NCBI RefSeq assembly: GCF_002150005.2
Contig: NZ_MSPP01000001.1
Location: 1 to 64,000, forward strand
Origin: Marivivens niveibacter
GTDB lineage: Bacteria; Pseudomonadota; Alphaproteobacteria; Rhodobacterales; Rhodobacteraceae
Direction: 5' to 3'
DNA length: 64,000 nucleotides
Below, piece after piece: positions 1 through 64,000 of the stretch. A model generated the notes under the pieces. The model worked only from the letters and a program-made list of their open reading frames with translations. It was not told the DNA's origin and made no database searches. Position 1 is the first letter of the stretch, and the number at the start of each line of letters is the position of its first letter. Made by a program: the position numbers and the translations under genes.

Positions 1-27
1 GTGGGAGAGTAAGTCACCGCCAGACCT
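1..27 (+). rRNA. rrf: 5S ribosomal RNA, 3' end only
   Basis: The first bases match the conserved 3' part of alphaproteobacterial 5S rRNA (GGGAGAGTA, then a CACCGCCAGACC-like end that would pair with the GGTCTGG start of the molecule, which lies outside the window). The end is placed by that closing helix and could be off by a few bases. A tRNA-fMet follows about 90 bases later on the same strand, the usual order at the end of a Rhodobacteraceae rRNA operon. Confidence 0.85.
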
Positions 28-118
28 AGTAAAAACCAATAAATCTCTCTAAAACGATGAAAAATACCCCAGCCAGTTTAACATAACCAACTGGCAACAG
101 TGCAAAAAGCACAAACAT

Positions 119-195
<77 letters not shown>

Positions 196-256
196 AAATC
201 ATCCAACGGAACTATACGCTTCCCTCGAACCACCTAGGTGCGTGGATTAGGTGTCT

Positions 257-279
257 GGACAGGCACAATCGACCTGCCC
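257..279. terminator. Weak hairpin between tRNA-fMet and ribH
   Basis: GGACAGG (257-263) can pair with CCTGCCC (273-279) across a 9-nt loop, with one wobble. It lies between the convergent ends of the rRNA operon and ribH. There is no clear T-run on either side, so the terminator role is only suggested by its place. A separate perfect 10-bp palindrome, CACCTAGGTG, lies at 231-240. Confidence 0.3.
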
Positions 280-286
280 AAATCGT

Positions 287-724
287 TTAGATGTTCAGCG
301 CTGCAACCATCCGCACAGCATTAGCTGCCTCTTCGCCCTTTTTAACGAAATGGTCGGTATAAAATTCGATGTGTTCGGCTGTTGGTTGGAAATGATGCGG
401 GGTAAGGGATACCGAATAGGTAGGGACCCCAGTGTCGAGTTGAGCACGCATCAGGCCGTCAACAACTGCGGCCGCGACGAAATCATGGCGATAAATTCCG
501 CCATCAACAACTAAGGCTGCACAGACGATTGCATCGAACTGTCCGCTTTGACCCAGTTTTTTCGCTAGCAGCGGCATCTCGAATGCGCCTGGGACGTCGT
601 ATGTTTTGATGTCTACATTTTGGCCAGCGTCGGCCATACCTTTTTCAAAGCCAACCAAGGATTGATCGACGATATCCGCGTGCCAGCGGGCTTTGATAAA
701 AGCGATATTCAGTTTTTTAGTCAT
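287..724 (-). CDS. ribH: 6,7-dimethyl-8-ribityllumazine synthase, type II (RibH2-like)
   Basis: This enzyme condenses 5-amino-6-ribitylamino-uracil with 3,4-dihydroxy-2-butanone 4-phosphate, the penultimate step of riboflavin synthesis, in the cytoplasm. The 145-residue protein starts NIAFIKARWHADIVD (substrate-binding W/H region) and has PGAFEMPLLAKKL and VVDGGIYRHDFVA. The last motif is typical of the Brucella RibH2 type (decameric) rather than of the RibH1 icosahedral type. It is a single gene, not in a rib operon, directly behind an FMN riboswitch on the same strand, so expression should fall when FMN is plentiful. Such stand-alone riboswitch-controlled copies commonly accompany a second ribH elsewhere in the genome. 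Start ATG is at 724. Confidence 0.93.
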   Translation of the reverse strand: MTKKLNIAFIKARWHADIVDQSLVGFEKGMADAGQNVDIKTYDVPGAFEMPLLAKKLGQSGQFDAIVCAALVVDGGIYRHDFVAAAVVDGLMRAQLDTGVPTYSVSLTPHHFQPTAEHIEFYTDHFVKKGEEAANAVRMVAALNI

Positions 725-796
725 GGAACCATTCCTATACGTTTCAAAATGGTCCCAAGGCGTAGCCCATTCGTCGCCCCTGATGGGACGTCGTCT

Positions 797-919
797 GGTT
801 CTCTTTCATCCGGACTTTAACCGTCGGCCCCGGAGTTTCACCGGATCTGCTGACCCTACATGCGTAGGCGCTCGCGGGCTTTAACCGCCGGTGGGGAATT
901 TCGCCCCGCCCTGAGAACG
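797..919 (-). promoter_or_regulatory. FMN riboswitch (RFN element)
   Basis: Read on the minus strand this opens with GTTCTCAGGGCGGGG, continues with ATTCCCCACCGGCGGTA-like and AGCCCGCGAGC segments, then CAGATCCGGTGAAACTCCG and CCGACGGTTA, and closes with CCGGATGAAAGAGAAC. These are the ordered conserved blocks of the RFN element around its multi-stem junction. It lies about 70 bases before the ribH start; no strong terminator with a T-run is evident between them, so control could be at translation initiation. This is a well-known arrangement for stand-alone ribH2 genes in alphaproteobacteria. Confidence 0.95.
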
Positions 920-959
920 TACGATATATGCCTGACTGCACAGTTGATCACAAGCGTCC

Positions 960-985
960 GCTACGACCTGTTAATGGGTCGTAGC
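960..985. repeat. Perfect 9-bp inverted repeat in the ribH/lipoprotein intergenic region
   Basis: GCTACGACC (960-968) and GGTCGTAGC (977-985) flank an 8-nt loop. No T-run follows on either strand. It lies between the FMN riboswitch (minus strand) and the surface-lipoprotein gene (plus strand), so it could be a protein-binding operator or an RNA hairpin at the start of either transcript. The rest of the 725-1096 gap is the riboswitch plus presumed divergent promoters that I cannot place exactly. Confidence 0.5.
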
Positions 986-1096
986 GTCATATCCACCCCA
1001 TTAGCCTAGGGTTTTCTATAGCTTGTCCCGTTGGCGGTAAAAGCGGACCATTGGCTATGCCCGAGTTGGGGGGCACTGATTGGACTGGAATAGATT

Positions 1097-1663
1097 ATGA
1101 ACAAATTTGGATTTGCCCTGTGCGCAGGTGCAGCTGCGATGTCGTTGTCGGCATGTTTGGGAAGCGAGGAAGAAGGCGAGGCGGTTATTCCTGCGGAGTA
1201 TGCATCGTTAGAAACCCTATACAACGCCATTGATGAGGGCGATTTAGAACAAGCGTCTGCATCGTTGATGACGGGTAGTGCGACGATGACAGGTGTTGTC
1301 GTTATTTCTGACATTGGGGAGTCAGAGGACATGCAGGCTGTTGGTGACCTAAGCCTGACTGCCGATTTCGATGGTGGCACCGCGTCGGGGAGCGCGACGA
1401 GCTTTGAGCTTTATAGCGAAACTGATGGATCGGCGATCGATGATGGTGCGTTGACAGGCACGCTTACCGTTGCAGGTTCGGTCGGAAATGGCGGAATGAG
1501 CGCGGATCTAGACGGTACGCTGTCGGATGACGACCCTCACGTGATTGATATGACAATGAACGGCACGTTCTATGACAACGGTGGTGATGTTGCCGTTCAG
1601 GGCGATGTATCTGGTACGATTGATGACGAATACCACGAAGGCGGTTTTGTCGCGACCGAGTAA
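1097..1663 (+). CDS. Putative surface lipoprotein with TbpB-like beta-barrel, Slam substrate candidate
   Basis: A 188-residue lipoprotein. Residues 1-19 form a lipoprotein signal with lipobox LSAC and lipidated Cys20, followed by an acidic linker (GSEEEGE). The rest is Gly/Asp/Ser/Thr-rich with alternating beta-strand pattern, for example LTADFDGGTASGSAT and GTLTVAGSVG, and ends GDVSGTIDDEYHEGGFVATE. That ending resembles the last strands of the 8-stranded transferrin-binding-protein-B-like barrel (GxVSGxxY...GGxF). It is followed after 3 bases by a Slam-like outer-membrane protein, the usual partner that moves such lipoproteins to the cell surface. Ligand unknown: heme- or metal-protein binding is possible, and there is no direct evidence for iron control. 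Confidence 0.7.
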   Translation: MNKFGFALCAGAAAMSLSACLGSEEEGEAVIPAEYASLETLYNAIDEGDLEQASASLMTGSATMTGVVVISDIGESEDMQAVGDLSLTADFDGGTASGSATSFELYSETDGSAIDDGALTGTLTVAGSVGNGGMSADLDGTLSDDDPHVIDMTMNGTFYDNGGDVAVQGDVSGTIDDEYHEGGFVATE

Positions 1664-1666
1664 CGA

Positions 1667-2755
1667 GTGATGGTACAGGCATGGGGTTTACGATGTGTTG
1701 TCGCGCTGTGCCTGTACCTGTTTTGGTCGCCGATTGGGGCGGCCCAAAACGTAAATTATGATCGGTTGGCCCGGGCCGAACAAATGCTTCAATCGGGCCA
1801 ATCGCGCAGGGCCGAAGCCTATTTGTTGTATCTGACACGCGAAACGAGTCAGGCCGGTATTTACCTAGATGCATTGACCAAAGCGATTAAACGCCACCCT
1901 TGGCAGGTCACAGGCGGGTTTGCTTTACGACCTAGCTCCAACGCGAACCGTGCTGCGACCGCGCGTGTATTTGAAACGTCTTCTGGTGATTTTGAAATTG
2001 AAAATGGGGGCGAAAGTCAGGCCAGCGTGGGGCTACAACTCTCTGCTGGGGTGGCTTATCGTTGGGCTGTGAAACGCGGTCGCGTCGTTTCTGTTACGGG
2101 CAATCTGTCGCGAACAGCATACGAGGACGCAGATATCAGCCATTGGGACGCATCATTATCAGCGGACTACAGGATCTATTCGGCGGATGATGATTGGCGT
2201 TTTGGCCTGCAGATAAGCAGCGCGAGGTTTGGCGATGCAGGTTCGGATCGTGATACGATAGGGGCGCGGGTGGTTTGGACGCACAGAGGTGAGGTTGACC
2301 GCACAATCACCTTACGGGCGGAACATCGCGATTATCTGACCAAGGACAATTTGGATGGGCCTTATGTCTATGGCGCGGCGGGATGGGCGCAGCGCGTTGA
2401 CGACAATGGGTATAGCTGGGGATTGTCCGTCGAACGATCTTTGCCGGATCTTGGTTATCAACGATATTGGGGCGTTGGGGTGCGGGCTGACTATCGAACT
2501 GAGATTACTGACAACATCCAGGGCGGCATTACGGCATCAATGACGGCGCGTCGGTATAATGAGGACTTTAGCGGTGTCGATTACGCAAGGCGAGATGATA
2601 TCGCGAAAATCGGGTTAACGCTGTCCGATGATAGGATCGAATTTCTGGGAGCAACGCCGACTTTTGGCTGCACCTACACGCGTCATGGTTCCAATATTTC
2701 GCTATATGAAACGGACTATGTCGATTGCCAGATCGGTTTTGACTATCGGTTTTAG
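1667..2755 (+). CDS. Slam-like outer-membrane protein (DUF560 beta-barrel), short form
   Basis: Surface lipoprotein assembly modulators export specific lipoproteins across the outer membrane. This 362-residue protein has a signal peptide (about 1-26, ending GAAQ), a short helical TPR-like stretch at about 32-65 (RAEQMLQSGQSRRAEAYLLY), then about 290 residues of alternating amphipathic strands consistent with a 14-stranded DUF560 barrel. It ends PTFGCTYTRHGSNISLYETD...FDYRF; the xRxxSNIxLYxxD element near the C-terminus and the terminal Phe are family traits. Typical Slams are about 480 residues with a longer N-terminal TPR domain, so this is a short form. GTG (1667) and ATG (1670) are both possible starts. 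It begins 3 bases after the lipoprotein stop, indicating one operon. The last 4 bases overlap the convergent next gene. Confidence 0.7.
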   Translation: MMVQAWGLRCVVALCLYLFWSPIGAAQNVNYDRLARAEQMLQSGQSRRAEAYLLYLTRETSQAGIYLDALTKAIKRHPWQVTGGFALRPSSNANRAATARVFETSSGDFEIENGGESQASVGLQLSAGVAYRWAVKRGRVVSVTGNLSRTAYEDADISHWDASLSADYRIYSADDDWRFGLQISSARFGDAGSDRDTIGARVVWTHRGEVDRTITLRAEHRDYLTKDNLDGPYVYGAAGWAQRVDDNGYSWGLSVERSLPDLGYQRYWGVGVRADYRTEITDNIQGGITASMTARRYNEDFSGVDYARRDDIAKIGLTLSDDRIEFLGATPTFGCTYTRHGSNISLYETDYVDCQIGFDYRF

Positions 2756-4278
2756 GCGGCAAGCCCCGTGATGATCTGATTGAATTTCTGGCTGATGACA
2801 AAATGACCGGCATCATCAAATTCCGCCAAGGTGGCTTGGGGGATATCGTTGCACAGCTCTTTAATTTCGTCGATGGGGCAGATTGGGTCGGTGGTCCCAT
2901 GTAAAAATGTCACGGGCACATTCAGGTTTCTCAAATCAGATACCCAGTCGCGCTGTAGATTGATCAGTTCATCCATGGACGCGTGCACGGCTTGGTTCGC
3001 GATCAATTTCAACCATTGATGCAGGTTGCCTGTATCAAATGCCGCTTTGATCGTTTCCTGATCATGATCTGAATGTCTGTACATATGCCCCAGCGCAGGT
3101 TTTGCCAAAGTCGGAACACGGGCGATCAAATTATACAACCGTGTCAGGCCGTTGATGACCCGTTCATTTTGCCTGACGCGGGTAGAGACTTCGCTAAACA
3201 GGGTTGAGCGTTTCCACGCATTTCCGGATTGCGGCGTTGCTGCAAGATACAGATGCGACACTAATTCTGTATGTGCCCGTGCAAACCGAACCGCCCAAGC
3301 GCACCCCGCACTATCGCCCATGACGATCATTGGGTCCTCGGACAGATAGGTGACCGTTTCGGCTAACTGAGCGATTAAACGCGCCTGCCTGATGTCAGGG
3401 GATGCGATTTCACCGAAACCCAAAAAATGGCGCGGTACCATCAGCAGACGTAGATTGGCCTGTTTTAGACGCAGTGCAAAATCATCCGAAAAAATGACCG
3501 GTGCAAGAAGGCTGTGAAAATACAAAATAGGGCGGCCGGTTCGTGCCCCAAAATCCCAAACGGGAATTTCGACACCGTCGCCAATCGTGATGCGGTTTAT
3601 GATAATGTCGCGGCCGTAATGTTTTTTGGCTAATGCAATTTCCGCATCACGTTGCGATTGAGCAAACAATTCATCCAAAATCCGCGCGGCGACATCCATC
3701 GCGATTGATTTCAGCATAGCTGATTGCGAATGCAGCCCCAGTTTGTCCATGACTTTCTGGATCTGTTTGCGCTTTGTGTCGTAACTGGCGCCAACGGATT
3801 CAGCCGCTGTGCGTAGGTCGTCGCCTTGTAAAAGATGCGCCAGCAGAATGTATTCGCTGTTGGTCAATGCCGCGTTTTCGGCCGAATTGGATGCAATTGA
3901 CGATAGACGATCGGCATCTAGGTGCAGCGCGAAAAATTTTGTGCCTTTGGGGGCGTCAGGCCATCGTTCAATGCGATCATAAATGAAAAACAGCGCGTCG
4001 TTTTTTACTGCAAACGCGCATCCGTTCGCCGAAAGCCCGCCGTCGCATATTGTGTCTGGAAAGATAGGGTCCAGATCACGCGCGTACGTTAGTTTATTGT
4101 CCTGATCGAATAACGCGATGGGGAAACTGCACTGCGCGAATGCACGGAATACGAACCGTTCGTAGGGCGAATTATCAGACTCGGTCGCGGCATCGACAAA
4201 CCGTTCGACCGACAAATCGGGCAGGGCGCTGTGCACGGTTTGCGATAGTTTCGATTTGGAATTGGGTGAGTCTTTCAT
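2752..4278 (-). CDS. LuxR-type HTH / alpha-beta hydrolase fusion regulator (catalytic triad intact)
   Basis: A 508-residue protein of unusual build: an N-terminal sensory-looking region (1-135, including PIALFDQDNKLTYARD), a LuxR-type HTH in the middle (about 138-195, LTNSEYILLAHLLQG ... KVMDKLGLHSQSAMLKS), and a C-terminal alpha/beta-hydrolase domain (about 225-505). The hydrolase has nucleophile elbow GDSAG with Ser323, acid Asp464 in HGTTDP and His492 in DDAGHF, so it looks catalytically complete. There is no signal peptide; it should be cytoplasmic. The domain may bind or cleave a small ester or lipid ligand to set DNA binding (inference). It is divergent from a small LuxR gene and near a paralogous fusion and an oxylipin-type enzyme. 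Confidence 0.8.
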   Translation of the reverse strand: MKDSPNSKSKLSQTVHSALPDLSVERFVDAATESDNSPYERFVFRAFAQCSFPIALFDQDNKLTYARDLDPIFPDTICDGGLSANGCAFAVKNDALFFIYDRIERWPDAPKGTKFFALHLDADRLSSIASNSAENAALTNSEYILLAHLLQGDDLRTAAESVGASYDTKRKQIQKVMDKLGLHSQSAMLKSIAMDVAARILDELFAQSQRDAEIALAKKHYGRDIIINRITIGDGVEIPVWDFGARTGRPILYFHSLLAPVIFSDDFALRLKQANLRLLMVPRHFLGFGEIASPDIRQARLIAQLAETVTYLSEDPMIVMGDSAGCAWAVRFARAHTELVSHLYLAATPQSGNAWKRSTLFSEVSTRVRQNERVINGLTRLYNLIARVPTLAKPALGHMYRHSDHDQETIKAAFDTGNLHQWLKLIANQAVHASMDELINLQRDWVSDLRNLNVPVTFLHGTTDPICPIDEIKELCNDIPQATLAEFDDAGHFVISQKFNQIITGLAA

Positions 4279-4321
4279 CTGAACGTTCCCAAACGGATGT
4301 GCGTTCAGGCTACACGTAACT

Positions 4322-4337
4322 ACCTAATTATCTAGGT
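4322..4337. promoter_or_regulatory. Candidate LuxR-family operator: ACCTA-N6-TAGGT palindrome
   Basis: ACCTA (4322-4326) and TAGGT (4333-4337) form an inverted repeat in the 156-bp divergent intergenic space between two LuxR-type genes, about 45 bp before the minus-strand start. The outer ACCT...AGGT resembles the ends of a lux box but the spacing is shorter (N8 rather than N12). Assignment is by position and symmetry only. Confidence 0.35.
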
Positions 4338-4360
4338 TTTATGCTGATTATTCTCATCAT

Positions 4361-4378
4361 GCCCCCCATTTGGGGGGC
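4361..4378. repeat. Perfect hairpin GCCCCCC-ATTT-GGGGGGC between divergent LuxR genes
   Basis: A 7-bp all-GC stem with a 4-nt loop, without a T-run on either strand, about 57 bases before the plus-strand LuxR start. It could be a leader hairpin of that transcript or a second operator. It does not look like a terminator. Confidence 0.45.
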
Positions 4379-4434
4379 GAAACGGTGTGCCGTAGCCTGC
4401 AATTTAGGCGTGAAGGGTATTTGGGCACGCAGTT

Positions 4435-4974
4435 ATGTTATTATCGCCATCAAAACAGATCGAACGGGCATCCGCGTTATCGCCTGACTTGGATCGGGCT
4501 GGTTTGGCGTTGATTGATGCGTCGGGCTGTGTTGTGAGCTCGAATACCGCGTTTGGGCATATTGAAAACCAGATTGAGTGTGTTTCAACGCAAGAAAACC
4601 AACTGACCATTAGGCCAAACGAACAGTTTTATCGCGCTAGGAACGCGGCTGCGAATGGGCGTCCTGTGTCGTTTGATGTCGCTTGTGGGGGCGGTGTTTC
4701 GTTGCAAGTCAACACGTTGCCAGTATCGGGCGGCTTGGTCGCAGTTATCCTATTTCTGAACGAGGCGCCCCGCGCAATTCCACAACTGTCGAATCGCGAA
4801 TTGGACCTGTTGCGACTCTCGTCCAAAGGGTACAGGCGCGACCGTATTTCGCATGAATTGGGTATTTCTGTCGCAACAGTCGATTTCCACGCCGCCAATC
4901 TGCGACGCAAATTAAAAGCCCGTACAACGATCGAGGCTGTTATTATTGCGACCCGTTTGGGTTTGGTTGCCTAG
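4435..4974 (+). CDS. Small LuxR-family regulator with PAS-like N-terminus
   Basis: A 179-residue protein. Residues 15-110 look like a PAS-type sensory fold (LALIDASGCVVSSNTAFGHI, later LQVNTLPVSGGLVAVILFLN). Residues 115-175 are a LuxR/GerE HTH: LSNRELDLLRLSSKGYRRDR, ISHELGISVATVDFHAANLRRKL. No receiver domain or membrane segment is visible, so it is probably a cytoplasmic ligand- or cofactor-sensing solo regulator. It is transcribed divergently from the upstream HTH-hydrolase fusion and is 113 bp ahead of a second fusion on the same strand; the three form a regulator cluster. The ribosome binding site before ATG 4435 is weak. Confidence 0.8.
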   Translation: MLLSPSKQIERASALSPDLDRAGLALIDASGCVVSSNTAFGHIENQIECVSTQENQLTIRPNEQFYRARNAAANGRPVSFDVACGGGVSLQVNTLPVSGGLVAVILFLNEAPRAIPQLSNRELDLLRLSSKGYRRDRISHELGISVATVDFHAANLRRKLKARTTIEAVIIATRLGLVA

Positions 4975-5087
4975 CTATGCCTACTTACGCGGGTAACATT
5001 GTTCGTGCGAATCTGCCTTAAATTGGTTCACACAACCGCAATCCTTGCATAAGCTTGGCCCGATAAACCAAAGTTATAGGGCTTTTG

Positions 5088-6698
5088 ATGGCCACCGATC
5101 CATCCAGTGACGTGAATTCGGCGCTTTTGTCATTGTATCAATGCGCGATTGATCCGACCCATTTTGGCCGCTTTCTGGCAACGATGGAGGCGTGGTTGAT
5201 TTATCACGCAACGCCGGATGGATTGCAAAGCATCGAGGCGCAGTCGCAGCCGTTATGGGATCGGTTAACGTCGTTGCACCTTGCGCAGCTAGGGGTGGAA
5301 CGGCGTCTGTCAAAGCCGCCAATATTCGTGTTGAACGCTGATGGGCGGCCTGTTGTTGCCGAAGGTGGCCGTGATTGGGATGCTTTTGAACAAAACGTAT
5401 TTGCCTCTGATTTAACGCGTCTGAAAACGTGGTTGAAAAAATGCGCGTTGGGTGCGGAAACATTAGTCCGCGTAACCACGAACCGGACCGAACCCCAAAT
5501 TTATTTGGTCCGTAAAACCAACATGAATGAGTTTATCGTTGTTGATACGGGAACAGAGCTCAGCACGTCGGTCGAACAAATCCTAATGGACAGCTTTTTG
5601 ATCTCGGCCTCGGAGATGACTGTTTTGCGGCTATTGGTCACCGGCGAGGCGGTGAATGATATCGCGGACCAGCTGGGGAAATCGCGCGAAACAATTCGGT
5701 CTCAGGTCAAATCGTTGGCGCAGAAAATGTCTGTTAATCGGCAGCAGGACATCCAGCGCGTTGTCGATAGCATTCAGGCCCATAGTTCTGTCGAAGAAGA
5801 ACAGCCCGTTCCGCGCGGCCAGCTGCGGATGATCATGCGTGATGCGGGGCGGAAACTGGGCTACCGCGTTTATGGCGATCCTGACGGTCATGCGGTCGTG
5901 TGGTGCAACGATTTTTCGGGCGGCAGTTATTTGCCTTTTGATACTGACGCAGTGTTTCGGGCCCGCAAAATGAAAGTCATCGTTTTGAACCGTGCAGGCT
6001 ATGCAACCTCTGACGCTGTCGGGTTAGAGGGGCGCCGCCTGATCGATAGCCATTGTGCGGATTATCTGGCTGTTTTGGATGCCGAAGGCGTTGAAGAGTT
6101 CACCCCAATGGGCATGGGGACGGGTATGGCATTGGCCTATACCTTGGGCATTTTGCGGCCCAATCGCGCGCGGCTGGCCTTCGGGTTAAATGTCTATCCA
6201 CCCGTTTTGTCGCGCAAAGACGCCCTACAATACAAATCGGGCATGTACCGCGTTGGCGCATTGGCCAGTCACTATGCCCCGCAAACGTTGCGGGTTTTGA
6301 CCAATTTTGTCATCGCTCAGGCGGCGCGGGTCAAAACCGCCAAACAACTGTTGGCGATGGCCGACAATGACGTGGATCCTGCCCATCTGGACGACGCAGG
6401 ATCGTATTTTCGGGAATATCTCAAGCCCAATCTGGATGACATCCTTGCAGGCAAGGGAACTGGGTCTGCCGCGGATTGCACATATTTGTCCGTTGATTGG
6501 GCGCAGTCTCGGCGCGATGATCTGATCCGTCCTAAAACGATCTTGATGCAGCACGCGGATTTTCCGTTTGTGCAGGCTCAATTCGTGCGGGATTTCGCAG
6601 CAACCATCGATGCGCGGTTTGTTGTCATCCCGAAAAAATTTCGCCAGTCTCACCGCGATGTCGCGTCACTGGCCGATCAGATATTGGCCGAACTTTAA
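5088..6698 (+). CDS. LuxR-type HTH / alpha-beta hydrolase fusion regulator, nucleophile lost
   Basis: A 536-residue paralogue of the intact fusion at 2752-4278. It has an N-terminal sensory region (1-165), a LuxR HTH at about 172-228 (SASEMTVLRLLVTGEAV, NDIADQLGKSRETIRSQVKS) and a hydrolase-fold C-terminus (about 245-535). Where the other copy reads VMGDSAG this one reads PMGMGTG, so the Ser position is Gly; a late His (QSHRD) and a possible acid (HADFP) remain. It should bind rather than turn over a ligand (inference). Start ATG 5088 follows an in-frame TTG. Its 3' end overlaps the convergent COX-P450 gene by 4 bases. Confidence 0.8.
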   Translation: MATDPSSDVNSALLSLYQCAIDPTHFGRFLATMEAWLIYHATPDGLQSIEAQSQPLWDRLTSLHLAQLGVERRLSKPPIFVLNADGRPVVAEGGRDWDAFEQNVFASDLTRLKTWLKKCALGAETLVRVTTNRTEPQIYLVRKTNMNEFIVVDTGTELSTSVEQILMDSFLISASEMTVLRLLVTGEAVNDIADQLGKSRETIRSQVKSLAQKMSVNRQQDIQRVVDSIQAHSSVEEEQPVPRGQLRMIMRDAGRKLGYRVYGDPDGHAVVWCNDFSGGSYLPFDTDAVFRARKMKVIVLNRAGYATSDAVGLEGRRLIDSHCADYLAVLDAEGVEEFTPMGMGTGMALAYTLGILRPNRARLAFGLNVYPPVLSRKDALQYKSGMYRVGALASHYAPQTLRVLTNFVIAQAARVKTAKQLLAMADNDVDPAHLDDAGSYFREYLKPNLDDILAGKGTGSAADCTYLSVDWAQSRRDDLIRPKTILMQHADFPFVQAQFVRDFAATIDARFVVIPKKFRQSHRDVASLADQILAEL

Positions 6699-9565
6699 CC
6701 ACGTGGTTTGATCGTAGCCGTCATTTTCCCGATAGGAGCCGCAACGTTCAGCGAATATTTTCGGGTGCTCCATTCCGCAGGTTTGGCCAGAGTCCAATCG
6801 AATTTTTCCAGCATGGTCTGGGCAAACATTGCCCCGATATAGGCTGCTACATCTTTGCCAGGGCATCCGTGGTCGTGCGGCGTGACTGATGCGGAATGTT
6901 CCGAATGGGACCAGATCAAATTTGGATCGTGGAATGAACGGTTTGGGTTGAACTCGTGCGGTTTGTCGTAGGCCTCTTCGTCTGATTGTACGAAAGGGAT
7001 AGCGCCGGTTAGGTGTTCGCCTTTGCGGATTTCAAAGTTGCCAGATTTGGATTGCAGGGTGAAATCCTTTTGTGCGACGCCGAAGATAAAGAAAACGGGC
7101 GGGTGCAGACGCAAGGTTTCTTTGATCAAAGGTTGCAACAGATCCAGTGCATTATCCGTTTCGGCCAAACGCCCGCGCAGATCGGTTGCGTAATCGCTGT
7201 TGTTTGACAGTTCACCGATGATGGATTTCAGCAGCGATTGAATCCCAAGGTAGTTATTCATACCGACCAAGAACAGCAGTTGCTGCGCCAATTCATAGGT
7301 GTCGTGGAGGCGGTCTTTGGCCGCCAGCGCGCTATATTCGCGGAATTTGTCACTATCGACAATCATCGACAACACACCGTCCAAAGTACGCTTTGACGAT
7401 TTCAATTTCGACCATGGATTCAAACGAGCCAAGATGCGCGGTTGATGCGAAAAAATGTGGTTATACAGATCGCGCATATCATCGGTGTCGATTTTGACAC
7501 CGAAATACCATTCGAACAGGAACTCCATCGCGAACCGTTCGATGTCATCTGTGAAATCAACGGTGCCGCAGGCTGCCCAAGTGTCAGCATGTCGGTTCAG
7601 GACAGATTTAAATGTTGATTGAAAATCGCCCCGCCGCATAAGCAAGATCTTTTGGTACAGCGCTTTGTATTTGTTGTGTTTGTAGGTGTTATCGAACACC
7701 GATGGTTTTACGCGGCCTGTCAACTCACGCGGGACGGTGATCGCGCCAAAGCTGGCTGTCTTGGCCAGTCGGCCATCCCAGTTCGTAAATACCTCGCATC
7801 CTTTGGCGTCCATGATGACAACGCCTGATTTGAACGCGTGGGCGCGGAACACGGTGGAATCGTAACGGTCTTTGCGGGTGTTGTGATATTTGGTCCAACC
7901 GCTGATCGCAGCCATATCAACGGTTTCGACAATCCGTCGCAGGGGTGCCAATTTCTGCGGGCCAGGGACCTTTTTGATCGCCTGAAAACTACAAACAACG
8001 GCGTTTGGTTTTTTGGAATTGCGCGCGACAATCTGACGGAAACTGGTCGTTGAATTGATAATGTCCATACCGACAGGGCTGAACGTATCAGGGCCATAAA
8101 TGTTTTTCGACAGTAGTGGATTGGTCAGCGCGTGGGTAAAGGCGTCATAGGCCACCATCCGCAGCATCAATTCGCCCAGCATCATGCCGTCATCGTGTTT
8201 TTCCGCGAAAATGCCAGGCATCCATTCGATGTCATCGGGATGTTTGTACAACTCGCGTAGTCGGTTCGCCAAAACAGGATCGTCGACCAGTTCATTGAAG
8301 TCACGGATGCGCGGCAGCCTGAACAGTTCGCGGTAATCATTCAGCGATCGTAGCTTGGCGTCTCGTCCCATTCTCAAGGACAACTCTTGCACCGACGGAT
8401 TGTTGCTGTTCGCGGGCATCGGATCAAGGAACATATGGTGTGTGTTACCCAGACCGATTTTACCCGCCTTTTGTTGCGATGCGGCGGTGATAATCGTGTC
8501 GATACCCAATTCCTGAATCAGCTTTGGGTTGGCCCGATAATCCATGTGGGTCAGTTTGCGCCCTGCGATTTCCAGATGGTCTGGCACCATCGAATGCCAG
8601 CGGTACAGCAGCGTAAATTCTAAATTGATCCAATTTCCCCGATACCATGGCTGTTTTTCTGCCCAGCCCAATTCGGCTTGAAACGGAAATTTTACTACGC
8701 CAACTTGGGCTACGTATTCGCTTAGGACGATGTTTAACAGCAGGACGATCATAATCATCCGCGCCGTTGCGAACAGACGATCATCATCCCATTCGGGGTA
8801 GGCTGCCGCCAACTCATCACAAATGCGGTTATGTTCGCGCAGGAAAATCACGCTCAGCATTGTGTAGCCGATTTGGTTGTTCCCGTGTTCCAGCCCAGTC
8901 GCGTAGACGTATTTTATGCGGTCTTCGGAAAAATGCGCGAGGTTGCGAGCCAGCACTGCGCGATCATGTAATTTTTCAAATTCGGGATTGGCGAACACCC
9001 AGTTGTCTTTGGTCGTTTTGTCGGGGTCGAACAAATAGGGCGGATACATTTCGCCGTCGTGCATCGTGTACCGCAGTTTGCCGCCCGATTTAGACCGCAG
9101 GATATCCGTCTGATGTTGGGTCTGGCCGTATAGCTGGCAAAAATCAATTTCATGATTGGAATTGTTTTTGCGGGTGTCTTCGGTGTTCGTGCGCAGAAAA
9201 CTGTCGGTGAACCATTGCGCGAAAAACGCGAACAATACGCTGGTATCAACCGAAGGGACCTCTTGGCCTTCGGTGCGGCGCCATAATTCGGCAACCTCTT
9301 TGATATCTGGTTTTGGCCGTAGATTTACATCTTCGGGCAGTTGTCGACCCGTGTAGCTGCGGTCTGTTAGGGACGACCACGATGTATAGTTCGATTTCAG
9401 CGAAAACTTCCGCGGTCGTTCGGGCGCATAGCTGGTGTAGCGCCCAATAATATTTCGGTTCAGTTGCTTGTGCACAAAGGGGATTTTGATCGCCTGATGG
9501 ACGACGTAAGGGTACCGATCAACCAACTGTGCTATAGAAAACGCCAACTCACTATCCCCAACCAA
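6695..9565 (-). CDS. Cyclooxygenase-like heme dioxygenase fused to CYP74-like P450 (putative oxylipin synthase)
   Basis: A 956-residue two-domain protein. Residues about 100-520 match the animal heme peroxidase/cyclooxygenase fold: LFAFFAQWFTDSF (111-123), LREHNRICDELAAAYPEWDD, and LEFTLLYRWHSMVPD, with Tyr321 and His324 at the places of COX Tyr385 and the proximal His388. Residues about 530-950 match a CYP74-type P450: I-helix GMNNYLG (768-774), KETLRLHPPV with Glu816/Arg819, IRKGEHLTG, and heme ligand Cys901 in HGCPGKDV, close to the CYP74 QCAGKDFV form. The likely role is to oxygenate a fatty acid to a hydroperoxide and convert it in cis to an allene oxide, diol or epoxyalcohol, as in fungal DOX-P450 fusions. 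Position 121, the distal His in COX, is Asp. No signal peptide. Substrate and product unknown. Confidence 0.85.
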   Translation of the reverse strand: MVGDSELAFSIAQLVDRYPYVVHQAIKIPFVHKQLNRNIIGRYTSYAPERPRKFSLKSNYTSWSSLTDRSYTGRQLPEDVNLRPKPDIKEVAELWRRTEGQEVPSVDTSVLFAFFAQWFTDSFLRTNTEDTRKNNSNHEIDFCQLYGQTQHQTDILRSKSGGKLRYTMHDGEMYPPYLFDPDKTTKDNWVFANPEFEKLHDRAVLARNLAHFSEDRIKYVYATGLEHGNNQIGYTMLSVIFLREHNRICDELAAAYPEWDDDRLFATARMIMIVLLLNIVLSEYVAQVGVVKFPFQAELGWAEKQPWYRGNWINLEFTLLYRWHSMVPDHLEIAGRKLTHMDYRANPKLIQELGIDTIITAASQQKAGKIGLGNTHHMFLDPMPANSNNPSVQELSLRMGRDAKLRSLNDYRELFRLPRIRDFNELVDDPVLANRLRELYKHPDDIEWMPGIFAEKHDDGMMLGELMLRMVAYDAFTHALTNPLLSKNIYGPDTFSPVGMDIINSTTSFRQIVARNSKKPNAVVCSFQAIKKVPGPQKLAPLRRIVETVDMAAISGWTKYHNTRKDRYDSTVFRAHAFKSGVVIMDAKGCEVFTNWDGRLAKTASFGAITVPRELTGRVKPSVFDNTYKHNKYKALYQKILLMRRGDFQSTFKSVLNRHADTWAACGTVDFTDDIERFAMEFLFEWYFGVKIDTDDMRDLYNHIFSHQPRILARLNPWSKLKSSKRTLDGVLSMIVDSDKFREYSALAAKDRLHDTYELAQQLLFLVGMNNYLGIQSLLKSIIGELSNNSDYATDLRGRLAETDNALDLLQPLIKETLRLHPPVFFIFGVAQKDFTLQSKSGNFEIRKGEHLTGAIPFVQSDEEAYDKPHEFNPNRSFHDPNLIWSHSEHSASVTPHDHGCPGKDVAAYIGAMFAQTMLEKFDWTLAKPAEWSTRKYSLNVAAPIGKMTATIKPRG

Positions 9566-9736
9566 GCAACTGAACCAATCGGGCAGACCAATAATTGCCC
9601 AACTGGTTAAATCTTTGTCGCATAACGCATACCGTTCAATGGTTGAGGCGCGTCAGCGGTCACCCATTTGGGTGAAAACAATGAAAAAACTGTCTTGGAT
9701 CGATTGAGGGCTAATTGGCTTTGTCATCATTGCGTT

Positions 9737-9751
9737 CGGTGGTAACCACCG
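9737..9751. repeat. Palindrome CGGTGGT-A-ACCACCG before the thioesterase gene
   Basis: A perfect 7-1-7 inverted repeat 31-45 bp upstream of the yciA-like start, in the 216-bp divergent space shared with the COX-P450 gene. It could be an operator for either gene. Confidence 0.4.
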
Positions 9752-9778
9752 ACGGGGACAATTTTCGACGGGGGCAAT
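9750..9778 (+). repeat. 13-bp direct repeat, 16-bp period, abutting a start codon
   Basis: CGACGGGGACAAT (9750-9762) is repeated as CGACGGGGGCAAT (9766-9778) with one difference, ending 3 bases before the thioesterase ATG. The second copy includes the likely ribosome binding G-run. It may be a tandem regulator site or a simple duplication. Confidence 0.4.
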
Positions 9779-9781
9779 GCA

Positions 9782-10216
9782 ATGACTGATCAAGCCGACA
9801 ACCTAGCGCGCGGTATCGAACGCGCGTCTCATGGACGCCAACAGGAAGACGGTGTTTTGGTGATCCGAACCATCGCGATGCCCGCGGATACAAACCCTGC
9901 GGGTGATATTTTTGGCGGATGGCTGATGTCGCAAATGGATTTGGCCGCTGGAAATTTGGCGGGCCGTGTGTCCCAAGGCCGCGGCGCAACCGTCGCCGTC
10001 GAAGCGATGCAATTCTTGCGCCCTGTTAAGGTCGGCGACGAGGTCACATTATACGCAACGCTGAAATCCGTTGGACGCACATCGATGCGAATCCACGTCG
10101 ACGTGTGGGCGCGATCCCGTTTTGCCAAAGAAGGTGCCAAAGTGACCGATGCGGATTTTGTCTTTGTCGCGTTGGACGAAGACGGTAATTCGCGCGCGAT
10201 TTTTCCCGGATCGTGA
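9782..10216 (+). CDS. Acyl-CoA thioesterase, YciA-like hotdog fold
   Basis: This enzyme hydrolyses acyl-CoA to free acid and CoA in the cytoplasm. The 144-residue single-hotdog protein has IRTIAMPADTNPAGDIFGGW, LMSQMDLAAGNLA (the catalytic Asp region of the YciA/BACH family) and the strand pattern around VEAMQFLRPVKVGDEVTLYA. Length fits the family. It is transcribed away from the oxylipin-type gene, and a shared fatty-acyl link is possible but unproven. The gene after it, a mechanosensitive channel, is on the same strand after about 118 bp and probably separate. Confidence 0.9.
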   Translation: MTDQADNLARGIERASHGRQQEDGVLVIRTIAMPADTNPAGDIFGGWLMSQMDLAAGNLAGRVSQGRGATVAVEAMQFLRPVKVGDEVTLYATLKSVGRTSMRIHVDVWARSRFAKEGAKVTDADFVFVALDEDGNSRAIFPGS

Positions 10217-10334
10217 TCCAGCCGCTGCAATTGGGAATTTTTCACCACCCGTTCGGGAATGGACGTGGGGGGAGTGTTCCGCAGAATCCTGTTCCGTGAT
10301 AGCGGCATGATAAAATATGATTGGGGATTTTGGT

Positions 10335-11660
10335 ATGTGGACGGATCAGGAATTACCGCCCTTTGTGCAAACAGCACTGGATTACGGTCAACAAGGTGTT
10401 GATCTGGCTAAATCATGGCTGCTGAGTCCCGCTGCGTGGTCACAGTTTATATTGCTGGTGCTGGCCTACCTTTTGGCGCGCTATGCCGCCAAAAAAGTCA
10501 CGCCCAAGATCAATGATTTCTTGCAACCCAAAGAGGGCGCTTCGGGGCTGATCGCGGAATTGCGCCGTCTGGCAGCGTCTTTCCTGCCATTGGTTCTGCC
10601 TTTGCTGGCCTATGCGTTTACTGGCATTGGGGAAAGCGTAACGCGCGCGGCGTTTGGTTCGGGTGCCGTTATCGCATTCGGTAAACGGGTGTTTTTGGTG
10701 CTTGCGGCCCAAGCACTGACGAAACATGTGTTGAAAGACCCATTCCTGCGGTTGCTGGGCAAATATGTTCTGATGCCGGTGATGGTTCTTTACGCGCTGG
10801 GCGTATTGGACCCTGCTATTGCGAAATTGACCGAAACAACCATTGGTGTCGGTAATATCCAGTTTTCGCTGATCACCGTTATTCGCGGCGTGATTGCGGG
10901 ATCGTTGTTGTTTTGGCTGGGCCAGTGGTCCACCGGACAGTCGCGCAACTATATCGGCAAACAAGAGGAATTGCGCCCCGCCACCCGTGAATTGGCAACC
11001 AAAGCGGCAGAGGTCGCGATCTTTGGCCTCGCGTTCATTTTGCTGATGAACATTATGGGCATTAACCTTAGCACTTTGGCTGTTCTGGGTGGTGCCATCG
11101 GTGTTGGTATCGGCTTTGGTTTGCAGCAGATCGCGTCGAATTTCATCTCGGGCATTATCCTGCTGCTAGAGGGGCAGGCGACCGTCGGCGACTATGTCGA
11201 ACTGGACGGGGGCGAGGCTGGCACCATTGTCAAAATGACCGCTCGTGCGGCGATTTTGGAAACCTTTGACGGGAAATGGATCGTTGTTCCGAACGAACAT
11301 TTCATCACAACGCGCGTGATCAACTATTCCGACAGCGGATCCGCCAACAGGTACGAAGCCCCGTTTTCCGTGTCCTATGACACTGACATCAACAAGGTAC
11401 CTGACATCATCAATGCGGCCGTCGCCAAACTGGATTTCGTGTTGGACGATCCCGAAGGCCCCGATTGCGAACTGGTCGGGTTCGGGGATAGCGGTATCGA
11501 TTTCAACGTGGAATTCTGGGTGAATGGTATCGATGACGGACGTCACAAATATACGTCGCACGTCAATTTCGCGATTTGGAACGCGCTAAAGGATGCGGGC
11601 ATCGAAATTCCGTACCCGCACCGTGTTGTCGAAATCAAAGGTGGATCGTTGCAGGGCTAG
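10335..11660 (+). CDS. Mechanosensitive ion channel, MscS family
   Basis: A stretch-gated channel of the inner membrane that releases solutes on hypo-osmotic shock. The 441-residue product has an N-terminal periplasmic or amphipathic stretch, about five membrane helices (for example SQFILLVLAYLLARYAAKK, FLPLVLPLLAYAF, AAEVAIFGLAFILLMNIMGI) and the MscS pore helix and beta domain: LAVLGGAIGVGIGFGLQQIA then GDYVELDGGEAGTIVKMTAR. The extra N-terminal helices make it a medium-size MscS type. ATG 10335 is chosen because GGGGA lies 7 bases before it; an in-frame ATG at 10317 would add six residues. It is convergent with nadC. Confidence 0.9.
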   Translation: MWTDQELPPFVQTALDYGQQGVDLAKSWLLSPAAWSQFILLVLAYLLARYAAKKVTPKINDFLQPKEGASGLIAELRRLAASFLPLVLPLLAYAFTGIGESVTRAAFGSGAVIAFGKRVFLVLAAQALTKHVLKDPFLRLLGKYVLMPVMVLYALGVLDPAIAKLTETTIGVGNIQFSLITVIRGVIAGSLLFWLGQWSTGQSRNYIGKQEELRPATRELATKAAEVAIFGLAFILLMNIMGINLSTLAVLGGAIGVGIGFGLQQIASNFISGIILLLEGQATVGDYVELDGGEAGTIVKMTARAAILETFDGKWIVVPNEHFITTRVINYSDSGSANRYEAPFSVSYDTDINKVPDIINAAVAKLDFVLDDPEGPDCELVGFGDSGIDFNVEFWVNGIDDGRHKYTSHVNFAIWNALKDAGIEIPYPHRVVEIKGGSLQG

Positions 11661-11669
11661 GGCCCTGCA

Positions 11670-12518
11670 TCAAAAATCCAGACCCAAATCGACCGTTTTT
11701 GCCGAATGCGTTAAAGCACCAGAGGAAATGTAATCCACGCCCGTGGCGGAAATGGACGCGATGCGATCCAGTTTCACGTTGCCGCTGGCTTCGGTTTTCA
11801 TGGCGCCGTTCACCATTTTCACGGCTTCGCGCAGCATGTCGTTGTCCATGTTGTCCAGCAGCACAACGCTTGCGCCGCCGACCTCTAGCACTTCGGCCAG
11901 CTGGTCCAGACGGTCGACTTCGATTTCGACGGCCATCATGTGCGATGCGTGGGCTTTGGTCGCCTCTAGCACCTGACGCACGCCGCCAGCGGCTGCGATA
12001 TGGTTGTCTTTGATCAGGATTGCGTCGGACAGTGAATAACGGTGGTTGAAACCGCCGCCATGTAGGACAGCCAGTTTTTCAACCAGACGCATGTTCGGCG
12101 TGGTTTTGCGGGTGCAGGTGACGCGCGCGTTCGTGCCTTTGGTTTCGGCGACAAAGCTGGCGGTCATGGTGGCGATGCCCGTCAAACGGCCCGCATAGTT
12201 CAGCGCGACACGTTCGCCCGACAGTATAGATGCCGCCGACCCGCGGATGGTCATTAGGCGGTCGCCCTTTTTGCAGGGTTCGCCGTCGCGGATGTGGGTG
12301 ATCACCTCTAGCGTTGGGTCGACCAAACGGAATGTGATTTCGGCCACCTGCATGCCCGACACAATCGCATCTGCGCGTGCGTTGATCGCCGCGTCATAGG
12401 TGGTGCCTGTTGGGATCACTGCGCGGGTGGTTACGTCGCCATAGCTGCCCAGATCCTCTAGCAGCGCGTTGCGGATCATTGGTTCTAGGATCAGATCGGG
12501 GACCGTGGCAAAGCTCAT
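11670..12518 (-). CDS. nadC: Nicotinate-nucleotide pyrophosphorylase (quinolinate phosphoribosyltransferase)
   Basis: It converts quinolinate and PRPP to nicotinate mononucleotide with loss of CO2, third step of de novo NAD synthesis. 282 residues, normal length. Recognisable are the N-terminal LEDLGSYGDVTTRAVIP, GERVALNYAGRLTGIAT, TRKTTPNMRLVEKLAV, GGGFNHRYSLSDAILIKDNH and the DRIASISATGVDYISSGALTH end. The start codon overlaps the nadB stop by 4 bases (ATGA), so the two are translationally coupled. Confidence 0.97.
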   Translation of the reverse strand: MSFATVPDLILEPMIRNALLEDLGSYGDVTTRAVIPTGTTYDAAINARADAIVSGMQVAEITFRLVDPTLEVITHIRDGEPCKKGDRLMTIRGSAASILSGERVALNYAGRLTGIATMTASFVAETKGTNARVTCTRKTTPNMRLVEKLAVLHGGGFNHRYSLSDAILIKDNHIAAAGGVRQVLEATKAHASHMMAVEIEVDRLDQLAEVLEVGGASVVLLDNMDNDMLREAVKMVNGAMKTEASGNVKLDRIASISATGVDYISSGALTHSAKTVDLGLDF

Positions 12519-14080
12519 TGGGTTTCCTCGCAGATTTTTTCGCGGATCGCGATGGCGGCGGACAGGAACATGCGGGATCGTTCGCCTGGTCCGTCCAAAG
12601 TATCAGGGTAGTCAGAGCGTTCATGCGCCCCGCGGCTTTCTTTGCGCAGCAGGGCAGAGGCCGCGATCAGCGTCGCCGTCGCGCACATATTCAGGAATGA
12701 TGGGCTGTCGCCGTGGTCGCGTTCCAGCTGGTCGATGGTGCGCAGTGCGGTTTCTAGACCGGCCTGATTGCGCACAACGCCAACATGGGCCGTCATCGTG
12801 TCGCGTAGCGTTTTCACCGCTGTTGGGTTGGGCGGCGTGCCGTTCGGATCGAATGCGATTGTGACCTCTGGTGCATCGACGGTTTCGATTTCTGCACCGA
12901 TGCCATCGGCGCAGATACGCGCGTAAACCAATGCTTCTAACAGGCCATTCGATGCCAGACGGTTTGCGCCGTGCAGGCCTGTTGAGGACGCTTCGCCGCA
13001 GACCCACAGGCCGTCCAGTGACGCGCGGCCATCGGTGTCGGTTGCGATGCCGCCCATGTGATAATGCGCCGCTGGGGCCACGGGAATTGGATCAACCGCC
13101 GGATCAATGCCGTTGCGTGCGCAGGCAGAGGCGACCGCAGGGAATTGGGTTTTGACCTTTTCGCCCAACGCCGCGCGCGTATCCAAACACGGGCGATTGC
13201 CGTCTTTCCATTGGGAAAAAATGGCGCGGGCGACGATATCGCGGGGGGCCAATTCCGCGTCTGGATGGACATCCAGCATGAACCGTTTGCCGTTTTTGTC
13301 GATCAAGGTCGCGCCTTCGCCGCGCAACGCTTCGGTGGCTAATGGGGCGGGGTCTTCGCCGACATCCATTGCCGTTGGGTGGAACTGAACGAATTCGGCG
13401 TCGGCGATCAATGCGCCTGCGCGGGCTGCCATGCCGATCACCTGACCGCGAATGCGTGGTGGGTTGGTGGTCACGGCATACAGGCCGCCCGATCCGCCGC
13501 CCGCCAGCAAAACAGCTGATCCGCGCAGCATCAGCGGGGCGGATCGTGCCTCGTCCGCTTCTTGGATCGCAACGCCAGTGACGCGGCCTTTGGTCACTTC
13601 TAGGTCGGTCGCCATGACGCCTTCTAAAACTTGGATCGTTGGGCAGTTGCGCACCTGTTCAATCAGGGCCGCCATGATCTGTGCGCCCGCCTGATCGCCC
13701 TGAACCCGCACAACGCGGGCAAAGCTGTGCGCAGCTTCGCGCGATAGCACGTAGTCGCCAGTTTCCGAACGGTCAAAGGGGGTGCCCATCGACGTCAGGT
13801 CTAGAATGTATTCACGCGCTTCGCGTGTGACCAAATCGGCAACATCCGCGTCAACGGTACCCGCACCCGCGCGAACCGTGTCGTCAGCATGGTTTTTGGG
13901 GCTGTCGCTTTTGTCCATGGCTGCCGCAACGCCGCCCTGCGCCCAAGCAGAGCTTGCGCCCTCGCCCAGTACTTCGGGAGAGATCATCACAACAGGTTTC
14001 GGCGCCAGTTTGAGGGCAGCATAAAGCGCCCCCATACCCGCGCCGACAATGACGATACGGTCAGTCTGAACAGTTTTCAT
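12515..14080 (-). CDS. nadB: L-aspartate oxidase
   Basis: A flavoenzyme that oxidises L-aspartate to iminoaspartate, the substrate of NadA. 521 residues. It has the FAD-binding start IVIVGAGMGALYAALKLAP, the GEGASSAWAQGGVAAAMD segment, QFHPTAMD, and the end of the FAD domain SSTGLHGANRLASNGLLEAL; a helical C-terminal domain follows (DTMTAHVGVVRNQAGLETAL). It is the middle gene of nadA-nadB-nadC on the minus strand, 8 bases after nadA and overlapping nadC. Confidence 0.97.
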   Translation of the reverse strand: MKTVQTDRIVIVGAGMGALYAALKLAPKPVVMISPEVLGEGASSAWAQGGVAAAMDKSDSPKNHADDTVRAGAGTVDADVADLVTREAREYILDLTSMGTPFDRSETGDYVLSREAAHSFARVVRVQGDQAGAQIMAALIEQVRNCPTIQVLEGVMATDLEVTKGRVTGVAIQEADEARSAPLMLRGSAVLLAGGGSGGLYAVTTNPPRIRGQVIGMAARAGALIADAEFVQFHPTAMDVGEDPAPLATEALRGEGATLIDKNGKRFMLDVHPDAELAPRDIVARAIFSQWKDGNRPCLDTRAALGEKVKTQFPAVASACARNGIDPAVDPIPVAPAAHYHMGGIATDTDGRASLDGLWVCGEASSTGLHGANRLASNGLLEALVYARICADGIGAEIETVDAPEVTIAFDPNGTPPNPTAVKTLRDTMTAHVGVVRNQAGLETALRTIDQLERDHGDSPSFLNMCATATLIAASALLRKESRGAHERSDYPDTLDGPGERSRMFLSAAIAIREKICEETQ

Positions 14081-14088
14081 TTAGGGGG

Positions 14089-15141
14089 TTAGATTCCCAA
14101 TTTGCGCGACAGATCGATCATGGCTTCGACCGATTTGCGGGCCTTTTCGGACACCACAGGATCAACCTCGACCTGACCTTCCATCGTGTGCAAGGCGTAT
14201 AGGATTTTTTCCAGCGTGATCTTTTTCATGTAGGGGCACATGTTGCACGGGCCCAAGAATTTGACCTCTGGCAGTTCGTCCGCGATGTTCGACGCCATCG
14301 AACATTCCGTGACCAGCATCGCCTGTTTGGGTTTGTTGTCGTGGACGTATTTCAGGATGCCACTGGTCGAGCCCGAAAAATCCGATGCCTCAACCACCGA
14401 AGGCGGGCATTCAGGGTGCGCGATGATTTTGGTTTCCGGATTGTATTTGCGGAATTCGTTCAAATCTTCGGCGGTGTATTGTTCATGCACGATGCACGAG
14501 CCAGGCCAGTAAACGACGTTTTTCTGCGGAACATCGTTCGCCACGTTCTGCGCCAGATATTGGTCTGGGGTCATGATGACCGTGTCGCTGTCCATTGCGG
14601 CAACGATCTGTGCGGCGTTCGACGAGGTACAGCAGATGTCGGATGCGGCTTTCACCTCGGCGGTGGTGTTCACATAGGACACGACAGGCGCGCCCGGGTA
14701 TTTGGCGCGCATTTCTTCGATGCCGTCGGCGGTGATGCTTTCGGCCAGCGAACAGCCGGCTTCCATGTCGGGCATCAGGACGATTTTTTCAGGGCTTAGG
14801 ATTTTGGACGTCTCAGCCATGAAATGAACGCCCGCTTGGACGATCACGTCTGCCTCGACCTCGGTCGCTTTCTGGGCCAGCTGAAGGCTGTCACCGACGA
14901 AATCGGATACGCCGTGGAAAATTTCGGGGGTCATGTAGTTATGCCCCAGAATGACCGCATTGCGTGTCTTTTTCAGTTCATTGATGGCTTTGATGTATGG
15001 CGCATAAATGACGAAATCGTATGGGGTAACCACACGGTCCATTTTTTCGTAGATGTCTTGCATCGAGTCGGCCAACTCTTGGGAAGGGGCCAAGTCGTAA
15101 TGCTCTGACAAAATCGTGCGAACATGCGTAAGATCTAGCAA
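14089..15141 (-). CDS. nadA: Quinolinate synthase A
   Basis: A [4Fe-4S] enzyme that condenses iminoaspartate with dihydroxyacetone phosphate to quinolinate. 350 residues. Motifs: NAVILGHNYMTPEIFHGVSD, ADVIVQAGVHFMAETSKIL, MPDMEAGCSLAES (cluster Cys), YWPGSCIVHEQYT and GPCNMCPYMKKITLEKI (cluster Cys). It is first gene of the nad operon. The roughly 140-bp gap upstream should hold the operon promoter; I could not identify an operator with confidence. Confidence 0.97.
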   Translation of the reverse strand: MLDLTHVRTILSEHYDLAPSQELADSMQDIYEKMDRVVTPYDFVIYAPYIKAINELKKTRNAVILGHNYMTPEIFHGVSDFVGDSLQLAQKATEVEADVIVQAGVHFMAETSKILSPEKIVLMPDMEAGCSLAESITADGIEEMRAKYPGAPVVSYVNTTAEVKAASDICCTSSNAAQIVAAMDSDTVIMTPDQYLAQNVANDVPQKNVVYWPGSCIVHEQYTAEDLNEFRKYNPETKIIAHPECPPSVVEASDFSGSTSGILKYVHDNKPKQAMLVTECSMASNIADELPEVKFLGPCNMCPYMKKITLEKILYALHTMEGQVEVDPVVSEKARKSVEAMIDLSRKLGI

Positions 15142-15241
15142 CGGGCTGGTCTCCGATGGTTACCGTTTGCCCATCAGATAATGGCTATTGTACGGAAAAC
15201 CCAGCCCAACATGCGTTTCTGATACAAAAAATACATATTTC

Positions 15242-15267
15242 CCCGACAGGAAATTTTACCTGTCGGG
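15242..15267 (-). terminator. Rho-independent terminator of the beta-helix gene
   Basis: CCCGACAGG and CCTGTCGGG form a perfect 9-bp stem with an 8-nt loop, about 18 bases past the stop of the minus-strand gene at 15285. Downstream in that direction come A/T-rich bases and a T-run (ATGTATTTTTT). Confidence 0.75.
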
Positions 15268-15284
15268 AAAAATTATTCCGAAAA

Positions 15285-17573
15285 TTACAACGGTTTATCC
15301 ATGCGAACGCGTGCCCAAACCGTACCTTTGACCGCATTTTGCCAATTTACAGCAATTTGGGTCATGTCAGTTCCATAGGATGGTTCGATCCAAGGTGTTG
15401 AATAATCGACCGAATTTGATCCGTTGGTAATGGATCCTTCGTTTTGGAGTGTTTCCACAACCCGCGCCCTCCCGCCAAAGGGCAGCGTTGGCGCCGTATC
15501 AATGACCCATGTGCGTGATGCTGTGGACTGGCTGTGTTCAATCATCGCCGGATTTACTGTTTCTTCGGTCACACCATTGAAGGTGTTGCCGTAAAACAAG
15601 ACGTTACGCATTCGGCTATAGTCTAGATCGGCAAAGGTGGTATCGACCGTTTCGACTCTTTGAATGTTGCCGTTTAGGGATCGGAACGTGTTGCCGGTGA
15701 CCGAAAGGCCATGCACGAAATGTCCTGTGCCAAACGGTTTGATGACGATGAAATTGAACCAGCTGGCCACGTTATTGGCCGTGAAAATGTTGCCCGTCAT
15801 CGTCAAACCGCCAAACGAATACTGCTGTCCCAGCGCAGGCGTTGCGTCGTGTTCGTTGGTCATTTCGATAAAGTTGTTATCGATGTAGTTGCCGGTGATG
15901 ATTGATTTGCAGTTGGGCGAGGTGAAGATAATACCGCCCTTTCGTACGCCCAGATCCTCTCCGTCGCCATGGAACCAGTGGTTACCGGTAATCAAATTGC
16001 CGGTGCCAGCCAAGGTGCAGAAATGTTTAAAACGTACGACGCGGCAGTCGCGAATTTTGACGTCGTTCATATTCGCGTTGAAACCGATCGTGACACGCTC
16101 CGCCACGGGGAGCGACATTTCATTCGAAAGGAATTGGCAGCGATCAATCGTCAGGCCCTGACACGCACCGCCGATCGAGGTCAGGCCACGGTTTGCAGGT
16201 TTGTTGATAAAGCAGTCGCGGACATGAAAAATAGAGCCGTCCTTTGCCAGCATGATACAGCTCGCGCGGCCTTGGCCGTTAAGCTCCACATCGTCGATGA
16301 TGAAGTTCGAAAGGGATTCAAAACCAGAAAAATCCAGCAGGTATTGAAAGCGGTCAAAGGTAAATACCTGTGTACCTTCGGCATCATACAACGGTTTGTT
16401 GATCGTGACGGTTTGCGCGGCGACATTGACCGCTTTGACATAGATTTCGCGACCCACGCCATTGCCGCTGACCAAAGATCCGACCGCGATATTTGCGACG
16501 TTTGTTACGCCTGTCAGTGTGCGTGGGCTATCTGCGGAATAGGTCGCTTGGGATGTTACAGTGACAGTGTCCCATGCTGAATTTTCGACTGCTTCGAATT
16601 GACCATTTCGGATGACGCGGCGTGTCGCATAGCTGGTTTTGCTGCCTTCGGCGGCTTGCATATCAATTGGGGCTGACAGTTGAATGCGGCGCCCGCATAG
16701 GTCCAGCGATTCATGACCCGAATTGTTCAATAGCGCCTGAAACGCCTTTTTAAATGCGATTTCTTCGTTGCCAAAGGCATCGGCGTAGGTCGCAAAGTCA
16801 TAGTTTTTCTGCAAAAGGATCCGTTTGCTTTCAGGCATTGTAATTGTGCCTTCGAAACGGATTTGGTTTTCGATCGTTACGTGTTCGCCTAGGTAATAGG
16901 TGCCCGCGGACACCAGAACTTCGCGGCCATTGGCGTCGGCATCGGCGGCTTCGAAGGCTGCGGAATCGTCGGTCACGCCGTCGCCCTTTGCGCCGTAGTC
17001 ACGCACATCAACCACGCCCATCATATCGCGCAGAAAGACCGTTGTGACATCTTCGATTGTGATATCGTCAACGCGAATGACGCCGCCAGCGCCGCTGATG
17101 ATGTCGATGCCAAAATGCCCGTAAATCGCGTCGGACCAGACCATATCAACGCCGGTACGAGCCCCCGTCCCGACAATGGCGGATACTTCGACGACTTCGC
17201 CGTAGGTAGGCATGATTGTTTCAGGGCCGGTTTCGGTTAATCCTTCGACATGCAGATCGCCCGCGCCACCCGCCCAGCCTGCAATACGGATTTGCGGCAA
17301 GGGACCAGAGATCGCTTTGACCCGCGCTGTAATGCGTAAATAGCAGCCCGGTAGGATGGTTGTTTGGCCCATGTACCGCAGTTTTTGCAGGGCCGACGTC
17401 GATAGGATTTCGATACAGCCCGCGAAATTCTGGTCAGCGGATACATAGACGCCTTCGCCCGAACCTGCGTAGGTGTCCGATCCTGCGGTTCCGTCGCCGC
17501 TGGACCATACACCCAAACCATCCGCAAACGCTGGCGGCATTAGTTGCAGGCCATCGGTAATTGCCTTGTTCAT
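15285..17573 (-). CDS. Pectate-lyase superfamily (parallel beta-helix) protein, Rhodobacteraceae type
   Basis: A 762-residue protein starting MNKAITDGLQLMPPAFADGL. Residues 1-180 contain a jelly-roll-like, carbohydrate-binding-looking part (GVWSSGDGTAGSDTY; RITARVKAISGPLPQIRIAG). Residues about 192-203 hold the DYGAKGDGVTDD entry motif of pectate-lyase/GH28-like beta-helices, followed by about 450 residues of repeats such as TGNYIDNN, TGNIF, TGNTF. Substrate and catalytic residues are not evident. No signal peptide is seen, so secretion, if any, is by another route. ATG 17573 is preferred: GGGG lies 5 bases before it, while the longer frame from 17744 would overlap the next gene. A hairpin terminator follows. 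Confidence 0.75.
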   Translation of the reverse strand: MNKAITDGLQLMPPAFADGLGVWSSGDGTAGSDTYAGSGEGVYVSADQNFAGCIEILSTSALQKLRYMGQTTILPGCYLRITARVKAISGPLPQIRIAGWAGGAGDLHVEGLTETGPETIMPTYGEVVEVSAIVGTGARTGVDMVWSDAIYGHFGIDIISGAGGVIRVDDITIEDVTTVFLRDMMGVVDVRDYGAKGDGVTDDSAAFEAADADANGREVLVSAGTYYLGEHVTIENQIRFEGTITMPESKRILLQKNYDFATYADAFGNEEIAFKKAFQALLNNSGHESLDLCGRRIQLSAPIDMQAAEGSKTSYATRRVIRNGQFEAVENSAWDTVTVTSQATYSADSPRTLTGVTNVANIAVGSLVSGNGVGREIYVKAVNVAAQTVTINKPLYDAEGTQVFTFDRFQYLLDFSGFESLSNFIIDDVELNGQGRASCIMLAKDGSIFHVRDCFINKPANRGLTSIGGACQGLTIDRCQFLSNEMSLPVAERVTIGFNANMNDVKIRDCRVVRFKHFCTLAGTGNLITGNHWFHGDGEDLGVRKGGIIFTSPNCKSIITGNYIDNNFIEMTNEHDATPALGQQYSFGGLTMTGNIFTANNVASWFNFIVIKPFGTGHFVHGLSVTGNTFRSLNGNIQRVETVDTTFADLDYSRMRNVLFYGNTFNGVTEETVNPAMIEHSQSTASRTWVIDTAPTLPFGGRARVVETLQNEGSITNGSNSVDYSTPWIEPSYGTDMTQIAVNWQNAVKGTVWARVRMDKPL

Positions 17574-17682
17574 GGTAACCCCTTTTTCTAGCGTCGCAGG
17601 CCAGACATGGCCGCGCTTCGGCAAAAGGGTTAGCAGGGCGGGGTAAACAGCCGCTGGGACCACCGTGACGGCGGGTGTTGCG

Positions 17683-18081
17683 TCAGGCCATTCCTGCAGG
17701 AACGTCGATGGGTGTGACCGCATCGATCTGCCAGCTATCGCCATTTTCGATCATGTAATAATCAAACAGGACAATGGCGCCTTCGGCATCCTGAACCATG
17801 ACGCGCTGCACCCACTGACCGCGTTCCTGACGCAGTGCCAGATAGCTGACGGATGTGTTGTTCCAGACGGTGGAATACCCGTTTTCGACCATATGGCCGA
17901 ATATTTCAGCAGACCCGAACATCCGTTGCAGCGACGGGCTGGCAAAAGAAAAGGCGCGGTCGATATCCCGCGCCTCAAAGGCTTGCATCTGTTCATCAAT
18001 GATATCAGCGATAGCGCTGGTGTCCTGTGCCGCAACAGGCAGGGCGGCGAGGCTCAAAATCAATGCGATTGGTGTCTTCAT
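17683..18081 (-). CDS. DUF4864 domain protein, periplasmic
   Basis: A 132-residue protein with a signal peptide (MKTPIALILSLAALPVAAQ) and a DUF4864-like body: IADIIDEQMQAFEARDIDRA, FSFASPSLQRMFG, QRVMVQDAEGAIVLFDYYM and a GDSWQIDAV ending. The fold resembles small NTF2-like alpha+beta proteins. Function unknown; probably periplasmic. It precedes the beta-helix gene on the same strand by about 110 bp. Confidence 0.8.
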   Translation of the reverse strand: MKTPIALILSLAALPVAAQDTSAIADIIDEQMQAFEARDIDRAFSFASPSLQRMFGSAEIFGHMVENGYSTVWNNTSVSYLALRQERGQWVQRVMVQDAEGAIVLFDYYMIENGDSWQIDAVTPIDVPAGMA

Positions 18082-18138
18082 GACGTACCCTCCATAACAA
18101 AGGATACGTCGGTTTTTCGAAAATGGATGACTCTGGGC

Positions 18139-19719
18139 TTAATTGCCCAATTTGCCGTCCAGACCGTCTTGGATCAGGTTGATCGATTCTTCGATGCCAT
18201 AGAGCGCGATAAAGCCGCCGAAACGTGGGCCTTGGGATGCACCCAGTAGGACCTCGTACAGGGCTTTGAACCATTCGCGCAGGTTTTCGAATTCGTGGTC
18301 TTTACCGACCGAGAATACCATCGATTGCAGTTCTTCTGCATCCAGGCCACCGTCCCATGCCTTTAGGCGGGCAACCATGTCTTCCATCGCGGCGCGTTCC
18401 TGATCGGTAGGCGCGCGGAACACTTTGGTCGGTTTGACGAAATCCTGATAGTATTTCACCGCAAAACCAGCAGCCTGATCCAGATCAGGGTGGGTTTCTG
18501 GCGACGCGTCAGGCGCGTAACGCTGGATGAATCCCCACATCGCATCTTTGTCGTCTGCGCCAGATACAGAAGCAAGGTTCAGCAGCATCGAGAACGGCAC
18601 AACCATTTTCGATTCAGGAACATCGCCGTTGTGGATGTGGTAAACAGGGTTCGCCAACTGGCCTTTCAGGTCTTGGGTCGCATAGGCGCGCAGCTGCTGG
18701 TGATATTCATCCATCATTTTTGGAATCACATCAAAATGCAGGCGTTTCGCGGTCTTGGGTTTTAAGAACATGAAATACGACAGCGATTCCGTCGACGCAT
18801 AGGTCAGCCATTCGTCGATCGAAATGCCGTTGCCTTTGGACTTCGAAATCTTCTCGCCGTTCGCGTCTAGGAACAGTTCGTATACCATGTGGTTCGGCTT
18901 TTTCGCGCCCAGAATTTCCGAAATGCGGTCGTAGATGTTGGTGTTGGTGCTGTGGTCTTTGCCATACATTTCAAAGTCCACGCCCAATGCCGCCCAACGC
19001 GCGCCAAAGTCTGGTTTCCACTGCAATTTTACGTTGCCGCCAGTGACGGGTAGGGTCCATTCTTTGCCGTCTTCGTCGTCAAAGGTGATGGTGTAATCGT
19101 CACGGTTCACCGATTTCATCGGCACATACAAAACGCGGCCGGTTTCAGGGTGGATCGGCAAGAAAATCGAATAGGTCGACTGACGCTCTTCGCGCAACGA
19201 TTTCAGCATCACTTTCATGATGTCGTCGTATTTGTCGACGGCGCGTTTCAGAACTTCGTCAAACTGGCCGGAACCATAGAATTCGGTCGCCGAATAGAAT
19301 TCGTAATCAAACCCAAAGGTATCCAAGAAACGACGCAGCATGGCGTTGTTGTGATGGCCAAAGGATTCGAATTCGCCGAATGGATCAGGCACCGAAGTCA
19401 GCGGTTTTTGTTCATGTTCGACCAGCATTTCCTGATTTGGAACGTTGGTCGGAACTTTGCGCATTCCGTCCAGATCGTCCGAAAAACAAATCAGGCGGGT
19501 CGGGATGTCGGAAATCTGGTGAAACGCATTGCGGATCATCGTTGTACGCAACACTTCGCCAAAGGTGCCGATGTGCGGCAGACCTGATGGGCCATAGCCC
19601 GTTTCGAACAGAACATATCCCTTTTCGGGCGCGGCTTTCGAATAGCGTTTCAGCAGGGCGCGCGCTTCTTCAAACGGCCAAGCCTTACTCTCCATCGCTG
19701 CATCGCGCACTTCGGTCAT
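18139..19719 (-). CDS. lysK: Lysyl-tRNA synthetase, class I
   Basis: It charges tRNA-Lys with lysine. The 526-residue enzyme is the class I (archaeal-type) form that many alphaproteobacteria use instead of the class II LysS. The class I signatures are [14 protein letters not shown] (HIGH-type motif) and [11 protein letters not shown] (KMSKS-type loop). The C-terminal helical part ([18 protein letters not shown] onward) fits the family anticodon-binding cage. It is a single gene with its own upstream region of about 110 bp. Confidence 0.97.
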
Positions 19720-19830
19720 TGTTCTACCTATGATTCCACGCCCAACCCCGTGTCAGGCTTCAAGCGCCCTCCCTATTGCGACAGGGCGCTTAGGTCAATA
19801 AATGTTAGGGTGTAACTATTGGAGTCGACC

Positions 19831-20250
19831 ATGATCGAAGATCCTTACCTAAGTGCCGAAGATTCGCTGGTTGCCTTGGCGATTGCCGTTTCCGCAAGCG
19901 ATTCCGAAATCCGCACAGCCGAGTTGGTTCGGATCAACAACATGATCAACCATTTGCCTGTTTTTGCCGAGTTCAAAGAAGAACATCTGCCGCGCGTGTC
20001 CGAAATTGTGTTCGACCTGTTCGAACAAGAGGACGGACTGGACGCACTGTTCGGTTTGGTGCGCGACGCATTGCCCGCACGCCTGTTTGAAACGGCCTAT
20101 GCGATTGCCTGCGAAGTCGCCGCTGCCGATGGTCGCATCGAAGGCGCAGAGGCGCGGATGTTAGAAGAAATACGCCATGAATTGAACATTGATCGACTGC
20201 ATGCAGCGGCGATCGAACGTGGCGCGCGTGCGCGTCACATGACGCTTTAG
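19831..20250 (+). CDS. TerB-like protein (tellurite-resistance/DjlA N-terminal fold)
   Basis: A 139-residue all-helical protein with acidic metal-binding-like motifs typical of TerB: AEDSLVALAIAVSASDSEIR and IACEVAAADGRIEGAEARML. No signal or membrane segment. TerB domains occur in stress and envelope-associated proteins; no other ter gene is nearby, so tellurite resistance should not be assumed. ATG 19831 is chosen for the GGAG at 19821-19824; a TTG 12 bases earlier is in frame. The 3' end overlaps the convergent dacB by 4 bases. Confidence 0.8.
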   Translation: MIEDPYLSAEDSLVALAIAVSASDSEIRTAELVRINNMINHLPVFAEFKEEHLPRVSEIVFDLFEQEDGLDALFGLVRDALPARLFETAYAIACEVAAADGRIEGAEARMLEEIRHELNIDRLHAAAIERGARARHMTL

Positions 20251-21731
20251 AAACGGCCCCAGCGTTTCAGCAAATCTTGCTGCAGCGCTTTGGCGCGCCT
20301 GTTCCATGCAGCCGAGCCAGCTGGGCGATCATCCTGACTGGCTTTGGCTGCTTCGCGTTTGTCCAAATCAGCGCAAAAAATCGCAAACGCAAGCGGCCTT
20401 TGGCGTGTTGTCTGTATGTATCCAGACAGCGTTGACACGAAATTCAGGGTGCCCGTTTTTGCATGTACTGAAATATCCGTGGTGATGGGGTTGCGCTGAT
20501 CATCCAGCAAGGCAATCGACTTTAGCCACGGCCCGATCCGCTGCGGCACGCCTGCCGCGCCCAGCATTTTGACCATCTGATATGGGGCGACCCGCGATTG
20601 GTCGGATAGACCTGAATGGTCGCTCAGATCTACCTTTGCCCCAGTGCGTTCCGCGATCCATTGGTTCATGCGCTGGGCGGAACGTTGCATGTCTTCTGCT
20701 GCGGCCGCTAGTTTGCTAGAGGCGGATAGCCCCAGCGCTTCGGCCGTTAGGTTGGTCGAATATCTCAAGCAATCCGTGATAATTTTTTGCGTGTCGCCGC
20801 TTTTGTGGGCCGCGATTACGGTGCCATCTGGCGGGGTGCTGCGTTCGATTGGGCGCGGCATGTGAATGCCGTTTGACGCTGCAAACGTTTGAAACACTTC
20901 GCCTGCGTACAGGCCGGGTTTGCGGACCGGTAACCATCTTGACCCATTGTCGCCCAATGCGGATCGCGCCACAGTCCAATCGTCGTAGTCCCCAGCGTCT
21001 GCGTAGGTATAGACGGGCTGGTCGCGATCGACGACACGCATGCGCGACACATCAACATCGGGCCGATATAGCGATGAACGGGCGTCCATTGTGACCAAAT
21101 AATTGCCTGATGTGCGGGCCCATTCGAAATGAACGCGATTAAAATTCAGGTTCAGGCCAGATACCGACGGATTATATCCCAAATGATCCATCTGGGATGC
21201 GTCGATTTCGTTGATATAGGGTAGCGCGCCGTCCCAGACCTGAAATTCGCCATCAACGTGCGTTATGCCCAAATCAGAAAGTGATTGGGCCAGGTCTGCC
21301 AAATTGTCCGTGTCTAATGTCGGGTCACCCCCGCCAGCAAGGATCAAATTCCCCTGCAGCCGACCTTGCTGAATCGGACCCGTGGCAAACAGGCGCGTTT
21401 GAAACTGGTGAAAGGGTCCCAGAACCTCGCCAGCGTAAAGTGCGGTGATGGCTTTTGCCACGCTTGCTGGCGGCAGTTGAGCGCTTGCATAGCTGCGTTC
21501 AATGATCTGCCCTGATTGCAGATCTGTGACGATGACGCTGGCGATGCCGCTTAGCCCCGCTGCGGCAATAACGTCCGGCAATGTCGGACGTGCGCGTGGT
21601 CGGGGCGGCGGTGGGAAACCTGCTGGCCGCGCAGAAGGCGAGGGTGCAACCAGAGGCGCATTTGCCAGAACCGGCGCCGCTGTTGTGCTGATCAATCCAG
21701 CAATGGCAGAGCGTCTGGTCCATCGTTTCAT
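20247..21731 (-). CDS. dacB: D-alanyl-D-alanine carboxypeptidase/endopeptidase, PBP4 class (S13)
   Basis: A periplasmic penicillin-binding protein that trims or cuts peptidoglycan cross-links. 494 residues. Twin-Arg-like N-terminus TRRSAIAGLISTTAAPVLA, a Pro-rich linker, then SxxK in PPASVAKAITALYAG (serine nucleophile), SxN as YSTNLTAEALG, and KTG in VHAKTGTLNFVSTLSGY. The large insertion between SxxK and SxN is characteristic of the S13 family. It starts 3 bases after the nadD stop, so the two are probably co-transcribed. Confidence 0.95.
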   Translation of the reverse strand: MKRWTRRSAIAGLISTTAAPVLANAPLVAPSPSARPAGFPPPPRPRARPTLPDVIAAAGLSGIASVIVTDLQSGQIIERSYASAQLPPASVAKAITALYAGEVLGPFHQFQTRLFATGPIQQGRLQGNLILAGGGDPTLDTDNLADLAQSLSDLGITHVDGEFQVWDGALPYINEIDASQMDHLGYNPSVSGLNLNFNRVHFEWARTSGNYLVTMDARSSLYRPDVDVSRMRVVDRDQPVYTYADAGDYDDWTVARSALGDNGSRWLPVRKPGLYAGEVFQTFAASNGIHMPRPIERSTPPDGTVIAAHKSGDTQKIITDCLRYSTNLTAEALGLSASSKLAAAAEDMQRSAQRMNQWIAERTGAKVDLSDHSGLSDQSRVAPYQMVKMLGAAGVPQRIGPWLKSIALLDDQRNPITTDISVHAKTGTLNFVSTLSGYIQTTRQRPLAFAIFCADLDKREAAKASQDDRPAGSAAWNRRAKALQQDLLKRWGRF

Positions 21732-21734
21732 TGT

Positions 21735-22334
21735 TTAACCCCAGTCTCCTCTGGCGCGGATGGCTGTTGATGATGCATCCGACATAGGCAGGTTAACATA
21801 GCACCATTTTGGCGCGTCGCTACGGCCCAATGCTCGGGACTCGCGGGGTAATAGTTGTGATGTGTTAAAGACCTGGGTCGCCTTGGATGTTTTGGCTGAT
21901 GTCGAATGGCCCGGTCGCGCTACAACGCCGATCGGCACGCTGCGCATAATGGTTTGCCAGTCTTGCCAGCGATGGAATTGCGCCAAATTGTCAGCGCCCA
22001 TAATCCAAACAAAACGCGTCCCGCGATACCGTTTTTGCAAAGCAGCGATTGTTTCCGCCGTGTAGCGGGTGCCTAACCGTTCTTCGATGCCGGTGATAAT
22101 AACACGCGGATCGTTCATCACTTGTTTGGCGCGGTGAATGCGGTCTGCCATCGGGGCCGGGCCGCGTTCCTTAAGCGGGTTGCCGGGGGACACAAGCCAC
22201 CACACACGGTCCAGACCAAAACGGTTCATCGCCGTACGCGTGATGTGGGCATGACCTTCGTGGGCAGGGTCAAACGACCCACCCAATAGCCCGATCACCT
22301 GACCGCGTTTCACTGTTGGAAAAACGTGCTCCAT
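21735..22334 (-). CDS. nadD: Nicotinate-nucleotide adenylyltransferase
   Basis: It adenylates nicotinate mononucleotide to deamido-NAD, completing the route served by nadABC earlier in the window. 199 residues from ATG 22334. Motifs: [17 protein letters not shown] (nucleotidyltransferase GxFxPxHxGH), [13 protein letters not shown] and the C-terminal SSTAIRARG (ISSTxIR motif). A longer frame to 22424 lacks family similarity in its first 30 residues, so the inner ATG is preferred. Confidence 0.95.
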
Positions 22335-22442
22335 CGCGGTTTTCAAGCCTGTGACGCAGGAAAAGTAAAGCAGCCATCGGCAAAGGGCGGTAATTCGTAG
22401 CAAACTGAGGAAGGCGCGCACCATGAGCGCGCGCCTGTTTGA

Positions 22443-23474
22443 TCAGTCAATCTCGGCTGATTTTGCCCATAGATTAATCTGCTCTTCGTCCGCGTATTTG
22501 TCGATTTCGGCCAGTTCGGCATCCGTGAATTCCAAATTCGCAACTGCGCCTGCGCAATCGACAATTTGCGACGGTTTCGACGCACCGATCAACGCTGTGG
22601 TCACGCGTCCGCCGCGCAAAACCCAAGCAATCGCCATTTGTGCCAAGGTCTGTCCGCGTGATGCTGCGATATCATTCAGTTTGCGGATGTTGCCGATGGC
22701 CTGTTCCGTCAACATGCCCTTGTCCAACGATTTATCTTGGGCCGCGCGGCTGTCGGCGGGCACGCCGTTCAAGTATTTTTTCGTCAGCATGCCTTGGGCC
22801 AGCGGTGTGAATGCGATCGACCCGACGCCCAAATCGTCCAGAGTGTCCAGCAAACCATCGGTTTCCACCCAGCGGTTCAGCATGTTGTAGCTGGGCTGGT
22901 GGATCAGCAGCGGCACGCCCATGGATTTCAGGATGTCCGCAGCTTCGCGGGTGCGTTGGGAATTATAGGACGAAATCCCGATATACAGAGCCTTGCCCGA
23001 CCGCCAGATGTGTTCCAGCGCGCCCATGGTTTCCTCTAGCGGGGTGTCGGGGTCGAAACGGTGGGAATAGAAAATATCGACGTAATCCAGCCCCATGCGT
23101 TTCAGCGACTGATCACACGACGCAATCAGATATTTGCGGCTGCCCCATTCGCCATAGGGGCCGGGCCACATGTCATAGCCAGCCTTGGACGAGATGATCA
23201 ATTCATCCCGATACCCCGCAAAGTCGGTTTTTAGAATTTCGCCAAAGGCTTCTTCGGCCGATCCTGCGGGCGGGCCATAGTTGTTGGCCAAATCAAAATG
23301 CGTAATGCCCAGATCGAACGCGGTTTGGCACATTTCGCGTTTGGTTTGATGCGGCGTGTCGTGGCCGAAATTATGCCACAGGCCAAAGGAAACGGCCGGC
23401 AATTTCAGGCCCGAATTACCGCAGCGGCGGTAGACCATTTTCGAATAGCGGTCTTCGGCTGGTGTGTATCGCAT
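22443..23474 (-). CDS. Aldo/keto reductase, YghZ/Gpr-like
   Basis: A 343-residue NADPH-dependent oxidoreductase of the AKR TIM-barrel fold, closest in look to E. coli YghZ (L-glyceraldehyde 3-phosphate reductase). Motifs: VSFGLWHNFGHDTPHQTKRE, DLANNYGPPAGSAEEAFGEI (catalytic Asp/Tyr), IISSKAGYDMWPGPYGEWGS (catalytic Lys), YSHRFDPDTPLEET (catalytic His) and a GASKPSQI cofactor loop. ATG 23474 is chosen for the GGAGAG before it. Single gene; the physiological aldehyde is not certain. Confidence 0.93.
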   Translation of the reverse strand: MRYTPAEDRYSKMVYRRCGNSGLKLPAVSFGLWHNFGHDTPHQTKREMCQTAFDLGITHFDLANNYGPPAGSAEEAFGEILKTDFAGYRDELIISSKAGYDMWPGPYGEWGSRKYLIASCDQSLKRMGLDYVDIFYSHRFDPDTPLEETMGALEHIWRSGKALYIGISSYNSQRTREAADILKSMGVPLLIHQPSYNMLNRWVETDGLLDTLDDLGVGSIAFTPLAQGMLTKKYLNGVPADSRAAQDKSLDKGMLTEQAIGNIRKLNDIAASRGQTLAQMAIAWVLRGGRVTTALIGASKPSQIVDCAGAVANLEFTDAELAEIDKYADEEQINLWAKSAEID

Positions 23475-23623
23475 CGTTCTCTCCTCTAAAACGATTTCGC
23501 CGCTACAGGACCACGTGACATGCCCCATGTCAAAGCGAACCCGCCTGTGCAAAAATGAAAGGACTATGAGTGGGGGTGCTTATCGCCTATAGGTTGTGTT
23601 GACTTTATCAAGTGGATTGCAAA

Positions 23624-24136
23624 ATGCGTTTTATTTTACCCTTAGTTCTCAGTGTTGCCGCGACGATTGTAAATGCGGATGCCCAGTCAGACGCCGACTA
23701 TATCGCCAGCGTCACCGCAACCCGCGCCAATTTCGAAGGCGCATTGATGGCACAGCGACCAATGTTGGTGTCCGCGATCCAGCATGACCTGTCGACCAAA
23801 GGCATCGCGCTGCCTGACCCCGAACGTTTCTTTGATATGTTCGTCGAAGTATGGATCGATTCATTTACTGCCGAAATGCAGTCAGTCACCGCTGAAATTT
23901 ACCTGGATTTGTTTTCAGAGACAGAGCTAGAGGCGTTGGCGGCGTTTTATGCGACCGATGCGGGCCAAGCGATGCTGGAAAAAACGCCAGAATTGATGAT
24001 GCGCGGTGCCCAAGCGGGCGCCGAGGTCGGGATGATCGCAGGCATGCGAGCCGGCCCAATGATGGCCGACCGCATTCGCGACGAAAATCTGATCGAATTC
24101 CAGTCGGATGATTTGCTGAATGCGCTAGAGCAATAA
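23624..24136 (+). CDS. DUF2059 family secreted protein
   Basis: A 170-residue protein from ATG 23624 with a signal peptide (MRFILPLVLSVAATIVNADA). The C-terminal half carries the DUF2059 pattern: FTAEMQSVTAEIYLDLFSET, ELEALAAFYATDAGQAMLEK and PELMMRGAQAG. The family is exported and of unknown function. It sits alone between an aldo/keto reductase and ettA; a link to either is not evident. Confidence 0.85.
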   Translation: MRFILPLVLSVAATIVNADAQSDADYIASVTATRANFEGALMAQRPMLVSAIQHDLSTKGIALPDPERFFDMFVEVWIDSFTAEMQSVTAEIYLDLFSETELEALAAFYATDAGQAMLEKTPELMMRGAQAGAEVGMIAGMRAGPMMADRIRDENLIEFQSDDLLNALEQ

Positions 24137-24201
24137 GCCCCGCATTGCTCATCCGGTCGTGGGTCGTTATCTAGGGCGCAACTTTGTCAAAGGATCGACC
24201 C

Positions 24202-25857
24202 ATGGCCAATTATCAGTACGTCTATTTTATGGACGGCGTGTCCAAGACCTACCCTGGCGGTAAAAAGGTTTTTGAGAACATCCGTCTTAACTTTCTCCCC
24301 GGTGTGAAAATCGGTGTCGTCGGTGTCAACGGTGCGGGTAAATCGTCGCTGTTGAAAATCATGGCCGGCATGGACAAGGATTTCCAAGGCGAGGCATGGG
24401 CCGCAGAAGGCGCCAATGTTGGTTACCTGCCGCAGGAACCACAGTTGGATGAATCGCTGACCGTCCGCGAAAATGTCATGCTGGGCGTTGCCGCGAAAAA
24501 GGCCATTCTAGATCGCTATAACGAACTGGCGATGAACTATTCGGACGAAACCGCCGAAGAAATGGCCCAGCTGCAAGACGAAATCGACAGCCAGAACCTG
24601 TGGGATCTGGACAGCCAAGTCGACGTATCGATGGAGGCGCTGCGCTGCCCGCCTGATGATGCGGACGTATCGACTCTGTCGGGCGGTGAACGTCGCCGTG
24701 TTGCGCTGTGTAAACTGCTTCTCGAAGCGCCAGACATGCTGCTTCTCGACGAACCTACCAACCACCTTGATGCGGAAACCATCGCGTGGCTGCAACAGCA
24801 CTTGATCGACTACAAAGGTACGATCCTCTGCGTTACCCACGACCGTTATTTCCTAGATGACATCACCGGCTGGATTCTGGAACTCGACCGTGGTCAGGGC
24901 ATCCCATACGAAGGCAACTATTCCAGCTGGCTGGAACAAAAAGCCAAACGTCTGGAACAAGAAGCCCGCGAAGACAAATCCAAACAGAAAACGTTGGAAC
25001 GCGAACTTGAATGGATGCGTCAGGGCACCAAAGCCCGTCAGGCCAAACAAAAGGCCCGTATCAACGCCTATAACGAACTGGCTGAACAGTCCGAGCGCGA
25101 AAAAATTACCCGCGCGCAGATCGTTATTCCAAACGGTCCACGTCTGGGCGGTAAGGTTATCGAAGTGTCCAACCTGAAAAAGGCGATGGGCGACAAACTG
25201 TTGATCGAAGACCTGTCGTTCGATCTGCCTCCGGGCGGCATCGTCGGCGTTATCGGCCCGAACGGCGCGGGTAAATCGACCCTGTTCAAAATGCTGACTG
25301 GCCAAGAACAACCTGACGAAGGTTCCGTCGTTTACGGCGACACCGTTCAGCTGTCCTACGTTGACCAGTCGCGCGATGACCTAGAGGACAACGCCACCGT
25401 TTGGGAAGCCATCTCGGGCGGTGCGGAGCTGATCCAGCTGGGCGATGCCGAGGTGAACAGTCGCGCCTATTGTTCGTCGTTCAACTTTAAAGGTGGCGAT
25501 CAACAGAAAAAGGTCGGCCTGCTGTCGGGCGGTGAACGCAACCGTGTGCACATGGCGCGTCTGCTGAAATCGGGCGGTAACGTGCTGCTGCTCGACGAAC
25601 CTACCAACGACTTGGACGTAGAAACCCTGCGGGCGCTAGAAGACGCGCTGACCGAATTCGCTGGTTGCGCCGTGGTCATTTCGCACGACCGTTTCTTCCT
25701 TGACCGTATTTGTACCCACATTCTGGCGTTCGAAGGCGAAGCCCACGTCGAATGGTTCCAAGGTAACTTTGAAGACTACGAAGAAGACAAAAAGCGCCGT
25801 TTGGGAGCTGACGCTTTGGAGCCAAAGCGCCTCAAGCACAAAAAATTCAGCCGTTAA
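24202..25857 (+). CDS. ettA: Energy-dependent translational throttle protein (ABC-F ATPase)
   Basis: An ABC-F protein that binds the ribosomal E site and gates entry into elongation according to ADP/ATP ratio. 551 residues with two ATPase domains: Walker A GVNGAGKSSLLK and GPNGAGKSTLFK, signatures LSGGERRRVALC and LSGGERNRVHMARL, Walker B LLLDEPTNHLD and LLLDEPTNDLD. The basic interdomain linker (EQEAREDKSKQKTLERELEW) is the P-site tRNA interaction motif region. The start MANYQYVYFMDG at 24202 has AGGA upstream. Codon use is more biased than in the neighbours, as expected for high expression. Confidence 0.96.
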   Translation: MANYQYVYFMDGVSKTYPGGKKVFENIRLNFLPGVKIGVVGVNGAGKSSLLKIMAGMDKDFQGEAWAAEGANVGYLPQEPQLDESLTVRENVMLGVAAKKAILDRYNELAMNYSDETAEEMAQLQDEIDSQNLWDLDSQVDVSMEALRCPPDDADVSTLSGGERRRVALCKLLLEAPDMLLLDEPTNHLDAETIAWLQQHLIDYKGTILCVTHDRYFLDDITGWILELDRGQGIPYEGNYSSWLEQKAKRLEQEAREDKSKQKTLERELEWMRQGTKARQAKQKARINAYNELAEQSEREKITRAQIVIPNGPRLGGKVIEVSNLKKAMGDKLLIEDLSFDLPPGGIVGVIGPNGAGKSTLFKMLTGQEQPDEGSVVYGDTVQLSYVDQSRDDLEDNATVWEAISGGAELIQLGDAEVNSRAYCSSFNFKGGDQQKKVGLLSGGERNRVHMARLLKSGGNVLLLDEPTNDLDVETLRALEDALTEFAGCAVVISHDRFFLDRICTHILAFEGEAHVEWFQGNFEDYEEDKKRRLGADALEPKRLKHKKFSR

Positions 25858-25868
25858 TCAGGCTGACG

Positions 25869-25898
25869 GGCCGTCCCTTAGGGGGCGGCCTTTTCTTT
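25869..25898 (+). terminator. Rho-independent terminator of ettA
   Basis: GGCCGTCCC and GGGGCGGCC form a GC-rich stem around a short TTA loop, followed by TTTTCTTT. The hairpin covers the stop codon of the convergent MFS gene, so it probably serves the plus strand. Confidence 0.85.
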
Positions 25899-27092
25899 GG
25901 TGTTAGTGAGTGCTGGCCACGCAAATAGCACAATGCACAGGGCGACCAAACCAGCAGACAAAACGAACGGTGCACCGGGCAGGTAGATGCCATTAGCGTC
26001 TGTGTAGGCCCAGAAAATCGCAGTCATCAATAATGGTGAAATCGCTGCGCCGACCGCGCCAATCGACTGCATGACCCCCTGTAATTCACCCTGACGGTTG
26101 TCAGCTACGGCGCGGGACATGATGCCTTGGATCGCTGGGGTGGATACGGACCCGAGCGCCATAACGGGCGTTAGGGCAAGGATCAGCCAGCTTTCTTTGA
26201 CGAACACAGCGCAGAACATGGCGATAATATCAATGGTAAAGGCAAACAGCACCGTGTTTCGATCGCCCAATATGCGCAGCATCGGTTTGACCAACACGGC
26301 CTGAACTACGGCCATTGATACGCCAAAGCAGGCCAGCGAAATCCCGATCATGCGCGGGTCCCATCCGAATTGCGCCGTCCCATAATAGGCCCAAATCGCG
26401 GGGTAAACGTAGTGGGCGACGCCGAACAGGCCCAGAATGGTCAGCATACGGCCCATGTTCGGCAGCCGTCCAATGGCTGAAAATGACCCCAGTGGATTGG
26501 CGTTTTTCACCGATATCGCACGGCGGTTTTCTGGTTTGACCGTTTCAGGCAGAATAAAGAAACCAAACGCCATATTCGCAAAGGCAAAGGCAGCTGCCGC
26601 ATAAAACGGGGCGCGCGTGCCCAAATCGGCCAGCAACCCGCCAACCATCGGCCCCACGACAAACCCCAAACCAAATGCTGCGCCAATCAGGCCAAAGTTT
26701 GCGGCTTTTTCATCGGGTTTGGAAATGTCGGCCATATAGGCGCCTGCTGTCGAATGGGTCGCCGCTGTTATCCCGCCAATCATGCGGCCGATCAGCAGCA
26801 ACCAAACCGTGCCCGCGACTGCCATCAGCAGATAGTCCAACATCATCACAAACAGCGCCAGTAGCAAAACAGGACGTCGGCCAAAGGCGTCGGACAGGTT
26901 GCCGATCAACGGGCCAAACAGGAACTGCATTGCAGCAAAAACAGCCGTCAAAACACCGCCCCATAGCGCCGCATTGCCCAGGCTTTCGCCGCTGACCTCT
27001 TGGATCAATTCGGGCATGACGGGCATAATGATCCCAATCCCCATCGCGTCCAGCAGGACGGTGATCAGGATGAAAACAACTGGTAGGCGCAT
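25878..27092 (-). CDS. MFS exporter, TCR/Tet (DHA1) family
   Basis: A 404-residue, 12-helix proton antiporter of the TetA-like drug:H+ family. Visible: first helix VVFILITVLLDAMGIGIIMP, MFS motif A between helices 2 and 3 (GNLSDAFGRRPVLLLAL), and motif C-like GAAFGLGFVVGPMVGGLLAD. Chromosomal relatives in Rhodobacteraceae are common, and true tetracycline export cannot be claimed. No regulator is adjacent. The end overlaps the ettA terminator. Confidence 0.88.
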   Translation of the reverse strand: MRLPVVFILITVLLDAMGIGIIMPVMPELIQEVSGESLGNAALWGGVLTAVFAAMQFLFGPLIGNLSDAFGRRPVLLLALFVMMLDYLLMAVAGTVWLLLIGRMIGGITAATHSTAGAYMADISKPDEKAANFGLIGAAFGLGFVVGPMVGGLLADLGTRAPFYAAAAFAFANMAFGFFILPETVKPENRRAISVKNANPLGSFSAIGRLPNMGRMLTILGLFGVAHYVYPAIWAYYGTAQFGWDPRMIGISLACFGVSMAVVQAVLVKPMLRILGDRNTVLFAFTIDIIAMFCAVFVKESWLILALTPVMALGSVSTPAIQGIMSRAVADNRQGELQGVMQSIGAVGAAISPLLMTAIFWAYTDANGIYLPGAPFVLSAGLVALCIVLFAWPALTNTKEKAAP

Positions 27093-27134
27093 GCGGTAAA
27101 CTCCAACGAATGGAACATACCTAAACGCAATTGT

Positions 27135-27875
27135 TTACTTTGCAAGCAGGGAAAGACGCCCAAACGCAATCGCGATCTGAGGCAGGGTAAAACGCAATGT
27201 CAGGCGGCAATGCGCGGCGCCCCGTGCGGATTGGACAGCGCTGTTCAGCCCGTCGATCAGGGTGGTGATAGATTGGTCCAGCGCGGTATCGGTGGCGACC
27301 TCTGCAGCGGTTTTCGATAGCCACGCCGACAGATCACACAGCGCGGTCATAGGGTCGTTCGAAGGCGCGTTTAGGCGCAGACCTTCGACCAGTTTGTCGC
27401 GCAGCGGGCCGTGCTGCATGTGGACGATCTGAACCCGGTCGCGCAGGTCGTCAAAGTCGACAGCGATACCACGTTCGGTCAGTCGCGTTTCGACCAAAGT
27501 CAGGAATTGGCGCAGTCGCAGTGACTGAGCTGTATCCTCAATCGCGACGGCATCCGCGCCTTCCCCTACGTAAGGGGAAAATTCTGGCGCTTGCATCAAC
27601 TCTTGAAAATGGGCGATCAGGGGGGTGATCGGTGACTGGCCTTTGGCAACATCCGCGGCCAATGCTGACGGGTCGATCTGCAGCTCTAGCGACGCGCGGT
27701 GGATTGCCTTGGCCGCTGTTTCTGGCATCGTTCCGATTTCGCCATTTGCCTTTGCCATCGACCCGATGACGATCATCATCGCGCGAACCTCGGCGGTATC
27801 TGTGAACAGCGCCGCGCATTCGCGGTCGAACAACATGTCGCGGAAAATCGCGCTATCAAAGGCAGAGGCGGTCAT
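27135..27875 (-). CDS. Truncated or degenerate 3-carboxy-cis,cis-muconate cycloisomerase-like protein (PcaB-like)
   Basis: The first 130 of 246 residues look like PcaB of the fumarase/aspartase superfamily (FDSAIFRDMLFDRECAALF, TDTAEVRAMMIVIGSMAK, AIHRASLELQIDPSALAAD, LRLRQFLTLVETRL). The WGATSQDIIDTG-type active-site segment is degraded to VGEGADAVAIEDTA. The family signature loop (GSSxMPxKxNP) and the later domains are absent; normal length is 350-450. It therefore probably lacks cycloisomerase activity. The frame is open, so it could be a short divergent protein rather than a pseudogene. It starts within the pcaD stop (TGATG overlap) and is last gene of the operon. Confidence 0.7.
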   Translation of the reverse strand: MTASAFDSAIFRDMLFDRECAALFTDTAEVRAMMIVIGSMAKANGEIGTMPETAAKAIHRASLELQIDPSALAADVAKGQSPITPLIAHFQELMQAPEFSPYVGEGADAVAIEDTAQSLRLRQFLTLVETRLTERGIAVDFDDLRDRVQIVHMQHGPLRDKLVEGLRLNAPSNDPMTALCDLSAWLSKTAAEVATDTALDQSITTLIDGLNSAVQSARGAAHCRLTLRFTLPQIAIAFGRLSLLAK

Positions 27876-28681
27876 CAGATATGTCCCGTGTCTTTCATGA
27901 ATTGGATCAGCCGTTCGGTATAGGCATGTGGCTGTTCAACGCAAGGCAGGTGCCCCGATTTTCGGATGATATGAAATTGCGACCCGGGCACGACATCCAC
28001 CGTTTCGCGCACCAGGTCGGCCGGGGTGGACCCATCATCTGATCCCGCAATGCCCAAGGTTGGAATGCGCAACCCGCTGGTGGGTGTGTAAAAATCGGTG
28101 CCAGACACGGCGGCGCAGCAGCCACAGTATCCTTCGACCGTCGTCGCGCAGACCATATCGCGCCACGGTTTCACGGCGTCCGATTTCGCGAAATCACGGG
28201 TGAACCATTTGCGCATGATCCCGTCGACAAAGCTTTCGATGCCATGCGCGCGCACCGCATCGATCCGATCTTGCCACAGCTTTGGCGTACCGATCCGAGC
28301 CGCCGTGTTCGAGAGAACTAGCGTGCGTACGATATCGAACCGCTTTACCGCCAGCCCCTGACCGATCATGCCGCCGATGGACAGGCCCACAAACATCGCG
28401 TCGCGCACATTCAGCGCGTCGCAGACGGCCTCGGTGTCTTTGACCAGTTTGCCCATCGAATAGGGCGCAGGGGTAGCCGTGGATTTGCCATGCCCACGTT
28501 TGTCCATGCGCACGATCCGCAGGCCTTCGGGTAAGAACGGCAGGACCGCGTCCCACAGGTGCAGGTTCGTTCCCAACGAATTGGCAAAAACAACGGTCGG
28601 CGCATCTGCGTCCTGCACCCCGTCGACGCGGGCAAATAGCGTTGTGTCGCCGTGTTCGATGTAGTGTACAGTATAGGTCAT
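27875..28681 (-). CDS. pcaD: 3-oxoadipate enol-lactonase
   Basis: An alpha/beta hydrolase that opens 3-oxoadipate enol-lactone in the protocatechuate branch of the beta-ketoadipate pathway. 268 residues with FANSLGTNLHLWDAVLPFL, RMDKRGHGKST, nucleophile elbow GLSIGGMIGQGLA, acid region GIAGSDDGSTP and catalytic His in RKSGHLPCVEQP. It overlaps the dehalogenase upstream by 4 bases and the PcaB-like gene downstream by 1. Other pca genes (pcaG, pcaH, pcaC, pcaQ) are not in the window, so its role here may be broader ester hydrolysis. Confidence 0.85.
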   Translation of the reverse strand: MTYTVHYIEHGDTTLFARVDGVQDADAPTVVFANSLGTNLHLWDAVLPFLPEGLRIVRMDKRGHGKSTATPAPYSMGKLVKDTEAVCDALNVRDAMFVGLSIGGMIGQGLAVKRFDIVRTLVLSNTAARIGTPKLWQDRIDAVRAHGIESFVDGIMRKWFTRDFAKSDAVKPWRDMVCATTVEGYCGCCAAVSGTDFYTPTSGLRIPTLGIAGSDDGSTPADLVRETVDVVPGSQFHIIRKSGHLPCVEQPHAYTERLIQFMKDTGHI

Positions 28682-29358
28682 CCCTGCGCGATATCAGGGA
28701 TCGTCGTCAAATCCGAGAGCACAAATTCAGGCGCAGCGTACAAACGATCCAGCGGGTCGCCGTTGCGGTTCACCCATGCGGTCCGATAGCCGAAATTGGC
28801 CGCCCCTGCCGCGTCCCAGCCGTTGGCGGACACGAACAGCACCTCGTTGCGTTCACAGATGAAACGGCTTTCGACCATTTCGTAGACCAGATCGTGGGGT
28901 TTGAATACGCCGACCGATTCAACGGACATCACGTCATCCAACACGTCCGATAGACCCGCCGATTTCACGGCAGCGTTCAGCATTTCAGGGTTGCCGTTCG
29001 ACAAGATCGCGGTGTTTAGGCCCATAGCCTTTAGTTTGCGCAGCATCTCTGGCACTTCGGAATAGGCGGACAATTCCCAATACAGCGCCAGCAGGCGTTC
29101 GCGCAGAGCTGGGTCGGTCAGTTTCGATGCCTCTAGCGCCCAGTCCAATCCGTCTTGGGTCAGTTGCCAGAAATCGATGTGTTTGCGGGCGATGGCGCGC
29201 AGCCACGAGTATTCCAGCTGTTTGCGGCGCCAATCAGCGGCCAGCGTTGGCCAAACGTCTGCCAATGCCTCTTGCCCCGGTTCATTTGCGGCTTCGCGCG
29301 CGGCGGCGGCAACGTCAAACAGGGTGCCGTAGGCATCAAATATGCATGTATTAATCAA
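28678..29358 (-). CDS. Haloacid dehalogenase type II (HAD superfamily)
   Basis: A 226-residue HAD hydrolase with nucleophile motif CIFDAYGTLFDVA, ILSNGNPEMLN (motif II), VGVFKPHDLVYEMVE (motif III Lys) and FVSANGWDAAGAANFGY, which is the type II (S)-2-haloacid dehalogenase form of motif IV. The start is set at TTG 29358: GGAGG lies 7 bases upstream and family similarity begins there, while a longer frame to 29439 adds unrelated residues. It is first gene of an overlapping operon with pcaD and the PcaB-like gene. Natural substrate not known. Confidence 0.88.
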   Translation of the reverse strand: MINTCIFDAYGTLFDVAAAAREAANEPGQEALADVWPTLAADWRRKQLEYSWLRAIARKHIDFWQLTQDGLDWALEASKLTDPALRERLLALYWELSAYSEVPEMLRKLKAMGLNTAILSNGNPEMLNAAVKSAGLSDVLDDVMSVESVGVFKPHDLVYEMVESRFICERNEVLFVSANGWDAAGAANFGYRTAWVNRNGDPLDRLYAAPEFVLSDLTTIPDIAQG

Positions 29359-29517
29359 TTGTCTTCCTCCATCCTGACGCGCAACCTGCCGTGCCTGAAT
29401 GCAAAGAACAACTACGCTGTTTGCAATTCTGCCATGCAATACTTACGTTACCCCAGAACCCAGAGCACCCGCGCAGTCGCGGCCTCGTATATCAATTCCC
29501 AAAAATCGGAGATTTTC

Positions 29518-29952
29518 ATGACGCAAGTTAAGTCGGGCGATACCGTACGCATTCACTACACCGGCACCCTGACCTCGGGCGAAACATTTGACAGCAGCGC
29601 AGGTCGCGACCCGCTAGAGTTCGTCGTCGGTTCCGGTCAGATCATCCCAGGTCTGGACAAAGCGCTGCCAGGTATGGCTGTTGGCGACAAGAAATCGGTC
29701 GATGTTCCTTGCGCCGAAGCCTATGGCGAAAAACGTGACGAAGCGATCCAAGCGATCCCACGCGGCGAAATCCCAGATCACATCCCTACCGAACCGGGCA
29801 CTCAGCTGCAGATGCAAGCGCCAACAGGTCAGGTAGTTCCTGTGACCGTTGTTGAAGCAAACGAAGAGCAGGTCATTCTGGACGCAAACCACCCGCTGGC
29901 TGGCAAAGACCTGAACTTTGCGATCGAACTGGTCGAAATCAAAGCGGCCTGA
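29518..29952 (+). CDS. FKBP-type peptidyl-prolyl cis-trans isomerase (SlyD-like)
   Basis: A 144-residue cytoplasmic prolyl isomerase and chaperone. N-terminal FKBP half: VRIHYTGTLTSGETFDSSAG and FVVGSGQIIPGLDKALPGM; then an insert-in-flap region (EAYGEKRDEAIQAIPRGEIP) and the returning strand DLNFAIELVEI, the SlyD arrangement. The His-rich metal-binding tail of E. coli SlyD is absent. ATG 29518 follows GGAG; the frame stays open far upstream but shows no coding signal there. Confidence 0.93.
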   Translation: MTQVKSGDTVRIHYTGTLTSGETFDSSAGRDPLEFVVGSGQIIPGLDKALPGMAVGDKKSVDVPCAEAYGEKRDEAIQAIPRGEIPDHIPTEPGTQLQMQAPTGQVVPVTVVEANEEQVILDANHPLAGKDLNFAIELVEIKAA

Positions 29953-29953
29953 T

Positions 29954-30715
29954 CTACAGGATCATGACGGCGTAGATGTATGAAAACATCGCCGCCGCTG
30001 TGAAAATATAAGCGCCTGCAATCCAAATTGCGGGCGTTTTTTCTATTTTGGGTGTTTTCGGTAGCGATTGCAGCAACACAATCCCGCGGATTGTTAGTGC
30101 CGCCAACACGCCCAGCAGCAAAGATTGATACCCAACCGCCAGCGCAATCATAACCGCCAATACCAGCGCGGCCGCCAGATAGGGCAGGGGATGGCCGAAC
30201 GATTGGCCCAGCGTATATGCGACGCGTCCGCCAGCAAATGGCCACACAGGCAGGATCATGACGGCACCGTATGCGGGCGCAAAAACAGCGATCACCGACG
30301 CCCAACTGGACACCATCGGCGCATAGCCAAACGCGACCTGCGAAATGGAATGGGCAAGCGTTGCCACGGCCAGCAAAGTCGCCACGCCATATAGCGCTGC
30401 AAACGCCATATGCGTCGGCGGTATATCATCCAGATATCGCTGGGTGCGCAGTGGAAAAATCGGGTTTGTTCGGATCTGCGCAGGATGCCCAAAACTGCGC
30501 AGCGCCGCGATTTGTCCGATTTCTTGGGTGTAGACCAGCACGATCATCGCGCCGCCAACAACGGGCCCCATCAGATACACAATCAGGATTAGGCCCATAA
30601 TGCCAAAAAGCCAGAACCTAGGCTCTGGCTTTGGGATTTGCAGGCCGGACCACCCGTTTGGTGCGGCCTTGATCAGCGCAACGCAATAGCCGATGGCAAG
30701 CGCTACGAAGACCAT
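29954..30715 (-). CDS. Membrane protein resembling an inactive site-2 protease (M50 pseudoprotease)
   Basis: A 253-residue, roughly six-helix inner-membrane protein. QEIGQIAALRSFG (64-76) lines up with the HELGHxLAARxFG zinc motif of site-2 proteases, but both His are Gln (64 and 68). ILPVWPFAGGR (154-164) lines up with the NLLPxPxLDGGR motif, but the Asp is Ala161. Only Glu65 of the catalytic set remains. If the alignment is right this is a non-proteolytic S2P relative that may bind membrane substrates. It starts 3 bases after the fabI stop and is probably in its operon. The family assignment rests on these two motifs only. Confidence 0.55.
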   Translation of the reverse strand: MVFVALAIGYCVALIKAAPNGWSGLQIPKPEPRFWLFGIMGLILIVYLMGPVVGGAMIVLVYTQEIGQIAALRSFGHPAQIRTNPIFPLRTQRYLDDIPPTHMAFAALYGVATLLAVATLAHSISQVAFGYAPMVSSWASVIAVFAPAYGAVMILPVWPFAGGRVAYTLGQSFGHPLPYLAAALVLAVMIALAVGYQSLLLGVLAALTIRGIVLLQSLPKTPKIEKTPAIWIAGAYIFTAAAMFSYIYAVMIL

Positions 30716-30718
30716 CGT

Positions 30719-31504
30719 TTACAGGTTGTCCTGCTGTGGCATGCCCAGAACGTGGAAACCGCCATCAACGCGGATGATTTCACCCGAGGTGTAGGCTCCA
30801 GCCTCGGATGCCAGATAAACAGCGGTGCCGCCGACGGCCTCTAGCGTGGCGTTGCTGCGCATTGGCGCGTTTTCTTCGGTGTGGCGGAAAGTTTTGCGCG
30901 CACCGCCGATTGCCGCGCCAGCCAGCGTTTTCATCGGGCCAGGGGACACTGCGTTCACGCGGATGCCTTGCGGGCCCAGATCGTTCGCCAGATAGCGCAC
31001 AGACGATTCCAGCGCCGCTTTGGCAACGCCCATGACGTTATAGTTCGGCGTTACGCGGTTCGATCCGCCATAAGTCAGGGTCAGCAGGCTGCCGCCTTCG
31101 GGCATTAGTTCAGACGCGCGTTTGGCAACATCAATGAACGAATAGCAACTGATGGTCATCGAATTGCAGAAGTTATCGCGGCTGGTGTTGATGAAACGGC
31201 CAGTCAGTTCGTTTTTGTCGGAATAGGCGATCGCGTGAACGACAAAATCAATGGTGCCCCATTTGTCTTTCAACGTTTTGAACGCCAGATCCATGCTGTC
31301 GTTGTCGGTTACGTCAACGTCGATCAGAGTGTCCGACCCAACCGAGACGGCCAGTGGCGCAACGCGTTTTCCGAATGCTTCGCCTTGGTAGGTAAAGGCC
31401 AGTTCCGCACCCGCATCTGCCATCGCTTTGGCGATGCCCCAAGCGATCGAACGATCATTAGCAACGCCCATGATCAGGCCGCGTTTACCTTGAAGTTGGA
31501 TCAT
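30719..31504 (-). CDS. fabI: Enoyl-[acyl-carrier-protein] reductase (NADH)
   Basis: It performs the last reduction of each fatty acid elongation cycle; target of triclosan and related inhibitors. 261 residues, SDR fold: GKRGLIMGVANDRSIAWGIA (cofactor loop), FVVHAIAYSD, a catalytic YNVMGVAKAAL (Y-x6-K of the FabI type) and RVNAVSPGPMKTLA. The catalytic region reads LLTLTYGGSNRVTPNYN as in FabI. About 120 bp separates it from marR upstream on the same strand. Confidence 0.96.
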   Translation of the reverse strand: MIQLQGKRGLIMGVANDRSIAWGIAKAMADAGAELAFTYQGEAFGKRVAPLAVSVGSDTLIDVDVTDNDSMDLAFKTLKDKWGTIDFVVHAIAYSDKNELTGRFINTSRDNFCNSMTISCYSFIDVAKRASELMPEGGSLLTLTYGGSNRVTPNYNVMGVAKAALESSVRYLANDLGPQGIRVNAVSPGPMKTLAGAAIGGARKTFRHTEENAPMRSNATLEAVGGTAVYLASEAGAYTSGEIIRVDGGFHVLGMPQQDNL

Positions 31505-31627
31505 TAGTCTTCCCCGAAATTTTTAAGAGATGTGACCCGTTTGTGCCCTAGGGTCAAGTTTCTGAAATCTGCCTCTGTCCAATTAAAGGCGTATGTGTGG
31601 ACGCTCAAGTTCGTTAAAATTGGTTAA

Positions 31628-32074
31628 TCAAGGCTTAAAGCTTTCCAGCATATTTGAGAAGTCATTAAGGATTTTGAGCACGGTGTTAATATCGTCGCTG
31701 CCGTATTGGTCCAAAAATGGCTTTAGTTCAGGCAAAAGCGAACGCTGCGTGGTCATCAGATGTTCGGCGCCCTTAGCCGTTATTTGCGCGAATTTGACCC
31801 GCTGATCGTTTGGCGCGTCAACTAGGTCAACCCAGCCGGCGCCGTGAAATTTACTGACCATCTTGGTGACAGCCGGCTGCCCGACCTGAACTGTACGCGC
31901 GATGTCGGTCACCCGCTGAGGGCGCTGTTGCCGTGCGATGTGCGACAGGACCGACAGTTGCGGTAAGGTCAATCCTTTGGGGCGCAGTCGGTCTTGGAGC
32001 ACTGTTTGATACAGCTCGGCGCTAATTGCGAAACGGGTCGCAAATTCGACGATTGTTTGGGGCGGATGGGGCAT
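31628..32074 (-). CDS. MarR-family transcriptional regulator
   Basis: A 148-residue winged-helix regulator: LTLPQLSVLSHIARQQRP, VTDIARTVQVGQPAVTKMVS (recognition helix) and the wing VDAPNDQRVKFAQITAKGAEH. ATG 32074 is preferred to an ATG at 32134, because the 20 extra residues would be coded by DNA that carries two palindromes likely to be its own operators. It is divergent from a membrane protein gene at 32155, the probable target. Confidence 0.88.
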   Translation of the reverse strand: MPHPPQTIVEFATRFAISAELYQTVLQDRLRPKGLTLPQLSVLSHIARQQRPQRVTDIARTVQVGQPAVTKMVSKFHGAGWVDLVDAPNDQRVKFAQITAKGAEHLMTTQRSLLPELKPFLDQYGSDDINTVLKILNDFSNMLESFKP

Positions 32075-32098
32075 TTGACCTGATCGGGTTGATTTTTC

Positions 32099-32131
32099 AT
32101 TCCGAGGAATATAAAAACATTCCATGGAATG
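32099..32131. promoter_or_regulatory. Twin ATTCC-N2-GGAAT operators in the marR/membrane-protein intergenic region
   Basis: ATTCC-GA-GGAAT (32099-32110) and CATTCC-AT-GGAATG (32118-32131, perfect 14-bp palindrome) have centres 20 bp apart, so they lie on the same face of the helix. They sit between the divergent MarR and membrane-protein genes, where a MarR dimer pair would bind to repress both. Binding is inferred. Confidence 0.65.
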
Positions 32132-32154
32132 CAAATTGTGAGTCGTGAGTTAAG

Positions 32155-32730
32155 ATGTTTAAGAATTGGAAGATGGAAATCGTGAGCCTGCCCGTCGGGT
32201 GGCATGTCGTGCTAACAGTTGGAAGTTTTTTTGTATTTGGTTTTTGCAACGCACAACTGACCCAAAGTTATGTCTCATCGCAGTTCCCCGTGCATTATGC
32301 GGTTGGGCAGACGGCCTTTGATGGAGATCTGATCAAAGGCTATTACGCCCACATGCAGGACCAAGGCACGTTGGGCGTTTATCTGCGAACCCAGTTCATC
32401 GATTTCGTGTTTATTGCGTCGATGGTGACATTTGGGGTGTTGTTATCGACCCTAGTTGCGCGGATTGGCGTGACGAACGGGCGGGGACAAAAAATTGCTT
32501 ATATCGCAAGGGTTTCCATCATCGCTGGGGGCGCGTTGGATGTCGCGGAAAACCTGATGTCGTTTCTGATGCTGTCCAATGCGACTGGTTTCCCCAATTG
32601 GATCGCAATCATTTATTCGTCTTTTGCAGCGATGAAATTTGGTTGCATCACAGTCGCGATGGCTGCCGTTCTGCTAGCGTTTTTCGTAGGAGTGACAGAG
32701 CGCTTGTTCACCCGCAGGATCGCCGCTTAA
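32155..32730 (+). CDS. Four-helix membrane protein of unknown function
   Basis: A 191-residue protein with four predicted membrane helices: VVLTVGSFFVFGFCNA, TQFIDFVFIASMVTFGVLLS, IAYIARVSIIAGGALDVAEN (weaker) and FGCITVAMAAVLLAFFVGVT. I do not recognise a family. It is divergent from marR across twin palindromes, so it is probably MarR-controlled and perhaps an efflux, permeability or stress protein, which is inference. ATG 32173 is an alternative start. A hairpin terminator follows immediately. Confidence 0.7.
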   Translation: MFKNWKMEIVSLPVGWHVVLTVGSFFVFGFCNAQLTQSYVSSQFPVHYAVGQTAFDGDLIKGYYAHMQDQGTLGVYLRTQFIDFVFIASMVTFGVLLSTLVARIGVTNGRGQKIAYIARVSIIAGGALDVAENLMSFLMLSNATGFPNWIAIIYSSFAAMKFGCITVAMAAVLLAFFVGVTERLFTRRIAA

Positions 32731-32733
32731 ACG

Positions 32734-32764
32734 AAAAAGGCCACGCGAATGTGCGTGGCCTTTT
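32734..32764. terminator. Bidirectional rho-independent terminator
   Basis: GGCCACGC (32739-32746) and GCGTGGCC (32753-32760) form a perfect 8-bp stem flanked by AAAAA on the left and TTTT on the right, so it can end both the membrane-protein gene and the convergent fabB. Confidence 0.9.
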
Positions 32765-32784
32765 GTCTTCGATATTCGAACAGC

Positions 32785-34014
32785 TTAGTCGCGGTATTTC
32801 GACAGGATCATCGAACCGTTGGTGCCGCCAAAGCCAAAGCTGTTGGTCATCACGCTGTCCAGGCCTGCGTTTTCAACCAGCGACGATGCGATTTCTTCTG
32901 GTTTCAGGGCTGGGTCCAGTTCTTCGACGTTGATCGATGGTGCGATGAAATCGCCCTGTAGCATCAACAGACAGTACACAGCTTCGGAAGCGCCGGTGGC
33001 GCCTTGGCTGTGGCCAGTCATCGATTTGGTCGACGACACGGGCGGTGTGCCGCCTTCGCCGAATACGCGGCGGACGGCTTCGATTTCGCCAACGTCGCCA
33101 ACAGGGGTCGATGTGCCGTGGGCGTTGATGTAGCTGACCGAACGACCCTCTGGCAGGGATTGCAGCGCCAGACGCATCGCGCGTTCACCGCCTTCGCCCG
33201 ATGGGGCAACCATGTCGTGGCCGTCGGATGTCGCGGCAAAGCCTGTGACCTCGGCGTAGATTTTCGCGCCGCGCGCTTTGGCGTGTTCCAGTTCTTCCAA
33301 CACCAGCATTGCGCCGCCGCCTGCGATGACGAAACCATCGCGGTTTGCGTCGAATGCACGGGATGCTTTTTCAGGGGTGTCGTTATACTTCGAAGACATC
33401 GCGCCCATCGCGTCGAACAGGCAGGACAGGGTCCAATCCAGTTCTTCGCCGCCGCCTGCGAACATAACGTCCTGTTTGCCCATCATGATCTGTTCTGCCG
33501 CGTTGCCGATGCAGTGCAGCGACGTCGAGCAGGCCGAAGTGATCGAATAGTTGATCCCTTTGATCTTGAACTGGGTCGACAGGTTTGCCGAAATGGTCGA
33601 CGACATGCATTTTGGCACGGCGAATGGCCCAATGCGTTTCGGGCTGCCGTTTTTGTCGACGATCTGGTGGGCTGCATACATCGCGCTGGTCGATGGGCCG
33701 CCAGAACCTGCGATCAGGCCGGTGCGCACGTTCGAAACCTGTTCGTCCGATAGGCCAGCGTCTTCGATCGCTTGTTTCATCGAAATATAGGCGTAGGCCG
33801 CGCCGGGACCCATGAAGCGCAGCGCGCGTTTGTCGACATGTTCTGTGATGTCGATTTTTACGGTGCCCGCGATCTGGCTGCGGAAACCGCGTTCCGCCAT
33901 TTCGGGGCTTGCCTCGATACCGGATTTCCCTGCGCGCAGGGAGGCTTCGACTTCGGCGGCGTTGTTGCCAATTGGCGATACGATGCCCAAACCTGTGACA
34001 ACTACTCTGCGCAT
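32785..34014 (-). CDS. fabB: 3-oxoacyl-ACP synthase I
   Basis: A condensing enzyme needed to elongate the cis-unsaturated intermediates made by FabA. 409 residues: [20 protein letters not shown], active Cys in [18 protein letters not shown], His in [14 protein letters not shown] and [16 protein letters not shown]. It lies behind fabA but about 200 bp and a strong hairpin away, so it may have its own promoter as well as read-through. Confidence 0.95.
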
Positions 34015-34155
34015 GTTCTCTCCTGTGGAATTGCTTGGCGTCCCTAGTAAATCAGACGACGTTTCGGAGCAAGCGGCTTGCCCTTATGGTGCCAAAGTGT
34101 AGCGCCTTTTGGCGCAAGATGTTCGGCGATTTACATAGTTGTGGTTTGATAAACA

Positions 34156-34190
34156 GTCGCCCCCGCCGTTTAGGTTTAGGCGGGGGCGAC
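34156..34190 (-). terminator. Strong GC-rich hairpin between fabA and fabB
   Basis: GTCGCCCCCGCC and GGCGGGGGCGAC form a perfect 12-bp stem with an 11-nt loop. In the fabA direction the following bases are TGTTTATC, only weakly T-rich; in the opposite direction ATTAAAAAAC follows. It may attenuate fabA-to-fabB read-through rather than fully terminate. Confidence 0.65.
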
Positions 34191-34217
34191 ATTAAAAAAC
34201 CGTTATGGCGTTCGCGA

Positions 34218-34727
34218 TTAACTTTCGCTTAGCGCGACTTTCATGTCTTTGACTTCGTAGATGACTTCACCGTCGGCTTCGACGATGCCATCGGCCACAC
34301 CCATGGTTAGGCGACGCGTTTGAACAGCTTTGGTAAAGTCGATCTTGTAGGTCAGCATTTTGCGATCAGGGCGCACCATGCCTTTCAGCTTTACTTCGCC
34401 AACGCCCAGTGCGTAGCCGCGGCCTGTCCAGCCACGCCAACCCAAGTTGAAACCAGTTAGCTGCCATAGGCCATCCAGGCCCAAACAGCCTGGCATGATT
34501 GGGTTGCCTGGGAAATGGCAATCAAAGAACCAAAGGTCTGGGTTGATGTCGAATTCAGCCAGAACATGGCCTTTGCCGTGGGCGCCACCATCACCCGAAA
34601 TTTCGGTGATGCGGTCCATCATCAGCATAGGTGGTTCTGGAAGCTGTGCGTTACCTGGGCCAAAGAGTTCGCCACGGGCACATTTCAAAAGATCTTCGCG
34701 GTCAAAGCTGCTCGGATATTGGGCCAT
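34218..34727 (-). CDS. fabA: 3-hydroxydecanoyl-ACP dehydratase/isomerase
   Basis: It makes and isomerises the C10 double bond that starts unsaturated fatty acid synthesis. 169 residues, hotdog fold, with [20 protein letters not shown] (active-site His in CHFPGNP) and [12 protein letters not shown] (active-site Asp), the FabA signature as opposed to FabZ. It is first in the fabA-fabB arrangement and divergent from irr with a 170-bp shared upstream region. Confidence 0.96.
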
Positions 34728-34896
34728 GTTGTTTGTTTCCCTCTTGGGTCCGGAATGATTTGGGACCGTCTATCACTCAGAGGTTAATAAGAGCAAGTCC
34801 AGCGGACATATCCGATTGGGCTGGATGAATAGAAGTTGATTGAAAATCACCACAAGGCCGCTTTATTATAAGGGACCACCGACAAAGGGCACAGGT

Positions 34897-35313
34897 ATGC
34901 ACGACCAAACGATCGAGCGCGGAACGACATGGCTAGCGGACGCAGGATTGCGCCCGACCCGTCAACGTGTGGCATTGGCTGCGTTGCTGGTCGGCGACGG
35001 AATGGACCGACATGTCACCGCCGAATGGTTGTTTGAAGCCGCCACAAAAGCGGGCGCAGGCGTGTCATTGGCCACTGTGTACAATACTTTGCGTGCTTTT
35101 TCCGAGGCAGGGCTGGTGCGTGAGATCACCGTTGATGGATCTCGCAGCTATTTCGACACGAATATGACCGATCACCCGCATTTCTATTGGGAAAATGACG
35201 GCAAGCTGACGGACGCCCCATCCGAAGAACTGCGGATCGAAGGTTTGCCCAAGGCGCCAGATGGTGCGCGAATCTCGGCTGTTGATGTTGTTATTCGTCT
35301 GCGCCGTGACTGA
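34897..35313 (+). CDS. irr: Iron response regulator, Fur family (Irr-type)
   Basis: A 138-residue winged-helix regulator with the Fur-fold order: LRPTRQRVALAALLV, HVTAEWLFEAATKAGAGVSL, ATVYNTLRAFSEAGLVREI and GSRSYFDTNMTDHPHFYWEN. Irr proteins respond to heme rather than Fe2+, repress or activate iron and heme genes and are found in Rhizobiales and Rhodobacterales. The DHPHFY motif replaces the HHHxx cluster of rhizobial Irr, and the C-terminal metal-site Cys pairs of canonical Fur are missing. It is divergent from fabA, a conserved neighbourhood in this group. Confidence 0.9.
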   Translation: MHDQTIERGTTWLADAGLRPTRQRVALAALLVGDGMDRHVTAEWLFEAATKAGAGVSLATVYNTLRAFSEAGLVREITVDGSRSYFDTNMTDHPHFYWENDGKLTDAPSEELRIEGLPKAPDGARISAVDVVIRLRRD

Positions 35314-35325
35314 CCGACACGGTTT

Positions 35326-36195
35326 TTAGAACCACTGCCCTGGTTCCATCAGGCCCAAATCCAGCAATTGGCGCGAATGCCATTCGAATTGCACTGAATT
35401 TCGCCAGCTGAATGTCGGGATCTGAAATGTGGATCCGGGATTGCGTTTCAGCGCCTTTGCCGTACGGAACGAACAGATCGCTGCCGTTAGATTGTGGTGC
35501 CATGGGCATGAATACGTATTGTATTCATCGTCATTGAACGTGTGATCTGGGTGCAGGGCTAACCCTTGTTTTGATTTGAACAGGGCAATGCGATCAATGC
35601 GCCGCAGAGCTGTCGGAACGAATTCTTCGAACCGCCAACGTAGCCCACCAAAGAAATCCAGTTGCCGTTCGTGCGGATGATTGTGGTTGGCGGGGTTCGG
35701 ACGTGCCAGAGCGTAATACCCTGTCTTGTCCATTTGCGCGGTGTCTAGTGATACGGCATTCGGAAACTGGTTCAGGTCTTCGGCGTATAGGTCGACGACA
35801 TACGTCAGCATTGAATCGCGGCGTTCTTCGGTATGAAACGCCAGCATTTCGCCGACAGTACGGTTTTCGCAGAACGGAAAGAACAAATATTCGGCGTTAT
35901 AGCAGTAATACATCCACACCGCTGGTGCCGCTTTGATGCAGCCATTAACAGCCGCTGCCACTAGTTCAGCAGAACGCACATCGTAATCCACGCGGTCGAT
36001 CAGTTTTTCTACCGCGGGATCAATGTCGATTTCCGGCGATGCAAAGGCGATGATCTTTTTGAAACCGATGTCGCGGTGATGGCGAATGGTGCTTGCGACT
36101 TCGATGTCGTCTTCGACCATGATCAGGGCAACAGGCCCTTTTGCCAGTAGATTGGGTGCGTCAGACAGAAAAGATTGTAGGGATGAATGGCGCAT
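35326..36195 (-). CDS. Conserved protein, glycosyltransferase family 2-like
   Basis: About 289 residues from ATG 36195; ATGs at 36222 and 36282 would extend it. N-terminal part GPVALIMVEDDIEVASTIRH resembles the nucleotide-sugar-binding start of small transferases, followed by AVWMYYCYNAEYLFFPFCEN, AFHTEERRDSMLTYVVDLYA and the C-terminal TAAICSFRTAKALKRNPGST and LLDLGLMEPGQWF. I recall similar proteins in other Rhodobacteraceae, but no function is established. No membrane segment or signal is visible. It is convergent with irr. Confidence 0.7.
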   Translation of the reverse strand: MRHSSLQSFLSDAPNLLAKGPVALIMVEDDIEVASTIRHHRDIGFKKIIAFASPEIDIDPAVEKLIDRVDYDVRSAELVAAAVNGCIKAAPAVWMYYCYNAEYLFFPFCENRTVGEMLAFHTEERRDSMLTYVVDLYAEDLNQFPNAVSLDTAQMDKTGYYALARPNPANHNHPHERQLDFFGGLRWRFEEFVPTALRRIDRIALFKSKQGLALHPDHTFNDDEYNTYSCPWHHNLTAAICSFRTAKALKRNPGSTFQIPTFSWRNSVQFEWHSRQLLDLGLMEPGQWF

Positions 36196-36315
36196 GGGTC
36201 TCGGTTCAAATAATGTTGGCATCAAACTCTGACAATTTTGCTGCCATTGCAAGACGAAGGGCAAGGCGTTAGGTAACGCCAAATTCCCCCTTGTCCGTTA
36301 TTCGGGATCATACCC

Positions 36316-37623
36316 ATGTCCGAGCCGAAGAAGCTATTTATCAAAACCTACGGTTGTCAGATGAACGTCTACGACAGCGAACGCATGGCCGAAGCGCTGG
36401 GCGGTAAAGGGTATATCCAAGTTCAGACGCCGGACGATGCGGATATGATCCTGATGAACACCTGTCACATCCGCGAAAAAGCGGCTGAAAAGGTGTATTC
36501 TGAACTGGGTCGTTTCAAGAAATTGAAAGAGGCAAAGCCAGACCTGAAAATCGGCGTTGCGGGCTGTGTGGCCCAAGCTGAGGGCGAAGAGATCATGGCA
36601 CGTCAGCCGATGGTCGATCTGGTCGTGGGCCCGCAGTCCTACCACCGTCTGCCAGCAATGGAAGAAGCCGTTCAGCAGGGCAAAAAAGCCGTCGATACTG
36701 ATTTCCCAGAAGAAGATAAATTCGACACTCTGAACAAACGTCCACGTGCGACGCGCGGTCCCACAGCATTTCTTACCGTTCAGGAAGGATGCGATAAATT
36801 CTGCGCGTTCTGCGTTGTGCCCTACACCCGCGGCGCCGAAGTTTCCCGCCCAAAAGAACGCATTCTACGCGAAGCCGCCGATCTGGTCGAAGCAGGCGTG
36901 CGCGAGATCACTTTGCTAGGTCAGAATGTGAACGCTTATCACGGCCACGAAAAAGGTCTGGCTGGCCTGATTTGGGAACTGGATAAAATCGACGGTCTGG
37001 AGCGTATCCGTTTCACCACATCGCACCCGAACGACATGGACGACGCCCTGATCGAAGCGCACGGCACCTGCGATAAACTGATGCCTTATCTGCACCTGCC
37101 TGTGCAGTCGGGCAGCGATAAAATCCTAAAGGCGATGAACCGCAAACACACGCGTGACGATTATTTCCGATTGATTGATCGGATTCGCGATGCGCGCCCT
37201 GATTTGCTGTTGTCGGGCGATTTCATCGTCGGTTTCCCAGGCGAAACCGATCAGGATTTCGAAGACACAATGGGTCTGGTCCGCCGCGTTGGATACGGGC
37301 AGGCCTATTCGTTCAAATATTCGACCCGTCCGGGCACGCCAGCCGCTGAAAAGGCGCAGCTGCCAGACGAAGTGATGAACGAACGATTGCAGGCGCTGCA
37401 GGCGTTGCTGACCGAACAGCAGGTCGCGACCCAAAACAGCATGGTCGGCAAAGAGGTATCGGTTCTGTTCGAAAAGGCGGGCCGTCAAGAAGGCCAGATG
37501 ATCGGTAAATCTGAATACTTACATGCGGTTCACGCGACAGCGCCGGCAGAGGTCAAAGGCACCATTCGCCGCGTTCGGATTCTGGAAAGCCGCACCAATT
37601 CGCTGCACGGAGAGCTGATCTAA
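36316..37623 (+). CDS. miaB: tRNA-2-methylthio-N6-dimethylallyladenosine synthase
   Basis: A radical SAM methylthiotransferase that modifies A37 of tRNAs reading U-starting codons. 435 residues: N-terminal MTTase domain with cluster Cys in [36 protein letters not shown] and [15 protein letters not shown]; radical [23 protein letters not shown] (CxxxCxxC); [20 protein letters not shown]; and a TRAM domain at about 375-435. Divergent from the glycosyltransferase-like gene. It uses SAM, made by metK later in the window. Confidence 0.97.
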
Positions 37624-37813
37624 GTTTCGCAATAGTTGTGTAGCTTGTCGACAATTTGATCTAAATGCACTGATTGTTGTGCGTTTGGGGCTAAAAAGGC
37701 ACCAAATATGTCTTTTCTCTTGCGATTTTTGGGAAAAGCGTCTGTATCTAAACGAAAGGTATGCGTTCGGGTAGGTCCGAGCGCGTTGAATGTTTAGACA
37801 AAAGGTAAGTGCT

Positions 37814-38389
37814 GTGAAGACGATATTCGGACAACGATTTGCAAAAGTAGCTGCGACAGCTGCTTTGGTGTCTCTTGGTCTCGCTTCGATCGTATCGGCG
37901 CAGGACAGCCGTGTTGTAGATGGCGAACAATATATCCCAACCATTTGGATCGACCCTGATGGGTGCGAACATTGGGTGATGGATGATGGCGCCGAAGGTT
38001 ACATGGATGCGAACCGCCGCCCTGACGGTACCGCTGTATGTCACCGTAGTGAAATTTGCGGAGTCGTCCCGTCTGACCAGCTTTTTGCGACTGACCGTTA
38101 CTACATCAACAATGCTGGCCGCCAACGTTTGCAAGGGTTCTTTACTGAATCGATGGCAAATGGCGCTTTTGCGTTCCTAGTGTACGGTCATACGGATAGC
38201 CGTGCATCTGACGAATATAACATGCGTCTGTCGAACAACCGTGCCAATGCCGTTGCCGATATTGCACGCAGTGTCGGCGCATCTGTTGTGGATGTTCGCG
38301 GGTTTGGCGAACGCAGCCCACGTGCGACCAACGACACTGCCGCGGGTATGCAAGAAAACCGCCGCGTTGAAATCTACTGCCTGCGTTAA
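37814..38389 (+). CDS. OmpA-family outer-membrane/peptidoglycan-binding protein with DPxGCxHW motif
   Basis: About 191 residues from GTG 37814, favoured by AAAGG 8 bases before; ATG 37790 is also in frame. There is a signal peptide ending IVSAQ. Residues about 45-75 hold the motif IWIDPDGCEHWVMDDGAEGY ... RPDGTAVC, shared with the next gene. The C-terminal OmpA domain has FAFLVYGHTDSRASDEYNM and LSNNRANAVADIARS (the Asp and Arg that grip peptidoglycan), then VRGFGERSPRATNDTAAG. It probably links envelope layers. It is followed after 12 bases by a lipoprotein with the same motif. Confidence 0.85.
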   Translation: MKTIFGQRFAKVAATAALVSLGLASIVSAQDSRVVDGEQYIPTIWIDPDGCEHWVMDDGAEGYMDANRRPDGTAVCHRSEICGVVPSDQLFATDRYYINNAGRQRLQGFFTESMANGAFAFLVYGHTDSRASDEYNMRLSNNRANAVADIARSVGASVVDVRGFGERSPRATNDTAAGMQENRRVEIYCLR

Positions 38390-38401
38390 GAGGATCGAGT
38401 T

Positions 38402-38743
38402 ATGAAAATTGTTAAAGCAACCGTTCTTCTGACCGCCGCTGTATCGCTGTCGGGATGTATCATGGCAGAAAACCTAGAAGGCACAGGCCCATTCCGCACT
38501 GGCGGTATCGGTCCTGATAAAAGCATGGACTACGGCATCAACGAACACCACCTGTCGACCATGGTTGCCGGTATCTGGGTAGACCCGCATGGCTGTGACC
38601 ATTGGATTATCGATGATGGCGTCGAAGGCTATCTTTCGCCGCGCTTGACCCCAGACGGTTTGCCAGTTTGTTCCGGCGTCGGCCTGCCCAACACGGCTGT
38701 TGGTCCGTTCAAAGCGGGCACACCAATCGCAGACGTTCTGTAA
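38402..38743 (+). CDS. Small lipoprotein sharing the DPxGCxHW motif with the OmpA protein
   Basis: A 113-residue lipoprotein: signal MKIVKATVLLTAAVSLSGC with lipidated Cys19. Residues about 59-90 read IWVDPHGCDHWIIDDGVEGY ... TPDGLPVC, nearly parallel to the OmpA protein just upstream. It lacks the OmpA domain. The two Cys of the motif could form a disulfide or bind a ligand. It is 12 bases after the OmpA gene and followed by a terminator, so the two form an operon. Function unknown. Confidence 0.8.
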   Translation: MKIVKATVLLTAAVSLSGCIMAENLEGTGPFRTGGIGPDKSMDYGINEHHLSTMVAGIWVDPHGCDHWIIDDGVEGYLSPRLTPDGLPVCSGVGLPNTAVGPFKAGTPIADVL

Positions 38744-38771
38744 TTTGGTCAAAAAAAATGCAATTATGGGT

Positions 38772-38803
38772 GGTCGCAGAGAAATCTGCGGCCATTTGTT
38801 TTA
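38772..38803 (+). terminator. Rho-independent terminator of the OmpA/lipoprotein operon
   Basis: GGTCGCAGA and TCTGCGGCC pair (one wobble) around a GAAA loop and are followed by ATTTGTTTT. Confidence 0.85.
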
Positions 38804-38889
38804 TGCAACTGTCATATGTGCATGAGACGCTTGCTTTAATCACAACTTGTGGCACCATATATTATACAACCTCTTGTAAGGAGATGTGA

Positions 38890-39885
38890 TTGCCTAACGA
38901 TATCTTGACCCCGCACCCCGAGCTGGTGATTGAGTTCCCAGATAATTATCTTTTGGCTGCCCTGTGTGGTGAACACGACAGGCACTTGGCAAAGATAGAG
39001 GAGCGATTGGGAATACAGATTGCGCGACGCGGCAACCACATGATCCTGATCGGTGATGACGCTGCCCAGAAAACGGGGCAGGATGTTCTTCAATCTTTGT
39101 ATCAACGTCTGGAATCGGGCCGCGAAGTCGGCTTGGGCGACATCGATCGTGAATTACGGATGGGATCGTCAGAGCGTGACACCGGCGTTCAGCGTGGCGA
39201 TCAAATGGAAATGTCGATCGGCAGCCGCGTTGAAATCAAAACCCGCAAAAAACTGATCGAACCGCGCACCGATGCGCAAAAGGCATATGTCGAAAACCTG
39301 TTCAAAAATGAACTGGCCTTTGGCATCGGCCCTGCTGGTACGGGTAAAACCTATCTGGCTGTCGCTGTCGGTGTGTCCATGTTCATTCAGGGCCATGTGG
39401 ACCGGATTATTCTGTCACGTCCCGCAGTCGAAGCGGGAGAAAAGCTGGGTTTCTTGCCCGGTGATATGAAAGACAAGGTCGATCCATTCATGCAGCCGCT
39501 CTATGATGCGCTGAATGATTTCCTACCGGGTAAACAAGTGGCGAAGCTGATCGAAGAGAAAAAGATCGAGATCGCCCCGCTGGCCTTTATGCGTGGTCGG
39601 ACGCTGTCGAATGCGTTCATCGTGTTGGACGAGGCACAGAACGCGACGACCATGCAGATGAAAATGTTCCTGACGCGCCTTGGCGAAGGGTCGCGTATGG
39701 TCATCACAGGCGACCGTAGCCAGATCGACCTGCCGCGCGGGCAAGATTCGGGGCTGGTTGATGCCGAACGACTGCTGAAGGGGCTGAATAAAATCAGCTT
39801 TAACTACTTCACCGCCAAAGACGTGGTTCGCCACCCGCTGGTTGCTGCAATTATCGAAGCATACGACGCCGACGCAGCCAAATAA
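38890..39885 (+). CDS. phoH: PhoH-family ATPase
   Basis: A cytoplasmic P-loop ATPase linked with RNA metabolism and co-conserved with ybeY. 331 residues: N-terminal KH-like part, Walker A AFGIGPAGTGKTYLAVAVGV, LSRPAVEAGEKLGFLPGDM, Walker B FIVLDEAQNATTMQMKMFLT and TGDRSQIDLPRGQDSGL. The start is TTG 38890, because AAGGAG lies 6 bases before it and the ATG at 38884 is followed directly by a stop. It is first gene of phoH, zinc ribbon, ybeY, corC, lnt. Confidence 0.95.
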   Translation: MPNDILTPHPELVIEFPDNYLLAALCGEHDRHLAKIEERLGIQIARRGNHMILIGDDAAQKTGQDVLQSLYQRLESGREVGLGDIDRELRMGSSERDTGVQRGDQMEMSIGSRVEIKTRKKLIEPRTDAQKAYVENLFKNELAFGIGPAGTGKTYLAVAVGVSMFIQGHVDRIILSRPAVEAGEKLGFLPGDMKDKVDPFMQPLYDALNDFLPGKQVAKLIEEKKIEIAPLAFMRGRTLSNAFIVLDEAQNATTMQMKMFLTRLGEGSRMVITGDRSQIDLPRGQDSGLVDAERLLKGLNKISFNYFTAKDVVRHPLVAAIIEAYDADAAK

Positions 39886-40121
39886 TGCGCTGGCTGACGA
39901 GCTTAATCAAAAACAAAGTCGGTTCGCGTCTAATGGCGCGGATCGAAGAAGAAAGCCGTGGCTGGAAATGTGAATGCCCCGCTTGCGGCGCGGTGTATTC
40001 CGTCTGGGAATACGGCGGAATCCGATATAAGGCGGGCGGCACGAAAAAGACGCTGGTCCGCTGCCGTGATTGCGGGGGGCAGCATTGGATGACTGTCGCT
40101 TGGAAACCGGATGCAAATTGA
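39885..40121 (+). CDS. Small zinc-ribbon protein
   Basis: A 78-residue protein with a basic N-terminus (LIKNKVGSRLMARI) and two Cys pairs: CECPACGAVYSV and CRDCGGQHWM, spaced as a zinc ribbon. Its ATG shares one base with the phoH stop (TAATG) and its 3' end overlaps ybeY by 11 bases, so it is translationally embedded in a block for RNA/ribosome metabolism. A nucleic-acid or ribosome role is inferred from that; no function known to me. Confidence 0.8.
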   Translation: MRWLTSLIKNKVGSRLMARIEEESRGWKCECPACGAVYSVWEYGGIRYKAGGTKKTLVRCRDCGGQHWMTVAWKPDAN

Positions 40122-40614
40122 CATTGATTTGACGGATGACCGCTGGGTCGCTGTTGGACTAGAGGATATCTGCGAACGCGCGGCGCTGGCGGTATTGGAT
40201 CGGCTGGAAATCGACGCGGAAGACTGCGAAATGTCCGTTCTGGGCTGCGATGATGCCCGCATCCGCGAACTGAACGCCGATTTTCGCGAAAAGGATAAGG
40301 CGACGAACGTGTTGTCTTGGCCTGCGGATGAACGCGCAGCAGAAGCCGAAGGCGCAATGCCCGATACGCCCGAGCCAGACGTTTTCGGCTCCATCGAATT
40401 GGGTGATATTGCGATTTCCTATGACACTTGCGCCCGCGAGGCAAAGGAAGCTGGTAAGCCGATTCAGGACCATACAATGCATTTGATGGTGCATGGTGTG
40501 CTGCATCTGTTGGGTTTTGATCACATAAATGACCCTGATGCAGAATTAATGGAAGGATTAGAGACCGAGATCCTTTGCAAAATGGGTCTGCCTGACCCAT
40601 ATTCAGAATATTGA
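40111..40614 (+). CDS. ybeY: Endoribonuclease YbeY, 16S rRNA maturation factor
   Basis: A zinc-dependent RNase that matures the 16S rRNA 3' end and takes part in ribosome quality control. 167 residues with FREKDKATNVLSWPADE and the metal motif HLMVHGVLHLLGFDHINDPD (HGxLHLLGxDH), which holds the three zinc His. It overlaps the zinc-ribbon gene and precedes corC by about 39 bp. Confidence 0.96.
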   Translation: MQIDIDLTDDRWVAVGLEDICERAALAVLDRLEIDAEDCEMSVLGCDDARIRELNADFREKDKATNVLSWPADERAAEAEGAMPDTPEPDVFGSIELGDIAISYDTCAREAKEAGKPIQDHTMHLMVHGVLHLLGFDHINDPDAELMEGLETEILCKMGLPDPYSEY

Positions 40615-40653
40615 AGATCAGCCACTGAAGGCACGATCATAGGTTTGGAGAAA

Positions 40654-41541
40654 ATGGGCGACACCACAGAGGGGCCTTCTACGGCAGCGCAGAGCGCGCT
40701 GACTGAACAATCTGACGGAAATAAGGGTGGCCTGTTTGGTCGCATCCTAGGCGTTTTGTCGCCGTCAGAAGAATCCGAAACCATCGAACAATCGAATGAT
40801 GAACAGCCCACGGCGCAACTGCCGACTCTGGGCCTGTCCAACCTGCGCCGAATGCGCGTCGAAGACGTCGCCATTCCCAAAGCAGAGATTGTCGCGGTTC
40901 CGATTGTATCCACCAAAGAAGAGCTGGTCGAAGTCTTTCGCGAAAGCGGATTGACGCGAATTCCGGTTTTTGACGGAACGCTGGATACGCCTGTCGGGTT
41001 TGCGAACCTAAAGGATTTCGCATTGCGCCACGGGTTCAACGGTAATCATGATTTCGATGTGCGCGATATGCTGCGGCCTTTGCTGTACGTACCGCCATCC
41101 ATGCCGCTGCATGTTCTGCTGCAAAAAATGCAGGCTGAACGCATACACATGGCGTTGGTGATCGACGAATACGGCGGGACGGATGGACTGGTCACGATCG
41201 AAGATTTGATCGAACAGGTTGTTGGCGAGATCGAAGACGAACATGACGTTGACGAGGCCGATACATTCACCCGCACGGGCGCAGGCGTTTACATAGCGCA
41301 GGCCAAAACGCAGCTAGAAGAATTCGAAGCCGAAATCGGTATGGATCTGACGGCACACGAAGAAATCGACGCCGAAGAGGTCGATACTTTGGGTGGTCTG
41401 GTCTTTATGCTGGCGGGGCATGTTCCCGCTCGTGGCGAGGTGATCCAGCACCCTGATGGACCAGAATTCGAGGTCGTCGACGCCGATCCACGCCGCATCA
41501 AACGGTTGCGCGTTCGATTGACTGCTACGCCGGCGGAATAA
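40654..41541 (+). CDS. corC: CorC/HlyC-type CBS-domain protein (hemolysin-family name)
   Basis: A 295-residue cytoplasmic protein with two CBS domains (about 60-185: LRRMRVEDVAIPKAEIVAVP, FDVRDMLRPLLYVPPSMPLH) and a C-terminal CorC_HlyC transporter-associated domain (DEVDTLGGL-like EEVDTLGGLVFMLAGHVPAR). It has no membrane helices, unlike full CNNM/TlyC proteins. It is linked to Mg/Co efflux by family name only. ATG 40654 is chosen with GGAG before it; a TTG at 40645 is in frame. It is 2 bases from lnt. Confidence 0.92.
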   Translation: MGDTTEGPSTAAQSALTEQSDGNKGGLFGRILGVLSPSEESETIEQSNDEQPTAQLPTLGLSNLRRMRVEDVAIPKAEIVAVPIVSTKEELVEVFRESGLTRIPVFDGTLDTPVGFANLKDFALRHGFNGNHDFDVRDMLRPLLYVPPSMPLHVLLQKMQAERIHMALVIDEYGGTDGLVTIEDLIEQVVGEIEDEHDVDEADTFTRTGAGVYIAQAKTQLEEFEAEIGMDLTAHEEIDAEEVDTLGGLVFMLAGHVPARGEVIQHPDGPEFEVVDADPRRIKRLRVRLTATPAE

Positions 41542-41543
41542 CT

Positions 41544-42977
41544 ATGCTGCCTCGATTGTCAGGATTGGCCCTGCCATTCGGGGCGGGCATTGTTCTGTCT
41601 TTCGGACAAGAACCATTTCATTGGCCAGTCGTGGTTTTGCCCGCGCTGGCCATTCTGATTTGGGCCATCGCGCGGGCTGCGGATGCCCGCCGTGGTGGGG
41701 CGTATGCCTTTGCTGCGGGCTTTGGTTATTTTCTGCCAACGCTCAGCTGGATCATAAACCCGTTTTTGGTCGAACCTGAACTTTACGCTTGGATGGCACC
41801 GTTTGCTGCGGTGTTGCTGCCTGCTGGTTTGGCATTGATATGGGCCGCTTTTGTTTGGGCGGCGATGAAATGGTCGCGCAGCGTTGCTGGCGTGACTTTG
41901 GGATTGATGGCCGCAGAAGTGTTTCGCGCCTACGCCCTGACAGGGTTTCCGTGGGCGCAGGTTTCGCACGCGATGCTTGATACCATTACCATGCCGCTGT
42001 TCGCTGTGATGGGGGCCATGGGTCTGACCTTGTTGATGTTGGGCGTGGCGGGTGTCGCTGCAAGCCGCGCGCGATGGTGGGTGCTGTTCATTTTGGCGCT
42101 GCCCGCCGTGCCCTATTCGCCAGCGGCGACAGAGGTGACGCAATCGACCGTCCGTTTAGTCCAGCCGAACGCATCCCAAGCTGACAAATGGGTGCCAGAA
42201 AAGGCTGAGGAATTTTATCAGCGGATGCTGTCTGCTTCGATGGCGATGCCTGCGCCGGATTTGATTGTTTGGCCTGAAACGGCCATTCCGACCCTAATGA
42301 ACTATGCAGAATACACGCTGAAAGAAGTGTCAGCAGCGACGCCGACATCGACGGTGATCCTAGGCCTGAATCGCAGTGCTGATGGGCTGTATTACAACAG
42401 TATGCTGGCGCTGAAATCTGATGGGACGCGGTCTGTTTATGACAAATCCCACCTTGTACCGTTCGGTGAATATATTCCGGGTGGTGAACTGGCGTGGAAA
42501 TTGGGCATTCGTGGATTTGCGGCTCGCGATGGCGCGGCCTACGCTGCTGGTCCCGGTCCAGAGGTCATCGATGTTCCTAGCGTGGGACCGATCCTACCGT
42601 TGATCTGTTACGAAGGTATTTTCCCTTCCATGTCGGCCAGTGGGGTTCGGCCTGCCGCATTGGTATTGATTACAAATGACGCATGGTTTGGTCCGTCGGC
42701 GGGTCCCAAACAGCATTTTGCCCAAGCACGCATTCGCGCCATCGAACAAGGCGTCGCAATGGTCCGCGTCGGGAATACGGGCATATCCGCAGTGATTGAT
42801 GGGCGCGGAACGGTTGTTGCGGATGTACCGTTTCAGACCGACGGCTACGTTGACGCGGCTTTGCCTATTGCTCTGCCGACTACTTTTTACACCCAGATGG
42901 GTAGGTTTTTGGGATTTATTGTAATCCTCACAGCACTGTGCGCCGTAATATTCAGCAATCGGTCAAATGGCCGTTGA
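41544..42977 (+). CDS. lnt: Apolipoprotein N-acyltransferase
   Basis: An inner-membrane enzyme that adds the third acyl chain to lipoproteins, needed by the lipoproteins elsewhere in this window. 477 residues: about six N-terminal helices, then a periplasmic carbon-nitrogen hydrolase domain with the triad Glu in VWPETAIPTL, Lys in VYDKSHLVPFGEYIP and Cys in PLICYEGIFP, and a final membrane helix. It is last gene of the phoH-ybeY-corC-lnt block. Confidence 0.96.
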   Translation: MLPRLSGLALPFGAGIVLSFGQEPFHWPVVVLPALAILIWAIARAADARRGGAYAFAAGFGYFLPTLSWIINPFLVEPELYAWMAPFAAVLLPAGLALIWAAFVWAAMKWSRSVAGVTLGLMAAEVFRAYALTGFPWAQVSHAMLDTITMPLFAVMGAMGLTLLMLGVAGVAASRARWWVLFILALPAVPYSPAATEVTQSTVRLVQPNASQADKWVPEKAEEFYQRMLSASMAMPAPDLIVWPETAIPTLMNYAEYTLKEVSAATPTSTVILGLNRSADGLYYNSMLALKSDGTRSVYDKSHLVPFGEYIPGGELAWKLGIRGFAARDGAAYAAGPGPEVIDVPSVGPILPLICYEGIFPSMSASGVRPAALVLITNDAWFGPSAGPKQHFAQARIRAIEQGVAMVRVGNTGISAVIDGRGTVVADVPFQTDGYVDAALPIALPTTFYTQMGRFLGFIVILTALCAVIFSNRSNGR

Positions 42978-43013
42978 CGCTAAACTCTGGCGGGTCTAAC
43001 CGATACCTCACTC

Positions 43014-43060
43014 ACCCCCACAACGGCTTCCTGGCGTGGCGGGTCACATCTAATGGAGCA
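43014..43060 (+). promoter_or_regulatory. SAM/SAH riboswitch controlling metK
   Basis: Just before metK is ACAACGGCTTCCTGGCGTGG, whose core AACGGCTTCCTGGC is the conserved loop of the SAM/SAH riboswitch, closed by CCCCCAC (43015-43021) against GTGG-C-GGG (43036-43043). A linker and TAATGGAGCA (43051-43060) follow. The GGAG in that last block is both the pseudoknot partner of the CTTCC loop bases and the ribosome binding site of metK, so ligand binding should hide it. The class is known from Rhodobacterales upstream of metK. Confidence 0.9.
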
Positions 43061-43064
43061 TTTC

Positions 43065-44246
43065 ATGTCACGACTGGACTACACATTCACTTCGGAATCC
43101 GTATCCGAAGGTCACCCCGATAAAGTATGCGACCGCATCTCTGACTCGGTTCTAGATGCGCTTTTGGCCGAAGAGCCAGAAGCCCGCGTTGCCTGCGAAA
43201 CATTTGCGACGACCAACCGTGTCGTCATCGGGGGCGAAGTTGGCCTGTCCGATCAGTCCAAACTGGCAGAGTATATGGAATCGATGCCTGATATCGTGCG
43301 CGGCGCGATCAAAGACATCGGTTACGAACAGGATAAATTCCACTGGGAAACCGTGGAAATCACCAACCTGCTGCACGAACAATCGGCCCACATCGCCCAA
43401 GGCGTGGACGAAGCTGATGGCAAAGACGAAGGAGCAGGCGACCAAGGCATCATGTTCGGTTACGCGACCAACGAAACCGAAGCGTTGATGCCCGCACCGA
43501 TCCAATACAGCCACGCCATTCTGCGCCGTCTGGCCGAAGTCCGTAAAAACGGCACCGAACCAGCGCTGGGCCCAGATGCCAAGGCGCAGCTGTCGGTCAT
43601 CTATCGCGGCGGTCAGCCTGTTGGCGTATCGTCGCTGGTTCTGTCGACCCAGCATTTGGATGAATCGCTATCGTCCGCTGACGTTCGCGCGATCGTTGAG
43701 CCGTACATCCGCGAAACTCTGCCTGATGGCTGGTTGTCGGATGCGACCGAATGGTGGATCAACCCAACGGGCAAATTCGTCATTGGCGGCCCTGATGGTG
43801 ACGCAGGTCTGACGGGCCGTAAAATCATCGTAGACACCTACGGCGGCGCGGCTCCACACGGCGGCGGCGCGTTTTCGGGCAAAGACCCGACTAAAGTTGA
43901 CCGCTCGGCCGCTTATGCTGCGCGTTACCTGGCGAAAAATGTTGTGGCGGCTGGTCTGGCAGACAAATGCACGATCCAGTTGTCCTATGCGATTGGTGTT
44001 GCGAAACCACTGTCGATCTATGCCAACACCCACGGCACCAGCAAAGTCGATGAGGCTGCGATTGAACGCGCCGTTTCGGGTGCGATGGACCTGACCCCAC
44101 GTGGTATCCGTACCCATCTGGGTCTGAATAAACCGATCTATGCCCGCACCGCAGCTTATGGTCACTTTGGCCGTGAACCTGATGCGGACGGCGGTTTTTC
44201 GTGGGAACGCACCGATCTGGTCGATGCGCTGACCAAAGCGGTCTAA
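43065..44246 (+). CDS. metK: S-adenosylmethionine synthase
   Basis: It makes SAM from methionine and ATP. 393 residues from ATG 43065: [36 protein letters not shown] (ATP motif), [20 protein letters not shown] and [20 protein letters not shown] (the second signature). ATG 43053 is in frame but lies inside the riboswitch, whose GGAG at 43055-43058 is the ribosome binding site of the later ATG. Controlled by the SAM/SAH riboswitch, giving feedback by product. A perfect terminator follows. Confidence 0.97.
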
Positions 44247-44252
44247 ATTATG

Positions 44253-44281
44253 AAAGGGCGGTGTTGTGCCGCCCTTTTTTG
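44253..44281 (+). terminator. Rho-independent terminator of metK
   Basis: GGGCGG (44256-44261) and CCGCCC (44269-44274) with a 7-nt loop, flanked by AAA and TTTTTT. Confidence 0.95.
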
Positions 44282-44303
44282 TATCTGTGCCAGTGGGGCG
44301 AAT

Positions 44304-44765
44304 ATGTGGCGTTTAGGGTTTATCGCGATCATTAGTCTGTCGGCGTGTACTATGGAAATGGCGTCCTTGGGGTCGCCATCTTTGGTTGGACGCACCGCGC
44401 AAACGTACAGCACAGACCACGGAACCCAAGTTGAATATCTGGCCGCTGATGGTCACGCGATATTGTGGTACCCGCAGCGGCCAATCCCGTGGGTTGGCGA
44501 ATGGGAACGCCGCACTGGTCAAATGTGTTTCCGATATTTGGTTGAAACGACATCAGGTCTCGCGTTTAGCGAATGGACTTGTTCCAATTGGAACACCTAC
44601 ATGCGCAGCGTGAATGAATTGTGGCAGGGCGATATTTTCAATCTTGATACAAGATCTGTTCCATTCACGATTCCGGATCGCGATGTGTATTCAATTACTG
44701 AATTGGCGGATCAGGCGGGAATTGATCTATCAACAACCCAAGATGTCATGCTGACCATCCGCTGA
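44304..44765 (+). CDS. Small lipoprotein of unknown function
   Basis: A 153-residue protein: signal MWRLGFIAIISLSAC with lipobox LSAC and lipidated Cys15. The body (VEYLAADGHAILWYPQRPIP, CFRYLVETTSGLAFSEWTC, WQGDIFNLDTRSVPF) has several Trp and a Cys pair that could form a disulfide. I recognise a Rhodobacteraceae-like type but no named family. The start is set after the metK terminator; the same frame upstream runs through that hairpin and is not used. Confidence 0.7.
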   Translation: MWRLGFIAIISLSACTMEMASLGSPSLVGRTAQTYSTDHGTQVEYLAADGHAILWYPQRPIPWVGEWERRTGQMCFRYLVETTSGLAFSEWTCSNWNTYMRSVNELWQGDIFNLDTRSVPFTIPDRDVYSITELADQAGIDLSTTQDVMLTIR

Positions 44766-44803
44766 TATTGCCGTGCGCCGCGCGTCCTGCTACAGCGCGG
44801 CCT

Positions 44804-45517
44804 ATGACCAGCGCAAACAAACACCCCAAAGCCCCTTGGCGTAACTTTTATGGCCGAATTCACGGGAAAACCCTGAATCAGGCGCAAAAAGATTACTTGG
44901 ACGAAGATTTGGCCGCATTGGCCCCTGGTGGCGTGGATTGGGAAACCAATCCGAACCGCGATCCGATCGACATGGCGGCCCGTTTTCACGGCAAACCTGT
45001 CTGGGTCGAAATCGGCTTTGGCGGCGGCGAACACCTGATCCACATGGCGGAAAAATATCCTGACGTGGAAATCATCGGGTGCGAACCGTTCATCAACGGT
45101 GTTGCGATGCTGCTGGGCAAAATCCGCAAATCAGGCGCGACCAATATTTCGGTCCACCCTGGTGATGCGCGGGATTTGTTTGATGTTCTGCCCGATGAAT
45201 CCATCGAAAAGGCGTTTTTGAACTATCCCGACCCATGGCCGAAAAAACGCCACCACCGCCGCCGTTTTGTGACCGACGAACATCTAGATCCGCTGTTTCG
45301 TAAATTGAAACCCGGTTCGGAATTCCGCGTTGCGACGGATATCCCTGACTATGTGCGCCAAACCCTAGAGGAAGTGCCGAAAGCAGGGTTCCAATGGACC
45401 GCGGAAGGCCCGACCGATTGGCGCGATCCGTGGGGCGATTGGATTTCGACCCGTTACGAACAAAAGGCTCTGCGCGAAGGCCGGACGCCGCATTATCTGA
45501 CGTTCATCCGGCCTTGA
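44804..45517 (+). CDS. trmB: tRNA (guanine-N7-)-methyltransferase
   Basis: It methylates G46 of tRNA with SAM. 237 residues: VWVEIGFGGGEHLIHMAEKY (SAM motif I), EIIGCEPFINGVAMLLGKI, and LNYPDPWPKKRHHRRRFV, the family signature for tRNA binding. ATG 44804 begins MTSANKHPKAPWRNFYGRI, matching family starts. Convergent with apt with 4 bases between the ends. Confidence 0.95.
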   Translation: MTSANKHPKAPWRNFYGRIHGKTLNQAQKDYLDEDLAALAPGGVDWETNPNRDPIDMAARFHGKPVWVEIGFGGGEHLIHMAEKYPDVEIIGCEPFINGVAMLLGKIRKSGATNISVHPGDARDLFDVLPDESIEKAFLNYPDPWPKKRHHRRRFVTDEHLDPLFRKLKPGSEFRVATDIPDYVRQTLEEVPKAGFQWTAEGPTDWRDPWGDWISTRYEQKALREGRTPHYLTFIRP

Positions 45518-45521
45518 TCGT

Positions 45522-46052
45522 TTAGGCGCCTTCGAAATCACATAGCGTGTGGACGGACATGCCCATGTCCGTCAGGTGCTTGCGACCGCCCAATTCGGGC
45601 AGGTCCACGACAAAGGCGCAGCCAACAACAACCGCGCCCAGCTGTTCGACCAGATGGATGCCCGCTGCCGCTGTGCCGCCCGTTGCCAACAGATCGTCGA
45701 CGATCAAAACGCGTTCGCCAGCCTGCAGCGCGTCATCGTGGATTTCAACGGTCGCTTCGCCGTATTCCAGTTTGTAGTCCTGCGCGATGGTTTTGCCGGG
45801 CAGTTTGCCTTTCTTACGGACGGGCACGAAACCGACGGCCAATTGGTGCGCGACTGCGCCGCCCAGAATAAATCCGCGGGCCTCTAGCCCGATGACCTTG
45901 TCGATTTTTTGATCCATGTAGGGATGCAGCAATTGATCGACCGCCATCCGAAACCCGCGCGGGTCTGAAAACAATGTGGTCACGTCGCGGAACATGATGC
46001 CTTCGTGCGGGAAATCGGGGATCGTGCGGATATAGTCCTGAACAGTCTTCAT
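45522..46052 (-). CDS. apt: Adenine phosphoribosyltransferase
   Basis: It salvages adenine to AMP with PRPP. 176 residues from ATG 46052 (AGAGG before it): [49 protein letters not shown] and the PRPP loop [19 protein letters not shown]. It lies 34 bases behind mtnP, which releases adenine, so the two form a pathway-linked pair. Confidence 0.96.
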
Positions 46053-46086
46053 GTCGGCCTCTGATTTGAATTCGGCGCGGGGGCTA

Positions 46087-46953
46087 TCAGCCCAATAGGC
46101 GGCCCGCAATCACCTTTAGCTTTTCGACCATGGTGCCGTCGCGTTTGTCGGGCGCGGTCATGATGGCATATTCTAGCGCCGTGTCACATCCGCAGGGGCA
46201 GGGCGCGCGTTCGGTGCCCAAAATAGCGGGTAGATTGGCGACTGTTTGTTTGGCGTTGGCCGAGTTGCCGTTCAGCGTGGCGATGATGTCGGTGATTTGT
46301 ACCGCGCCATGATCGGGGTGCCAGCTGTCATAGTCGGTGATCATCGCAATTGACGCGTAGCAAAGCTCGGCCTCTCGCGCCAATTTCGCCTCTGGCATGT
46401 TGGTCATGCCGATGACGTCACAGCCCCACGCGCGGTACATGTGGCTTTCGGCCATCGAACTGAATTGCGGGCCTTCCATGGCGAGGTACGTCCCGCCGCG
46501 ATGAACGGTTGTGCCTGTTGCCTTGGCCGCGGTTTCAGCGGCGTCCATCAGGCGTTCGCAGGTCGGATGCGCGACGCTGACGTGGGCGACCAATCCGGGG
46601 CCAAAGAACGATTTTTCGCGCGCAAAGGTGCGGTCGATGAACTGATCGACGATGACAAAATCACCCGGCGCCATGTTTTCGCGGAACGACCCGCAGGCAG
46701 ACACGCTGAACACATCCGTTACGCCCAAAATTTTTAGCGCCGCGATATTCGCGCGGTAGTTCACGGTTGACGGTGTCTGCACGTGGCCGCGCCCGTGGCG
46801 AGGCAGAAACACCATATCGACGCCGTTCAATGTGCCCGTCAGCAATTCATCTGACGGCGCGCCCCAAGGCGTATCGACCGCGACCCATTTGCGGTTTTCC
46901 AGCCCGTCGATGTCATAAACGCCCGATCCGCCAATGATTCCGATTTTTGTCAT
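46087..46953 (-). CDS. mtnP: S-methyl-5'-thioadenosine phosphorylase
   Basis: It splits methylthioadenosine, a by-product of SAM use, into adenine and methylthioribose-1-phosphate. 288 residues from ATG 46953: [79 protein letters not shown] and [28 protein letters not shown] precedes the start. It works with apt downstream; metK is 2 kb away on the other strand. Confidence 0.95.
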
Positions 46954-47027
46954 GAGTCTCACCTGTTCATCTTTTGGTTGCAACGGTGCCGTGTCGCGTT
47001 TGGATGTGCAACCCTGTTGTTGTGGTG

Positions 47028-47055
47028 AATTTTGGTCATTAGGGGTACCAAAATT
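47028..47055. promoter_or_regulatory. Candidate operator: AATTTTGGT-N10-ACCAAAATT
   Basis: Two perfect 9-bp arms (47028-47036, 47047-47055) with centres 19 bp apart in the 173-bp space between the divergent mtnP and SulP genes. The AT-rich arms and helical spacing suit a dimeric or tetrameric repressor; a terminator is unlikely, since no gene converges here. The bound factor is unknown. Confidence 0.6.
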
Positions 47056-47126
47056 TCAGCGTGGGTTCACTTTCAGACGCTAACAGGATAGGGGCGGATC
47101 AAGCGAACAGAAACAGGATCTGGACT

Positions 47127-48740
47127 ATGCCCCGCGCGACATTGTCGGCCTTTGCCGAAAAATTAGCGATTGCCGACAAAGGTGATCTGACGCCGTCCCA
47201 AATGAAAACCGAAATTCTGTCGGGCCTGACCGTGGCGCTGGCGCTGGTGCCCGAGGCTGTGGCCTTTGCATTCGTGGCGGGCGTTCATCCGTTGGTCGGC
47301 CTGTATGCGGCGTTTATCATTGGTTTGGTGACTGCGCTGATCGGCGGCCGTCCGGGCATGATTTCGGGCGCGACGGGCGCTTTGGCTGTTGTGATGGTGG
47401 CTCTGGTTGCCGAACACGGCGTCGAATACCTGTTTGCGACCGTGGTTCTGATGGGGATCATCCAGATCGCGGTTGGTATTCTGCGCTGGGGTAAATTCAT
47501 CCGCCTTGTTCCGCACCCTGTGATGTTGGGTTTTGTGAACGGTCTGGCGATCGTTATTTTCTTGGCCCAGATGACGCAATTTCAGGTCCCAGGCACGGCA
47601 GAGGTATCGGGCCACGGCGCGTCGGGCGGTGAATGGCTGTCGGGTATGCAGCTATACATGATGCTGGGTCTGGTCGCGCTGACCATGGCGATCATTTACG
47701 CGCTGCCAAAGTTCACGAACATCATCCCTGCGCCTCTGGCGGGTATCGGCATCACCGCGATCATCGTGATCGTGTTCAGCATCGATGTTCCGCGCGTTGG
47801 CGATATGGCCGAAATCAAAGGCGGCCTGCCGATGTTCCATTTTCCAGAGGTTCCGCTGAACCTAGAAACCCTGAAAATCATCCTGCCGTATTCGGTCATT
47901 CTGGCCGCGATTGGCCTGATTGAATCGCTGCTGACGCTGAACTTGGTTGGCGAGATGACCAACAAACGCGGCGGCGCTTCGCAGGAATGCATCGCGCAGG
48001 GTTCTGCAAACTTTATCGCTGGTTTCTTTGGCACCATGGGCGGCTGTGCGATGATCGGTCAGTCGATGATCAACGTGAAATCTGGCGGACGCACCCGCGT
48101 GGCTGGTATCGCTGCGGCGCTGTTCCTGCTGGCGTTCATCGTTGTCGCTTCGCCGTTGATTGAACAGATCCCTCTGGCGGCGCTGGTTGGCGTTATGTTC
48201 ATGGTGGTGATCGGCACGTTCGCGTGGAATTCGTTCAAAATCCTGTTCCGCGTACCGCTGACCGATGCATTCGTGATCGTTCTGGTGACGGTAGTGACCG
48301 TGATGACCGACCTTGCGACCGCCGTTGTTGTGGGCGTGATCGTATCGGCGCTGGCCTATGCGTGGAACAACGCGCGCCGCATTCACGCGAAATCCTATGC
48401 CACCCCCGAAGGCGCAAAGGTTTATCAAATTCAGGGCCCCCTGTTCTTTGGCTCGGCCGAAGGGTTCGCCGAACTGTTCGACGTTGCGAACGATCCATCG
48501 CTGGTGATCATCGATTTCAACGACAGCCGCGTTGTTGACCAATCGGCCCTGCAATCGATCGAGGCGATCGCCGCCAAATACGAAGCCGCCGGTAAAAAGG
48601 TTCAGCTGCGTCACCTAAGCCACGATTGCCATGCCCTACTGAAAAAGGCGGGTCACCTGATCGTGGATAGCGACGACGATCCCGATTACGAAGTTGCTGT
48701 TGATTACAGCGTCCGCACCGGCATTTTGGGCGGTCACTAA
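47127..48740 (+). CDS. SulP-family anion transporter with STAS domain
   Basis: A 537-residue inner-membrane transporter, probably for sulfate or bicarbonate. SulP signatures: MKTEILSGLTVALALVPEAV, GLYAAFIIGLVTALIGGRPG, MISGATGALAVVM, and PHPVMLGFVNGLAIVIFLAQ. The cytoplasmic STAS domain is at about 415-520 (VYQIQGPLFFGSAEGFAELF; IIDFNDSRVVDQSALQSIE). No carbonic anhydrase or sulfur gene is adjacent, so the substrate is open. ATG 47127 gives a good family start; an ATG at 47103-equivalent positions is not supported by a ribosome site. A 28-bp palindrome upstream may control it. Confidence 0.9.
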   Translation: MPRATLSAFAEKLAIADKGDLTPSQMKTEILSGLTVALALVPEAVAFAFVAGVHPLVGLYAAFIIGLVTALIGGRPGMISGATGALAVVMVALVAEHGVEYLFATVVLMGIIQIAVGILRWGKFIRLVPHPVMLGFVNGLAIVIFLAQMTQFQVPGTAEVSGHGASGGEWLSGMQLYMMLGLVALTMAIIYALPKFTNIIPAPLAGIGITAIIVIVFSIDVPRVGDMAEIKGGLPMFHFPEVPLNLETLKIILPYSVILAAIGLIESLLTLNLVGEMTNKRGGASQECIAQGSANFIAGFFGTMGGCAMIGQSMINVKSGGRTRVAGIAAALFLLAFIVVASPLIEQIPLAALVGVMFMVVIGTFAWNSFKILFRVPLTDAFVIVLVTVVTVMTDLATAVVVGVIVSALAYAWNNARRIHAKSYATPEGAKVYQIQGPLFFGSAEGFAELFDVANDPSLVIIDFNDSRVVDQSALQSIEAIAAKYEAAGKKVQLRHLSHDCHALLKKAGHLIVDSDDDPDYEVAVDYSVRTGILGGH

Positions 48741-48749
48741 ACACCACGT

Positions 48750-48771
48750 CGGCGCGTCTACGGGCGCGCCG
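48750..48771 (+). terminator. GC hairpin after the SulP gene, without T-run
   Basis: CGGCGCG and CGCGCCG form a perfect 7-bp stem with an 8-nt loop about 10 bases after the stop. The downstream bases are CATCTGGACC, so any terminator role is doubtful. Confidence 0.4.
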
Positions 48772-48831
48772 CATCTGGACCATGAATTGGTCCCGCGATA
48801 TGACGCTTTGCATAGCTAAAAGAGGTTACTC

Positions 48832-50181
48832 ATGTCCGGTCACGGCACTCCGATCCCGATGATTTCCCGCAAATGTGGCCCGCTGAATGGCGTGGCGAAT
48901 GTGCCGGGCGATAAATCCATTTCGCACCGTTCGCTGATTTTGGGCGCGTTGTCCGTGGGTAAAACCGAAATCACTGGCCTTTTGTTGGGCGAGGACGTTC
49001 TGGACACCGCCAAAGCGATGCGCGCATTCGGCGCGACGGTCGTAGATCACGGCGAAGGCAACTGGTCCGTCGAAGGCGTCGGCGTTGGCGGGTTCAAAGA
49101 ACCTGAAAACGTGATCGACTGCGGCAACTCGGGCACGGGCGTGCGTTTGATCATGGGTTGCATGGCGACCTCTCCGATCACTGCGACATTCACGGGCGAC
49201 GCATCGCTGAATTCCCGCCCAATGGGCCGCGTGACTGATCCGCTGATGCTGTTCGGCGCGAAATCCTATGGCCGTCAGGGTGGCCGCCTGCCGTTGACCA
49301 TCGTTGGCGCGGAAAACCCTGTGCCTGTGACCTACAAAACGCCTGTTCCATCGGCGCAGGTCAAATCGGCAGTTTTGTTGGCGGGCCTGAATGCCCCGGG
49401 CAAAACAGTGGTCATTGAACAAGAGGCAACCCGCGATCACACTGAACGCATGCTGCAAGGGTTTGGCGCAGAGCTGACCGTTGAAGAAACCGACGAAGGC
49501 CGCGTGATCACGCTGACCGGTCAGCCGGAATTAAAAGCGCAGACCATCATTGTGCCGCGCGATCCATCGTCGGCTGCGTTCCCTGTTTGCGCTGCGATCA
49601 TCACCGAAGGGTCGGATGTATTGGTGCCGAACATCGGCCTGAACGACACTCGTGCGGGTCTGTTCACGACCTTGCGTGAAATGGGCGCGGATCTGGAATA
49701 CGAAAACCTGCGCGAAGAAGGCGGCGAACCAGTCGCAGACCTGCGTGCAAAATACAGCCCGAACCTAAAAGGTATCGAGGTTCCTCCAGCGCGTGCCGCG
49801 TCGATGATCGACGAATACCCTGTGCTGTCCGTTGTTGCGGCCTTTGCGGCGGGCGACACCGTGATGAAGGGCGTCAAAGAACTGCGCGTCAAAGAATCCG
49901 ACCGCATCGACGCGATGGCCAAAGGTCTGCGCGCTGCTGGTGTGACCGTGGACGAAGGCGATGATTGGTGGATCGTCAAAGGCCAAGGTTTCGGCAACGT
50001 CAAAGGTGGAGCCACCGTTGAATCCCGTTTGGACCACCGTATCGCGATGTCGTTCATGGTGATGGGCATGGCGACGAACGAACCGATGCGCGTCGACGAC
50101 GGTAGCCCGATCGCGACATCGTTCCCGATCTTTGAACCGCTGATGGCCGAACTGGGCGCAGCGATCACCCGCGAGGCATAA
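48832..50181 (+). CDS. aroA: 3-phosphoshikimate 1-carboxyvinyltransferase (EPSP synthase)
   Basis: The shikimate-pathway step that joins shikimate 3-phosphate and PEP; target of glyphosate. 449 residues: [53 protein letters not shown] and [19 protein letters not shown]. The GDKSISHR and SRPMxR details place it near the class II-like enzymes of alphaproteobacteria. AGAGG precedes the ATG. It leads the aroA-cmk pair with 1 base between. Confidence 0.97.
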
Positions 50182-50182
50182 G

Positions 50183-50788
50183 ATGCAGTTTACGGTTGCG
50201 ATTGATGGACCTGCCGCCGCAGGCAAAGGCACAATTTCCAAAGCGGTCGCAGCCGCATTCGGCTTTGCCCACCTAGATACAGGGCTTTTGTACCGCGCCG
50301 TGGGGGCGAAAACGTTGGATGGCATGGACGCCGTGACGGCGGCGGAAACGCTGGACCCTGTGGATTTGGAAAATGACGCACTGCGGACATCCGCAGTTGC
50401 GCAGGCCGCTAGCAAAGTTGCCGTCATTCCCGAAGTGCGAAGCGCGCTGATCGCATTTCAGCAGTCATTCGCCCGCCGCACAGGTGGCGCTGTTTTGGAT
50501 GGCCGCGATATTGGTACGGTGATTTGTCCCGATGCGGACGTGAAACTGTTCGTGACCGCCAGCGCGGAATGCCGTGCGGAACGTCGGTTTTTGGAATTAT
50601 CCTCTAAAAATCCCGAAACGACCCGCGAACAAGTGCTGGCCGATGTGATCGCCCGCGACAAACGCGACAGCGAACGCGCAACCGCGCCGCTAAAGCCTGC
50701 CGACGACGCTGTGATGATCGACACGTCGGATATGTCCATTGACGAAGCGATCAAAGCCGCCTGCGACGCGATCAACGCCGCCCGTTAA
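50183..50788 (+). CDS. cmk: Cytidylate kinase
   Basis: It phosphorylates CMP and dCMP. 201 residues: P-loop [55 protein letters not shown] and [20 protein letters not shown]. In many bacteria rpsA follows directly; here two other genes lie between. The 3' end overlaps the convergent hxlR by 4 bases. Confidence 0.97.
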
Positions 50789-51189
50789 TCGGGATGTTTT
50801 GCGTCGAAATCGGCGCGTGCGGCATCAATCTGTTCCAGATGCTTTAGCCCCCAATCCCCCAGATAACGAATTGGATCGCCAAAGGATTCCCCGAGGGCGG
50901 TCAATTCGTAATCCACGCGCGGTGGTACGGTGTCATGCACTGTGCGGCGTACCAGCCCATCGCGTTCCAATTCGCGCAAAGTCCGCGATAACATACGCTG
51001 CGTAATGCCCAAATGCCGTTTCAGTTCATTGAAACGCATCATGCCCATGCCATCTAGTGCAAGGATGACAAGAACGCTCCAGCGATCGCCGACGCGCGAC
51101 ATGAACCCGTTCAGTTTTTCACAGGCCATAGGGCAGTGGCCAATGGTGTGATCCTTCATGGTGTCATCCTTGATACTGGTTTCAAACAT
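50785..51189 (-). CDS. HxlR-family transcriptional regulator
   Basis: A 134-residue winged helix-turn-helix regulator: [60 protein letters not shown] and [20 protein letters not shown]. HxlR proteins sense reactive aldehydes, quinones or disulfide stress, often through the N-terminal Cys (here CPMAC). It is divergent from a nitroreductase, its probable target. ATG 51189 has AAGAAGG upstream; ATG 51159 is an alternative. Confidence 0.9.
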
Positions 51190-51246
51190 GTGCCTTCTTG
51201 TCGGCGCGTTTCAGTGTCCAATATATACCAGTATTGAAAATATACT
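51173..51246. promoter_or_regulatory. Candidate HxlR operator elements
   Basis: ATACTGGT (51173-51180) and its complement ACCAGTAT (51228-51235) flank the divergent start region, and AGTAT-N7-ATACT (51230-51234 and 51242-51246) lies 20 bases before the nitroreductase start. ATAC/GTAT-rich dyads of this kind suit an HxlR dimer. The first element is within the hxlR 5' coding region if the start is 51189. Confidence 0.4.
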
Positions 51247-51265
51247 AGACTAAAGGACTCCTCCA

Positions 51266-51895
51266 ATGTTCTACGAAAAACTTGAATGGCGCTATGCAAC
51301 CAAAGCTATGGATGCTGCCCAAACTGTACCTGCCGAAAAACTGGAACGTATCATTGACGCCGCACGCAAAGCGCCAACTTCGTCCGGTTTGCAGCCATTC
51401 CAACTGCTCGTCGTGAAAGACGCAGAAACCCGCGCGAAACTATCCGAAGCCGCATTCGGTCAGAAACAGTTGGTTGATGGCACCGCTGTTTTGGTTTTCG
51501 CGGCCTGGGATAACTATTCCGAAGAACGCATTGATGGCGTTGTAGACCTGCACGCAGAAATCCGCGGCGAAAAATCTGATGCGCTGGTGACATATTACGA
51601 TGGCCTGAAAGGCATGTATCTGCCACGCGATGAGCGCACTAACTTTGAACACGCAGCGCGTCAGGCCTATATCGCACTTGGTTTTGCTATGATGGCTGCT
51701 GCGGAAGAAGAGGTTGATGCAACCCCGATGGAAGGTTTTGATCCAGCTGCCTTCGACGAAATTCTGGGTCTGAAAGACAAAGGCCTGAAATCGGTGGTTA
51801 TTCTGCCGGTTGGATACCGTAAACCTGAAAACGACTGGCTGCTGCCGCAGAAAAAGGTTCGCCGTAGCCGCGAAAATTTTGTAACCGAAGTATAA
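51266..51895 (+). CDS. NAD(P)H nitroreductase family oxidoreductase (NfsB-like)
   Basis: A 209-residue FMN enzyme: WRYATKAMDAAQTVPAEKLE (FMN phosphate Arg/Lys), DAARKAPTSSGLQPFQLLVV, HAARQAYIALGFAMMAAAEE and GLKSVVILPVGYRKPENDWL. Likely acts on quinones or nitroaromatics in the cytoplasm. AAAGGA precedes ATG 51266. Divergent from hxlR and probably controlled by it; the pair separates cmk from rpsA. Confidence 0.9.
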   Translation: MFYEKLEWRYATKAMDAAQTVPAEKLERIIDAARKAPTSSGLQPFQLLVVKDAETRAKLSEAAFGQKQLVDGTAVLVFAAWDNYSEERIDGVVDLHAEIRGEKSDALVTYYDGLKGMYLPRDERTNFEHAARQAYIALGFAMMAAAEEEVDATPMEGFDPAAFDEILGLKDKGLKSVVILPVGYRKPENDWLLPQKKVRRSRENFVTEV

Positions 51896-51901
51896 CGAAT
51901 T

Positions 51902-51927
51902 GGGCCTCGCGATTGCGGGGCCTTTTT
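51902..51927 (+). terminator. Rho-independent terminator of the nitroreductase gene
   Basis: GGCCTCGC and GCGGGGCC form a stem (one wobble) around GATT, followed by TTTTT. Confidence 0.88.
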
Positions 51928-51959
51928 CATTCTTGCTTGCGGCGTGTCGGTCGACCCGA

Positions 51960-52150
51960 CAACCCTTGCAATTAAGGCAAAATCACAGTAAACGCGCGTC
52001 TGTCCAAAGTGGGGAACACATCCACGGGCGCAGATTCGGGCAGGGTCGGAAACATCCGGCCCTCTTTGTTTTGCGTTTAGGGCACCAACCAAAGACCGGT
52101 GGAACCAACCACCCGGCCAGAAAAAAAACGTGTAAAGGAAATAACGCCAC
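51960..52150 (+). promoter_or_regulatory. rpsA 5' leader and promoter region
   Basis: About 190 non-coding bases before rpsA. Two possible hairpins: GCCCT...AGGGC around 52060-52084, and CCGGTGG-AACCAA-CCACCCGG (52096-52116, with a bulge) followed by an A-run. AAAGGA at about 52135 is the ribosome binding site. Leaders of rpsA are often autoregulated by S1 in bacteria; whether that holds here is inference. Confidence 0.45.
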
Positions 52151-53827
52151 ATGGCTAACGCATCCATGGAGGAATTCGAAGCCCTCCTTAACGAAAGCTT
52201 CGAAATCGACACCCCTGCTGAAGGTTCGGTTGTCAAAGGTAAGGTCATCTCGATCGAGGCTGGCCAAGCTATCATCGACGTAGGCTACAAAATGGAAGGC
52301 CGCGTTGATCTGAAAGAATTCGCTAACCCAGGCGAAGCTCCATCCATCGCTATCGGCGACGAAGTCGAAGTGTTCCTGCGCGCAGCGGAGAACGCACGTG
52401 GCGAAGCTGTTATCTCGCGCGAGATGGCACGCCGCGAAGAAGCATGGGACCGTCTGGAAAAAGCATACGCTGCAGAAGAGCGCGTCGAAGGCGCAATCTT
52501 TGGCCGCGTCAAAGGCGGCTTTACTGTCGATCTGGGCGGCGCTGTTGCGTTCCTGCCAGGCAGCCAAGTTGACGTTCGCCCAGTGCGTGACGCTGGCCCT
52601 CTGATGGGTCTGAAGCAACCATTCCAGATCCTGAAAATGGACCGCCGCCGTGGCAACATCGTTGTTTCGCGTCGCGCAATCCTGGAAGAGTCGCGTGCAG
52701 AACAGCGTGCTGAAGTTATCGGCAACCTGTCCGAAGGTCAGTCGGTTGAAGGCGTTGTTAAAAACATCACCGAATATGGTGCATTCGTTGACCTGGGCGG
52801 CGTAGACGGCCTGCTGCACGTCACCGACATGGCATGGCGCCGTGTGAACCACCCATCGGAAATCCTGACAATTGGTGAAACCATCAACGTTCAGGTTATC
52901 AAGATCAACAAAGACACCCACCGCATCTCGCTGGGCATGAAGCAGCTGCAAGCTGATCCATGGGATTCTGTTGAAAACAAATACCCACTGGAATCGGTAC
53001 ACCAGGGCCGCGTGACCAACATCACCGACTACGGTGCATTCGTAGAGCTGGAGCCAGGTGTCGAAGGTCTGGTACACGTTTCCGAAATGTCGTGGACCAA
53101 AAAGAACGTACACCCAGGCAAAATCGTTTCGACCTCGCAAGAAGTCGAAGTCATGGTTCTGGAAATCGATTCGTCCAAACGTCGCGTTTCGCTTGGCCTG
53201 AAACAGACCCAGCGCAACCCATGGGAAGTCTTTGCTGAGACCCACCCAGAAGGTACGCAGGTTGAAGGCGAAGTTAAGAACATCACCGAATTCGGTCTGT
53301 TCGTTGGCCTGCCAGGCGACATCGACGGTATGGTTCACCTGTCCGACCTGTCGTGGGACGAGCGTGGCGAAGATGCGATCCAGAACTACCGCAAAGGCGA
53401 CATGGTCAAAGCCGTTGTCACCGAAGTGGACGTCGAAAAAGAGCGTATCTCTCTGTCGATCAAAGCTGTTGAAGGCGACCCATTCGCTGAAGCAATCGGC
53501 GGCGTAAAGCGTGGTTCGGTTATCACCGTTGAAGTCACCGCAATCGAAGATGGCGGTGTTGAGGTTGAGTACGAAGGCATGAAATCGTTCATCCGTCGTT
53601 CCGACCTGTCGCGTGACCGTGCTGACCAGCGTCCAGAGCGTTTCGGCGTAGGCGACAAAGTCGACGTTCGCGTAACCAACGTAGACAGCAAAACCCGCAA
53701 ATTGGGTCTGTCGATCAAAGCACGCGAAATCGCAGAAGAAAAAGAAGCTGTTGAGCAGTACGGTTCGTCCGACTCCGGCGCTTCGCTGGGTGACATCCTG
53801 GGCGCAGCCCTGAAAAGCAACGACTAA
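52151..53827 (+). CDS. rpsA: 30S ribosomal protein S1
   Basis: It binds mRNA and helps translation initiation. 558 residues with six S1 (OB-fold) repeats; repeats 3 to 6 are very clear, for example GVVKNITEYGAFVDLGGVDG, RVTNITDYGAFVELEPGVEG and GEVKNITEFGLFVGLPGDID. Codon use is strongly biased to a few codons (GCT, GGT, CGT), as expected for a highly expressed ribosomal protein. It has its own leader and a strong terminator. Confidence 0.97.
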   Translation: MANASMEEFEALLNESFEIDTPAEGSVVKGKVISIEAGQAIIDVGYKMEGRVDLKEFANPGEAPSIAIGDEVEVFLRAAENARGEAVISREMARREEAWDRLEKAYAAEERVEGAIFGRVKGGFTVDLGGAVAFLPGSQVDVRPVRDAGPLMGLKQPFQILKMDRRRGNIVVSRRAILEESRAEQRAEVIGNLSEGQSVEGVVKNITEYGAFVDLGGVDGLLHVTDMAWRRVNHPSEILTIGETINVQVIKINKDTHRISLGMKQLQADPWDSVENKYPLESVHQGRVTNITDYGAFVELEPGVEGLVHVSEMSWTKKNVHPGKIVSTSQEVEVMVLEIDSSKRRVSLGLKQTQRNPWEVFAETHPEGTQVEGEVKNITEFGLFVGLPGDIDGMVHLSDLSWDERGEDAIQNYRKGDMVKAVVTEVDVEKERISLSIKAVEGDPFAEAIGGVKRGSVITVEVTAIEDGGVEVEYEGMKSFIRRSDLSRDRADQRPERFGVGDKVDVRVTNVDSKTRKLGLSIKAREIAEEKEAVEQYGSSDSGASLGDILGAALKSND

Positions 53828-53852
53828 TCAGTCGCGCTGATCACCAAAAAGA

Positions 53853-53885
53853 ACCCCGTCACGGTAACGTGGCGGGGTTTTTTTA
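53853..53885 (+). terminator. Rho-independent terminator of rpsA
   Basis: ACCCCGTCACG and CGTGGCGGGGT pair over 11 bp (one wobble) around GTAA and run into seven or more T. Confidence 0.95.
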
Positions 53886-54102
53886 TGCGAATCAAACCTT
53901 TCGACTGCTGCAGTGCAGCGGTCTGTATCTGTGAACAATTGTGGTTGTTCTGGTCGGATAATTGACCCAACCGCCCGAAATTCATGCGAAAATTCGCGTT
54001 TTGGACTAGATAGACCTATTTCCCGATCTAATTTCCTTTCCTATAGTCGATGTCACGGCACAATGAATTGCCTAGTATGTTTCCTGAGGGGGGATCGTTT
54101 TC

Positions 54103-54387
54103 ATGATCAGATCTGAACTGATCCAAAAGATTGCCGACGAAAATCCGCATCTGTACCAGCGTGACGTCGAAAAAATTGTAAATACCGTGTTCGACACGAT
54201 TACCGAAGCAATGGCAGATGGTCACCGCGTGGAACTGCGCGGTTTTGGCGCCTTTTCGGTTAAGAAACGTGATGCCAGAACAGGCAGAAACCCGCGCACC
54301 GGTGAATCGGTCGAGGTTGATGAAAAACACGTTCCGTTCTTTAAGACAGGCAAATTACTGCGTGATCGTCTGAACGGCGACGAATAA
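54103..54387 (+). CDS. ihfB: Integration host factor subunit beta
   Basis: The beta half of the DNA-bending heterodimer IHF. 94 residues: [60 protein letters not shown] and [19 protein letters not shown]; the GRNPRTG segment carries the intercalating Pro. Follows rpsA, a widely conserved order. The gap of about 215 bp upstream holds the rpsA terminator and presumably its own promoter (a TATAGT lies near 54040). Confidence 0.96.
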
Positions 54388-54396
54388 GAGAGACGG

Positions 54397-54744
54397 ATGA
54401 AAACCTTACGTTATGCTTTCTGGGGCCTCGTTGCCCTGTGTCTGGTGTTGGTCGGATTGGCCAATACCGAAGTTGTCCTACTACGAGCAATGCCGCCTGC
54501 ATTGGCGTCGCTGTTGGGGATTTCGCCTGATATCGAAATCCCGCTGTTTATGGCAATTTTCCTAGGCGTAGGCGTTGGGTTGTTCATCGGTTTTCTTTGG
54601 GAATGGATTCGCGAACACAAAAACCGTGCCGAAGGACGTGCAAAAGCACGCGAAGCGGCTCAGCTACGTCGCGAATTGGACCGTCTGAAAGATATGGACG
54701 GCGACGGCAAAGACGATGTTCTGCAATTGGTTGAACGTACGTAA
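54397..54744 (+). CDS. LapA/DUF1049 family membrane protein
   Basis: A 115-residue protein with two membrane helices (FWGLVALCLVLVGLANTEVV; LFMAIFLGVGVGLFIGFLWE) and a basic coiled-coil tail (NRAEGRAKAREAAQLRRELD). The E. coli relative LapA assists LPS assembly with LapB; no lapB is adjacent. It is 9 bases after ihfB and its stop abuts the trpF start, so ihfB-lapA-trpF look co-transcribed. Confidence 0.9.
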   Translation: MKTLRYAFWGLVALCLVLVGLANTEVVLLRAMPPALASLLGISPDIEIPLFMAIFLGVGVGLFIGFLWEWIREHKNRAEGRAKAREAAQLRRELDRLKDMDGDGKDDVLQLVERT

Positions 54745-55386
54745 ATGCCTGACGTCAGAGTAAAAATTTGCGGCCTGCGCGATAGCGCGGGCATTCAAGC
54801 TGCGGCAGATGCTGGCGCGGCATACGTAGGTTTTGTGTTCTTTCCCAAAAGTCCGCGGAACGTGTCGATTGCTGATGCTGCCATGTTGGCCGTTCAGGTT
54901 CCAATCGGTGTAGCGAAAGTCGCGTTGGTCGTTGATGCCAATGATGCGTTTCTGGACCAGCTGACGGCTAATGTTCCGCTGGACATGATCCAGTTGCATG
55001 GGGCTGAAACGCCTGAACGTGTATCCGAGGTACGGGCGAAATACGGCCTTCCCGTCATGAAGGCGATCAGCCTGTCATCCCCCGAAGACGCGCATCAGAT
55101 CGACGTTTATAGCCAAGTTGCCGACCAATTGCTGGTTGATGCCAAACCGCCGGCTGGGTCTGACCTGCCGGGCGGCAATGGGCACGAATGGGATTGGACA
55201 TTGGCGCGCCGCAAATATTGGACCCGCCCGTGGATGCTGGCCGGCGGTTTGACCCCTGAAAACGTCGCCCGAGCCGTGGATCTAACTGGCGCGCGGCAGG
55301 TTGATGTGTCGTCTGGCGTAGAAAGCGCCAAGGGCATCAAAGATCATGAGTTAATCCATAAATTCGTCAAAGCGGCGCAAGCCTGA
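54745..55386 (+). CDS. trpF: Phosphoribosylanthranilate isomerase
   Basis: Tryptophan synthesis, Amadori rearrangement of PRA to CdRP. 213 residues, TIM barrel: [20 protein letters not shown]-like start (KICGL with catalytic Cys), [43 protein letters not shown] (catalytic Asp) and [31 protein letters not shown]. It begins right after the lapA stop and precedes trpB by 117 bp. Confidence 0.96.
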
Positions 55387-55442
55387 TCAGTGGGCTTGTC
55401 CAGTCGGTGGATAAGCCTAGAAATACGGTTGGGCGCGGCGGG

Positions 55443-55470
55443 CTCTCTTTACCCTTGGGGCGCAAGAGAG
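55443..55470 (+). repeat. Inverted repeat in the trpF-trpB gap
   Basis: CTCTCTT (55443-55449) and AAGAGAG (55464-55470) can pair over 7 bp with a 14-nt loop, 33 bases before trpB. No leader peptide rich in Trp codons was found, so classic attenuation is not supported. Confidence 0.35.
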
Positions 55471-55503
55471 TAGGAGTTTTCGGGCAAACGCGGGGAGGCC
55501 AAA

Positions 55504-56760
55504 ATGGCAGACGATCTATTCAACAGCTTTATGAACGGTCCTGACGAAAACGGACGTTTTGGCGATTACGGTGGCCGTTTTGTTGCCGAAACGCTGATGC
55601 CGCTGATCCTGGATCTGCAGGCGGAATACGAAAACGCCAAAGACGACCCCACGTTCTGGGCGGAAATGGATGACCTGTGGAAACACTATGTCGGTCGTCC
55701 GTCGCCACTGTATTACGCGTCCCGCATGACCGAAGAGTTGGGCGGCGCAAAGATCTACCTAAAGCGTGACGAGCTGAACCACACTGGCGCGCATAAAATC
55801 AACAACGTGTTGGGCCAGATCATTCTGGCGCGCCGCATGGGCAAAACCCGCATTATTGCCGAAACCGGTGCAGGTCAGCACGGCGTTGCGACCGCGACCG
55901 TATGTGCGAAATTCGGCCTGAAATGCGTTGTTTACATGGGCGCGCACGACGTTGAACGCCAGCAGCCGAACGTATTTCGCATGAAATTGCTGGGCGCCGA
56001 AGTTGTTGCTGTGACCTCGGGTCGTGGTACGTTGAAAGATGCGATGAACGACGCGCTGCGCGACTGGGTGACCAACGTCGAAGACACGTTCTATTGCATC
56101 GGTACCGTTGCTGGTCCGCACCCATACCCTGCGATGGTCCGCGATTTCCAATCGATCATCGGTAAAGAGGTTCGTTGGCAGCTGCCTGAACAAGAGGGCG
56201 AAGGCCGTTTGCCTGACACCGTGATCGCGGCGATTGGTGGCGGTTCGAACGCGATGGGACTGTTCTATCCGTTCTTGGATGATCCATCGGTCAACATCAT
56301 CGGGGTCGAGGCCGGCGGCAAAGGCGTCAACGAAAAGATGGAGCATTGCGCATCGCTGACGGGTGGCCGCCCGGGCGTTCTGCACGGTAACCGCACCTAT
56401 CTGCTGCAGGATGACGATGGTCAGATCCTTGAAGGATTCTCGATCTCGGCGGGTCTGGATTATCCGGGCATTGGCCCTGAACATGCTTGGCTGAATGACA
56501 TCGGCCGTGCGCAGTACGTGTCGATCACCGACAAAGAGGCGCTAGAGGCATTCCAGTTTGCCTGCCGCACCGAAGGCATCATTCCTGCGCTGGAACCATC
56601 CCACGCGTTGGCACATGTGATGAAAATCGCGCCAACCCTGCCGAAAGACCACATTCTGGTGATGAATATGTGCGGTCGCGGCGACAAAGACATCTTTACC
56701 GTTGCGCGTCACCTAGGCGTGGATATGGGCGGCAAATCCGAAGGTCGCGATACCGATTAA
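55504..56760 (+). CDS. trpB: Tryptophan synthase beta chain
   Basis: A PLP enzyme that joins indole and serine to tryptophan. 418 residues: [19 protein letters not shown]-like start, [20 protein letters not shown] (PLP Lys in HKINN), [40 protein letters not shown] and [27 protein letters not shown] precedes the ATG. trpA is not in the window behind it; a terminator follows. Confidence 0.97.
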
Positions 56761-56786
56761 TCGCGCGGTAAACGGACGGAATAGAT

Positions 56787-56820
56787 AAGGGCGAAGGTTG
56801 GCAAACCTTCGCCCTTATTT
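56787..56820 (+). terminator. Rho-independent terminator of trpB
   Basis: AAGGGCGAAGGTT and AACCTTCGCCCTT form a perfect 13-bp stem with a 4-nt loop, followed by ATTTCGTTT. Confidence 0.9.
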
Positions 56821-56896
56821 CGTTTGGCGAATTTCATCGTGGCCCGTTACGTGCGCATGTCGGCGGCGACTCAATGAAATCACGAGGGCCAGTCCA

Positions 56897-57505
56897 ATGT
56901 CATTGTTTACCCGAGTTTTGCCGACCGTTGCGCTGTTCGCTGGGGTGTTTGCGGCGCCTGTTCAAGCATTGACCGTAACAGAAGCGATCACCGCCGCCGA
57001 AGAGGCGGGATACAGCGTTGTAGCAGTACGCACATCACCTGATGGAACTGTCGTATCAGTTTTGGCGACGGATGGTTCGGACTATTACGACATTGAGTAC
57101 GATACGACATCGGCTGAGACTGTGACCACCACCGTCGATGTACGCGATGATGCCACCGCCGCCACATCAGAGGATGTCGCAGCTGCCATCGCCGCGGCTG
57201 AGGCCGCAGGGTATACCGTTGTGTCGGTGCGATCGACCGATAGCGGTGTGTCGGTTTTGGCGACAGACGGTGAAACGCTGTATGACGTCGATTACGACAG
57301 CGCGACCGGTACCGCGACAACAGAAACATCTACCCGCCCCGCACGTCATCACGGGGGGCGCCCGGACCGAGATGTCGAAGAAACCGATTCCACAGAAACC
57401 ACTGACGAAAGTGACGAAACCCGTCCTGAACGTGATGACCGCCGCAATGACCGAGGCCACGGCGGCCGCGGGGGCGAAAAAAATGGCCCGAACGGGCGAC
57501 GGTAA
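56897..57505 (+). CDS. Secreted protein with two tandem PepSY-like domains
   Basis: A 202-residue protein: signal peptide ending PVQALT, then two similar PepSY-like units of about 48 residues, TEAITAAEEAGYSVVAVRTS ... GSDYYDIEYD and AAAIAAAEAAGYTVVSVRST ... GETLYDVDYD, clearly an internal duplication. A tail rich in Arg, Gly, Asp (HHGGRPDRDVEETD; DDRRNDRGHGGRGG) ends the protein. Probably periplasmic. PepSY domains often restrain or sense proteases or signal proteins. It leads a cluster with a second PepSY gene and a membrane LuxR regulator. Confidence 0.75.
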   Translation: MSLFTRVLPTVALFAGVFAAPVQALTVTEAITAAEEAGYSVVAVRTSPDGTVVSVLATDGSDYYDIEYDTTSAETVTTTVDVRDDATAATSEDVAAAIAAAEAAGYTVVSVRSTDSGVSVLATDGETLYDVDYDSATGTATTETSTRPARHHGGRPDRDVEETDSTETTDESDETRPERDDRRNDRGHGGRGGEKNGPNGRR

Positions 57506-57575
57506 TCTTTGGTTTATTCGTTTAACCCTCATCGTCGCGATAAATGGCGGCGATGACTGCTAGGTAAGGCACATA

Positions 57576-58007
57576 ATGAAACTTTTGCGAATGGCACTTT
57601 TGGGGGCTGGTCTGTTGTGGGGCGGCATTGCGCATGCGCAGTCCACTCCGGAAGAGATTGCAGCCCAATTGATTGCTGAAGGTTACACCGATGTGCAGAT
57701 CGAACGAACCTTGTTGGGTCGTGTTAGGATCGTTGCCAGCGGCGCGGACGGACGCCGCGAAATCGTGATACAGCCGACAACCGGCGTGATTTTGCGGGAT
57801 CGGGTTCAGGGTGACAATCCACGCCCTACGCCGCGGGACGACCGCGATCCTATGTCGCCGCCTTCTGCGCCGCCTGACGGTGCGGATAATGACGACGCAC
57901 GCCCCGATCGCCCCCAGCCTCCAGATGACCAAGGCCACGATCGGCCCGAACCGCCTGATCGTGACAGAAATGATAAGGGCGATGAACGTCCCCCACAGGA
58001 ACAATAG
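57576..58007 (+). CDS. Secreted PepSY-domain protein with Pro/Asp-rich tail
   Basis: A 143-residue protein: signal MKLLRMALLGAGLLWGGIAH, cut after AHA, a single PepSY-like unit (about 24-72, PEEIAAQLIAEGYTDVQIER, REIVIQPTTGVILRDRVQG) and a disordered tail (PPDGADNDDARPDRPQPPDD). The next gene, a membrane LuxR regulator, starts 2 bases after its stop. I suggest it reports an envelope signal to that regulator, as inference from order alone. Confidence 0.8.
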   Translation: MKLLRMALLGAGLLWGGIAHAQSTPEEIAAQLIAEGYTDVQIERTLLGRVRIVASGADGRREIVIQPTTGVILRDRVQGDNPRPTPRDDRDPMSPPSAPPDGADNDDARPDRPQPPDDQGHDRPEPPDRDRNDKGDERPPQEQ

Positions 58008-58009
58008 AT

Positions 58010-58543
58010 ATGGATTTTGTAAACAGACTACAGGCGGCGTCGCTGGGCATGGTGATGGTCATATCGCTGCAGGTTGTGTGTGCGTGTGTTTTTGTATGGG
58101 AACTGCTGTCATCGGTGACGGGCGGTGTGTTGCCACCTATTCCGTGGCAGGTATTTGAAATTGTGCAAATTATCGCGGCGGCTGGTTTGATCGCAGGGAT
58201 TGTGTTGGGCGCACGCCTGTTGCGGAAATCCGAATGTCGCGCAGAACAGGCCGAAAATCGTCTGCGTGCGGCATCAGGTGCTTTTGGCGAACTGGTGGAA
58301 GAACGGTTTGAACAATGGGCACTGACACCAGCCGAACGTGATGTGGCGCTGTTTGCGATCAAAGGTATGACGACGGCTGAAATCGCATCCTTGCGCAACA
58401 CGTCCGAAGGCACGGTCAAGGCGCAGACAGCATCCATCTACCGCAAGGCAGGTGTATCGGGCCGCCCGCAACTGATCAGTCTGTTTATCGAAGATTTGTT
58501 GGACGCAGAAACCGCCGCCCCCATACGTCAGGCGGTTGCGTGA
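58010..58543 (+). CDS. Membrane-anchored LuxR-type HTH regulator
   Basis: A 177-residue protein: two membrane helices (about 12-36, GMVMVISLQVVCACVFVWEL; about 46-68, FEIVQIIAAAGLIAGIVLGA), a short helical linker (RKSECRAEQAENRLRAASGA) and a C-terminal LuxR HTH (about 106-165: LTPAERDVALFAIKGMTTAE, IASLRNTSEGTVKAQTASIY). The HTH would face the cytoplasm and the loop the periplasm, near two secreted PepSY proteins encoded just before it. Its last 16 bases overlap the convergent DUF2237 gene. Confidence 0.85.
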   Translation: MDFVNRLQAASLGMVMVISLQVVCACVFVWELLSSVTGGVLPPIPWQVFEIVQIIAAAGLIAGIVLGARLLRKSECRAEQAENRLRAASGAFGELVEERFEQWALTPAERDVALFAIKGMTTAEIASLRNTSEGTVKAQTASIYRKAGVSGRPQLISLFIEDLLDAETAAPIRQAVA

Positions 58544-58902
58544 CGTTGCAGAATTTCCAGTGGAACGATGTCCAAGGCACCTTTGTGCGTCGCCTTTAGG
58601 TCAACCAGCGGGGCGCAGCCTTCGTCGGCGGCCTGCAAAAAACGTCCAGCGCATAGGCACCATTTGTCACCTGCCTTTAGGCCCGGAAAATTGAACGCCG
58701 GTACAGGTGTCGACAGATCGTTACCAACGTATTTGGAATAGGCCAGAAATTCGTCCGTCATGACGGCACAAACCGTATGGCTGCCTGTATCTTCGCTGCA
58801 GGTATTGCAGTGTCCATCCCGGAAATAGCCCGTTAGAGGATCGGAAGAGCAGGGGATTAACGGATCACCGTAGACGTTCACGGATGGATCTTGTTCGTAC
58901 AT
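58528..58902 (-). CDS. DUF2237 family protein
   Basis: A 124-residue soluble protein rich in Cys: NVYGDPLIPCSSDPLTGYFR, DGHCNTCSEDTGSHTVCAVM, DEFLAYSKYVGNDLSTP and KWCLCAGRFLQAADEG, then DLKATHKGALDIVPLEIL. This is the conserved COG3651 pattern. Function unknown; the Cys set suggests metal or redox involvement. 12 bases after the DUF2332 gene, so likely in one transcript with it. Confidence 0.9.
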   Translation of the reverse strand: MYEQDPSVNVYGDPLIPCSSDPLTGYFRDGHCNTCSEDTGSHTVCAVMTDEFLAYSKYVGNDLSTPVPAFNFPGLKAGDKWCLCAGRFLQAADEGCAPLVDLKATHKGALDIVPLEILQRHATA

Positions 58903-58914
58903 TTGATGCCTTTC

Positions 58915-59946
58915 CTAAACGGGCGGTGCCCACTGTACCCAGCGACCATGAAAATCCATACGGCCAAGCGATAGTTTCAGATCATTGGGCCACAGGCGCA
59001 ACGATATCCCTGCGCCTTCGCCTTTGCCGTCATTTTCGATCAGTAGCCACGCAAGAGGCGCATCAGCATTCGTCGCGCGCCCTACCATTTCCATGATTGC
59101 TTCACCGCGGTATTGAGCGTCTCTGGGCAAATACTGCCACGCGATTGTTGAATAGACCAAGGTTAGATGGCCTTTGCGCGTGGACAGCGATTTGCTCAGC
59201 CAATCTACGGCGTCGGCCTGATCTATTTTGGCGTTGAACATGGAAATCGCCGCATCGGTCATGTCCATCCTTTGGGGCTGGTCCGGCCAGATGTAGGATT
59301 TGAGTCGCAGGCGGTCGATTGGGCTGTGTATGTCAATCGGCGCTAGATCAACGCCGCGCCGGTCGCTGATGGCTACTGTTCCCGCAGGCGGTAGGTTTCC
59401 CTGCCAATCTGGCATCAATTGCACTTTGCTATCGGCAGGGCCAAAGGTTGCGTCGCCCGCGTTCAGTGCGAATTGATCCCACATCAAATTCAGACCCGCG
59501 CTGCATCCGATTTCGCGCAAATCGATCGGCAGCCCATAGCGACGATTGAGCCATTGACCCGCCGCGATCAGGCCTGCGCTACGACGGACTTCGTTCGTTT
59601 GGGGCGGACTGTCGATGAAGGTCGAAATATAGGCTGCTTCTTTATCTAGCGCCCAGTCCACGGCTCCCCAAAGGATTTCGATATCCAGTTCATTGGGGGG
59701 ATATGCGTCTTGTAGTCCGCAACGGTCCAGCATCCGCAGGGCATGGAGCGCCCCCGTCAGGCGCAAAGGCACAGATTCAGCCGCAGGACCCAAGTCGCCG
59801 GGCCAGTTAAAGAGGCGTTTCTTTAGCGGCGTATCGGGGCGTAGACGTTCTGCCAAAAGCTCTAGCAGGGTTCGCATAAAAGGCGATCCCAGTTTTTCGC
59901 AGGCGTTTGCCTGTTCTATCAGAGCTTCGGTCAGGCGTGCGGTCAT
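58915..59946 (-). CDS. DUF2332 domain protein
   Basis: A 343-residue protein. N-terminal helical [20 protein letters not shown]; then the family core [80 protein letters not shown] and [20 protein letters not shown]. The [10 protein letters not shown] segment looks like a Rossmann-type glycine motif, so a methyltransferase-like fold is possible. Function unknown. It overlaps pth by 4 bases and is probably co-transcribed with it. Confidence 0.88.
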
Positions 59947-60641
59947 TTGAATTTGTCTGCTAGTTTCTGCAACGGGCTGCGGTTATCGACCTCAGGCTCT
60001 GCGGGCGAATCCTTTTTCTTTTTTTCGGCAGGTTGCGCAGGTTTTTTACCCTGTTGTCCGGTCCCTGAACGCGGCGGGTTCACGCGCAAGGCGACTGCGT
60101 TCATGAATTTTGCGCCGTCACCTGCGGCCAAATCGGCTGCGCCATCGCTGCAGCCGCGGATCATATCATCCAGCCAATCTTGATCAGCCTTGGCAAAATC
60201 GGACAGCACATAGCCCGCAACGCGGTCTTTGTGGCCGGGGTGGCCGATGCCCATGCGGATACGGTCATAGTCCGCGCCGATGTGCTGATGGATCGACCGC
60301 AGCCCGTTATGGCCCGCATGCCCTCCGCCCGTTTTCAGGCGACATTTGCCAGGGGCAAGGTCCAATTCGTCATGGAAAACAATGACATCCGCTGGCGTTA
60401 GTTTGTGAAACCGCATCGCTTCGCCCACGGCCTGACCTGATAGGTTCATGAATGTGTCGGGTTTCAGCAGGATGACTTTTTCCGAACCCAACCTGCCTTC
60501 GCTGGTTTGGCCCTGAAATTTCGACCGCCACGGTGTGAAACCGTGGTCGTCTGCAATGCGATCCAATGCCATAAACCCGATGTTATGACGGTTCTGCGCG
60601 TATTTCGCGCCGGGGTTGCCTAGGCCTACAAATAACTTCAT
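59943..60641 (-). CDS. pth: Peptidyl-tRNA hydrolase
   Basis: It frees tRNA from peptidyl-tRNA released by stalled ribosomes. 232 residues: [20 protein letters not shown] (catalytic His), [40 protein letters not shown] (catalytic Asp) and [20 protein letters not shown]. The C-terminal 40 residues are a Lys/Pro-rich extension ([20 protein letters not shown]) not found in the 194-residue E. coli protein. rplY, a common neighbour, is here separated from it by a helicase gene on the other strand. Confidence 0.96.
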
Positions 60642-60751
60642 TCCTTACCCATACCCTCAGGGCATGGCAGAGCCAACATATTTGCTATATACATAGGGCA
60701 GTGCCCCGTGTATTCGGCGGCCTTGACCTTTTGACCCGAAAGCCTCCTGAC

Positions 60752-62887
60752 ATGATCCCGACCCTATCCGCCGCGCTATCCGAGCGTGGGTATGACAAAT
60801 TGACCGACGTACAAGAAGCCGTTTCCAACCCTGAATTGGCAGGGCAAGATTTGTTGGTTTCTGCACGGACAGGATCGGGCAAAACCGTTGGCTTTGGTAT
60901 CGCAATCGCATCCGACATTCTGGACGAAGACGGCAACGCAGGCCGCGCAGGTTTGCCGACCGCGTTGATCGTTGCGCCGACCCGTGAGTTGGCGTTTCAG
61001 GTGGGCCGCGAATTGGAATGGCTGTACGCGAAAACCGGCGCTGTCATCGCGCTAGGCGTTGGCGGCATGGACCCACGCAACGAACGCCGTGCGCTGGAAC
61101 GCGGCGCGCATATCGTTGTCGGCACCCCCGGCCGTATCCGTGACCACATCGAACGCGGCGCGCTGGACCTGTCGATGGCTCGCGCCATCGTTTTGGACGA
61201 AGCTGACGAAATGCTGGATCTGGGTTTCCGCGAAGATCTGGAATTTATCTTGGGCGAAGCGCCAGAAGAAAAGCGTTCGTTGATGTTCTCGGCCACCGTG
61301 CCGCCGATGATCGCGAAACTGGCCAAAGAATTCCAAAAAGACGCTGTTCGCGTCGAGGTTCAGTCGAAAACCGAACAGCACGCTGACATTTCGTATCAGG
61401 TTTTGAACGTTGCGCCGCACGATGCGGAAAACGCGATGATCAACCTGCTATTGTTCCATGACCCGAACAACGCAATCATCTTTGCGAACACCCGCGCTGC
61501 TGTTGCGCGTTTGACGGCGCGTCTGTCGAACCGTGGTTTCCAAGTTGTGTCTCTGTCGGGTGAACTGACCCAGACCGAACGTAGCCACGCATTGCAAGCG
61601 ATGCGCGATGGCCGTGCAAAGGTATGTGTGGCGACCGACGTTGCTGCGCGCGGTATCGATTTGCCTGGTTTGGAACTGGTGATCCACGCCGAAACCCCAC
61701 AAAACACCGAAGCCCTGCTGCACCGTTCGGGCCGTACTGGCCGCGCGGGCCGCAAAGGTATTTCGGCGCTGCTGGCAACCCCGCGTGACCGTCACAAGGT
61801 TGGCCGCCTGCTGAAATGGGCGAAACTGGACGCAGAAAACATTGACCCGCCTAGCGCAGAAGAAGTTCAGGCCCGCGAAGAAGAGCGCCTGATCGGCAGC
61901 CCTGTTTTCAGCGAAGCACTGAACGAAGATCAGTCCGCATTTGCCGCGAAACTGCTGGACAAATATTCGGCAGAACAGGTCGCCGCAGCCTATCTGCGCC
62001 TGTACCAAGAACGCCGCTGCGCGCCCGAAGAGCTGGGCGGCGCGACCCGTGAACGCGCTCCGCGCGAAGAATTTGGTCCGTCCACTTGGTTCTCTTTGTC
62101 GATTGGTCGCAATGGCCGCGCAGAGCCGCGCTGGATTCTTCCGATGATCTGCAAACAGGCTGGCATTTCCAAAACCGCAATTGGCAAAATCCGCATCACC
62201 GATGATGCGACCCTGATCGAGCTGAAAGAGGCTGACGCATCGGCGCTGGTCGCACGTGAAGGCGAGTCGATCGGAATGGAGCAGGGTCTGACCCTAACCA
62301 AAATGGACGAAGCACCGTCCATGCCTGATCGTGGTCCACGTAATGACCGCGGTCCGCGTAAACCGCGTGACGACCGTGGCCCTCGTGGCGATTTCAAATC
62401 GCGTGATGATCGCGGCCCGCGCGGTGACAAACCACGCGGTGATTTCAAAGGTCGCGGTGATAAACCGCGCGGCGATTACAAATCGCGGGACGATAAACCG
62501 CGTGATGAATACAAATCCCGCGATGATCGCCCGCGTGAAGATCGCAAGCCTCGCTACGATGACAAACCGCGCGAGGATCGTAAACCACGTGGCGATTTCA
62601 AGCCACGCGAAGATCGCGCGCCAAAGGGTGATTTCAAAGACCGCAAGCCGCGCAAGGATGACAAGGGCGGACGTCCTTCGAAATTCGAAAGCGCCGTGTC
62701 CAAGTCGGACAAGGATCGTCCATTCAAGAAAAAATCTGACGGCGCGCCAAAGTCGAACAAGCCAAAGTTTGACGTGAACGACCCATCCGCAGGACGCAAA
62801 GCGCGAAAAGGCGTCCGCGTGAAAGGCAAAGGCGCTGATGCCAAACCTTTCGCGAAAAAGGGCAGCGGTAAATCGTTCCGCAAATAA
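60752..62887 (+). CDS. DEAD-box RNA helicase with DbpA-like domain and basic repeat tail
   Basis: An ATP-dependent RNA helicase of the CsdA/DeaD type, 711 residues from ATG 60752. Motifs in order: Q-motif region RGYDKLTDVQEAV, SARTGSGKTVGFG (I), VAPTRELAFQVG (Ia), GTPGRIRDHIER (Ib), LDEADEMLDLGF (II), FSATVPP (III), ATDVAARGIDLPG (V) and HRSGRTGRAGRKG (VI). A DbpA-like RNA-binding domain follows (GPSTWFSLSIGRNG; MICKQAGISKTAIGKIRI). The last 190 residues are an RGD/RDD/KPR-rich repeat tail. GTG 60701 is in frame with a poorly spaced ribosome site, so the start is uncertain. It interrupts the common pth-rplY order. Confidence 0.9.
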   Translation: MIPTLSAALSERGYDKLTDVQEAVSNPELAGQDLLVSARTGSGKTVGFGIAIASDILDEDGNAGRAGLPTALIVAPTRELAFQVGRELEWLYAKTGAVIALGVGGMDPRNERRALERGAHIVVGTPGRIRDHIERGALDLSMARAIVLDEADEMLDLGFREDLEFILGEAPEEKRSLMFSATVPPMIAKLAKEFQKDAVRVEVQSKTEQHADISYQVLNVAPHDAENAMINLLLFHDPNNAIIFANTRAAVARLTARLSNRGFQVVSLSGELTQTERSHALQAMRDGRAKVCVATDVAARGIDLPGLELVIHAETPQNTEALLHRSGRTGRAGRKGISALLATPRDRHKVGRLLKWAKLDAENIDPPSAEEVQAREEERLIGSPVFSEALNEDQSAFAAKLLDKYSAEQVAAAYLRLYQERRCAPEELGGATRERAPREEFGPSTWFSLSIGRNGRAEPRWILPMICKQAGISKTAIGKIRITDDATLIELKEADASALVAREGESIGMEQGLTLTKMDEAPSMPDRGPRNDRGPRKPRDDRGPRGDFKSRDDRGPRGDKPRGDFKGRGDKPRGDYKSRDDKPRDEYKSRDDRPREDRKPRYDDKPREDRKPRGDFKPREDRAPKGDFKDRKPRKDDKGGRPSKFESAVSKSDKDRPFKKKSDGAPKSNKPKFDVNDPSAGRKARKGVRVKGKGADAKPFAKKGSGKSFRK
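62320..62670 (+). repeat. Degenerate in-gene repeats encoding the RGD/RDD-rich helicase tail
   Basis: Imperfect 24- to 36-base units coding for variants of RDDRGPRGDFKS, DKPRGDYKS and DRKPRGDFKPRED. They vary at synonymous sites and in spacing, so they are coding repeats and not a CRISPR array. The product should be disordered and positively charged, suited to RNA binding. Confidence 0.8.
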
Positions 62888-62893
62888 GAATTG

Positions 62894-62922
62894 AAAAAGG
62901 GGCCCGCTGCGGCCCCTTTTTT
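62894..62922 (+). terminator. Rho-independent terminator of the helicase gene
   Basis: AAAAAGGGGCC and GGCCCCTTTTTT form a long stem with a CGCTGC loop, 7 bases after the stop; the right arm runs into a T-run. Confidence 0.92.
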
Positions 62923-62955
62923 GTGGCCCAGTCGTTTTTAATACCGGGCCAATAA

Positions 62956-62981
62956 AAAACGGGGCCCGAAGACCCCGTTTT
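62956..62981 (-). terminator. Rho-independent terminator of rplY
   Basis: AAAACGGGG and CCCCGTTTT pair over 9 bp; read on the minus strand the hairpin ends in TTTTTTATT. It lies about 25 bases after the rplY stop. Confidence 0.9.
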
Positions 62982-63005
62982 CTAATTTCAGTCGAAACGC
63001 GAAGA

Positions 63006-63620
63006 TTACTCTTCTGCTGCTTCTTCTTCGTCGTCGCCAGCTGCAACCAGACCCGATGGAGCCGAGATGTTCGCAATAACGAAGTCACGGTCGATGGTTG
63101 GTTTCACGCCTTCTGGCAGGGTCACTTCGGAGATGTGGATTACATCGCCGATTTCTTTGCCGGTCAGGTCAACAACGATCTGTTCAGGAATGTCGCCTGC
63201 AACAACGTTCAGTTCAACTTCGGAACGAACGACGGTCAGAACGCCACCTTTTTTGATGCCTGGTGCTGCTTTGTGGTTTTCGAATTCCACGTGCACGAAC
63301 AGGTTCACACGGCTGGTGCGCTTTAGGCGCATGAAGTCGATGTGAGTTGGCAGGTCTTTTACAACGTCGCGCTGAACGCCGCGGCAGATGACGCGAACGT
63401 CTTCTTGGCCTTCGACTTGCAGGTTGAACAGGGTCGACAGGAAGCGGCCTTGTTTCAGTTTCTGCAGCAGTTTGTTGTAGTTCAGGTTGATCGGCAGAGG
63501 GTCTGCGCCGCCACCATAAACAATACCTGGTACCAGGCCATCACGACGAGCTTGACGAGCGGCCCCCTTGCCTGTCCCCGTACGTTCCGTGGCGATAAGA
63601 TCAGGAATCTCACGTGCCAT
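63006..63620 (-). CDS. rplY: 50S ribosomal protein L25 / general stress protein Ctc
   Basis: It binds 5S rRNA in the large subunit. 204 residues, the long Ctc form: N-terminal L25 domain ([40 protein letters not shown]) and C-terminal TL5 domain ([40 protein letters not shown]) ending in an acidic EEEAAEE tail. Codon use is strongly biased, as in rpsA. It has its own terminator. Confidence 0.96.
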
Positions 63621-63869
63621 TTTAATTCTCCAAAAATAAAGGGGCTGTCCTCCAAGGGTGTGCCAGCCCGGTTAGAAGCCGTCCCCTTACACGCGAATCC
63701 CTATTTTGCAAAGGTCAAAACGCCCCGTTTTGCCCATGTTTTGCGATATTCGCGAGGGGGAAAGCCCAAAGCGTCGCCGGGGGCAGGCCCCCACTCGGCT
63801 TTGGGCGCGCAATACTTGCGCATACCAGCGCCCGGCCTTAGAAGCCAATCAACTAGATAGGAGGGTCCT

Positions 63870-64000
63870 ATGGGATTCAAGATGGGTATCGTGGGTCTGC
63901 CGAACGTCGGTAAATCGACCCTCTTTAACGCGCTGACAAAAACTGCTGCTGCGCAGGCGGCGAACTTTCCATTCTGCACGATTGAACCGAACGTCGGTGA
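63870..64000 (+). CDS. ychF: Ribosome-binding ATPase/GTPase YchF, 5' part
   Basis: The first 43 codons of an OBG-family P-loop protein: [20 protein letters not shown] (Walker [10 protein letters not shown]) and [11 protein letters not shown], the YchF form of the G2 region. TAGGAGGG lies 5 bases before ATG 63870. The gene runs beyond the window. The roughly 250-base gap between rplY and this start holds both promoters and no other gene that I can support; GCCGGGGGCAGGCCCCC near 63777 is a short GC-rich dyad. Confidence 0.95.

Follow-up and report, generated by a model that had tools for sequence, protein, structure and literature searches.

A fused cyclooxygenase-like and CYP74-clan P450 enzyme beside LuxR-type regulators in Marivivens niveibacter: a rare bacterial fusion with a putative regulatory link

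Results

The DNA analysed comprises positions 1-64,000 of the forward strand of contig NZ_MSPP01000001.1 from Marivivens niveibacter (GCF_002150005.2), and this whole stretch of 64,000 nucleotides is referred to here as the window. A COX-P450 fusion enzyme of 956 aa is encoded on the reverse strand at 6695-9565, with a TTG start. It is met tail to tail by the forward-strand gene for ABH2 (5085-6698, 537 aa), a LuxR-type HTH joined to a degenerate alpha/beta-hydrolase domain that has lost its nucleophile Ser; according to the ORF coordinates the two genes overlap by 4 bp, so that this regulator ends inside the enzyme gene, as first described. Beyond ABH2 lie LuxRs, a small LuxR-type regulator of 179 aa (4435-4974, forward strand), and ABH1 (2752-4278, reverse strand, 508 aa), in which a LuxR-like HTH is combined with an alpha/beta-hydrolase domain that keeps Ser-Asp-His. 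ABH1 adjoins genes for a Slam-type lipoprotein (a weak match, below cut-off) and SlipAM (1097-2755, forward strand). On the other side of the enzyme a 4HBT thioesterase (9782-10216, forward strand; 4HBT 1.2e-18, Pfam) is divergently encoded, the two genes having a 216-bp intergenic region in common. A further gene on this upstream side may be MscS-like. Although the four-gene placement of the preliminary description agrees with the ORF coordinates, the enzyme is not enclosed by three LuxR-type regulators as it had proposed, because all three lie on its downstream side.

The proposed fusion of COX-like and CYP74-like parts is borne out by Pfam matches to An_peroxidase (6.1e-49) and p450 (1.6e-13), and by phmmer matches in the PDB to cyclooxygenases (2.6e-55) and CYP74A2 (1.2e-18). 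The first half of the enzyme (aa 1-530; 7976-9565, reverse strand) is convincingly related to cyclooxygenases and belongs with the 10S-dioxygenase type of bacteria. Aligned to the PDB by phmmer, its YRWH motif (8594-8605, reverse strand) provides the catalytic Tyr321 (equivalent to Tyr385) and the proximal His324 (equivalent to His388), and is invariant in alignments of 15 and of 23 proteins. At the distal heme face stands FTDSF, as printed for the 10S-DOX type in the available text of PMC13049297; its Asp121 (9203-9205, reverse strand), invariant among 15 aligned proteins, occupies the position of the distal His207 of ovine COX-1. In the same type of alignment, the distal His207 and the Ser530 of true cyclooxygenases (PGHS) are replaced by Asp121 and Ala475, and Tyr43 aligns to the Arg120 position.

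The identification of the second half (aa 531-956; 6695-7975, reverse strand) as a CYP74-clan P450 is likewise convincing. A profile of this half matched CYP74A in the PDB at 1.6e-49, followed by CYP120 at 5.4e-23, and aligns to CYP74A without gaps from the W to the heme Cys. Alignments of the fusions with CYP74A contain the I-helix Asn, the ERR triad, PPV and the heme Cys, clan features listed in the accessible part of PMC8124189. The I-helix Asn770 (7256-7258, reverse strand), aligned to that of CYP74A, and the heme ligand Cys901 in CPGKD (6863-6865, reverse strand) are kept in all four bacterial fusions described below. At the F/L toggle site (AOS versus HPL/DES) the ungapped alignment gives Gly, with Phe one residue on. 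The predicted structure of the enzyme is poor in parts of the P450 half (pLDDT 33-60 around aa 531-630 and 821-900), which the fold search barely probed.

Among the regulators, GerE lies above the Pfam cut-off in LuxRs (5.9e-13) and ABH2, whereas the HTH of ABH1 falls below Pfam detection and was found with an HMM built in-house from other GerE segments (1.1e-6); BLAST aligned it to a GerE protein with 17/54 identities. For the hydrolase domains the position is reversed: that of ABH1 exceeds the Pfam cut-off and that of ABH2 lies below every curated cut-off, its putative assignment coming from an Abhydrolase_1 match in the relative L125 and from a low-confidence model (pLDDT 55.7). The two LuxR-HTH/hydrolase fusions first described are upheld by Pfam in one domain each, and by these other routes in the second. 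The third regulator is of LuxR type, as described, but the PAS-like character ascribed to it found no match at E <= 0.1. At the same threshold none of the three proteins matched the Pfam autoinducer-binding domain of AHL-type LuxR solos. Because the hydrolase nucleophile is missing, a receptor role is likelier for ABH2 than catalysis. Among 198 genomes, 5 others contain relatives of ABH2, which are 29-30% identical to it; the loci L125-L128, and partly L124, have neighbours in common that are absent from the window.

Three further bacterial COX-P450 fusions were identified (L031, L032 and L033), giving four with the window, two of them from Methylocapsa palsarum NE2 and Mesorhizobium loti CJ3sym. 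The preliminary description had envisaged a self-contained circuit in which an oxylipin is both made and sensed, and conservation speaks against it from both directions. Homologues of ABH1, ABH2 and LuxRs were found at 0/3 of the other fusion loci (tblastn, E <= 0.01; L031 being a contig of only 4.7 kb), and the one adjacent LuxR-type gene, a GerE gene directly upstream of the L032 fusion, is of another build, matching ABH1 in the HTH alone by blastp. Conversely, two other genomes (L121 and L122) also carry the ABH1-LuxRs pair, with neither enzyme nor ABH2 in the stretches compared; in L121 ABH1 adjoins the same surface-lipoprotein genes as in the window.

Considering bacterial cyclooxygenase-type loci with placed neighbours more widely, 26/80 adjoin a lipoxygenase-type, catalase-related or P450 gene, and oxylipin synthesis is therefore supported; at the other 54/80, where most single neighbours were unscanned, neighbours fall in none of these groups. 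LuxR-type genes numbered 8/335 near and 7/1101 far from COX genes (Fisher p 0.011; 95 loci, L074 being left out as identical to L026). We do not count this as a general association, because the HMM drew in part on these same genes, the window itself contributes two of the eight near genes, four come from related Nocardiaceae and Pfam classes the one at L026 as a LysR protein.

Between ABH1 and LuxRs lies an 18-bp palindrome (4361-4378, no strand assigned) that is kept between the pair in the window, L121 and L122, the palindromes of the latter two differing from it at their centres. Searches of the rest of the window and of 167 loci yielded no further occurrence. Its 10-bp core, chosen after inspection of the sequence, recurs in the enzyme promoter region inside another inverted repeat, which has 7-bp arms (9660-9675, no strand assigned) and lies between the enzyme and thioesterase genes. 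There are two copies of the core in 64 kb against 0.23 expected, a number reached in 4/100 shuffles, and 13 in 3.07 Mb against 3 for the pattern read backwards. By after-the-fact arithmetic, a further copy would fall by chance within the 326 bp of the islet's two remaining gaps with a probability of about 0.001. Over 18 bases the two elements share 13 matches, a level equalled at 9 other places in the window. In three of the 13 core copies the symmetry extends over at least 3 more pairs; two of them are the copies just described, and the third, located in the ~41 bp that separate convergent ORFs, looks like a terminator.

Discussion

The locus encodes a fusion that is rare in bacteria and made of known kinds of enzyme, with a putative regulatory link. 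Gene order, domains, motifs, relatives and palindromes, all directly observed, are probably best explained by two modules lying side by side, a bifunctional oxylipin synthase and a lipoprotein/regulator module, with ABH2 between them. In the first (module A, 6695-9565), the COX-like half would form a hydroperoxide by oxygenating an unsaturated fatty acid by way of a Tyr321 radical and, because the distal His is missing, probably reduces this product poorly and passes it to the CYP74-like half. The latter, with no need of NADPH, would turn it into an allene oxide, epoxy alcohol or aldehyde, so that formation of the hydroperoxide and its isomerisation or cleavage most likely take place within one polypeptide; substrate and product are here inferred. 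In the second (module B, 1097-4974), the surface-lipoprotein pair would be accompanied by the divergent ABH1/LuxRs pair, autoregulated at the conserved palindrome, the presumed binding site. ABH2 most likely acts as a regulator that binds a ligand in a hydrolase pocket unable to cleave it, and any link between the modules is putative. Against this account stand the TTG start of the enzyme, the 54/80 loci with no neighbour in a partner group, the shared core, the GerE gene at L032, and the fact that module B was seen in only two other genomes, with its lipoprotein genes in one.

The chemistry has precedents. In the accessible text of PMC13049297, Nostoc punctiforme has a linoleate 10S-DOX, COX-related and carrying FTDSF, together with another heme enzyme acting on the hydroperoxide; there this is a separate catalase-related hydroperoxide lyase, whereas the partner here is a fused CYP74-like P450. 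The order of dioxygenase and then P450 in one chain is that of the fungal DOX-CYP fusions (LDS, DOX-AOS and DOX-EAS; PMC13049297, PMC9524268, as available). In fungal DOX, however, the distal His is present, within an AxxIthd motif (PMC13049297), and the P450 half described here is nearest plant CYP74A among solved structures. The CYP74 clan itself is represented in proteobacteria by the stand-alone HPL of Methylobacterium nodulans, named as a P450 in the available text of PMC10813956, which mentions no fused dioxygenase. Our literature search, which reached few subscription papers, found in print neither a bacterial COX-CYP74 fusion nor a LuxR/hydrolase oxylipin receptor.

It is possible, though we think it rather doubtful, that the fusion serves instead to detoxify or catabolise fatty acids from algae or a host, supplied as free acids by the divergent thioesterase, with no part in signalling. 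The common intergenic region fits such a role, as do the Tle1-like phospholipase domains fused to cyanobacterial long COX proteins in 3/5 scanned (L100, L101 and L105, not L062 or L066). The enzyme, ABH1, the thioesterase and the gene at 10317-11660 went undetected, at the thresholds applied, in the 6 other members of the genus, in searches run without a positive-control gene, and the stretch may therefore have been gained together. However, thioesterase relatives are present in 22/61 relatives' genomes (its own included), and the enzyme is in 0/23 of the other thioesterase loci (flanks of ~1.5 kb). The idea that 9660-9675 is an old thioesterase operator was rejected, its central pattern occurring in 0/23 of these loci, the majority of them with no more than 47-81% identity.

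Less likely still is the self-contained circuit, in which the enzyme product would be the ligand of ABH2 and/or ABH1/LuxRs, acting at 4361-4378 and 9660-9675 to control the enzyme. Identity of the enzyme and its oxylipin chemistry, as first interpreted, are well supported by sequence matches and motifs; it is co-conservation that fails the circuit. Few LuxR-type genes lie close to COX genes of other bacteria, and these differ in build, the core was picked after looking and its 13/18 match level is not unusual in the window, and the L121 and L122 palindromes have other centres. Nevertheless, the recurrence of the core argues for some coupling of the enzyme with ABH1/LuxRs, and together with the overlap of ABH2 and the enzyme gene it leaves room for a local link. 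Bacterial oxylipin sensing has already been described in the P. aeruginosa ODS system, comprising 10S-DOX, 7,10-diol synthase and OdsR (PMC6377657, available text), where, as here, a regulator gene adjoins the synthase genes. Here, regulator and synthase are not conserved together. The ODS enzymes are moreover di-heme cytochrome c peroxidase relatives (PMC4496055, as available), and its regulator is of LysR type in a circuit proven by experiment (PMC6377657).

Plants have both oxylipin synthesis and hydrolase-fold hormone receptors. A compact bacterial analogue would exist if the COX-CYP74 signal were read by the catalytically dead hydrolase domain on the ABH2 HTH and the recurring 10-bp operator core connected ABH1/LuxRs to it, a hormone-like arrangement that we regard as slightly more improbable again. 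Synthesis of arachidonate is not known from bacteria of this group, and prostaglandin-like endoperoxides from a true cyclooxygenase are very improbable despite prostaglandin synthases being the nearest solved structures (PDB phmmer and fold search), given the replacements at the His207, Ser530 and Arg120 positions. The studied bacterial relative is, besides, a 10S-dioxygenase (PMC13049297, accessible text).

Returning to the bifunctional synthase, if the enzyme accepts, as we infer, the monounsaturated acids of its host, a single bacterial polypeptide would yield CYP74-type products. According to the available text of a paper in J Biol Chem from 2026 (PMC13049297), the P450s that accompany fungal dioxygenases may have their ancestor in a bacterial P450 that was at one time joined to a member of the peroxidase-COX group, and the four present-day bacterial fusions make this suggestion testable by phylogeny and biochemistry. 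Plasmid-borne fusions were sought as well: 12 plasmid records hold COX relatives (E <= 1e-20), none covering 80% of the query in one place, and the P450 half had no plasmid match at 1e-5. The COX tree gave no support for a single origin of the fusion: a grouping of all four fused COX halves was rejected (AU p 6e-7), an outcome compatible both with loss of the P450 half and with repeated fusion. In this quick COX tree, L031 and the window fall with a Nitrosomonas clade, and L032 and L033 beside Mycobacterium.

Active-site residues and distribution of the COX-P450 fusion

Both halves of the 956-residue fusion enzyme (6695-9565, minus strand) keep the residues of the families to which they were assigned, 10S-dioxygenase-type residues in the COX-like half (residues 1-530) and CYP74-clan marks in the P450 half (531-956), and the enzyme claim of the preliminary description is strongly upheld. 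In an alignment to solved cyclooxygenases, with residues matched by hand, Tyr385 and His388 of cyclooxygenase are matched by Tyr321 and His324, the position of the distal His207 is taken by Asp121 and that of Ser530 by Ala475. Asp121 is invariant across 15 aligned proteins and at least 90% kept across a second alignment of 23, one of which is cut before the site. The FtdsF motif of the Nostoc 10S-dioxygenase, as printed in an excerpt of PMC13049297, is identical in our enzyme. Asn770, Glu816, Arg819, Arg876, Pro-Pro-Val and Cys901 are invariant in the alignment of all four fusions, the same residues that excerpted text of PMC8124189 lists as CYP74-clan marks; according to a portion of PMC10813956, one residue distinguishes allene oxide synthases from lyases, and its place in our enzyme is ambiguous, Gly falling at the site and Phe one residue further on in the alignment. 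We place the enzyme as a counterpart of the fungal DOX-CYP fusions, made from known parts and here found in a bacterium.

A scan of a genome contig collection (84,980 species by its own description) confirmed 475 relatives, 80 of which were kept. Three of these are fusions, from an alphaproteobacterial MAG (L031, a 4.7-kb contig), Methylocapsa palsarum (L032) and Mesorhizobium loti CJ3sym (L033); the P450 half was unmatched in the remaining 77 (tblastn, E <= 0.01), some on short contigs. Among 240 class genomes, the window's own was the sole match to the P450 profile (E <= 1e-25). Counting the own genome each time, and in samples that overlap, COX relatives occur in 8/248 family genomes (E <= 1e-10; nearly the whole COX half covered in five), 3/385 class genomes and 4/398 phylum genomes (both E <= 1e-30). 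Some COX relatives from the family-level searches and on plasmids point to Rhodobacterales, the order to which the source organism probably belongs. The enzyme is present in one of seven genomes of the genus.

Genes adjoining bacterial COX loci

That the COX family makes oxylipins is best supported by its recurrent association with enzymes that oxidise or release lipids. The COX reading frame was placed in 80 of 95 loci and missed in 15. At 14 Nitrosomonas, Nitrosospira and Nitrosovibrio loci (L034-L045, L047, L077) the dioxygenase is followed on the same strand by a gene of one cluster, and both members scanned are lipoxygenases; L078, also Nitrosomonas, lies elsewhere in the COX tree and outside this cluster. 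A catalase-related cluster is common to 10 loci, with members identified as Catalase by Pfam (L093) or by annotation (L016, L019) and one, in L021, giving no Pfam match. A P450 gene adjoins COX in L104 (above the Pfam cut-off) and L020 (slightly under it, but annotated as P450). Three of five long cyanobacterial COX proteins scanned carry a Tle1-like phospholipase domain N-terminal to the dioxygenase (L100:5798-8596, L101:5081-7915, L105:3-2720), each with a catalase-related cluster gene downstream. Neighbours in 54 of the 80 placed loci, a minority of them scanned, fall outside all three partner groups.

The regulators, probably a largely separate module

The enzyme and its LuxR-type regulators had been proposed to form one oxylipin make-and-sense circuit, a weak claim, the conservation of which did not hold up. 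ABH1 (2752-4278, minus strand), a regulator with a hydrolase domain, has matches in 4/198 family genomes including its own, the others being G042 (45%), G156 (41%) and one distant match (25%). A relative of LuxRs (4435-4974, plus strand) lies divergently beside ABH1 in both G042 and G156, and the enzyme and ABH2 are both absent from the stretches examined around it (20 kb and 8.9 kb, respectively). In G042 ABH1 follows lipoprotein and SlipAM genes, ordered as in the window and with the 4-bp tail overlap also kept. These genes, for a putative Slam-type surface lipoprotein and SlipAM, lie beside ABH1/LuxRs at 1097-2755 of the window and at L121:7489-9448. The Ser, Asp and His of the ABH1 hydrolase triad are all kept in the window and in the two other ABH1-LuxRs loci, L121 and L122.

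ABH2 (5085-6698, plus strand), the second hydrolase-domain regulator, has few and distant relatives, and the nucleophile Ser is missing from it and from its four aligned relatives. The Methylocapsa fusion is immediately preceded, in the same orientation, by a 299-residue GerE regulator (L032:8831-9730) that resembles ABH1 and ABH2 in the HTH only and shows no significant similarity to LuxRs. In our reading the regulators are for the most part a module of their own, which may have been drawn into control of the enzyme in this one genome.

Candidate operators

The intergenic region shared by ABH1 and LuxRs contains an 18-bp GC-rich palindrome (4361-4378; L121:11179-11196; L122:925-942), with 7-bp arms identical in all three loci and a varying centre, those of L121 and L122 differing from the window's. 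A pattern search found it nowhere else in the window or in 167 loci, the seven loci listed being copies of the same three places. We read it as a putative operator of the pair; it may instead be a leader hairpin.

An operator core tying the regulators to the enzyme promoter, as the circuit would have it, is weakly suggested by an inverted repeat in the enzyme/thioesterase gap (9660-9675), whose 10-bp centre is identical to that of the window's palindrome. This centre occurs twice in the window against 0.23 expected (4 of 100 shuffles reach two) and 13 times in the 3.07-Mb genome against three for the reversed-order pattern, with 4 of the 13 intergenic by our own ORF calls. The two remaining gaps of the islet would hold a further copy by chance with a probability of ~0.001 (12 x 326 / 3.07 million), a figure calculated after the fact that takes the centre as given by the conserved operator. 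However, the centre is not kept in L121 or L122, the two sites agree at 13 of 18 bases, a level met at nine other window places, and the looser palindromic core CCCANNTGGG occurs four times in the window (0.91 expected), its extra copies at 42892-42901 and 44113-44122. A second perfect inverted repeat, with 8-bp arms and a 1-bp spacer, lies at 9736-9752, near the start of the thioesterase gene (9782-10216, plus strand).
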